Origin: a bacterium
GTDB lineage: Bacteria; Gemmatimonadota; Gemmatimonadetes; Gemmatimonadales; Gemmatimonadaceae
Reading direction: 5' to 3'
Length of the DNA: 32,299 bases
Assembly: GCA_902812375.1 (NCBI GenBank)
Contig: CADDZN010000003.1
Span: forward strand, 1 to 32,299
Part shown: one piece after another, positions 1-32,299 of the stretch
How the letters are laid out: each line of letters begins with the position of its first letter
Position numbering within the stretch: position 1 is the first letter of the stretch
Made by a program: the position numbers and the translations under genes
Notes under the pieces: model-generated
Told to the model about the DNA's origin: nothing
Seen by the model: the letters and a program-made list of their open reading frames with translations, nothing else
The model's database searches: none

Positions 1-1
1 G

Positions 2-55
2 ACCTTGGACACGCTGAAAATGCAGAGTGCAGCAATCGTGCAGCAGGCAAATTAG
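2..55 (+). CDS. Possible C-terminal end of an upstream gene (partial)
   Basis: One frame is open from the left edge to a TAG at 53-55 and would encode an 18-residue tail ending ...AAIVQQAN. The composition is compatible with a real C-terminus, but nothing identifies the family and a stretch this short can be open by chance. The tRNA remnant follows 32 bases downstream. Confidence 0.25.
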   Translation, partial: TLDTLKMQSAAIVQQAN

Positions 56-87
56 CGAAGTATGCTAAACTGTTGAAAATACGCCGC

Positions 88-126
<39 letters not shown>

Positions 127-145
127 GGCTAAAAAGCGCTCTCCG

Positions 146-668
146 CAAACGAAAGTAAAATCAACCAAATCCCTTTGCTAGCCGCTATTGACGCGGGTTT
201 TTGATTGTTCCGGTCTCCTCGAATTTGCTCCAGTTTGCGCGATCTTTAGTGACAATTTGAGTGACAGTTGCACAATTTTTGGGCAGTAGGCTCGGACTGT
301 CACTATGGTTGCCGCAACTGATGCAGTCGCGGCACTTACGCTCCGATGCGATTTCGCGCCGATGTCGTCGCTCGGAATACTCACAGATCGCACTCCACGC
401 ACTGATAGACCGCCGGTTTCAAAGCCTCGCGCACCAAGAACAAAAGCAACGGCGGATTTCGGACGCGGAAGAAATCGAATCCATAAGCTAACGTAATTTC
501 AAGAACCTACAGAGCGACAGATGAGACGCAAGTCCCTAAAAAACACTCTTAATCGCGTTAACAGCACGCACCGGAGATGGGTAAGCCAGCATCCCCAATG
601 TTGTTGCTGTACCAGCATCCAGCACCCAGACACATGTTCTGAAATGAAACTAGGACTCGCCCGGATGT
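146..668. other. Gene-free stretch between tRNA remnant and leftward operon
   Basis: About 520 bases with no convincing gene. Short open frames exist on both strands around 178-496, but they overlap one another, have no good ribosome-binding sites and resemble no family I recognise. No integrase gene is visible here, which is where one would be expected beside a tRNA attachment site. I see no strong terminator after the leftward operon ending at 669. Confidence 0.5.
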
Positions 669-2243
669 TTATGAGTGCTGTCGCCTTTTGAGGGTCTTCG
701 ATAGGCGCTTCAGGATGCGATCGACGAGGTCTTGAGCGGTCTGAAGGTCGGGCTGCGCTCGATAAATTGAATGCAGCACTTCGGTTAAGACAATACGTTG
801 AGAAGGTGTGAACTGTTCTAAGCCAGATCGTCTGGCGCGGCTGTCACGTGCGCGGACAAGCCGCTGTCTCAGCAGCTTGATCCTTCGTTCATAGCCAATC
901 TGCTGATCCGCTGCGATTACCGAGCGCCTCGCCAGGCGCTCGATTTGCTGGATATCGCGATCAAGTTGTGCAGCCAGCTTTGAAGCCGCACTGTCGGCGA
1001 GGCTTGCCCGCGCAAACAGCTTGATCTTTTGCTCACAACCGACGAGACCAGTTTCAATGTGGCGAATCAGATTTCTGTGGATGGAAGTCGCGCGACATCT
1101 CTGAGCTATTTCTCTAGTGTGAGGAGCGAGGTGATTAATGAGGTCAAGATAAAAGGAATTCTGCTCGAAGTGATCCCGCCTGCCATTTGGCAGAATACGC
1201 GAGTCAATGACGTGAGTTTCGGCAACACACCAGGAGTTGAATCGCTCCTCCGGGAACAAGGGCGCAAGCAGGTCGTTGCTTCCGATCTGAATGTCTCCGA
1301 CTCTAAATCGCCAGCCACCAATTAGAGAGTTCGACGGCAAAGCTCCCCGGTAATCGGAATGCAAAACCCATGTGACTGCGGCCGTACCGCCATCGCGACC
1401 AGGCGTGCAGATCGTTGTAAGTTCGAGAAAGTTAGTTTGTCCTGATTTTCCAAAAGGAATCGAATTGCGATGCGGACGCACAACAGTCCCCAGCCCGTCA
1501 ACATTTATGTCTATCGCTCCAATCTTTACGCCGTGAGATTGCAGCAATGAGCCGATCTGCTCCGCAAATTGAAACTCAGGATGGAACGGCACGGGCGCAA
1601 CTTGGGCCAGGTAATCAAACACCGCCTGCGGGTTTAATAGTCGATCATCTCTGTGGCGAACAACTCCCTTCAGCTCTACCTCGAAAAAGCGTTTCGGCCA
1701 TCCAAAGGCAGGGATTTCTCGTGCCTCTACGCTGTTCATCACAGTTTCGTGGAGATCTCTGGTTTGGGTAGACCGAAGCATGGATCGAACGTCGCGGCCA
1801 CTCCAACGGAGTTCATGTACCGTTTTCTCATGCTCCTGTCGCGACCGAAACACTATCTCCTGAGCGAATGCGAGCCCTGCTAGTCTGCCAACACCGCGGA
1901 ATCCACGCGCCTGTGTGCCACGTTTCTGACTCCCTCCCAACGCCATTAGACGCTGAGCAAACTCAGTCTCGCTAAGCCCTATTCCGTCGTCCCTAATCGC
2001 AATCGTTCGCGATGCAGAATCGATCTTGATCTGCACCACACCAGAACATTCGGACAGTCCAGCGATGCGAGCTAGGTCAATAGCGTCTGCAGAGTTTTGA
2101 ACATATTCGCGATACATCGCCATCGGATCGACATACATAGAACTGCTGAGCAACTCCAGAATGTCCTTGCCGATGACTAGCGGACGCTCCGGACGTGACC
2201 AAGGCGTTTCGGGCTTGGCTAAAGCAACAAGAGTAGCCGTCAT
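669..2243 (-). CDS. GHKL/HSP90-type ATPase
   Basis: Predicted ATPase of 524 aa with an N-terminal HSP90-like ATP-binding fold. The N-box is visible as E46, N50 and D53 in REYVQNSADAI, the G1 box as DDGIG (85-89) and a glycine-rich lid as GFRGVG (114-119), so ATP binding looks intact. The rest is arginine-rich and predicted helical near the C-terminus (about 390-520) and does not look like the HtpG middle and C-terminal dimerisation domains; HtpG is also longer (about 620 aa). It is the last gene of the leftward operon, and its ATG overlaps the radical SAM stop by 4 bp (ATGA), indicating translational coupling. GHKL ATPases outside HtpG, MutL, gyrase and kinases recur in defence islands. Its partner here is unknown; a role as energy-using regulator or effector of the island is inference. 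Confidence 0.8.
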   Translation of the reverse strand: MTATLVALAKPETPWSRPERPLVIGKDILELLSSSMYVDPMAMYREYVQNSADAIDLARIAGLSECSGVVQIKIDSASRTIAIRDDGIGLSETEFAQRLMALGGSQKRGTQARGFRGVGRLAGLAFAQEIVFRSRQEHEKTVHELRWSGRDVRSMLRSTQTRDLHETVMNSVEAREIPAFGWPKRFFEVELKGVVRHRDDRLLNPQAVFDYLAQVAPVPFHPEFQFAEQIGSLLQSHGVKIGAIDINVDGLGTVVRPHRNSIPFGKSGQTNFLELTTICTPGRDGGTAAVTWVLHSDYRGALPSNSLIGGWRFRVGDIQIGSNDLLAPLFPEERFNSWCVAETHVIDSRILPNGRRDHFEQNSFYLDLINHLAPHTREIAQRCRATSIHRNLIRHIETGLVGCEQKIKLFARASLADSAASKLAAQLDRDIQQIERLARRSVIAADQQIGYERRIKLLRQRLVRARDSRARRSGLEQFTPSQRIVLTEVLHSIYRAQPDLQTAQDLVDRILKRLSKTLKRRQHS

Positions 2244-3829
2244 GCGGGCACTCCTTGCATATCAGGGATGCTGTCGTCCTCTTCATCGAGGCCGGCATCC
2301 TCAACTCGTTCGTCGTCCGGAACGACTGCGATGCTGCCCTCCTTTTGCAATGACCAGATACGTGCTTCATCTTGCTTTGGGAGCGGTCTGTAAAAGTTCA
2401 AAATGCTCCTTAGCCTAGGATTAGCGGTTCTTCTCGGCAAGTTGACGATGTTTCTGGGGTCCACGCACGACAAAAGCTGCAGCAATTCGTGGCGCTCATC
2501 TACAGAGAGTCTCGCAAAATCCGCCTGGAATTCGTCGAACTCCGGTTTTCCGTCTAAGCGCTCGTACCAGTCCCGATTGAAGATGAAATGATGTGGGCGC
2601 AAAAGGATCTGCTCAAACTCGTCGGGCGAATCGCCAAAAGCGCGCTTGAAGAACGCTGGCGCCCCACTCACCACGCCGTGAGTGGCCTGAAGAATGATCT
2701 GCATGGAACGTAGCTGATATTTCGTCCACTTTTCCCCGATATGAGAACGGTTCGGCAGGTCCGTCGGTTGATAACGCATCGGAAAAGACCAGATTCGAAT
2801 CCCAAGTTCCTCGTTCAATGCCACATTTAGACGCATGCGCTCAAAGAGGTCGGCAGGAGAATCGTGGAAGTTGTACAGCATGTAGTTGGACAGCTCCGTT
2901 AGCCCAAACGAGTGCGCGAATCGGATTGCTTGCTCGTACGGTTTGCGCAAGCCAATATGATCGAATGCGATCCGCAGCGGCTTCAGACAAATAGTCGATA
3001 GCTCGCGCAGGTACATCGAATCTTTGCACAATATGCGCGCATCGACACCCTGATTGAAATCCACACGCCGTTGGACAGGTGTACGACCTCGGTGCAACTT
3101 TGCACCCGGCACAAAACCTAGATCGCGAATTTCAGCGATTATTTCCTTGAATCGCGGTGACGCTACGACATTGTTGTCCATCAGCGTTAGGTCTTTTTTA
3201 GGGCCATACAGCTCATCGACACCTCGAACGATTGCAGAAATTGACTCTGTGTCTCGCTGATCGCCTTCGAGCTTTGGCACGCCGCAGAAACTGCACTTGC
3301 GAATGCACCCCCGCGATGCGTAAGCAAAATATGCGTCGCGCACCGGGTACTTGTAAGCAATCTGATCGAGGATGCTGTAGTCGGGAATGAGATCTTCAAT
3401 CGGCTTTCCCAAGCGGTCCTCGGAATAGAGCTCCTCGGAGAAGTCGTCCAATTGAAGAGAAATGGCGGGAGGAGCACTCAGCAGCCCCTTGATAAACCTA
3501 ATCCCTCTCCATCGAGGCTCTGCCAAGAAACGCTCATGCATCAATGACGCGGCTATACCGCCGACGAAGACTTTGTCGGAAAAGCCGTTCGCCGCGCAAA
3601 GAGCGAAATCAATGCTTCGAGCAATTCGATCAAACTCAAACGAAAAAAGTGTCGTTACGTATATGCGATCCCACGCCGCGGCTAAAACTGCCGGATCTTC
3701 CCCCTTGATGAATCTCACTACATCGTTCTTGCCTCGCGGACCGTGGTACTGCGCGATCTTCATCAAACCGAGCGGTGGATATTTGTTCTTATAGCCAGGC
3801 TCGATTAGGAGAATGTTCTTCTTCGACAT
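2240..3829 (-). CDS. Radical SAM protein with B12-binding-like N-terminus
   Basis: Predicted radical S-adenosylmethionine enzyme of 529 aa. The 4Fe-4S cluster motif CIRKCSFC is present at C175, C179 and C182 (Cx3Cx2C), preceded by YASRG as is usual for the family. The N-terminus (LLIEPGY...PPLGLMKIAQYH, about 7-29, and FVGGIAAS, 88-95) resembles the Rossmann-like cobalamin-binding domain that precedes many radical SAM cores, but I do not see the DxHxxG cobalamin-ligand motif, so cobalamin use is uncertain. About 200 residues follow the core and I cannot assign them. It is the middle gene of the leftward operon: its ATG shares one base with the upstream stop (TAATG) and its stop overlaps the next ATG. 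Embedded between a DGQHR protein and a GHKL ATPase, it is the likely chemistry-performing enzyme of the island. The substrate is unknown; DNA or a nucleotide is a guess from context. Confidence 0.85.
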   Translation of the reverse strand: MSKKNILLIEPGYKNKYPPLGLMKIAQYHGPRGKNDVVRFIKGEDPAVLAAAWDRIYVTTLFSFEFDRIARSIDFALCAANGFSDKVFVGGIAASLMHERFLAEPRWRGIRFIKGLLSAPPAISLQLDDFSEELYSEDRLGKPIEDLIPDYSILDQIAYKYPVRDAYFAYASRGCIRKCSFCGVPKLEGDQRDTESISAIVRGVDELYGPKKDLTLMDNNVVASPRFKEIIAEIRDLGFVPGAKLHRGRTPVQRRVDFNQGVDARILCKDSMYLRELSTICLKPLRIAFDHIGLRKPYEQAIRFAHSFGLTELSNYMLYNFHDSPADLFERMRLNVALNEELGIRIWSFPMRYQPTDLPNRSHIGEKWTKYQLRSMQIILQATHGVVSGAPAFFKRAFGDSPDEFEQILLRPHHFIFNRDWYERLDGKPEFDEFQADFARLSVDERHELLQLLSCVDPRNIVNLPRRTANPRLRSILNFYRPLPKQDEARIWSLQKEGSIAVVPDDERVEDAGLDEEDDSIPDMQGVPA

Positions 3830-4866
3830 TAGCTCACCACCTTGAGCTGTCGCTTCTTGCGCACGTCTCTAATGAGGCTGACGACAGATGAAACGCCACC
3901 CTCACCTCCAAATCCTTTCAATGGGCCTTGGCTGCCCCAGTCGATCTCTGAAATAAATTCCGCCAGTTTGGCAGTGAAGTAGCGTTTATCGCAATTTTGG
4001 CCCATTGCTTCGAGGTATAGGTCAGCCGCAATCGTCATCAGTGCATAGACACCTACGCCTTTGTTAACGAGCGAGTGACGGGGATTATCCCAAGGCTCCC
4101 GAAGCACCACGGCAACTGCAGCCCAAAAGTCGAGAACGATTTGAGCGGCGGTGTCGGCGGTATATTGGCGGAGCACCTTCGTTTGCGCCAAGAACCGCTT
4201 GATTGCCTTCTGCATCGTTCGCAACGAAGCCCTTCGCATTAGACCTGACGTGCTGGTCCCGCCCAAATCAAGCTGCCGATACCACGGCGATTCTGGATTG
4301 TTATTCAGGTGGAGCGCTATGAAGAGTTCCGGGCGCTCACCAGCCAAATCGCTTGCGAGAGTCGCATCGTGAAAGTCCAGCAAACTGGTACTTAGCCCTT
4401 TGGCCTTGCTATTAATGACATTGAAGATCTCCATCTCCTCGCGCTCATTCAGCCCGATAAAACACATGAACGGAAGCTCGATATCAACATCATTTAAATA
4501 ACCAAGTCGGTGCTGACAATCGACCTGCGTTAGCACTTTGCCGCTGCCTTGCGCGATTTCTAATGTCGCCATTCCGCCGGGACGCTCGTTGAGGCGCCAT
4601 GCTTTGTCACGCCTAGGACGAACATTGAACGTGAGCGGAATTGTGGCGCTTCGCTCTTCCTGGATGTACTTGCGAAAATCGAGACTGTGCTGAGAGTTGA
4701 AGCGGCGCTGGTAGCCGCGACCGGTATCTTCATTGAGAACGTCTGCGTAGCTGACTGAATAGAGAAGGCTTGCAGGAGCAAATCCCACCAACACCTTCCG
4801 CTGGGCAGAGCGACCGACAAGACCACAGAGACGAATGCTGTTCAAAATAGTCGGTTCCACGTGCAT
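3829..4866 (-). CDS. DGQHR-domain (DndB-like) protein 1
   Basis: Protein of 345 aa with a DGQHR-type motif, here DCQHR at 116-120 (the glycine is replaced by cysteine), followed by the family pattern of a hydrophobic strand and EMEIFNVINSKAKGLS at about 147-162. The C-terminal FGGEGGVSSVVSLIR is also typical. DGQHR proteins include DndB, which controls transcription of DNA phosphorothioation genes. No DndA, C, D or E partner is present here. It is the first gene of the leftward operon and is followed with no gap by the radical SAM gene. The ATG at 4866 has no Shine-Dalgarno sequence; instead the upstream region holds two perfect inverted repeats, compatible with autoregulation. GTG at codon 3 is an alternative start. 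A second DGQHR protein lies at 9011-9994. Confidence 0.82.
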   Translation of the reverse strand: MHVEPTILNSIRLCGLVGRSAQRKVLVGFAPASLLYSVSYADVLNEDTGRGYQRRFNSQHSLDFRKYIQEERSATIPLTFNVRPRRDKAWRLNERPGGMATLEIAQGSGKVLTQVDCQHRLGYLNDVDIELPFMCFIGLNEREEMEIFNVINSKAKGLSTSLLDFHDATLASDLAGERPELFIALHLNNNPESPWYRQLDLGGTSTSGLMRRASLRTMQKAIKRFLAQTKVLRQYTADTAAQIVLDFWAAVAVVLREPWDNPRHSLVNKGVGVYALMTIAADLYLEAMGQNCDKRYFTAKLAEFISEIDWGSQGPLKGFGGEGGVSSVVSLIRDVRKKRQLKVVS

Positions 4867-4868
4867 AA

Positions 4869-4889
4869 ATTGCAGTAATTCGCTGCAAT
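4869..4889. promoter_or_regulatory. Inverted repeat just upstream of DGQHR protein 1
   Basis: A perfect 7-bp inverted repeat, ATTGCAG-N7-CTGCAAT, lies 3 bp upstream of the ATG at 4866, where a ribosome-binding site would normally sit. It could be an operator half of the divergent control region or, in RNA, a small hairpin over the start site. The regulator is not known; the adjacent DndB-like protein is the obvious candidate. Confidence 0.5.
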
Positions 4890-4891
4890 TG

Positions 4892-4915
4892 TGACATGTT
4901 TCGGATGCATGTCAA
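4892..4915 (-). promoter_or_regulatory. Palindromic operator containing a -35 box (leftward promoter)
   Basis: A perfect inverted repeat, TGACATG-N9-CATGTCA (4892-4914), lies in the divergent intergenic region. Read leftward, it begins with the consensus -35 hexamer TTGACA (complement of 4910-4915). The sequence 17 bp further on, ACAATT, is only a weak -10 match. A protein bound to this palindrome would cover the -35 element of the leftward operon. Confidence 0.55.
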
Positions 4916-5070
4916 GCAGAAGATTTGCCGGGTCATTCGAGTCCGCACCTCTCTCGGCTAACTGTCTGTGTTTTCAACGCTTGCGGCGGAAATCGGACTT
5001 GAAATCGTCTGATTTTCATGACAGAGTCCAAAGACCAGCTAGTCACAATTTTTTCTGTGTGGAGGGCCAC

Positions 5071-6096
5071 GTGGCGACTGCCGGAGTCAGTCCAGCGCCC
5101 GGCACGCTTCAGTTAGTGCCGGTTAACGAAATTCATCTTGATCGTGATAACCCAAGAATTCGGAAGTTCTTGGAGATGTATGGCGAAGAGCCGACGCCCG
5201 AACAGTTTTACCTTGCGCTGGGAGCAGCCGGTGATGAGGAGGGCGATAACAGCGCAACATTCGAAAAACTCAAGAACTCGATCCAAACCAATGGCGGCAT
5301 CATTCAGCCCGTAATTCTTAACCGCAAGAAAGGAAAGTACGTCTGCGTCGAAGGCAATACGCGCGTCGCGCTATACAAGAAGTTTCATTCCGAAAAAGTA
5401 AAAGGAACGTGGACGCACATTCCTGCTCTCGTATACGAGGAAATGCAGGATTTCCAAATCGATTCAATACGGCTGCAAGTTCACCTGGTTGGTACTCGAC
5501 AATGGGACCCGTATTCCAAGGCCAAGTACCTCTACCACCTTCGCAATAGCAAGAACGTACCGCTACATATGCTCGTCGAATACTGCGGCGGACGTGAACG
5601 CGAGGTCATTGAAAGCATCAATGCATTCTCCGACATGGAGACATACTACCGACCCATCGTTCAGGAAGGCAGTTTTGATACCAGCCGATTCAGCGGTTTC
5701 GTGGAACTCCAGAAACCCAATGTGAAGCAGTCAATCGCTGAAACAGGTTTTACGCTTACGAACTTCGCCGAGTGGATACGTGACGAGAAACTGTATCCGT
5801 TGAACACTGTTCGTTTGCTTCCGCGAATTCTTCGGAACCAAAAGGCACGCGACGCTTTTCTCAAGCACGACGCCCGCAAGGCATCGGAATTGCTAGACCG
5901 GCCGGCTCTGTCGAAGGCTCTCTCCGATGCCAACATTGCTCAATTGGCCTCCGCCCTGACTCAAGCAATTTATCAACTGCCTTGGCTCGAAGCTGAGAAA
6001 CTCCGCAAGGACCAAAGCGGAGAAACAGCGCAGCTATTGCACGAAACGTTAGATGCCTTGAAAGGCGTGCTCAAGGCACCTGGAGATACGGACTGA
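5071..6096 (+). CDS. ParB/Srx-like domain protein 1
   Basis: Protein of 341 aa with a ParB/sulfiredoxin-like N-terminal domain: LVPVNEIHLDRDNPRIRKF near the start, GGIIQPVILN and the signature CVEGNTRVALYKK, equivalent to the GExR/GxxR box of ParB-type folds. I chose the GTG at 5071 because GGAGGG lies at 5061-5066 with good spacing and the conserved domain starts soon after; the frame is open back to 4891, but that would add 60 residues running through the operator. After the domain comes a helical region with the pattern WDPYSKAKYLYHL, which recurs in the ParB-like protein at 7988-9001 (WAPYEQAGFLYRR), so the two are paralogues. No ParA gene is near, arguing against a partition locus. First gene of the rightward operon; the next gene starts immediately after its stop. 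Confidence 0.8.
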   Translation: MATAGVSPAPGTLQLVPVNEIHLDRDNPRIRKFLEMYGEEPTPEQFYLALGAAGDEEGDNSATFEKLKNSIQTNGGIIQPVILNRKKGKYVCVEGNTRVALYKKFHSEKVKGTWTHIPALVYEEMQDFQIDSIRLQVHLVGTRQWDPYSKAKYLYHLRNSKNVPLHMLVEYCGGREREVIESINAFSDMETYYRPIVQEGSFDTSRFSGFVELQKPNVKQSIAETGFTLTNFAEWIRDEKLYPLNTVRLLPRILRNQKARDAFLKHDARKASELLDRPALSKALSDANIAQLASALTQAIYQLPWLEAEKLRKDQSGETAQLLHETLDALKGVLKAPGDTD

Positions 6097-6513
6097 TTGC
6101 CCGAATCTTCAAAGCATCTCGATTTGGTACGAAGAGTCTTGGAATATATACGCAAGCAGCATTGCGGTATTGAGCATGTTGCCACGTTGCATGATCTGCC
6201 TGGGGTCATCGGGTGTGACAAACCGCCGAAAATAGGCGCTTATCGCCCGGATGTGTACGCCCTAGATGCACCGCTTACGAAAACGATTGTGGGTGAAGCA
6301 AAGACGCAGGCTGATCTCGAAGCGGAACATAGCAAAGATCAATTCGCAGCATTTCTCAAATATCTGAGGCTGCAACCAAACCCATCTTTGGTTGTGGGCG
6401 TTCCGTGGCAAGCCAAGGCAACAGCGAGAACTTTGTTGCAGAATCTCTGCCGCCGTTTCGATGCTCAGAACGTGCAGATTGTGATTGTCGATGACGTTGA
6501 GGACTACCCGTGA
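6097..6513 (+). CDS. Small PD-(D/E)XK nuclease-like protein
   Basis: Small protein of 138 aa that starts with TTG directly after the TGA of the upstream ParB-like gene and ends overlapping the GTG of the helicase gene. It shows the core of a restriction-endonuclease-like fold: helical start, then YRPDVYAL with P51 and D52, then IVGEAKT with E67 and K69, which together read as PD-x14-ExK. A basic helix and a C-terminal strand pair (VQIVIVDDVEDY) follow. A single-domain nuclease encoded between a ParB-like protein and an SNF2 helicase would suit DNA cleavage or nicking driven by the helicase, as in restriction complexes. Family assignment rests on motif spacing only; it could also be a non-catalytic member of the fold. 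Confidence 0.62.
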   Translation: MPESSKHLDLVRRVLEYIRKQHCGIEHVATLHDLPGVIGCDKPPKIGAYRPDVYALDAPLTKTIVGEAKTQADLEAEHSKDQFAAFLKYLRLQPNPSLVVGVPWQAKATARTLLQNLCRRFDAQNVQIVIVDDVEDYP

Positions 6514-7988
6514 CGATTCAGGCCGCTCGTGAACCCGATCTCAGTCCGAAAACGGCCGGATTCGTGTATCAGGTGCAAGCTGTCAATGCTACGAAAGACC
6601 TTCCATACGCTGCTATTTTTCATGAGCAAGGATTGGGGAAGACCAAGATTGGAATCGACCTGGCACTTTACTGGCTCGCCAAGAGCGTGGTCGATTCCGT
6701 AATGATCGTCACGAAGCGGGGCCTGATTCAGAACTGGACAGACGAACTTCGCATACATACTCACGTCACTCCGCGCCTCTTGTCACAGGACCGACGGGCA
6801 AATTTCCTGGCATTTAATAGCCCGGCGAGAATTTACCTCACTCATTACGAGGTCCTCAAATCAGAACGAAAACGGATGAAACTCTTCCTGAAGACGCGGC
6901 GTGTTGGCGTGATTCTTGATGAAGCTCACAAAATTAAAAATCCCGATTCCGATCTGACCGAAGCAATATTCGACCTCGGCCCAGGCTTCATTCGACGAGT
7001 CATTATGACCGGTACGCCCGTCGCAAACCGTCCTTACGACATCTGGTCTCAGATTTTTTTCCTGGACGAGGGGGAGAGCCTTGGCCGCGATTTTCCCAGT
7101 TTCAAGAAGCAGTTTGACCTCTCGAATGAGCTTTCTCGCGATGCGAAAAGGGCCGCTTGTTTTGAAGAGGCGTTATCAGGATTGTTTCAGCGGATTCAGC
7201 GGTTCTCAGTTCGCGAAACCAAGCGTGCCGCAGAGATACATCTTCCCGAGAAACTTCTCAGGAATGTCGTAGCAGAGCTGGAACCCCGCCAAGCGGAAAT
7301 ATACGCGCGCTTCAAACGAGAATGCGCAGCGATCGTCGTAAGAGACGGTGTGCCGCAATACGATAACGCAGAAGACATTCTCAAACGCTTGCTGCGACTC
7401 ATCCAAGTCGCGTCGAACCCCAAGCTCGTTGATGACGCCTACCACGGTATGCCAGGGAAATTTCCAATCCTCCTTGAACTGATCAATGAAATCGCAGACC
7501 GAGATGAGAAGGCAATCATCTGGACCTCCTTCGTTGAGAACGCAGATTGGCTGGCGCGAGAGCTTCGAACGTTTAATGCAGTGAAGGTACACGGGAAATT
7601 GTCATACGAGGAGCGTGCGAAATCCCTGAAGGCATTCAAGGTTGATCCTGAGTGTCGGCTCCTCATTGCGACTCCCGCGTCAGCAAAGGAAGGACTGACG
7701 CTAACCGTAGCCAACAATGCGATCTTTTACGACCGCTCTTTTAGTCTCGACGACTATTTGCAGGCACAGGACCGCATTCACCGAATCTCGCAAGAGAAAG
7801 ACTGCACGGTAAGCAATATCGTTGCTGTAGGCACGGTTGATGAATGGGTGGATACACTGCTGGCCGCTAAACAGCTCGCGGCTCAGCTTGGGCAGGGTGA
7901 TATCACACGCGAACAATATAACGCTCAGGCTTCGTACGCCTTCGGCCAAATGGTCAGGGATGTGCTCGGCTTGAATGGGGGCCACTGA
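6510..7988 (+). CDS. SNF2-family helicase/translocase (short form)
   Basis: Superfamily 2 DNA translocase of 492 aa, close to the bare two-RecA-domain minimum. Visible motifs in order: a Q-like YQ at 20-21, Walker A GLGKT (41-45), motif II DEAH (137-140) followed by KIKN, motif III MTGTP (166-170), a motif IV/V region with ATPASAKEGLTL, and motif VI QAQDRIHRISQ. The last two are typical of SNF2/Rad54 proteins. The GTG start at 6510 overlaps the preceding stop, and the ParB2 ATG overlaps its own stop (TGATG), so it is translationally coupled on both sides. Related SNF2 proteins accompany modification or restriction genes in several defence systems (for example DpdE in Dpd and DrmD in DISARM). 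It is likely the motor of the rightward operon. Confidence 0.9.
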   Translation: MTIQAAREPDLSPKTAGFVYQVQAVNATKDLPYAAIFHEQGLGKTKIGIDLALYWLAKSVVDSVMIVTKRGLIQNWTDELRIHTHVTPRLLSQDRRANFLAFNSPARIYLTHYEVLKSERKRMKLFLKTRRVGVILDEAHKIKNPDSDLTEAIFDLGPGFIRRVIMTGTPVANRPYDIWSQIFFLDEGESLGRDFPSFKKQFDLSNELSRDAKRAACFEEALSGLFQRIQRFSVRETKRAAEIHLPEKLLRNVVAELEPRQAEIYARFKRECAAIVVRDGVPQYDNAEDILKRLLRLIQVASNPKLVDDAYHGMPGKFPILLELINEIADRDEKAIIWTSFVENADWLARELRTFNAVKVHGKLSYEERAKSLKAFKVDPECRLLIATPASAKEGLTLTVANNAIFYDRSFSLDDYLQAQDRIHRISQEKDCTVSNIVAVGTVDEWVDTLLAAKQLAAQLGQGDITREQYNAQASYAFGQMVRDVLGLNGGH

Positions 7989-9001
7989 TGCGAACCAATG
8001 TTTCGGCCGCAGCTTCGGCGCCGGCGAATTCGATCCTGATTCGCGGTCAAGAAGTGCCGGTAAAGAATGCAAATCTGGAACAGTCCAAGCTGCGATTCTA
8101 CCCGGAGAACCCTCGTGTCTATTCGGTTCTTCGCGGCAATGGTGACACGCCGACGCAGGACGAGATTCAACGACGACTTCTTGAAATGGAGCACGTGAGA
8201 GAGTTGATTCAAGATATCAAAATTAACCAAGGACTAATCGAGCCTTTGATCGTGCGCGATGGCACTCTCGAGGTTCTTGAGGGGAATAGCCGACTTGCCG
8301 CGTACCGGTTCCTCGCGAAATCTGATCCTGTGAAATGGGGTTATGTCAAATGCACAGTCTTGCCGAAGGACATCGATGAGTCGCTTGTTTTCGCACTGCT
8401 GGGACAGTTCCATATCAAAGGAAAAAAGGATTGGGCTCCCTATGAACAGGCTGGTTTCCTATATCGACGTTACAAGCAGCATGACGCTGACATAAAGGCG
8501 TTAGCGCTTGAAATCGGTATCTCCTCACCAAAGATCAAGCACTTGATCGATACCTATGAATTCATGCTCTCGCACGGCGAGACCGATGTTAGTCGGTGGA
8601 GCTATTACGACGAATATCTGAAGTCGAACAAGATCAAGAAAGCGCCAAAGGCGTTTGCAGGACTCGATGATGTCGTCGTGGAGAAAATCAGATCCCAGGA
8701 GATCGAGCGTGCCGTGGATTTGCGTGCGCAGTTACCGGTTATCTGTTCCGCTCCGGGCGCTGCGCTTGAGAAATTCGTCTCTGGCGAGTGGTCGTTCGAC
8801 AAGGCGTTTAGCCATGCCCATCGGTGTGGTGGCGACAGCGTTCCCCTCAGAAAGCTTATGGCATTCAGGAAATGGATTACACGAAAACAAACAAAGGATG
8901 ATCTATTGGAATTCGACGGCCAGATGCGTTCTAAACTCCGATTTGAACTTGGCAAAATCGCTAATCGCACGTCCGCACTCACGAAACGGTTGTCAAAATA
9001 G
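7988..9001 (+). CDS. ParB/Srx-like domain protein 2
   Basis: Protein of 337 aa and paralogue of the ParB-like protein at 5071-6096. It has the same order of blocks: LRFYPENPRVYS, QGLIEPLIV, then LEVLEGNSRLAAYRFL (the GNSR box), then KGKKDWAPYEQAGFLYRRYK and a helical segment resembling a ParB middle region (ALALEIGISSPKIKHLID). The conserved part begins at about residue 35. The C-terminal third is basic and helical. The start ATG shares one base with the helicase stop. ParB-type domains hydrolyse or bind CTP or ATP in some families and act as nucleases in others; nothing here decides between these. Two divergent copies in one operon suggest a hetero-oligomer or two functional states. Confidence 0.78.
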   Translation: MRTNVSAAASAPANSILIRGQEVPVKNANLEQSKLRFYPENPRVYSVLRGNGDTPTQDEIQRRLLEMEHVRELIQDIKINQGLIEPLIVRDGTLEVLEGNSRLAAYRFLAKSDPVKWGYVKCTVLPKDIDESLVFALLGQFHIKGKKDWAPYEQAGFLYRRYKQHDADIKALALEIGISSPKIKHLIDTYEFMLSHGETDVSRWSYYDEYLKSNKIKKAPKAFAGLDDVVVEKIRSQEIERAVDLRAQLPVICSAPGAALEKFVSGEWSFDKAFSHAHRCGGDSVPLRKLMAFRKWITRKQTKDDLLEFDGQMRSKLRFELGKIANRTSALTKRLSK

Positions 9002-9010
9002 GGGGAACTT

Positions 9011-9994
9011 TTGTCAGAGAGTCGAAAGTCAGCTACCGCCGATGAAAAAGCAGCGCCCGCCATCGTGCTTCAGACAGCGCCGCTCGTTTACTTGACGGTG
9101 TTGCCGGGATCTTGGCTGCTGAAACACACGACTCCTTCCTGGAGAATGAAGGACCCCCAAAAAGGCTTCCAGCGTATTGTTCGACAGGACCGAGCACGCC
9201 AGATCGCTCGCACTGTGCTTGACCGAGGTCGTACCTTCCCAAACGCAATAACCCTCGCGACAAACGTGCGTTCTCTTTCAAGTGACGATGGCCAAATCGT
9301 CCTCCCAGATAGTTCGAAATTTTTAGTAGTGGATGGCCAGCACCGCCTTTGGGCGCAGAACTTCTCGACGAAGGAGGGTCAATACGCTTGCATTATGCAT
9401 TTAGGCAAAACAGAGAAGGAGATGGCTGAGCTATTCCTTGAGATCAATGACAATCAGCGCAGAGTTCCATCGTCGTTGCGTTGGGATTTGGTGAGATTGG
9501 TCAGGCCGGCAAGCGATCAGTCTGCTGTTACTGCTGCCGAACTTGTGTATGAACTCGCAACCCGCACCGACAGTCCATTTTATTTTGCGATTGACCTCAC
9601 CGGCGAGCAAAAGGATGTCAGCATCAAACAAGGATCGCTTGCCCCTGAGATTAAGACGCTAGTCGGTCGCGTAAATAAGGTGCTCGAACCAACGTTCGAG
9701 GAATATGCAGCGCTACTCATCCGGTTTTTCTCTGCCGTTCGTTCTCTGAATCCGTCCGGATGGGGAGATCCCAGCAGCACCTACTACAAGGCACGAGTCT
9801 TGCGCGCGCTCATTCGTCTGCTCCTCGACCTTGTTCTCAAGACTAGGTCCCTCGAAAAGCTTTCATCGACATACTTGCTTGGAAAATTGAAGAAGATCGA
9901 TCCTGACACTTTGTCCGAAGAACGGGTTCGCGCCGCTCAAGGTTCTGCCGGGGTGACGGACCTGTACGCGGAAATGAAAAGCCAGGTGCTTTAA
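9011..9994 (+). CDS. DGQHR-domain (DndB-like) protein 2
   Basis: Protein of 327 aa with a canonical DGQHR motif at 108-112 (FLVVDGQHRLWA), followed by the family block KEMAELFLEINDNQRRVPSSL. The start is TTG at 9011, preceded by GGGGG at 9001-9005. Its N-terminal region (about 20-90) carries the usual predecessor block, RQDRARQIARTVLDRGRTFPNAI. Compared with the DGQHR protein at 3829-4866 it keeps the intact motif glycine but is otherwise diverged, so the window holds two DGQHR proteins, one in each operon. In Dnd systems DndB acts as repressor and influences modification level. Whether one copy here regulates and the other works in the reaction cannot be told from sequence. Confidence 0.84.
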   Translation: MSESRKSATADEKAAPAIVLQTAPLVYLTVLPGSWLLKHTTPSWRMKDPQKGFQRIVRQDRARQIARTVLDRGRTFPNAITLATNVRSLSSDDGQIVLPDSSKFLVVDGQHRLWAQNFSTKEGQYACIMHLGKTEKEMAELFLEINDNQRRVPSSLRWDLVRLVRPASDQSAVTAAELVYELATRTDSPFYFAIDLTGEQKDVSIKQGSLAPEIKTLVGRVNKVLEPTFEEYAALLIRFFSAVRSLNPSGWGDPSSTYYKARVLRALIRLLLDLVLKTRSLEKLSSTYLLGKLKKIDPDTLSEERVRAAQGSAGVTDLYAEMKSQVL

Positions 9995-10000
9995 CCTCGA

Positions 10001-10828
10001 ATGCGACTCCTGGACATTACCGAGGCAAAGCATTTTTGCCGTCCCCTCGCCGCATATGTACCGGGTCTTGGTCAGTCTTTGGCGGCATTTCATGACAGCT
10101 TGCGAACAACTCGCCTCGCGGAGGGAACAATGCCCTTCGACGTGCATCGGACGAGTCTGCTGAACGCTGTCGAACAATGGATTCTGTTCGGGGTAGCCGG
10201 ATATAGGCGCTCGCTCGATATGTTTATCCCTAGTAATGCTCCGTGGGCGCAGGTCACGTTGTACTACTCCTCTTTCTTCGCTGCAAACGCAATTCTCGGC
10301 ATGTTTGGTGTCTGGACGCATTTTCAACGGCTTATCGATGTTGACAACGGTGTTCCGAACAATCAGGTGTTTCGAATCAACAGACGCGCGGTGTCGCCTT
10401 CCGGATATCAAGGCAGTCATCAACGTTTCTGGGACTTCTTTTACGAGGGATGCAACACAATCGGTCCTTGGGTTCCTGCCAAGCTTCAGTCGGTCATGAG
10501 TCCCGTCAATAACGACCGCACTTGGCAAATAAAAGCTCGTAACGATGTCAATTACGACATGTGTGTAGCGTTCGACGCGGCGGTCCGGTTCCATACGACG
10601 TTCAAGCCGAAGCGCCTTAAATCGGTGACGGGACCTCTAGCGCAACAACTAGAAGTAACGGAGGGCATGCTCAAGGTGGCTTTGCACTTTGCGAATTTTC
10701 TGGGCCTCAGCAGTTTCGCTTTTGAGCAGATGGCGACAGGTGAACGAGCGAAAGTTCTGCGGGCGCTCGTCACCAAAGCACCGCCAGGGCTCGTGACGCA
10801 ATCGGTACTGCAGGAGCTATTTCAGTAA
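10001..10828 (+). CDS. Unknown protein, last gene of the rightward operon
   Basis: I do not recognise this 275-aa protein. It begins with ATG at 10001, 6 bases after the DGQHR2 stop, so it is very probably co-transcribed. It is mainly helical, with a conspicuous aromatic-hydrophobic segment (WAQVTLYYSSFFAANAILG, about 82-100) that resembles the core helix of some HEPN-like proteins, but a clear Rx4-6H catalytic motif is not evident (RFHTTF near 192-197 is not a match I would rely on). No membrane segment or signal peptide is convincing. Its position, last in the operon after DGQHR2, suggests an accessory or effector role in the island. Confidence 0.7.
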   Translation: MRLLDITEAKHFCRPLAAYVPGLGQSLAAFHDSLRTTRLAEGTMPFDVHRTSLLNAVEQWILFGVAGYRRSLDMFIPSNAPWAQVTLYYSSFFAANAILGMFGVWTHFQRLIDVDNGVPNNQVFRINRRAVSPSGYQGSHQRFWDFFYEGCNTIGPWVPAKLQSVMSPVNNDRTWQIKARNDVNYDMCVAFDAAVRFHTTFKPKRLKSVTGPLAQQLEVTEGMLKVALHFANFLGLSSFAFEQMATGERAKVLRALVTKAPPGLVTQSVLQELFQ

Positions 10829-10886
10829 GACAGGCGCTTTCATGACTCCGGTCGAAAGATAACTGAATCTTCTCGCTTCATGGGTG

Positions 10887-11891
10887 TCATGAATCGATCT
10901 GTTCCGAGAAGCTTACAAGCAAATCATGCAGACGCTGATCTCTCTTTGCATCTTCCTCAATTTTCTGAATCGAATGGAGCACGGTTGTGCGATCTTTCGC
11001 CAGTTCGCGACCGATCTCCGAAGCTGAGAATCCCGCCTCGGCTGCGAGGTACATGGCAATCTGTCGAGGAAACACAATCGTTGGTGAATTGCTCCTTGTC
11101 CGCAGGCCGTCAACACTCATTCCGAAATGCTTGCTTACTATGCGTGAAATCTTTGACACGCTCACCGTTGGCGCGAGGTTCTCAATGATTCTGTCGAGCA
11201 TCGCTACGTTTGCGGTTTGAGATAGAGCGGTGCAACGTGCAACAAGTGTCGTGAAAATGCCCAGAATATGCCCAAATGAGAACCTCTCGTTAGAGGCGAG
11301 AGCGCTCCCAACATCCTCGGGCAGCACAAACTCTACGTCTGCGGCCTTCGTCCGAAGAATGGCAAGCTTCGCCCGAAAATCCAGCGGCTCCAATATCGCC
11401 ACGCTTCCGGAAATGAGAACGTCTCGCAATGATTCGTCGAACGTCAATTCGTCTGGTTCTAGTTTGCTTGAAATGACGATTATCTTGTCTTGATCACTGG
11501 ACAGGACTGTTAAGGTGTGCAGGAATTCCCCCTGCGCCCAGCGTCTCGTCTGCAAGAACTGAACATCGTCCACCAGCAGAGCATCGATCTTCCGCACACC
11601 ACGACGGAATCCCTCGATGTTTCCCCGATGCGTGGCCTCACGCATGGCATTGACGAAGTCTTCGGCAGTTATGAAGCGCACTTCCAACGTTGGTTGTTCG
11701 TCATTTAGCACTCGCACAATCGCATGGAGTAAGTGCGTTTTGCCGGTACTGGTGGGACCGCAAAACGTGGTGACTTTTCGAGCCTCACCCGAAGCAACTG
11801 CCTTAGCTGTCTGAAGCGCGTGCTCGTTCGTCGGTGCCGCTACAAAGCTCTCGAAAGTATGGCGCGGGTTTAGTGGCTTTGGGTTCGGCAT
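10887..11891 (-). CDS. DnaA-like AAA+ ATPase lacking domains I-II
   Basis: Protein of 334 aa that aligns in pattern to DnaA domains III and IV. LNPRHTFESFV at the start equals the beginning of domain III; Walker A is GPTSTGKT (45-52); Walker B is LLVDDVQFL with D108-D109; the C-terminus carries a domain IV helix-turn-helix ending in ELAKDRTTVLHSIQKIEED, matching the DnaA signature that contacts DnaA boxes (usually GGRDHTTVLHA). The usual N-terminal domain I (DnaB contact) and linker are missing, so full initiator function is unlikely. The ATG at 11891 is poorly supported by a ribosome site. The gene converges on the rightward operon with a 58-bp gap. It could be a replication or copy-control ATPase of a mobile element, or a DnaA-derived transcription regulator. 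Confidence 0.85.
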   Translation of the reverse strand: MPNPKPLNPRHTFESFVAAPTNEHALQTAKAVASGEARKVTTFCGPTSTGKTHLLHAIVRVLNDEQPTLEVRFITAEDFVNAMREATHRGNIEGFRRGVRKIDALLVDDVQFLQTRRWAQGEFLHTLTVLSSDQDKIIVISSKLEPDELTFDESLRDVLISGSVAILEPLDFRAKLAILRTKAADVEFVLPEDVGSALASNERFSFGHILGIFTTLVARCTALSQTANVAMLDRIIENLAPTVSVSKISRIVSKHFGMSVDGLRTRSNSPTIVFPRQIAMYLAAEAGFSASEIGRELAKDRTTVLHSIQKIEEDAKRDQRLHDLLVSFSEQIDS

Positions 11892-11988
11892 ATGAACGGT
11901 GCAAACAGAAGTACGATTCTGGATGGAATTCTAATGCTCCCAACCCAAGAAAATGGTCAGGAATTGTACGCGAGGACTGCAGCAACGC

Positions 11989-12411
11989 CTACTGCTTTGT
12001 GAGTCTCAAGGATGCGGTATTCGCAACGGGACCGATAAGCAGGCTTCGGGATGTCATGTCTGCAGTTCCAGTAAGCGAGGTATCTGTGACTTTACCGTGG
12101 AACGTCAGCTCAAGCGTGCCCATTGGGGATTGGTTTTGCCCGGAGAACGTGACGGCATCTTTGGAGATGACGCCTGACGAGATCGGCACCTGGACTCGGC
12201 CGCCCTGGGGGTGAGTGAATGTGAGCGTTCCAGTAAGCGCATTCCCATTTTGGTTCAAGGTCAGTTCGGCAGGCCCATTCCATTTATGACCCTGCTTGTC
12301 AGTGGCATCGATTGAGCCCTTCCAAACACCGGAAACGTTCGGCTGCGAATTGCAGCCGGTCGCCAACAGGGCTACAAGTAAAAAAATTGTCAAAAACCGC
12401 TTTTCGCGCAT
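11989..12411 (-). CDS. Small lipoprotein
   Basis: Predicted lipoprotein of 140 aa. The N-terminus is a lipoprotein signal peptide with basic start (MREKR), hydrophobic core and the lipobox LLATGC, with the modified Cys at about 20. The mature part is a small beta-rich domain (VSGVWKGSIDA, LTLNQNGNALTGTLTF, LELTFHGKVTDTSLTGTADM), a pattern shared with many small periplasmic proteins of unknown function. AGGAG lies just upstream of the ATG at 12411. There is no functional link to its neighbours. Confidence 0.75.
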   Translation of the reverse strand: MREKRFLTIFLLVALLATGCNSQPNVSGVWKGSIDATDKQGHKWNGPAELTLNQNGNALTGTLTFTHPQGGRVQVPISSGVISKDAVTFSGQNQSPMGTLELTFHGKVTDTSLTGTADMTSRSLLIGPVANTASLRLTKQ

Positions 12412-12728
12412 TGGCGTGCTCCTGCTGCGCCGACTCGGCCAAATAACACGCGCAGCGACTGGACGAATTGCCGCGCTGCCCTCGTCCGCATTTCCCGCCC
12501 ATTCGGAGGCAACGCGTCAGCGATATCCAGCATCTCACGCCGAAAAACCGGCAGCAACTCTGGCCGGCTTCGCCATTTCGTCTGGGCTCTACAGCAAAAA
12601 ACGCAGACGTGAACCGTCTGCGGTGCGCGCCTGATCTCGTCAGCACTCCCGCGGTACGGTTTTTCGTCCAGTCGCAAAGCGATCCACAAACGAGCTTGCG
12701 ACAACAGGCAAGCTCTGGACGAACCACA
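12412..12728. other. Gene-free stretch between lipoprotein and sigma-like gene
   Basis: Divergent intergenic region of about 317 bases. The frame of the downstream sigma-like gene stays open upstream to 12468, but that part is Arg/Pro/Ser-rich and does not look like a protein domain. It should contain the promoters of both flanking genes, but I see no unambiguous -35/-10 pair. Confidence 0.4.
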
Positions 12729-13295
12729 ATGGCGAGCAAAAGTTCCCCGGCTCTTTATAGGCTTAATTCTGTAGATCGGCGTGGCAGGCAGATTGACCCA
12801 GCGGTGCTTGCTGCGGCTGAGACGATATTTCCGCAAGCGCTTGATTATAGCTTGAGCGTGCTCGGTGATTCCGCTGTGGTCGCGGATGTGCTGGAAGAGG
12901 TTGCGGCGAGGACATCGCGGCTGCTCAAGACCAAAGATCCGCCCGACGAGCCCGAGCCAATTCACGACGTCACGGCTTATCTGTTCCGTGCCTTTGTTAG
13001 GGACGTCAATCGCCTCAGAAGCAAGCAACTGGCGCTGGTCAGCGCCGAAGAGGCGAGCAAAGCGCCGCGGTGGAGTGACCCGTCACGCCAATTTGACATC
13101 AAGATCATGACTGATGAACTCCTGTCTCGGTGTGATTCCGTTACCCAAGACTTGTTCGCGTTACGAATACAGGGCTTCTCCTGGCAAGAGATTGGCGGGA
13201 TTTACGGAATCTCCGCCCATGCAGCGGAGAAGAGATTCAGCCAAGCCTTTCGACAGGCATTGACGAGACTCAAGATGTTCAAGAGGTCGAAATAG
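12729..13295 (+). CDS. Sigma-70-like (ECF-type) factor
   Basis: Protein of 188 aa from the ATG at 12729. It has the layout of a small ECF-like sigma factor: a helical region 2-like part (about 20-95, with DVTAYLFRAFVRDVNRLRSKQL) and a region 4-like helix-turn-helix (SRCDSVTQDLFALRIQGFSWQEIGGIYGISAHAAEKRFSQAFRQAL, about 135-180). I use 12729 because conserved-looking sequence starts just after it; no strong ribosome site precedes it. A zinc-finger anti-sigma-like gene lies 58 bp downstream on the same strand, the usual arrangement for a sigma/anti-sigma pair. Region 2 is divergent, so promoter specificity and activity are uncertain. Confidence 0.68.
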   Translation: MASKSSPALYRLNSVDRRGRQIDPAVLAAAETIFPQALDYSLSVLGDSAVVADVLEEVAARTSRLLKTKDPPDEPEPIHDVTAYLFRAFVRDVNRLRSKQLALVSAEEASKAPRWSDPSRQFDIKIMTDELLSRCDSVTQDLFALRIQGFSWQEIGGIYGISAHAAEKRFSQAFRQALTRLKMFKRSK

Positions 13296-13311
13296 CAAAG
13301 AGTCCAAACGG

Positions 13312-13328
13312 GTGGGACACTGTCTCAC
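13312..13328. promoter_or_regulatory. Near-palindrome between sigma-like and anti-sigma-like genes
   Basis: GTGGGACA-C-TGTCTCAC is an 8-1-8 inverted repeat with one mismatch, in the 58-bp gap before the gene at 13354. It could be a regulator-binding site or a short RNA hairpin. The evidence is symmetry alone. Confidence 0.3.
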
Positions 13329-13353
13329 ACAGCGCGCGGATTGACGCTGCGAA

Positions 13354-13611
13354 ATGCGAACCAAAAAGAAACAAAAAGCCAACCCGGAAATCAGCGAAGA
13401 AGAGTTTCTCTGCTCCGCCAAATCGTATCTGTCAACTGATTTTCCGAACCCGCAGCGGGTTGGCTGCCCACCTGAGGCCCAACTCAATACTTTGGCCGAG
13501 CGCCCCCGAAATGCCGATCCCGCAGTCCGCCAGCACATCACCTGCTGTTCGCCTTGCTTCAAGCGCTACATGGAATTGCTGACGGACCTCAGAGGCCGGA
13601 AAGCAGTCTGA
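13354..13611 (+). CDS. Zinc-finger (ZAS-type) anti-sigma-like protein
   Basis: Soluble 85-aa protein with a zinc-binding anti-sigma motif HX3CX2C at H61-C65-C68 (HITCCSPC) and an upstream Cys (C38 in GCPPEAQL) in the place of the fourth ligand. This matches the zf-HC2 pattern C...HxxxCxxC. Unlike most ECF anti-sigma factors it has no transmembrane segment. It follows the sigma-like gene on the same strand, so the two may form a regulatory pair; a stand-alone zinc-finger role is also possible. The N-terminus is Lys-rich. Confidence 0.68.
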   Translation: MRTKKKQKANPEISEEEFLCSAKSYLSTDFPNPQRVGCPPEAQLNTLAERPRNADPAVRQHITCCSPCFKRYMELLTDLRGRKAV

Positions 13612-13795
13612 TCCGTTGCAACCCCAAGCGTTTTAGCGCCATTGTCGCGGCGTTGTAGCCGGACATTCCATGCACGCCTGCACCTGGCGGTGTGGAGGAT
13701 GAGCAGATGTAAATGTCTTTCGCAGAGGTCGCGTAAAAACCGCCAGGTGGGCACAGAAAAAACTGCCGCCAGTTGGCTACGCCTCCGCCGATGTT
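13589..13795 (-). pseudogene. C-terminal remnant of a phytoene-desaturase-family FAD oxidoreductase
   Basis: Reading leftward from about 13795, the frame gives NIGGGVANWRQFF, then FYATSAKDIYICSSSTPPGA and GVHGMSGYNAATMAL. That is the C-terminal signature of CrtI-type FAD-dependent oxidoreductases (the CSxSTPPGxGVHGMxGYxAA block near the FAD-binding end). Nothing of the upstream 400-plus residues is present; at 13795 the sequence switches to the 3' end of a response-regulator gene. The 3' end overlaps the end of the convergent zinc-finger gene. It is a gene fragment left by a rearrangement, presumably not expressed. Confidence 0.7.
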
Positions 13796-14634
13796 TACGC
13801 GGCGAACACCGTTGCCGGGAGTTCCCCCGTGAGAGCACGCATCGCCTGGCACAACTGCTCATCAACCTCATCCGCGATCGTCATCACGTCAACTAGCACA
13901 AGGCTGAAATCAACGCGAAACAGGTTGTTCTGCAAAGTATGAAAGATGCTGACCTGCAACATGCGCGATTCTTCCACGATCAATGTTGCGCTGTAACCCT
14001 GCTTCCGTCGCAACCTGCCATGCTCCTGAGCTGCCGAGGTTGACCTTGTATGTTTCGCATCTGTGCTTTGCGGCTGCCGCAATCGCGCGGCGAGATCTTT
14101 GATCAATTGCGGCAGATGTCCTGTTCGCTCTGCGTCGCTGAGCGGTATGCGCATGAGAACCGGATTGCCCTTCACGCGAGTTAGCCATTCGGCCGTGATT
14201 GCGGCGCTATCGCTTTCCAGTATGTTCGCTACGCTTTCCGTCCTCCGTGTGGCCAACTGGGTGCGGCTTACAAGCTTCTGTCGCATCAACTCAATCAATC
14301 GGGGAATGCTAAGCGGCTTCAGCAGGATCTCGTCAGCTTGCAGAAGAATTGCGTCCGTGGCAGCCTGCATCTCCGGATAGCCGCTGAAGACGAGCGTCAC
14401 CGCCTGCGCATTCGCGTGACGCATCGCGCTCACTACCGTTAAGCCGTCGCCCAAGCCGGGCATGTGGAGGTCAGAGAGCAAAATGTCGAACTTCACAGCA
14501 GACCCGATGTGGGCCAGCGCCTCGTTAACGCCCGAAGCCGAAACCACTTCGAAGCCTTCGACCTCCAGCACCTGCTTTAACGTGGTGCGAACCGCATCGT
14601 TGTCGTCCACCAGCAGAACTCTGGGATTGGGCAT
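13795..14634 (-). CDS. Response regulator with C-terminal RsbRD-like domain
   Basis: Protein of 279 aa from the ATG at 14634 (MPNPRVLLVDD). The receiver domain spans about 5-120, with the acidic pair D10-D11, phospho-acceptor D55 in ILLSDLHMP, and a conserved Lys in ILLKPLS. The C-terminal domain (about 135-279, with AEWLTRVKGNP and YSATLIVEESRMLQ) resembles the RsbRD N-terminal domain seen in stress-response and sensor proteins. The frame is open to 14703, but only the shorter start has the receiver pattern at the usual distance. The stop lies exactly where the oxidoreductase remnant begins, so the natural C-terminus may have been altered. There is no DNA-binding domain; it probably acts through protein contacts in a phosphorelay. 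Confidence 0.82.
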   Translation of the reverse strand: MPNPRVLLVDDNDAVRTTLKQVLEVEGFEVVSASGVNEALAHIGSAVKFDILLSDLHMPGLGDGLTVVSAMRHANAQAVTLVFSGYPEMQAATDAILLQADEILLKPLSIPRLIELMRQKLVSRTQLATRRTESVANILESDSAAITAEWLTRVKGNPVLMRIPLSDAERTGHLPQLIKDLAARLRQPQSTDAKHTRSTSAAQEHGRLRRKQGYSATLIVEESRMLQVSIFHTLQNNLFRVDFSLVLVDVMTIADEVDEQLCQAMRALTGELPATVFAA

Positions 14635-14725
14635 AGTTCCTCGATAATTCAATTGTCCCGCATGACGAACCAGATTTCTGTCCACAACGAACACTTGTTG
14701 CAACCTGAGAGCAGCGGCGGGCTCT

Positions 14726-15403
14726 TCATCGCCCGACGGCTTTTTTCAGGGGTTCTTCAAAGATTTCTGTTAAGCGCGGCCCCTTCGGAGAGGCCACCAA
14801 AATGGAGAAGTCAATAATGTAGCGCACCGCAGTGTGGCAGAAGAAGCATGGAGTCTCCTGTATCTCGCCACAACCAGCAGCCACTGTGGCTACGCTCAAA
14901 GGAAACGAACGGAGGCATTCCGTGCAGGTCAGCACGACGTAGGGAATTCCGTTGGAATCCTTCCCATTGCGTGGGATCCAAACCGGCGCCGATTCGGAAC
15001 TGTGGGCAATGCTGCGCTCGTTTGAAGTCCGAATCAACTCCGCAATGCTGTCAAGCAGCGCCTGCGGCTCATGCTGCCCTTTGGCATAGAATGCATCGGC
15101 AATCACGCCACCCGGCACCTGCTCGGCGAGATCGAAGGCGCCGCTGATAGCAATGACCGATATGCACGGGAAGCGCCGACGGACGACCGACAGAAATTCA
15201 AAGCCCGACATCAGCGGCATGTTGAGGTCTGATGTAATTACATCCGGGACCGAGTGCCGCAATTGAAGGAGCGCGTCGAACCCGTTGAGCGCCGTGCTCA
15301 CTTCGTAACCTTCAGCGGTCAACAGCATCGACAGACTCGTGCAGATGCTGGCCTCGTCGTCGACTACCAGAATCTTCGCGTTACGTTTTGTAACTTTACC
15401 CAC
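14726..15403 (-). CDS. Response regulator with C-terminal Cys-pair domain
   Basis: Protein of 225 aa. The receiver domain spans about 9-125: acidic pair D15-D16 in LVVDDEAS and phospho-acceptor D59 in VITSDLNMP. The second part carries two Cys pairs (CTEC and CFFC, about 159-189) that could form a zinc ribbon, so its output is not a classical helix-turn-helix. The start is GTG at 15403; no ATG is available in frame just upstream and no strong ribosome site is visible. It lies in the same orientation as the response regulator downstream (91 bp gap) and the Crp/Fnr gene upstream, so a common regulon is possible. Confidence 0.8.
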   Translation of the reverse strand: MGKVTKRNAKILVVDDEASICTSLSMLLTAEGYEVSTALNGFDALLQLRHSVPDVITSDLNMPLMSGFEFLSVVRRRFPCISVIAISGAFDLAEQVPGGVIADAFYAKGQHEPQALLDSIAELIRTSNERSIAHSSESAPVWIPRNGKDSNGIPYVVLTCTECLRSFPLSVATVAAGCGEIQETPCFFCHTAVRYIIDFSILVASPKGPRLTEIFEEPLKKAVGR

Positions 15404-15534
15404 GTCATTGTCGCGATTTCAAAGCTGTTCTGTTTAGGACATGCTTGCGCCGGTGACACAACCCTTTTGCGATTGGTTGCCATTGCGCCGTGCCAACATT
15501 GACGTACTGACTGGAGTGCCTTAATCGTACCCGG

Positions 15535-16253
15535 CTAGTCGTGGAGGATGATGTTGAGCAGTGAGTTGTGAACCTGCATTTCGCCGTTGTACTCAATGAA
15601 GCCGAGCTTGCGAAAGCGGTTCAGGAAAAAAGTAACTCGTGGACGCGTGGTCCCGATCATCTCGGCCAGCATTTGATGGCTCATTTTGGGAATTACGGTT
15701 TCCGGCTTTCCTGGTTTGCCGAACTGAGCAAGCAAAAGAAGAACCCGCGCCAGCCGCTTCTCGCTTGAGTTGAATAGCTGGTCAACCAGGTCGTCCTGAA
15801 TACGCGCGTTGCGTGCCAGCAAGAATGCTGTAAACAGATCGGAGAACTCGTGTCCTTGGTGCAGAACGCGAAGCATTTCGTCGCGATCAATGCGCAGAAC
15901 CGTGCAAGGTCCGACGGCAGCGGCTGTGGTGATGCGAACGGAGTGGGCGCTAGTGACGCAGCCCTCGCCAACAAAGTCGCCGGGACCGAGTAGTGCGACA
16001 GTCGCCTCCTTACCCGCCTTGGAAGTGATGGTGAGCCGCACCCGGCCTTTCTGAATGTAGAAGACGCTATCAGCGGCAGCCCCGTGACAAAACAGCACTT
16101 GCTTCGCCCGGAACTCAAGGACCTGTCTGCCGAGACCTACCGTCGCTAAGAATTTTGCAGGATCAAATTGGGAGACGCTATTGGGCTTCAGCGCGGCGAG
16201 AGCATCGCTCGCCCCCCCCGGCGACGGGCCGTGATTTTGAACGGTTTTGGCAT
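15535..16253 (-). CDS. Crp/Fnr-family regulator with probable frameshift in a G8 tract
   Basis: Cyclic-nucleotide-binding-like regulator. The frame ending at 15535 gives the effector domain (VLFCHGAAADSVFYIQKG, GPGDFVGEGC) and a C-terminal winged helix (MSHQMLAEMIGTTRPRVTFFLNRFRKLGFI). The only start codon in that frame is GTG at 16098, which would cut off the first beta strand. Upstream, the same frame is open and reads like the normal family N-terminus (FDPAKFLATVGLGRQVLEF) but has no start before a stop at 16258. ATG at 16253 opens MPKPFKITARRR in another frame, and adding one G to the eight-G tract (complement of 16212-16219) joins the two. So the gene is either frameshifted, switched by slippage, or miscounted in sequencing. 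No haem or Fe-S cysteine cluster is obvious. Confidence 0.8.
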
Positions 16254-16388
16254 GCTTCTATGTCGGATGGCACGCCAGCTATCGGTGCGGTACCTGACCC
16301 AATGATACAACAGGACTGCCGTGGCCATCGCGACGGTTTCACAAGTCCATTGGGCTCGTTTTATCGTGCTCATGCGTCAGGCGGTCGC

Positions 16389-16630
16389 TCACGCCGCCCG
16401 TTTCCCCCAACGCAGCACCGACCAGATTTCGGTTTGCAGGTAATATCCCGTTCCGATGGACGGTTCCATTACTCCTTCAGCAATTGCGCTTGGGAAGAAC
16501 TCACGCGCTTGCTCGTAGCCGGGGACTTGCACACGCTTGCCCAATTCGATGAGTTCTTCGCGCGGGAGTTCTCCTCCGGCAATCAGCGAAAACAACATCA
16601 TTAGCCCGTCCGGTCCGACGAACCTCTCTA
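16389..16630 (-). pseudogene. 3' part of an IS-interrupted gene
   Basis: The C-terminal 79 residues (ERFVGPDGLMMLFSLIAGG through SVLRWGKRAA) of an unknown protein whose 5' part lies beyond the IS at 17504-17776. Removing the IS and one copy of the TA duplication joins the two parts in frame (...VEGLSL + ERFVGPDG...) into a protein of about 170 aa. On its own this half has no native start. The segment GELPREELIELGKRVQVPGYE looks conserved, but I cannot name the family. Confidence 0.8.
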
Positions 16631-16647
16631 GAACTGGTTTCAAAAAT
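16631..16647 (+). repeat. Left terminal inverted repeat of the IS
   Basis: GAACTGGTTTCAAAAAT; 16 of 17 bases match the complement of 17487-17503. Preceded by TA. Confidence 0.88.
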
Positions 16648-17439
16648 ACCTCAGCGTGACCAACAGACACGCCAGATGACAGAAGCCTTGAAACACGCTC
16701 AGGATGCGGTCTTGCCGCACCTGCAGGCGGCGCAAGTTGCCAAACCAGGCAAACGTGCGCTCGATTTTCCAGCGCCGCCGGTACCGCCGCAGCTTGCGAC
16801 CGTCCTGATACGGCTTCGAGCGTTTGTTCCAGCGATAGGGAACAATCAGCTCGATCCCGCGCCGCCGCAACCGTCGCCGCAGCGGGTCGCTGTCGTAGCC
16901 GCGATCGGCGATGATCCGCTCGGGTCGCATGCGCGGCCGGCCGCGACCGCAGCGCGGAACCCGAACGCGCGCCAGCGTCGGCTCGGCCAAGGTCACCTCG
17001 TTCGGCGAGGCAGACGTGACCGAAACTCCCAGAGGTATACCCTCGCCATCGGCCAATACCACGGCTTTCGTGCCCTTGCCGCGCTTTGTTTTGCCAACCG
17101 CGAGGCCCCCTTTTTTGCCGGGAAGAACGTCGCGTCGAGAAACGTTTCTTCCCACTTCAGCAGCCCGCGCTGGTCGAGCGTGCCGAGCAGCGCTCGCCAG
17201 GCGCGCTCCCAGACGCCGCGCTCTTCCCACTGCCGCAAGCGCCGCCAGCAGGTCACGGGACTGGGATATTGCGGCGGCAGGTCGCGCCACCGCGCCCCGG
17301 AGCGCAACACCCAGAGAATGCCTTCGACACAGGCCCGCTTGTCCGCCGCCGGTCGGCCGCGCCGTTTCGCGCGCGGCGTCGGCAATAAATTTTCAATCGC
17401 CGCCCACTGCTCGTTGGTCAGCCTCATGGCCAAACTCAA
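16640..17439 (-). CDS. IS5-family transposase, two frames joined by -1 frameshift
   Basis: DDE transposase encoded in two overlapping frames. OrfA (16993-17439) holds the N-terminal DUF4096-like helix-turn-helix: LTNEQWAAIENLLP, VEGILWVLRSGARWRDLPP. OrfB (16640-17290) holds the catalytic core: FLDATFF (first Asp), IIADRGYDSDPLRR (second Asp) and RRRWKIERTFAWFGNLRR (Glu). Both frames share the FFPAKKG segment, where the coding strand has A6 (complement of 17111-17116); slippage by -1 there produces the OrfAB fusion of about 265 aa, the normal length for this group. The start is ATG at 17439, or at 17427. The frame pattern matches programmed frameshifting rather than decay. Confidence 0.85.
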
Positions 17440-17486
17440 CGGCAGAACGGCCTCACAGCGTAAGTGCCTCCTTAGAGGCAGAATCG

Positions 17487-17503
17487 ATTTTTGAAACCAG
17501 CTC
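17487..17503 (-). repeat. Right terminal inverted repeat of the IS
   Basis: Reads GAGCTGGTTTCAAAAAT on the minus strand; one mismatch to the left end. Followed by TA. Confidence 0.88.
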
Positions 17504-17776
17504 TAGTGACAGGCCCTCGACCACACTTTGGTCAGCCCTAAACTCCTGCCGCTCGTCGTACTGGCAACCGTGTTTCTGTTGTCGGCTTCTCGGACTGGCT
17601 TCTAGCACGTGAACCAGCCGCAGCCCTCTGGAAACGGTATTCCCCTGCTCGTCCTCACGGGCCAGCCACTCCACCCAGCCGTCCTCGATTCCGGTAATCA
17701 GTTCGCCACAGACATCGCAGCGCCACCCGCGCAGAGTGTCGTCTGCTGAGCTTCTTCCAGTGCTCCTATCAGGCAT
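17504..17776 (-). pseudogene. 5' part of the IS-interrupted gene (CxxC protein)
   Basis: The N-terminal 91 residues of the split gene, starting MPDRSTGR at 17776. It contains CDVCGELIT (CxxC, probably half of a zinc site) and the WVEWLARE segment, then RLVHVLEASPRSR, and ends ...VVEGLSL at the IS. Beyond that the frame runs 17 codons into the IS to a stop at 17453. A further in-frame Met at 17833 is possible but would add a non-conserved basic segment. The intact parent would be a cytoplasmic protein of about 170 aa of unknown role. Confidence 0.8.
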
Positions 17777-18041
17777 AGCAAGCTTTTGATGTGCCGATGT
17801 TTGATGTCTGTTGCACTGCGAATCGAAGGTCAAGATGCGCTTCAGTGCCGATGGGTGTCTTCGCCAGATTCAGCCGGCTAGCTTCAACATTCTTTGTGAA
17901 GCGTAAGTCAGCAGGCCGTTCTAAGTTCATCGTCAGAATTGGACTCACGACAGGAGAGAACCGATTCGACGACGGCAACTTCGCCAAGAACGTCTCGTCC
18001 AGCTCTGAGTGGCGCACCAGGGTGCAGCCGCGAGAGATCAT
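17769..18041 (-). CDS. Small protein coupled to the SpoIIE phosphatase gene
   Basis: Open frame of 90 codons whose ATG overlaps the phosphatase stop by 4 bp (ATGA), which supports real translation. Near the N-terminus it has VRHSELDETFLAKLPSSN, similar to VRDSELDETLAATFPCSD encoded after the DksA-like gene at 19861-19962. This is the SELDETL...FP(A/C)SDP motif found in many short bacterial proteins of unknown role. The remaining 60 residues are not recognised, and the 3' end overlaps the start of the IS-split gene, so it may be a truncated or diverged member. Confidence 0.45.
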   Translation of the reverse strand: MISRGCTLVRHSELDETFLAKLPSSNRFSPVVSPILTMNLERPADLRFTKNVEASRLNLAKTPIGTEAHLDLRFAVQQTSNIGTSKACYA

Positions 18042-19186
18042 TCGGGGTGCTTTCCTGCCGTTCGACCGAAGCGCGCTATGAGCACTGTCATATCATCCGT
18101 CCGGGGTGCATTGCCTCGAAACTGGTCTACCGTTGAAAGCACACGTTTTATCACGTTAGAGATTGGCGCTGTGCGACATGCAGCTAAGCACGCCAGCAGT
18201 CGTTCTTCGCCAAATTCGTTATCCTGACTGTCTCGTGCCTCGATGAGCCCGTCGGAAAACAAAATGACGGTGTCTCCCTCCGACAATCGCAGGCTCTCTT
18301 GTTCGAAGGCAGAATCGGCAAACAGGCCCAGAACAGGGCCACCAGTCTTTGGTCGAGAGATTCCGGCGTCCGTTAGAACGACAGGCGGGCAATGGCCCGC
18401 ACTGGAGCAGACGAACTGCCCGGCTTCTGAGATCGTGGCATATGCCAGCGTGGCGAAACGCGGTTCAACATGCCTCGCTGTCAACAACCGATTGAGGTGC
18501 GACATAGTCATTCGCGGACTGCACTCGCTTTCAAGTTGGACGGCCAACATGCCGTGAATCATGGCTGCAAGTAGCGCCGCGCTGGGTCCTTTGCCGGCTA
18601 CATCTCCGAGGGCAATTCCCAAGTCTCCCGTTGGCAATTGAATCGACTCGAAGAAGTCTCCGCCGATTGCGCGGCAAGGAAGCGATTGCCCTGCCACATT
18701 ACAAAACGGGGTCGAACGGCAGGTCTGAGACAGGAGGGTGCGCTGAATCTCGGCAGCCACATTTAGTTCTTTATCTAAGCGCGCTTTCTCAAGCCGTTGC
18801 AGAACTCCCGACAAGTCATAAACCCGCTCATCGCGCACGATCTTGCCTTGCGCAAGAGTCAAGATGATCATCGACCGGTATTCGAACCGTTCCCCTGTCG
18901 CTGGCTGCCCGAACCAGCCATTGCGATCCGTTGCTGCGGCCGAGCCCAAAAAAGCGATGCGGTCGCCATCAACCAACACATCTGAGACGTCCACGGTCCA
19001 ATCAGGAAAAAGCGCAAAGATCGTTTGCCACCACTCCCGAATAGCAGCGATACCGGTAATCTGTCCTGCCACTGGGCTGTAAGTGACCGCACCATCGGCA
19101 TACATCGCGAGCAATGCTGAGAGGTCGTGCGAATTCACCGCCGAAACCAATGTCTGGACCAACGTGATTGCCTCATCGCGAGTCAT
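18038..19186 (-). CDS. SnoaL-like domain fused to SpoIIE-type serine phosphatase
   Basis: Protein of 382 aa from the ATG at 19186 (TTG at 19222 would add 12 residues). Residues 1-120 form an NTF2/SnoaL-like domain (MTRDEAITLVQTLVSAVNSHDL, WWQTIFALFPDWTVDV). Residues 150-382 form a PP2C/SpoIIE phosphatase domain with all metal-binding acids: GGDFFES, GDVAGKG, FSDGLIEA and RTDDMTVL. Such RsbU-like enzymes usually dephosphorylate anti-sigma antagonists. Here a small-molecule-binding SnoaL fold replaces the common PAS, GAF or receiver input, so ligand-controlled phosphatase activity is plausible. A small gene overlaps its stop. Confidence 0.87.
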   Translation of the reverse strand: MTRDEAITLVQTLVSAVNSHDLSALLAMYADGAVTYSPVAGQITGIAAIREWWQTIFALFPDWTVDVSDVLVDGDRIAFLGSAAATDRNGWFGQPATGERFEYRSMIILTLAQGKIVRDERVYDLSGVLQRLEKARLDKELNVAAEIQRTLLSQTCRSTPFCNVAGQSLPCRAIGGDFFESIQLPTGDLGIALGDVAGKGPSAALLAAMIHGMLAVQLESECSPRMTMSHLNRLLTARHVEPRFATLAYATISEAGQFVCSSAGHCPPVVLTDAGISRPKTGGPVLGLFADSAFEQESLRLSEGDTVILFSDGLIEARDSQDNEFGEERLLACLAACRTAPISNVIKRVLSTVDQFRGNAPRTDDMTVLIARFGRTAGKHPE

Positions 19187-19239
19187 GTGCGTCCCCGGCT
19201 TTACGGTTTGCGGTCGTTCCAAGATGGCGCTGATCCCGA

Positions 19240-19740
19240 TCAGGCAAACGGATTCTCATCTGCAGTCGGTCCGTACACGATTGGCACTGGCACCTCCAGA
19301 AGACGCAGGTAAACTGACAACTGACCCCGGTGATGGTACAGGTGATTCAGCACGTTGGTTCTCAGAGCTGCTATGCGCGGCTTCGCGAATATTTCTTTTC
19401 CTCTGAAAACGAAGCGCCACAATCCCATAGCAGTGTCTTCCGTCAAACCCCTGAGACATTCCTCGCCTTTGAGCGCATTCTTCTCAAAAGCTGCCCGAAT
19501 CTCTTCCACACTGTTCGCCGGTGGTGTCGCCGCATTGGGAGGGCTAAACTCGTCGGCTTTGACTATGCGCTCCACCATTCCAGGAATGTTTGCAACATGC
19601 ATTGCCAGCTCGCCGAGCGTTCTGGATTTTTGATGCGGCTTCCAGGCAAGCTTGTCCTGGGGAACTCTTTCCAGTATCCGCCGCGTAGGCGGCATTTCCT
19701 CGCGGAACTCGTTGAGAATGGCTTCGATCAGTGGAACCAT
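19240..19740 (-). CDS. DinB-like four-helix protein
   Basis: Protein of 166 aa of the DinB/YfiT-like metal-binding helical family: LIEAILNEFREEMPPTRRIL at the start, LGELAMHVANIPG with the first His ligand, and NHLYHHRGQLSVYLRLL with the HxxxH-type ligand pair near the C-terminus, followed by VPIVYGPTADENPF. GGGAG precedes the ATG at 19740. Family members include thiol transferases (bacillithiol- or mycothiol-dependent) and many uncharacterised proteins. It is not the DNA polymerase DinB. It lies in the same orientation as the phosphatase gene with a 53-bp gap. Confidence 0.85.
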   Translation of the reverse strand: MVPLIEAILNEFREEMPPTRRILERVPQDKLAWKPHQKSRTLGELAMHVANIPGMVERIVKADEFSPPNAATPPANSVEEIRAAFEKNALKGEECLRGLTEDTAMGLWRFVFRGKEIFAKPRIAALRTNVLNHLYHHRGQLSVYLRLLEVPVPIVYGPTADENPFA

Positions 19741-19860
19741 GAAGTTCTCCCTACCATGAAAGTCAATTTTGGTTTCTTAAATCACGCTCTGTCGTCAGCA
19801 GCAGGCCACTTCGGTTCCACCTGTACAAGCCTAACACTCTCGCTGACGCTCCGTCAACCA

Positions 19861-19962
19861 TTAGACACATTCGCCGTCTATCGGCGTGTACGGATTCGAT
19901 GACAGCGGGTCGCTGCACGGAAACGTCGCCGCCAACGTCTCGTCCAGTTCGGAGTCGCGCAC
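19861..19962 (-). pseudogene. Small SELDET-motif ORF or remnant
   Basis: Immediately after the DksA-like stop, one frame encodes a 33-residue peptide from a GTG at 19962, VRDSELDETLAATFPCSDP and 14 more, ending at a TAA at 19861. The frame is open further upstream without a standard start. It matches the N-terminal part of the small protein at 17769-18041 and the general LDETL...FPxSDP family. It may be a very small gene or the end of a truncated one. Confidence 0.35.
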
Positions 19963-19994
19963 CGTCTTTTCCGCGCGAATCGCGACGATTCCGG

Positions 19995-20369
19995 TCAGAC
20001 GGTGTCTGCCTCAAGCACACGTTCGCCTCGCTCCTGCTTTTCCTGGCAACGAACGCAGAGCTCTGTCCAGGGCAACGCCTGCAATCGTTTTGGCGCAATC
20101 TCGTCACCACATGCAACGCATATTCCGAATGTGCCGATGCGGATTCGGTGCAGCGCAGCGTCAATGGCTCTCAGTCGATTTCGTTGATCGTTGCTCAACC
20201 TGAACAGAAACTCTTTTGAGTATTCGACGACGGCGCGCTCACCGACGTCCTGCGGATAATCGGGCTGCAGAGATCGCCCCTGATCGTCAAACTGTCGAAC
20301 CGAGCGCAAAATTTCTTTCCGCTGTGCTTCTAACTGTTTCTCAATCTGAGCAACACTTCGTTTTTCCAT
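19995..20369 (-). CDS. DksA/TraR-type zinc-finger protein
   Basis: Protein of 124 aa. The N-terminal half is a coiled-coil pair (KQLEAQRKEILRSVRQF; NDQRNRLRAIDAALHRI) and the C-terminal half a four-Cys zinc finger, CVACGDEI...CVRCQEK, with the typical IGTFGIC lead. GGGAG lies just upstream of the ATG at 20369. Family members bind the RNA polymerase secondary channel and alter initiation with or without ppGpp. At 124 aa it is shorter than DksA (about 150) and nearer to TraR/YbiI-like proteins; the acidic DxxDxA tip motif of DksA is not clear. It is a single gene with no obvious operon. Confidence 0.85.
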   Translation of the reverse strand: MEKRSVAQIEKQLEAQRKEILRSVRQFDDQGRSLQPDYPQDVGERAVVEYSKEFLFRLSNDQRNRLRAIDAALHRIRIGTFGICVACGDEIAPKRLQALPWTELCVRCQEKQERGERVLEADTV

Positions 20370-20401
20370 ACTCCCTCAGATCTCTCCATTCGGGCTCGGA
20401 T

Positions 20402-20518
20402 TCACATCTGGAGGGCCGCGAGCTCGGGCTGCTCGCGCTCAACATCATACGAGCGCAGAATGCGCTCGAGATCCTCGCGGCCAATCGTCTCGTGCGCTTG
20501 CAGTGCGAAGGCATATGG
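20402..20518 (-). pseudogene. Possible C-terminal scrap of an FtsH-like protease
   Basis: A 38-codon frame bounded by stops reads ALQAHETIGREDLERILRSY, then an acidic tail. The ETIxREDLxxIL pattern resembles the C-terminal end of FtsH-type AAA metalloproteases. No start codon or upstream domains are present. Assigned on a very short match. Confidence 0.3.
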
Positions 20519-20535
20519 TCAACTCCAATGAAATC

Positions 20536-20988
20536 TCACGCGGCTTGTGCTCTTGCCATCTCACTTGGCTGAGAGAAAGCCCGCGAATCATCTAAATCGT
20601 CGAACAGGAACAGCGTCTTCTTCACATGACGCGCGTGCGCCTCTAGCCTCACGTAGTAGAAGCCTAGGATGCGCCGAACATGAACGTCGGTTATTTCGAA
20701 CGCGTTCTTGCGTTCCTGTTCCATCTCCCACGCAAGTCTCTGAACCGCTTTGCGCACCGCAGTCTCCGCAGAGCGGGCGATTGCTGCTCGCTCTAACTCC
20801 TCAGCAAGATAGAAGAAATGCCATCCCGCTTTGGTGATCGCACGGTCAACCTCATCGCTCGTGCCGTCCAGCACGATCTGCCAGCCGGGCGCAAATGGCT
20901 GCGTCTGGAACCGAACGCCGTCTGGCAGCACAGCTCTTTCGTGGATCAGTATCGCGCCGGGTCGGATTACGTTTATGTTGTTCGTCAT
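20536..20988 (-). CDS. Conserved protein coupled to the HtrA protease gene
   Basis: I do not recognise a named domain in this 150-aa protein. It opens with MTNNINVIRPGAILIHERAVLPDGVRF, contains a stretch of short strands and then amphipathic helices rich in Ala, Glu and Arg (FYLAEELERAAIARSAETAVRKAVQRL), and ends FLFDDLDDSRAFSQ. There is no signal peptide, so it should be cytoplasmic. It follows htrA by 15 bp, and its ribosome site AAGGAGGTGA directly abuts the protease stop, so the two genes are co-transcribed and strongly translated. It may respond to envelope stress together with the protease; that is inference from position. Confidence 0.72.
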   Translation of the reverse strand: MTNNINVIRPGAILIHERAVLPDGVRFQTQPFAPGWQIVLDGTSDEVDRAITKAGWHFFYLAEELERAAIARSAETAVRKAVQRLAWEMEQERKNAFEITDVHVRRILGFYYVRLEAHARHVKKTLFLFDDLDDSRAFSQPSEMARAQAA

Positions 20989-21003
20989 ACAAAACTCACC
21001 TCC

Positions 21004-22650
21004 TTATGGCAGTGTGCCTCCCAGGAAGATTGTTGCGGCGTTCGAGCCTCTGCCCTGTCGCACCAGGAACACGACATCGTCGCCGCTCTTCAAGCTCGAC
21101 GTAAGCCGCCGGAATTCGGCAGGAGAATTGACCGGCTGCTTGTTAACCTGAAGGATGATCTGCCCTGGCTGCAGGCCGATGTCATCCGCGAATGAGCCGG
21201 GTCGCACCTCGCTGATGACGACGCCCTGCTGCGGTATGTTCAGCCGGTCCGCCATATCGGGCGTCAACGGGCGCACCGTTAAACCCAGTTTGCTCTCCGA
21301 AGGAGCGCCTTCCGGAGTGCCTTCCTGAGTTTCAGCCTCCCCTCCGTACAGTTTGTCGCGATCCGCAACTGTAACGGTCACGCTCTGCTGCTGTCCGTTG
21401 CGGATGAAATCAAGCTTTACCTTCGAGCCAGGCTTCTGTTGCGTAATGAACGCGACCAGGTCATCACCGGTTTTCACCGGCTGACCGTTGACTACCGTGA
21501 TCGTGTCACCCGGCTTCAGTCCAGCTTCTTCTGCTGGACCGCCAGCTTTAACATCGGCGATCGTGACGCCGGACTTGACGTCATAAATCTTCGCGACAGC
21601 AGGGTTCGGCTCCGCATTGAAGCTCACGCCAATTGAGCCGCGCACCACCTTGTGCTCGGACCCAATGAGCTGGTTGTAAACATTGGCCATCGTGTTCGAA
21701 GGCATCGCGAAGCCCACGCCCACATATCCTTGCGCAAAGCCATTCGTATAAATCGCCGTGTTGATGCCAATAACTTGGCCTTCCATATTGACCAGCGGCC
21801 CACCGGAGTTTCCGGGGTTGATGGCCGCATCGGTCTGGATAAAGGACTGGAACTGCCGGCCGGGCACGATGTTCCGCCGCGCCTTCGCTGAGACGATGCC
21901 TGCGGTGACTGTCTCTTCCAATCCGAACGGATTTCCGATGGCCAGTACCCAGTCGCCGACTTCGAGGGAATCGGAGTTGCCGATCTTGGCCACCGGCAAC
22001 GGGTGCTTTGGCTCAATCTTGATCACCGCCAAGTCGGTTTCCTTATCAGTTCCGATCACCTTCGCGTCGTACTGCTCGCCCGGCGGATCGTCTTTCAGAT
22101 GCACGCGGACTCGGGTCGCACCTTCGACCACATGCTGATTAGTGACAATGTAGCCCTTCGGATCGAGAATCACGCCCGAGCCTAGCGCGCGCTGTTCACG
22201 TGGGCCGATCTCGGGCAACTGATCGAATGGGCCGAAGAAAGGCCCGTTGAAGAAGAAATCAAAGAAGTCCTGGAATTGATTGTCCTGATCATCGCCCGGA
22301 GGATTGGGATTCTGACGGCGACGCCTCGGGGTGCGCCGCTGAGTTTTGTCATAAGCCTCAGTGTTGATGGTTACGACAGCAGGAGCGACCTGCTTGGCGA
22401 TTGCCACAAAAGTGCTTGATAGCTGCTTCGGAGCAGGCACCTGAAGTTGCGCGGCAGGAGAAGGATCAATCTTTAGCGGCTCACTCGCATTCGCCGTCCG
22501 AGGGATGGCAGTTCCAATGCCAACGCCGATTGCGAAAATTGCGAGAATCAATGCGGATATAAACACATCACGGCGTAAGCGATTTTTGGATACCCTTTCG
22601 ACGGTTTTTTCTAGCTGTGCACGAACGTCTGCGAATCTGTTTTGCGTCAT
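21004..22650 (-). CDS. htrA: HtrA/Deg-family periplasmic serine protease with two PDZ domains
   Basis: Protein of 548 aa. An N-terminal membrane anchor or signal segment (FISALILAIFAIGVGIGTAI, about 30-49) is preceded by basic residues. The trypsin-like domain carries the full triad: H173 in VTNQHVVEG, D206 in TDLAVIKI and S282 in NPGNSGGPL. Two PDZ domains follow (about 330-430 and 450-545; substrate loops GVSFN and GLTVRP). A Pro/Asp/Phe-rich insert (about 105-145) lies in the LA-loop position, where Deg proteases regulate activity. GGGAGG lies at good spacing before the ATG at 22650. It degrades or refolds misfolded envelope proteins. The next gene is coupled to it. Confidence 0.95.
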   Translation of the reverse strand: MTQNRFADVRAQLEKTVERVSKNRLRRDVFISALILAIFAIGVGIGTAIPRTANASEPLKIDPSPAAQLQVPAPKQLSSTFVAIAKQVAPAVVTINTEAYDKTQRRTPRRRRQNPNPPGDDQDNQFQDFFDFFFNGPFFGPFDQLPEIGPREQRALGSGVILDPKGYIVTNQHVVEGATRVRVHLKDDPPGEQYDAKVIGTDKETDLAVIKIEPKHPLPVAKIGNSDSLEVGDWVLAIGNPFGLEETVTAGIVSAKARRNIVPGRQFQSFIQTDAAINPGNSGGPLVNMEGQVIGINTAIYTNGFAQGYVGVGFAMPSNTMANVYNQLIGSEHKVVRGSIGVSFNAEPNPAVAKIYDVKSGVTIADVKAGGPAEEAGLKPGDTITVVNGQPVKTGDDLVAFITQQKPGSKVKLDFIRNGQQQSVTVTVADRDKLYGGEAETQEGTPEGAPSESKLGLTVRPLTPDMADRLNIPQQGVVISEVRPGSFADDIGLQPGQIILQVNKQPVNSPAEFRRLTSSLKSGDDVVFLVRQGRGSNAATIFLGGTLP

Positions 22651-22852
22651 GCGTGCCTCCCGGCGTGACGCCTGAACAATTTGCTTTCAAATTCACATCC
22701 AAAAAAATTCGGGCAGGCGGGGAACAGCGGCTGAACGTCGCTCCCGCGCCCGAAAGGAGGGACGGCCGAGGGATGCCGCCCCTCATGCCAGGCGGGAACA
22801 ACTTGCTTTGTGCGGCTGCCGCGACCAGCGGTAGCTGGCGATGGCCCGCACA
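22651..22852. other. Intergenic region upstream of htrA
   Basis: About 200 bases that should hold the htrA promoter. It contains a GC-rich patch (about 22750-22800) with partial self-complementarity around GGGATGCCGCCCC. There is no gene and no clear -35/-10 pair. Confidence 0.35.
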
Positions 22853-23284
22853 TTACTTCGTCGTGCTCTTGCAGGTGCTGGAGACCTTCTCCACGTCAGT
22901 GACATTGAAGGTCGACTGCGAAGATTTAGAGCTTGTGCTCGACGAGGAAGAGCCGGATGTCGAGCTGGAGCTGGACGCAGTCGCTTCGGTGCCTGTGACC
23001 TTCACTTCCTCACCGACATGGCTGCTAAGCTTGGAAGTGTCACCCGCAAGCTGATACGTCTTGCCCGAGTCAGCAGTCAGTGTGTAGTTCCCAGCAGACC
23101 CGCTCAAGCAGCCTTGAAGCGAGGTGTTATTCGCGAATCTCCTAGTCGAAGCTTGAGAGCAGCGAACGACCGTGTGGCAGGAGGCTTGCTGGAGATGGAT
23201 TACTACGCGCTTCTGGGAATACCGACGACTGCCGATCAGAAGGCGATCCGTCACGCTTTTAGAATGCAAGTGCGTCGGTATCAC
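22853..23284 (-). pseudogene. DUF5818-like protein, N-terminus lost
   Basis: The C-terminal 80-odd residues read GCLSGSAGNYTLTADSGKTY, QLAGDTSKLSSHVGEEVKVT, then a Ser/Thr-rich linker and VTDVEKVSSTCK. This is the small OB-like DUF5818 domain common in acidobacterial secreted proteins. Such proteins normally start with a signal peptide, but upstream of about 23120 the frame becomes unrelated sequence overlapping the J-domain fragment on the other strand. A signal peptide of the right type is found instead at 23787, on the opposite strand, in front of another family. The gene is therefore most likely truncated by rearrangement. Confidence 0.65.
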
Positions 23285-23473
23285 CCCGACATGGGGCGAG
23301 ATGCTTCGCCGGAGAGGTTTCGCGCCGTTGTCAGCGCCTATGAAACGTTGAGCGATCCGACTCTCCGAACGACCGCGTACTGGTCATCTACGGACAAGGC
23401 CACGCGAAGCTGCTGCGCTCTTTCGTGCAAGGCTCGCCGGACCTGCAGTTCGTCGATCCGCTCACGGTGTTGA
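23195..23473 (+). pseudogene. Truncated J-domain (DnaJ-like) fragment
   Basis: ATG at 23195 (GGAGG at 23180-23184) opens a typical J-domain: MDYYALLGIPTTADQKAIRH, then RYHPDMG with the HPD motif at 30-32, and RFRAVVSAYETLSDPTLR. At 23358 it runs into a copy of a 44-bp repeat belonging to a DUF5694-like gene, and the remaining 35 residues are out-of-frame translation of that gene. The J-domain is nearly complete (helices I-IV), but the C-terminal part of the original protein is lost. A short J-only protein might still fold and stimulate DnaK. Confidence 0.72.
23358..23401 (+). repeat. 44-bp direct repeat, copy 1
   Basis: Identical to 24042-24085. It encodes DSPNDRVLVIYGQG of a DUF5694-like protein and continues here into the natural C-terminus of that protein. 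Confidence 0.9.
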
Positions 23474-23478
23474 GGTAA
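23359..23478 (+). pseudogene. C-terminal fragment of a DUF5694-like protein
   Basis: The frame from 23359 reads DSPNDRVLVIYGQGHAKLLR, then SFVQGSPDLQFVDPLTVLR and a TAA at 23476-23478. This matches the end of DUF5694-type proteins (DxRVLVIxGxGH...F). The N-terminal half of this family appears about 560 bp downstream, after a signal peptide. This piece has no start and is joined to a J-domain fragment. Confidence 0.6.
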
Positions 23479-23558
23479 GCGCCTAGACCTCTTCGGCCTT
23501 GCTGATCAATTCTTCGCCCAGTTGGTACTTTGATGCGCTCTGGAACACGATTAGCGGA

Positions 23559-23723
23559 TCAGCTCTTTTTCGAGGTCACCGCAAAGAAGCTCGCCGGCTC
23601 CTGGTGTACGTTTGTTCCGCCGCAAGAAGGACAGGTCACGCCGCCTTCTTCATAATCGGCAAGGGTGAGAGTTGTTTCAAAAGGCTTGTCACAGTCTTCG
23701 CAGAAAAATTCATAACGCGGCAT
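23559..23723 (-). CDS. FmdB-type zinc-ribbon protein
   Basis: Small 54-aa protein from the ATG at 23723: MPRYEFFCEDCDKPFE then CPSCGGTNVHQEP. It has two CxxC pairs forming the CxxCG_CxxC_SSSS/FmdB-type zinc ribbon. Proteins of this kind are putative regulators in several pathways, with little biochemical evidence. It lies in the patch of gene fragments but looks complete; a partial inverted copy of its central part lies immediately to its right (23735-23783). Confidence 0.75.
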   Translation of the reverse strand: MPRYEFFCEDCDKPFETTLTLADYEEGGVTCPSCGGTNVHQEPASFFAVTSKKS

Positions 23724-23734
23724 ACTGCACCTAC

Positions 23735-23783
23735 ACATGCTTTTGAGAAAAGTCTTACCTTTGCCGATTATGAAGGAGGACAC
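23735..23783 (+). pseudogene. Partial inverted copy of the FmdB gene
   Basis: On the plus strand this encodes HAFEKSLTFADYEGGHS, matching KPFETTLTLADYEEGGVT of the FmdB protein encoded in the opposite direction. At DNA level about 35 of 45 bases agree (identical run TTGCCGATTATGAAG). It has neither start nor Cys pairs. It supplies the AAGGAGGA (23773-23780) that acts as ribosome site for the frame at 23787. Confidence 0.6.
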
Positions 23784-23786
23784 AGT

Positions 23787-24085
23787 ATGAAGAAACTCGC
23801 ACTACTTGCTGCCCTTCTGTTCTTGTCGGCAACGTGGGTCGTCGCCCAGCAAAGTGGAACATCATCCACGACCACCACAAGCAGCAGCACAACGTTTCCG
23901 CAAAGCGGATTGAAATCGTCGGGAGACGCCAAGCCACAGATCATGGTGCTTGGAATATTCCATCTGGTCTTGACCAACAACATGTTCACGCAGCACCAAG
24001 GTGACACCATGACTCCGAAGCGCCAATCTCACACGCATCATCGACTCTCCGAACGACCGCGTACTGGTCATCTACGGACAAGGCC
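23787..24085 (+). pseudogene. Signal peptide plus N-terminal DUF5694-like remnant
   Basis: ATG at 23787, six bases after AAGGAGGA, opens a signal peptide (MKKLALLAALLFLSATWVVA, cut likely after VAQ), then a Ser/Thr-rich stretch and QIMVLGIFHLVLTNN, then MTPKRQ, which resembles the N-terminal strand and following block of DUF5694 proteins. After that the sequence jumps into the DSPNDRVLV region (the 44-bp repeat) in a different frame, so the middle of the protein is deleted. The open frame continues to 24713 only as antisense to response-regulator genes. Confidence 0.6.
24042..24085 (+). repeat. 44-bp direct repeat, copy 2
   Basis: Identical to 23358-23401. Here it follows the DUF5694-like N-terminal remnant and ends exactly where the truncated response-regulator sequence begins. 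Confidence 0.9.
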
Positions 24086-24391
24086 GTCGTCCACCTGGTT
24101 TCTGATCGCTCGCAGGGCTGATTCAAAATCGGGATATCCGGTTAGGATGAACGACCTCGCCTGCGGCTGCACGCGCCGCATTGCGCTGACAACCGTGAAG
24201 CCGTCCCCCGGTTCGCCAATGTTGAGGTCAGACAGCAGGATGTCGAATTGCGTCTGGCTGATTGCGGCGATTGCTTCTGCAACGGTGCCGACCGCCGTCA
24301 CGTCGAATCCGTTCCGTTTCAGGATCGCCGGGAGAGTGACACGGATGGACGGCTCATCGTCAACAAAGAGTACTCGTTTCCCGGCCGTCAT
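24068..24391 (-). CDS. Receiver-domain protein truncated at the repeat
   Basis: Response-regulator receiver, 107 aa: LFVDDEPSIR with the acidic pair, ILLSDLNIGEPGDG with the phospho-acceptor Asp, and FILTGYPDFESALRAIRNQV. It resembles the first domain of the regulator at 13795-14634. The frame ends within the 44-bp repeat (last codons on foreign sequence); the conserved KP segment and any output domain are missing. The parent gene was probably longer, and this form may be non-functional because the last strand and helix of the receiver are incomplete. Confidence 0.75.
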   Translation of the reverse strand: MTAGKRVLFVDDEPSIRVTLPAILKRNGFDVTAVGTVAEAIAAISQTQFDILLSDLNIGEPGDGFTVVSAMRRVQPQARSFILTGYPDFESALRAIRNQVDDGLVRR

Positions 24392-24466
24392 GGTGTCTCC
24401 AGCAAATACTTGGATGCAGCAACATACATCAGCGCCAATTTTTTGGCGTGCGGCAGGCGGGGCGGC

Positions 24467-24820
24467 TTACCGCTCCTGGCATGAGGTGACTGCTTCAATC
24501 AGTGCCTCGGGGCCACTGATCCCGGAAACGGCAATATCGGCATACCGTTTCTTGCCCGCGTATGGCGTCTTGGCGACGTACACAACGCAACCATTGGGCC
24601 GCTTGGAACGGAACCGCTCGGCGTACTCAGCAGCGAGTTCGTCCGGAATCGTATGGCAGATGACGAGAGCGTCGAACTGCTGCGATTCGAGCGCGGAGAT
24701 GGTCTCCTCGTGAGTGTCCGTAGTGACGGCTTCGCAACAAAACGCCTTGAGGACTTGAGCGCGAAGCAACATCAGTTCTCGATTTCGGCTGACCGTCAGC
24801 ACGCGCGGCCGTTCTGACAT
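24467..24820 (-). CDS. Pseudo-receiver protein without phospho-acceptor
   Basis: Protein of 117 aa with a receiver-like fold (RVLTVSRNRELMLLRAQVL, FDALVICHTIPD, GCVVYVAKTPYAG). The acidic pair of normal receivers is replaced by SRN and the phospho-acceptor Asp by Cys55 (FDALVICHTIP against ILLSDLHMP in its neighbour), so phosphorylation is unlikely. Such domains work as protein-contact modules. It lies upstream of and in the same direction as the truncated receiver gene. Confidence 0.72.
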   Translation of the reverse strand: MSERPRVLTVSRNRELMLLRAQVLKAFCCEAVTTDTHEETISALESQQFDALVICHTIPDELAAEYAERFRSKRPNGCVVYVAKTPYAGKKRYADIAVSGISGPEALIEAVTSCQER

Positions 24821-25153
24821 TCTTTCAGCCCCTTGCGGATATTAGGCACGCATCTAAGATGTACCCCCCCCCGAAGCGATGTCTGGCCTCAAAATTGCAT
24901 CGGCCTTCGTCGGAACGGGCAACTCAATTTACCGGTGCGGAGCCGCCGAGGGGTTTATCGCTACCTGTATCCGATCTTTTGCTGTCTTAAAAAATCTTGG
25001 TGAGGTTTTTCCGAAATTCGGCCTCTGTATAGGTGAAGGGAAAAATATGGCCGGCCGGAACGAGAGTGAGTCGCGGCGGGTCACCCAACTTGTCGCTCGA
25101 TTCATCTGCCTTGATCCGACTGCCTGTGATCCCTTCGTCAGGAGCAACGATCA
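24821..25153. other. Gene-free stretch upstream of the secretion region
   Basis: About 330 bases between divergent genes. It contains a run of nine C (24864-24872) and a small inverted repeat CCGAA-A-TTCGG (25011-25021). TTTTCC with TATAGG 17 bp downstream, around 25005-25035, is a possible but weak promoter for the rightward genes. No gene is convincing. Confidence 0.4.
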
Positions 25154-26089
25154 ATGCCAACAAAGGAGAACAATTGCCAATGTGGCGTATGTCAGGTTGA
25201 GCATGACCTGCTCGATTCGCTGAGCACACAAACAGCCCGAATCCACTTCCAGGCACTTGCCGCTAACCACCCGATTCTGACCCACTTCGATTCGCCCACT
25301 GATGTGATCGCGCGTCTGCACGACCACGGACAGGTCGAAACGGAAAATCACAATGGATGGAACGAAATCCTGCATGCGCTGGTCAGCAGCCTCGCAGACA
25401 GGACCACGGAAGACATCGGGCAGCAATTGCTCCTCGTTGCATTCACTCCGACGATCCACAAGATGTACAGAGAGGTCTGCCAGAAATTCCCTAGCTTGTG
25501 CCCGGAGGACATCGCACAACAGGCGACCGTGTGTTTCCTAGAAACTGCGCGGTCACCCGAAATGCACAGCCTCAATGGGCATCTGCCGGGGGCGCTGGCA
25601 ATCCGCTTTCGCCGGCGATTATTTACGTGGGCACTTGCGGAAATCCGGCAAACGGCGCCTTTGGAGGAATTGCCACCGCCCGGTTCAGAACCGATGTCGG
25701 ATGACAACTTCGAAGACGGCGTCCTGGTAGAGCAACTGCTAGCGAAGGCACAGCGGCTCGGGGTTCTTTCGGAGGCCGAGGTACAGCTCCTTCGCAAGTT
25801 TTATTGCGAAGGTTGCCAGCCGGAAGAACTACGGGGCGATGATGGCGGTCGCTCAGCGATTGCCGTTTATCACCGAATCCAACGGGCTGTCTATCGCCTA
25901 CGCCGGCTCGCCGGTCGAGAAGCGACGACCGCTTCCTCAGTTGTACAGAACGGGTCCCAAAAATATTTTTCGAATCACGCGGTCGAATTTTCCCGGAACA
26001 CTGGCATTAGGAATAGTGAAGGGGATTTTTCACCGGAGCTATCCCACGTGCCGCAACTCGAACACGACATCTCGCAGATCCCAGCTTGA
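25154..26089 (+). CDS. Sigma-70-like protein heading the secretion region
   Basis: Protein of 311 aa from the ATG at 25154, with AAAGGAG-like sequence not well placed. The middle part resembles sigma-70 region 2 (CPEDIAQQATVCFLETAR, ALAIRFRRRLFTWALAEIR, about 117-165), and a later part region 4 (LSEAEVQLLRKFYCEGCQPEE, then AIAVYHRIQRAVYRLRRLAG, about 195-255). The last 55 residues are unstructured-looking. A Cys motif CQCGVC (8-13) starts the protein. It lies 144 bp upstream of the VirB-like operon in the same direction, so it may control it. It could also be a diverged, inactive paralogue. Confidence 0.55.
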   Translation: MPTKENNCQCGVCQVEHDLLDSLSTQTARIHFQALAANHPILTHFDSPTDVIARLHDHGQVETENHNGWNEILHALVSSLADRTTEDIGQQLLLVAFTPTIHKMYREVCQKFPSLCPEDIAQQATVCFLETARSPEMHSLNGHLPGALAIRFRRRLFTWALAEIRQTAPLEELPPPGSEPMSDDNFEDGVLVEQLLAKAQRLGVLSEAEVQLLRKFYCEGCQPEELRGDDGGRSAIAVYHRIQRAVYRLRRLAGREATTASSVVQNGSQKYFSNHAVEFSRNTGIRNSEGDFSPELSHVPQLEHDISQIPA

Positions 26090-26142
26090 TGCCGTCCGAG
26101 TAGCGTTGCGGAAGATGTTCACAATCACCTCGTGACCACCTT

Positions 26143-26184
26143 GGGAGCAGGCTCTGTCAGCACTCACATGCTGACCCTGCTCCC
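26143..26184 (+). promoter_or_regulatory. Large leader hairpin before the VirB-like operon
   Basis: Two stems with perfect pairing: GGGAGCAGG (26143-26151) with CCTGCTCCC (26176-26184), and GTCAGC (26156-26161) with GCTGAC (26170-26175). They are separated by a one-sided CTCT bulge and closed by an 8-base loop, giving fifteen base pairs in total. No U-run follows, so it is not a typical intrinsic terminator. Position 50 bp upstream of virB2 suggests a leader structure or a protein-binding or processing site. Confidence 0.65.
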
Positions 26185-26233
26185 GCTTCTTCGCTCCGGC
26201 AGAGTCCCGACTTCTCTATCTGAGGAGGACGAG

Positions 26234-26545
26234 ATGTTTCGGGTAATCAGCCGTGAGCGACGACTAGCAGCGCGTCGAGTCGCACGCTCTATCGGATCAG
26301 TCATCGTGACATTGGTGCTCGGCTCGCCTGCGTTCGCCCAGGTTGGCGGCGACCGGGTCACTTCATTTCTTTCCAATTCCCTGAGCTACGCCCAGGGTCT
26401 CGGCATTTTTGGTGCCGGATTCCTCGTGATCTGGGCGGTCGCAAACATCGCTCGTGAACGGCCGAGCGGAAAACAGTGGGCTGGGGCAGGCGGCGCGCTG
26501 CTGCTGTCGTCCATGTTGCAACTCCTTCGCACGTTCGCAGGTTGA
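26234..26545 (+). CDS. virB2: VirB2/TrbC-like pilin
   Basis: Protein of 103 aa from the ATG at 26234, preceded by GAGGAGG (26222-26228). It has the pilin layout: a long basic signal region with cleavage likely after SPAFA, then two hydrophobic helices (LGIFGAGFLVIWAVANIA and GAGGALLLSSMLQLL) separated by a charged loop (RERPSGKQ). This would be the pilus subunit of a type IV secretion system. Identification rests on topology and on being directly followed by virB3- and virB4-like genes. Confidence 0.8.
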   Translation: MFRVISRERRLAARRVARSIGSVIVTLVLGSPAFAQVGGDRVTSFLSNSLSYAQGLGIFGAGFLVIWAVANIARERPSGKQWAGAGGALLLSSMLQLLRTFAG

Positions 26546-26548
26546 TCC

Positions 26549-26884
26549 ATGCCATTGCGACTCAAACCCGTAGCACGTTCGCTCTCAGTCCGCGCTGAGT
26601 TCTTCGGATTGGAACTGGAAGACTGGGGATTCGTGATCGCCTGGGCAATAGTCATCCGGCTGATCGGGGATCACATCCATCGTGTGCTAGTCGGATTCCT
26701 GCCAGTTTCAACCGTGATGACGTATGGCTCAGCCGCCATTTTGGTCGTACTGATCCGCTGGGCTAAACATGGCAAGCCGCGTGGCTATCTCGTCGCGTGG
26801 ATTCAGCACCACTTCCGCCCGAAAGCGCACAGCGCTCGTGCTAACGGCCCAGCGCTGCCTTACTTGATCGAGAACGAAGAATGA
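26549..26884 (+). CDS. virB3: VirB3-like inner-membrane protein
   Basis: Protein of 111 aa with two hydrophobic segments (WGFVIAWAIVIRLIGD and TVMTYGSAAILVVLI) and a short hydrophilic C-terminus; the usual VirB3 size. It starts 3 bp after the pilin stop, and its own stop overlaps the virB4 ATG (ATGA). VirB3 works with VirB4 in pilus assembly. Confidence 0.78.
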   Translation: MPLRLKPVARSLSVRAEFFGLELEDWGFVIAWAIVIRLIGDHIHRVLVGFLPVSTVMTYGSAAILVVLIRWAKHGKPRGYLVAWIQHHFRPKAHSARANGPALPYLIENEE

Positions 26885-29628
26885 TTGAAGCATCGACAGT
26901 TCATGTCATTGCGGCGCTCATTAGCGCGCTGGCTATCGTGATATTTGCTTTGGCAGTTTTCATACCGCAAGCCGCCGCACACCGCACCAGCGAGACGTGC
27001 AACCAGAAAGGGCTTTCATCGTTGGCCGCACGAATTCCCATTTCGGACATTCGCGACGATCTGATCGTGCGGCGTGATGGCTCATTCTGTGCGGGATGGG
27101 AATGCGTCGGAACCGCTACTCAGTTTGCCGATGCGGAACGCCTTGAATCACTCAGCAGTTCGCTCGATGCGTTCATTAAGGGAATCCGTCATCCGGAAAT
27201 TGAACTTCAGTTCCGTTACCAAATCGGCTATGAGACGCCAAAGGTTCTCGATGAGAGAAAGGCCCAAAGCAATTCCGTCAATTCGCCTGCCGCCTGGCTC
27301 GAAGAGAACCGCGTCTCATTCTGGCGCTCGGCAATTGATGCCGGCCAGATTCGCTCGATCAGGCTTCTGGTCTTCTTGGCTTGGAAGCCCTCGCGCACGT
27401 GGGAGACGCGCTCGGCTGGTTCGCGATTCGCAGCGGCGTTCTGGCAGGGCCTCGCGCAAGAAAGATTCGGGAAATTGCCGAGCATTCTTAGGACTGCGTT
27501 GAACGAATCGCGTACGAAGGCTCTCGTTCAGAGGAATCGGCAGGAACACAATCGACTTGTTGCCGAGTTCAATCAGATCCTCGAAACCTACCGCATCGCT
27601 CTTGAAACGATCACGCCTGTTCGTCGTCTCGACGAACCTGAGCTAGTGCAACTGCTTTATCGGTCGCTGAATCCGGAAGAACGTCAGATTCCGACTCGCA
27701 AACCGCAGGATTCACTGCTCAACACAGATTGGTCAGAGGGCGTTCGCTATCTCGATCTCGGCGGCGTACTCAAGGCAGTCGTCACGCTATCAGAATTGCC
27801 GGAAGCGACTTTCGCCTCGCTACTGCGACCATTGATGGCACTCGACTTCTCGTCAGAGATCGTTCTGAATATTCGCGTTCCGAATCAGACCGCCAAGGTA
27901 CGCAAGCTGCGGAGACTGCTGAAGAAGAGCCTGGCGTTTCAATTGCGGAAAGACGGCAGCCGTCGGCGTGACTTCCAAGCAGCGGCTCTTGAGAAAGACA
28001 CGGTTGACACGCTGACTTCCGCCATCACGTCATCACAGCGGATTACCGAAATCGAACTCGCTGTCCTTGTTTCGGCTTCGACAATTGCGCGCACATCCGC
28101 CGAACGTGAGAAGGCTGAACACGAACTGGCGCAACGAGCCGAGTCAGTCCTGCAGGCATTTGGGCAATTGAACGGCGCCCGAGGATACCAGGAAGACACG
28201 GCGCTTCTTCCGACATTCATTTCATTCCTGCCAGGCGTGCACGGAGTACGCAAAACCAATCGCGAATTTACTTTGCTTTCCGGCCAGTCCGCGGATTTTG
28301 TGCCAGTTGAGATTCCTTGGACCGGCACTCACGATGACACACCTGCCTTCCTGAGCAGGACTCGCGAAGGTACCCTGCTGCGCTTCAATCCGTTCAGCGC
28401 CGAGCTGACGAATGGAAATGTTCTTGTCACCGGCAAGACCGGCTCGGGCAAATCCTTCCTGATTAAGCAGCTCCTTTTACAGTTCCAGGTGTTGAACCCA
28501 CGAATCGCGATTGTCACGAAAGGCGCTGACTATCGCGCTGTGGTCGAGCTTCTGGGCGGTCAATATCGCGAAATCGGCCTTGCCACAAGGCTGGTCAAGA
28601 ATCCCTGGGATCTAAGAAGCGACAGCCTAGGACCCGACGCAACACAGATCGCTGGTGTCGCATCGCTGGCCTTCCACATGGCCGGAAAAACTGGATCAGA
28701 TGATGCCGTCACACTCAACTTCCTGGAGAAGGCAGTTCGCATGACTTACGAGCGTCTACTCGCCATAGGCAAGACGCCTCGTTTCTCTGATCTCAAGTGG
28801 ACGCTCGAACACTATTCCTTCGAGAACGCAGTCATCGAGCAGCTTGCGCACATGCTGGTCCTCAAGCTGAACCGCTGGACTGGCGAGGGTGTGTGTGCCC
28901 AACTCTTCGACCGCGAGACAAGCCCGGAACTCGAAAAGACTGAAGACATCATCTGTTACGACATCGACGGACTCAAAGATTCTCCTGAACTGCAAACTGC
29001 TGTTGCCTTCACTATTGCTCGCGCAGTTGACCAACAGATCGGTCGCAAAGATTCGAATGGCACTCTGCGGCCCACGATAGCTGTTTTCGATGAAGTCTGG
29101 GCGATGCTGGCAGATCCCGTATTGGGAACGCAGATTCTCAATGCGTTCCGCACCGCGCGTAAGCGATACGGCTCAATCATCGCGGCGAGTCAGGGCATTG
29201 AAGACTTCGTCGGCACTGCTGAATCGCCGCACACGATTGGCTTGGCAATTCTGCAAAACACTGACGCGAAGTTCATCTGTGCTCAACTCGGCGAACTCTC
29301 GCGCTTACGTGAAGTCTTACATCTCTCCGAACCCGCTCTCGAAGCGGTGAAAGAACTGCGCAATGCGCCAGGTCATTTCGCCGAAAGCTACTTGCTTGTC
29401 GCCAATCAGCCTGAGTCGAGCACGGTCATTCAGCTCACGGCAACACCATTCGACTACTGGGCGACGACCAGTCATCCGCTCGAAACAGATTTCCGGGAGA
29501 AATTCGCAAAAGAGCATCCCGAGTTGTCCGCATTGGAAGTCATCTATCGGCTTGGCGTGATGCACCCGAAGGGAATCACGTCAGCTCCAGCAAACAATCG
29601 AAAGGGGATTTATGCAACAGCTTCGTAG
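26881..29628 (+). CDS. virB4: VirB4-like conjugation ATPase
   Basis: Protein of 915 aa, the energy-providing ATPase of the type IV secretion machine. Walker A is GKTGSGKS (518-525) and Walker B is TIAVFDEVWAM with D737-E738, followed by the RKRYGSIIAASQGIEDF block of VirB4/TraC proteins. An N-terminal transmembrane segment (about 6-30) precedes the domain, which is seen in some VirB4 families but not in the Agrobacterium protein. It is translationally coupled to virB3 upstream; the virB5-like gene starts within its 3' end (17-bp overlap). Confidence 0.92.
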   Translation: MIEASTVHVIAALISALAIVIFALAVFIPQAAAHRTSETCNQKGLSSLAARIPISDIRDDLIVRRDGSFCAGWECVGTATQFADAERLESLSSSLDAFIKGIRHPEIELQFRYQIGYETPKVLDERKAQSNSVNSPAAWLEENRVSFWRSAIDAGQIRSIRLLVFLAWKPSRTWETRSAGSRFAAAFWQGLAQERFGKLPSILRTALNESRTKALVQRNRQEHNRLVAEFNQILETYRIALETITPVRRLDEPELVQLLYRSLNPEERQIPTRKPQDSLLNTDWSEGVRYLDLGGVLKAVVTLSELPEATFASLLRPLMALDFSSEIVLNIRVPNQTAKVRKLRRLLKKSLAFQLRKDGSRRRDFQAAALEKDTVDTLTSAITSSQRITEIELAVLVSASTIARTSAEREKAEHELAQRAESVLQAFGQLNGARGYQEDTALLPTFISFLPGVHGVRKTNREFTLLSGQSADFVPVEIPWTGTHDDTPAFLSRTREGTLLRFNPFSAELTNGNVLVTGKTGSGKSFLIKQLLLQFQVLNPRIAIVTKGADYRAVVELLGGQYREIGLATRLVKNPWDLRSDSLGPDATQIAGVASLAFHMAGKTGSDDAVTLNFLEKAVRMTYERLLAIGKTPRFSDLKWTLEHYSFENAVIEQLAHMLVLKLNRWTGEGVCAQLFDRETSPELEKTEDIICYDIDGLKDSPELQTAVAFTIARAVDQQIGRKDSNGTLRPTIAVFDEVWAMLADPVLGTQILNAFRTARKRYGSIIAASQGIEDFVGTAESPHTIGLAILQNTDAKFICAQLGELSRLREVLHLSEPALEAVKELRNAPGHFAESYLLVANQPESSTVIQLTATPFDYWATTSHPLETDFREKFAKEHPELSALEVIYRLGVMHPKGITSAPANNRKGIYATAS

Positions 29629-30373
29629 AAGGATTGCGCTCGCCGGCGCGGTGCTGGTGGCCACACTTGTGCTTCCTGTGGCGGCGCACGCGATCTTCGG
29701 GACGATGCCTGTCATTGACTGGACGGCAGTTGCGCGTATCGGTGAACAGATCGGCGTTTCGCGCGACACGCTGAATACCCTCGGTCTTTACGTCCAGCAA
29801 TACAACCGAATTAATTACGGCGTTCAAGAAGGAGTTGTGCTCGTTCGGGGGCGGAGCCTGCAGGGCCTACTAAACCGTGCAGTCGGGAGCGAGTTTCCTG
29901 AATTCCAGCAATTGCAACGCGACTTCCGCAATGTCGTTATCGATTCTTCGATGATTCGTCAAGACATTGAGATTTCCTACGGCGCAACGTCCGGCAACTT
30001 CCCGCTGATTCGCAAGAAGAGAATCGATGCGGCGGATGCAACTGCAACGCTGGGTTTGTACGACGCCTCCCAGATGGAGCTAGTGTCAGAACAGGAAGAA
30101 ATGGACGCAAATGACATCGAGGCCAGAGCGGTGGACGCGAGTCCTGGCGGTGCGGCGAAGCTGTCGGCTGCCGCCAATGGGGCACTGCTGAGGTCTCAAG
30201 CGTACAACCAGAGACTTTTGGCGCGATTGATGCGAATGCAGGCGCTCTCCTTAGCACGCGAGAATTCCATTGAGAAGGAGCAGGAGCAGACGCGACAGGA
30301 CCAAGTGAATGCAGTCGGAGGCATGGTCGGAAGTATGCAGTTGTCCTACGGAATTGGTGACAGGGTGCGGTAA
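29612..30373 (+). CDS. virB5: VirB5/TrbJ-like secreted protein
   Basis: Protein of 253 aa with a clear signal peptide (RRRIALAGAVLVATLVLPVA, cleavage likely after AHA) and a mostly helical mature part with long Gln/Arg-rich coiled-coil segments (about 170-240: QAYNQRLLARLMRMQALSLA and the RENSIEKEQEQTRQDQ block). This is the pattern of VirB5/TrbJ minor pilus proteins. AGGGG lies before the ATG. The stop overlaps the next ATG (TAATG). Confidence 0.78.
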   Translation: MQQLRRRIALAGAVLVATLVLPVAAHAIFGTMPVIDWTAVARIGEQIGVSRDTLNTLGLYVQQYNRINYGVQEGVVLVRGRSLQGLLNRAVGSEFPEFQQLQRDFRNVVIDSSMIRQDIEISYGATSGNFPLIRKKRIDAADATATLGLYDASQMELVSEQEEMDANDIEARAVDASPGGAAKLSAAANGALLRSQAYNQRLLARLMRMQALSLARENSIEKEQEQTRQDQVNAVGGMVGSMQLSYGIGDRVR

Positions 30374-31332
30374 TGCTTGATCTTGGCAGCATCGGTCGAT
30401 TCTTAGCGGCGCTCGGCGGACTGTGGGACCGCTCAGAACAGTACCTCCCGCTGATGATGGGAATCGCTTTCCCTCTTGCTGCACTGGTGTTCACGTTCAG
30501 CATGTTGCAGGCGTTCCTGCAAGACAACACAGAGGAAGATTATTTCCGCATTATGGCCAGGTTCGGCATCACGCTGGCAGTTCTGGGCGACTATCAAGAC
30601 CTCTTCGCAAAATTCAACTCAATGAGTTCCGATCTGGCCCACCGGTTCGCCGATCCAAACAGCTTCCAGAACTTTTTCCAACAGGTTCAGTCGCAGTTCA
30701 GCGATCTGAACGGAGTGCTCGCCTTCGCAACGAGTTGGGTCTCAAGCATCGTTGCGATGCTGATCTTGTTATCTGCCGTAATTCTTGTTATCGCCTATGT
30801 CGGCTTGGTCGCTGCTCAAGCCATTGCCGTCGTTCTGCTCTATGTCTTTGGTCCACTTCTCATCGCCCTGATACCAAGCCGGCAGCTCAGTTCGGTCACC
30901 TACGGCTATTTGCGAGCACTGCTGCAGGTGCTTTTGTGGCCAGCCGTATGGAGCATCATGTTTGCCCTGTTCACCGGGGCGCTGGTGAAAGTGTTTGTCT
31001 CCGGCCCAGGGATAAATCTGGTCCCATCAATGTTGCTTGTCTTGATGGCGATCTTGCTCACTCAGATTCCTCGCCTCACCGGATATCTCACAACTGGAGC
31101 ATTGAATGCGACAGGTGCAGCACTTTCGGCTTTGATAACTGCTGGCATGGCTTACGTGAGTTATCGCGTAGTTGAGACAGGCGCGTCGGCTGCGCTTGCT
31201 TATGCAACTGGTGGCGCTGCCGTCACAGTTCCGCAAGCAGTCGGACATTTCGCGCGAAGTCGAAGCACGGAAACGACCAGCGTTCCGCCGCAAACAAACT
31301 TCGTACCCCTACCTCCACCGGCAGCCGCATGA
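30373..31332 (+). CDS. virB6: VirB6/TrbL-like polytopic membrane protein
   Basis: Protein of 319 aa with at least five or six hydrophobic segments, including LMMGIAFPLAALVFTFSML (about 35-55), a long double span around 125-170, WPAVWSIMFALFTGALVKVF (about 192-211), and two near the C-terminus (about 215-285). Ala/Gly-rich segments and a Pro-rich tail end it. It would be the inner-membrane channel component of the secretion system, with the usual VirB6 topology. Coupled to virB5. Confidence 0.85.
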   Translation: MLDLGSIGRFLAALGGLWDRSEQYLPLMMGIAFPLAALVFTFSMLQAFLQDNTEEDYFRIMARFGITLAVLGDYQDLFAKFNSMSSDLAHRFADPNSFQNFFQQVQSQFSDLNGVLAFATSWVSSIVAMLILLSAVILVIAYVGLVAAQAIAVVLLYVFGPLLIALIPSRQLSSVTYGYLRALLQVLLWPAVWSIMFALFTGALVKVFVSGPGINLVPSMLLVLMAILLTQIPRLTGYLTTGALNATGAALSALITAGMAYVSYRVVETGASAALAYATGGAAVTVPQAVGHFARSRSTETTSVPPQTNFVPLPPPAAA

Positions 31333-31344
31333 AAGGTATCAACC

Positions 31345-32022
31345 ATGAGCACTGAAACTCTGATTTCGGATCAACTCCAACAGGCCAAGTTCGAGCTGGG
31401 GGACTACCCAGAGTTTTACAGCCATCTGGCGATTCAGGCGCGCCGCGCATCACGAGTTGCACTGGTCGCGTGCGGTGTCGCACTTATTGCGATTGTTTCG
31501 GCCATCCTCGCGCAACTGAGACCGCCCATACTCCTCCGCGTGCAGGACGGCAAAGTTTCCGCGCTGACCGGCTCCGGCGTCGATATTGCTCAGAACGCGG
31601 CGCAACAGCAGCCGGATGAGTCTGAAAAGCTGGCCTTCGTGAGTGGCTTCCTCGACCACTTCGTGAACATCGATCCGGTGACGGTGAAGCGAAACACAAC
31701 ACTCGCACTAAACGAAATGACGGGTACTCTGCGCCAGCAGATCCTTGCTCAACTGAACGAGCAGCATTTCGTTGACACAGTGCGCGATAACAACGTCACC
31801 GCAACGCTCGCTGTTAAATCCGCAGAGCTGGTGAATGGCGATCCTTACACCGCCGTTGTCTTTGGGCAGAAGCGGCTAACAACCCTTATCAATGGTCAGG
31901 AAAACAAGAAAGAACTGCTGGTGAAGTACGTCATCCGGCTTGCGCCGGTGCCACGCGCCGCCAGCAACGGGTGGAGTGGCCTCGAAGTGGCTGACTACAA
32001 GGAGGAGGTGTTGCAGCAATGA
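31345..32022 (+). CDS. virB8: VirB8-like inner-membrane protein
   Basis: Protein of 225 aa with a short cytoplasmic N-terminus, one transmembrane segment (VALVACGVALIAIVSAILAQ, about 38-57) and a periplasmic domain of the NTF2-like VirB8 type (about 85-215, including LAFVSGFLDHFVNIDPVTV). It nucleates assembly of the secretion complex with VirB9 and VirB10. The next gene overlaps its stop by 4 bp. Confidence 0.82.
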   Translation: MSTETLISDQLQQAKFELGDYPEFYSHLAIQARRASRVALVACGVALIAIVSAILAQLRPPILLRVQDGKVSALTGSGVDIAQNAAQQQPDESEKLAFVSGFLDHFVNIDPVTVKRNTTLALNEMTGTLRQQILAQLNEQHFVDTVRDNNVTATLAVKSAELVNGDPYTAVVFGQKRLTTLINGQENKKELLVKYVIRLAPVPRAASNGWSGLEVADYKEEVLQQ

Positions 32023-32299
32023 CGAAGTTCCTCTATATCACGATTCTGCTTCTTTGCGCCCTTGCCGGCGTAGCGCAGTCCCAACCCGGCGCGCCCCAGG
32101 AATCCTTGGACAATGGTCTTGTGCCGTTGGCGGCACCGTACACAATTTCGACGGCTCCGCACTTCGCTGTTCTGGTTCAGTTTCCCCGCACCGATTCAAT
32201 TCGGCGAATCGCGTTAGGAGACAGCAACTATTTCCTGGCTGAGGCGGATAAAGACGATCCACATTACGCGATCGTGAAGCAAATTAGAGCGTCTGGAGC
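32019..32299 (+). CDS. virB9: VirB9-like protein, cut by the window end
   Basis: Starts with ATG at 32019 overlapping the virB8 stop (ATGA) and preceded by GGAGGAGG (32001-32008). The visible 93 residues have a signal peptide (FLYITILLLCALAGVAQS) and a domain beginning APHFAVLVQFP...IRRIALGDSNYFLAE, which is the VirB9/TrbG/CagX N-terminal pattern (short beta strands and a GDxxxW/Y-type loop). It should form the outer-membrane core complex with VirB7 and VirB10. The gene continues beyond 32299; virB10- and virB11-like genes are expected to the right. Confidence 0.72.
   Translation, partial: MTKFLYITILLLCALAGVAQSQPGAPQESLDNGLVPLAAPYTISTAPHFAVLVQFPRTDSIRRIALGDSNYFLAEADKDDPHYAIVKQIRASG

Follow-up and report, generated by a model that had tools for sequence, protein, structure and literature searches.

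The window, a stretch of 32,299 nucleotides from a 3.23-Mb draft genome, carries two divergent operons separated by a 204-bp intergenic region. The minus-strand operon begins with the gene for a DGQHR-domain protein (DGQHR1), and the plus-strand operon encodes, in order, a ParB-like protein, a 138-aa protein, an SNF2 helicase, a second ParB-like protein, DGQHR2, and a 275-aa protein. Two inverted repeats are located between DGQHR1 and the first ParB-like gene (ParB1). The features discussed below are as follows.

669-2243, minus strand: GHKL/HSP90-type ATPase-domain protein, third gene of the DGQHR1 operon (PF13589, 4.3e-10)
2240-3829, minus strand: radical SAM-like protein, second gene of the DGQHR1 operon (weak PF04055 match)
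3829-4866, minus strand: DGQHR1 (345 aa counted from ATG 4866, though translation may begin a few codons later), proposed to regulate its own operon
4867-4891: predicted main operator O1, 25-bp palindrome AA-NN-TGCA-KY-N5-RM-TGCA-NN-TT, with the core TGCA-N9-TGCA at 4871-4887; it encloses the proximal repeat
4868-4890: proximal repeat AATTGCAG-N7-CTGCAATT, 8-bp arms, read from the sequence
4888-4915, minus strand: predicted leftward promoter, TTGACA (4915-4910), spacer of 16, CACAAT (4893-4888), TG before the -10 box
4892-4914: distal repeat TGACATG-N9-CATGTCA, present but not conserved
4906-4909: TGCA, an auxiliary half-site that immediately follows the -35 box and lies 22 bp from O1 on its upstream side
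5071-6096, plus strand: ParB-like protein, first gene of the divergent operon, probable GTG start at 5071 after GGAGGG

DGQHR1 scored above the curated cut-offs of TIGR03187 (5.3e-38, 131.3 bits, cut-off 58.85) and PF14072 (1.1e-8, 35.0 bits, cut-off 29.1), which places it by profile in the DGQHR-domain/DndB superfamily. The family motif DGQHR is replaced by DCQHR in all 35 copies of our alignment (34 of the 36 relatives with an open frame plus the window, L028 and L039 being left out) and in 12 of 12 further loci (47/47), while the long DGQHR proteins of L111, L118, and L119 and the DGQHR2 of the window keep DGQHR. DCQHR is a variant motif and not the trace of a lost domain. Its invariant cysteine is Cys117 in the window protein, and a redox or metal role for it is conceivable. 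The DndB equivalog TIGR03233 gave no match to DGQHR1 at E values up to 0.01, and no DndC, DndD, or DndE was matched among the ten genes scanned beside it (radical SAM, GHKL, ParB-like, SNF2, and others). By these profiles DGQHR1 is a relative of DndB from a distinct clade and not DndB proper.

In the structure model of DGQHR1 (pLDDT 86.5), the N-domain appears ParB/sulfiredoxin-like and the C-domain is helical. The top matches in a fold comparison were ParB, Noc, KorB, and sulfiredoxin (Z 4.7 to 7.9, all below 8), the best being ParB N-domains with Z up to 7.9. Foldseek returned no match for the model at E ≤ 0.001, and no sequence relatives of DGQHR1 were found among solved structures. A DndB structure was not among the fold-comparison matches, which is no argument against kinship. 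The comparison is only suggestive of ParB-type DNA-binding proteins, including the repressor KorB. Residue 209 (L/M) had stood out by co-variation as a candidate recognition residue (z 10.2) and was rejected after phylogenetic control: the tree holds 5-6 independent supported pairs, ~1.7 of which change the same way and 1.0 the other way.

DGQHR1 was found in none of 60 other genomes drawn from the genus, family, and order of the window, so the island was probably acquired. It is adjoined by a shortened DnaA-like protein with ATPase and DNA-binding domains (10887-11891, 334 aa, 231.8 bits against the DnaA cut-off of 343.9). Further along, a DDE transposase (16640-17290) and conjugation-type genes (26132-32022; TraG-like P-loop, TrbL/VirB6, VirB8) suggest a mobile element. 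A CRP-like regulator with cNMP-binding and Crp-type helix-turn-helix domains (15535-16098) is also present and is not needed to explain the operator described below.

Both perfect inverted repeats reported by the first-pass annotation in the divergent promoter are present at the positions claimed, the proximal one having arms 1 bp longer than first noted, and the distal one overlaps the leftward -35 box as described. In dinucleotide shuffles of the 204-bp region, perfect repeats (arm of at least 7, spacer of at most 12) numbered one or more in 16% of cases and two or more in 1.3%, and an arm of 8 bp arose in 4.5%, so that neither repeat is compelling from the window sequence alone. The leftward TTGACA/CACAAT pair is the sole promoter-like match in 4000-6000; shuffles average 1.4 such matches, and the promoter taken alone is therefore weak evidence.

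Relatives were collected by scanning a species-genome collection with an alignment of three radical SAM proteins (window, L004, and L005). The best 80 of the 155 relatives obtained, together with three further stretches (L028-L030), were searched with nine window proteins; L030 was left out since it lies on the same contig as L103, and L029 gave no match. Among these, DGQHR1 with its start precedes radical SAM-GHKL in 37 loci. Radical SAM and GHKL form a highly conserved core pair, with radical SAM identities of 56-76% (L031-L110). Its partner module can consist of ParB-SNF2(-ParB) genes in either orientation, of two genes for a PIN-like and an ATP-binding protein, or of a ~780-aa DGQHR protein. 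In L147 (2017-3860), the genes upstream of the operator look by eye like recombinase genes, which suggests that the operator travels with the cassette.

The relatives separated the two repeats, the proximal one appearing universal at DGQHR1 and the distal one not conserved. An exact TGCA-N9-TGCA was present at the DGQHR1 start (-80 to +30) in all 38 upstream regions, those of the window and its 37 relatives, against a mean of 0.31 and a maximum of 2 in shuffled regions. When gaps of 0-40 between TGCA pairs were scanned in the 38 sequences, gap 9 occurred in 38, gap 18 in 21, and gap 31 in 18, with a lesser peak at gap 5 (9 of 38) and every remaining gap in 0-4. These peaks reflect a single site accompanied, at a distance of 22 bp, by a full or half repetition of itself.

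Plasmid and viral-contig copies were held out as an independent test, which concerns the TGCA-N9-TGCA core only. The core was exact in 8 of the 9 plasmid copies taken from 12 matches (H2, H7, and H12 seem to duplicate plasmids in this set), and the ninth, pNL1, carries CGCA-N9-TGCA, with one mismatch. Both copies from a viral-contig collection were exact, giving 10/11 held-out copies with an exact core.

A consensus was built from 42 non-redundant sites, 5 of the 47 having been dropped as redundant. The eight TGCA letters are invariant save for one base in one site, and the O1 of the window departs from the consensus at one flank letter (4891). The strict form TGCA[CGT]Y-N5-R[ACG]TGCA was found at the DGQHR1 start in 35 of the 38 loci and missed in 3, a count that is no independent test, as the form was derived from these sites. 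The half-sites also co-vary symmetrically at positions 4 and 12 (28/42 against 18.9 in shuffles, P 0.002), which fits a homodimer but would equally fit a hairpin.

The distal repeat fared differently. Comparing the intergenic repeats across relatives, the check proposed in the first-pass annotation, upheld the proximal core and went against TGACATG-N9-CATGTCA, which none of the 37 relatives carries even when 2 mismatches are allowed (the closest, in L037, has 3). The parts conserved there are the -35 box and the auxiliary TGCA half-site, whose partner in the window (4893-4896) is degenerate, reading TGTC on the minus strand. TGCA stands at -22 from the operator in 18 of the 42 non-redundant sites, against a mean of 0.42 and a maximum of 3 in other registers. 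In regions with several exact sites we anchored on the one whose TGCA at -22 was better, which favors this column both in that count and in the consensus. The unanchored spacing scan shows the same peak (21/38). Likewise counted from the operator, TTGAC stands at -28 in 12/42 sites. The second box as a whole is exact in a few loci only. The distal palindrome therefore appears to combine the -35 box with a half-site and the extended -10 region, which together read as a palindrome by chance, and not to be an operator in its own right.

The strict form had no further match in the 772 kb of the 38 DGQHR1 loci. Across the 797 kb of 44 sister loci that lack an intact DGQHR1 it stood at no promoter, although some of these loci (for example L058, L060, and L085) have just 1-2 kb upstream. 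One strict match occurred in each of three of them, two lying ~517 bp inside radical SAM and one more than 9 kb away. The 44 loci include L070 and L088, both excluded from the 38, the former as its DGQHR1 match spans only residues 238-345 and lacks the motif, the latter as its match is only 23%. Loose matches, none of which satisfied the strict consensus, were rejected as operators: a TGCA-N9-TGCA 44 bp before the radical SAM gene of L086, and matches ~2.1 kb upstream of radical SAM in L040, L041, and L049 and ~1.8 kb upstream in L048. In whole genomes, a 21-bp form was a single site in four of five tested, the fifth having two others; a looser form found two other sites in the window's own genome, both with an A where 0/42 sites have one. 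Absent from promoters where an intact DGQHR1 is lacking and mostly single in genomes, the site accompanies DGQHR1, not the radical SAM or GHKL genes and not a regulon of the host.

Starting from this conserved operator, held in register and linked exclusively to DGQHR1, we propose, with a probability of roughly 0.74, that DGQHR1 binds over the -10 box and transcription start and represses the DGQHR1-radical SAM-GHKL operon to which it belongs; the binding, the sign of regulation, the cooperation, and the signal are what we infer here. The predicted -10 hexamer overlaps the left edge of O1, and the transcription start should therefore fall inside O1, which would be a classic repressor position. 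A DGQHR1 homodimer would contact both TGCA half-sites, which lie 13 bp from each other, together with the AA/TT flanks, and a second dimer or half-dimer would contact the TGCA located 22 bp (~two helical turns) upstream, beside the -35 box. With the -10 box and transcription start covered, RNA polymerase would be shut out and the operon would limit itself. Release might perhaps follow when the ParB/sulfiredoxin-like fold receives a nucleotide or redox signal.

This proposal is made by analogy with DndB of Salmonella enterica, which, according to He et al. 2015 (PMC4507180), controls dndBCDE and does so from a promoter in which it binds two TACG-N10-CGTA boxes. As described there, DndB resembles DGQHR1 in being a DGQHR-superfamily protein encoded first in its operon, with two short palindromic boxes in the promoter, one of them around the transcription start (predicted in our case), and with 4-bp half-sites spaced 9 or 10 bp apart. 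On the same account, the two differ in their sites (TGCA-N9-TGCA at DGQHR1, TACG-N10-CGTA at dndB) and in the genes that accompany them (radical SAM and GHKL versus dndCDE), and binding has been measured for DndB whereas it is predicted for DGQHR1. A later review (PMC10853773) questions whether DndB acts mainly as a transcription factor and how far its regulatory role extends.

The palindrome might instead be read by another, host-encoded regulator, and the fact that no profile of a recognised helix-turn-helix domain matched DGQHR1 speaks for this. Yet the site follows DGQHR1 through hosts that include, by record titles, Acidobacteria, Proteobacteria, Spartobacteria, and Nitrospirae, as well as plasmids, making a single shared host factor unlikely. 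Its singleness in most of the genomes tested and its absence from radical SAM-GHKL loci without DGQHR1 also argue against a host regulator, which we consider improbable.

The first-pass annotation had both palindromes as operators through which DGQHR1 and DGQHR2 control the two divergent operons. In the window, L050, and L056, O1 does lie within 250 bp of both operons. What speaks against the model is that the distal palindrome lacks conservation. The 250 bp before ParB1 were also free of the motif in all 12 co-directional loci where ParB1 has its own upstream region (counting only ParB1 matches above 35% identity with a start found) and in 3 of 3 plasmid copies checked. A close DGQHR2 is present in just 4 of the 37 relatives carrying the operator, which does not support a role for it. 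Control of the divergent ParB operon by O1 is thus not supported by these comparisons, and the model as a whole is very unlikely. The part of it that stands is an operator at the DGQHR1 promoter, which a DndB-like self-control of this operon would fit, given the linkage of the site to DGQHR1 and the DndB precedent.

Slightly less probable still is an RNA hairpin in the leader that would control DGQHR1 translation. The arms are complementary, and the repeat directly precedes the start codon in the window, with 5 bases from core to ATG. The annotation had placed the proximal repeat where the ribosome site should be. But the left half of the repeat is overlapped by the predicted -10 box, and the repeat reaches into the start region, so that only part of it would be transcribed. 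No Shine-Dalgarno sequence was seen there, and a DNA operator offers the simpler explanation. Pairing at the NN steps between TGCA and AA/TT occurs in 17 and 16 of 42 sites, against 15.6 and 13.5 in shuffles, which is near chance and unlike a continuous stem, and Rfam gave no match. Conserved letters with free NN steps would fit protein-DNA contact better than an RNA stem. Finally, the site might serve the mobile cassette in recombination or as a target, which would suit its position at the edge of a DGQHR1-radical SAM-GHKL unit that moves between contexts. But the unit carries no further copy at its other end, the 772 kb contain no other strict match, and the site is locked in register to a -35 box, which makes this the least credible reading.

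Under the autorepression that we favor, DGQHR1 can be compared with several other known systems. DpdB, a DGQHR protein of the Dpd 7-deazaguanine DNA-modification system, is its best PADLOC match (2.6e-16), although DGQHR1 reaches only 59.5 bits on the DpdB model NF041060 against an equivalog cut-off of 300. Unlike in Dpd, no Dpd protein was matched among the ten proteins scanned, save for the two DGQHR proteins and a helicase-domain similarity to DpdE, and PADLOC matched neither the radical SAM nor the GHKL core protein. No published operator for DpdB was found in the open-licence PMC literature.

KorB of plasmid RK2 is a ParB-family transcriptional repressor with its own operator and sliding-clamp behavior. 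The DGQHR1 model appears to share with it a ParB-like N-domain and helical part (8qa9_A, Z 6.3, rmsd 5.0, 188 residues), a match below Z 8 that perhaps reflects just a shared arrangement; for DGQHR1 the repressor role is proposed. The controller proteins of restriction-modification systems are small helix-turn-helix proteins, unlike the 345-aa ParB/sulfiredoxin-like DGQHR1, which would resemble them as a local autoregulator traveling with a mobile defence-like module and limiting it. A broader and rather doubtful extension of the analogy would make the DCQHR clade, as proteins of the ParB/sulfiredoxin fold, a self-contained switch across phyla: dimers would sit on TGCA-N9-TGCA with a register-locked partner 22 bp away, the invariant cysteine would sense nucleotide or redox state, and the switch would restrain a radical SAM-GHKL module that modifies DNA or acts in defence. 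If so, the module would be held back as by controller proteins, allowing safe entry into new hosts.

Among DGQHR-family proteins, we found a published operator in the open-licence PMC literature for DndB alone, and no account of a TGCA-N9-TGCA operator or of a radical SAM-GHKL module was found there. The site thus looks like a strongly conserved and apparently new operator of a DndB-like but distinct clade. A second clade with a near-invariant operator across phyla and plasmids suggests that self-control may be a wider job of DGQHR proteins. The 25-bp site offers a ready probe for the control of this apparently undescribed mobile module, and plasmid copies have workable hosts, such as rhizobia and Novosphingobium aromaticivorans DSM 12444 (pNL1). 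Plasmid-borne relatives whose site is exact include EB232_RS35170 of Mesorhizobium sp. NZP2077 and RLEG_RS34130 of Rhizobium leguminosarum WSM1325.

A single operator for all DGQHR proteins was rejected, as TGCA-N9-TGCA was absent from the upstream regions of six true DndB genes and two below the DndB cut-off, from six distant DGQHR loci, and from seven long-DGQHR upstream regions. The published TACG-N10-CGTA was not found exactly in any of the six true DndB regions sampled, nor in the two DndB-like regions below the cut-off, so that the analogy rests on one species. A DndB-like gene below the cut-off, in L138, is preceded at ~60 bp by a perfect repeat, TGTTGCAGTGG-N4-CCACTGCAACA, whose half-site resembles the TGCAG of the window site with wider spacing. 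In L135, two TTTTACGTAAAA boxes lie just before a true dndB, within an inverted repeat with 20-bp arms and a 1-base spacer, and are possibly a variant of the TACG-type DndB box.
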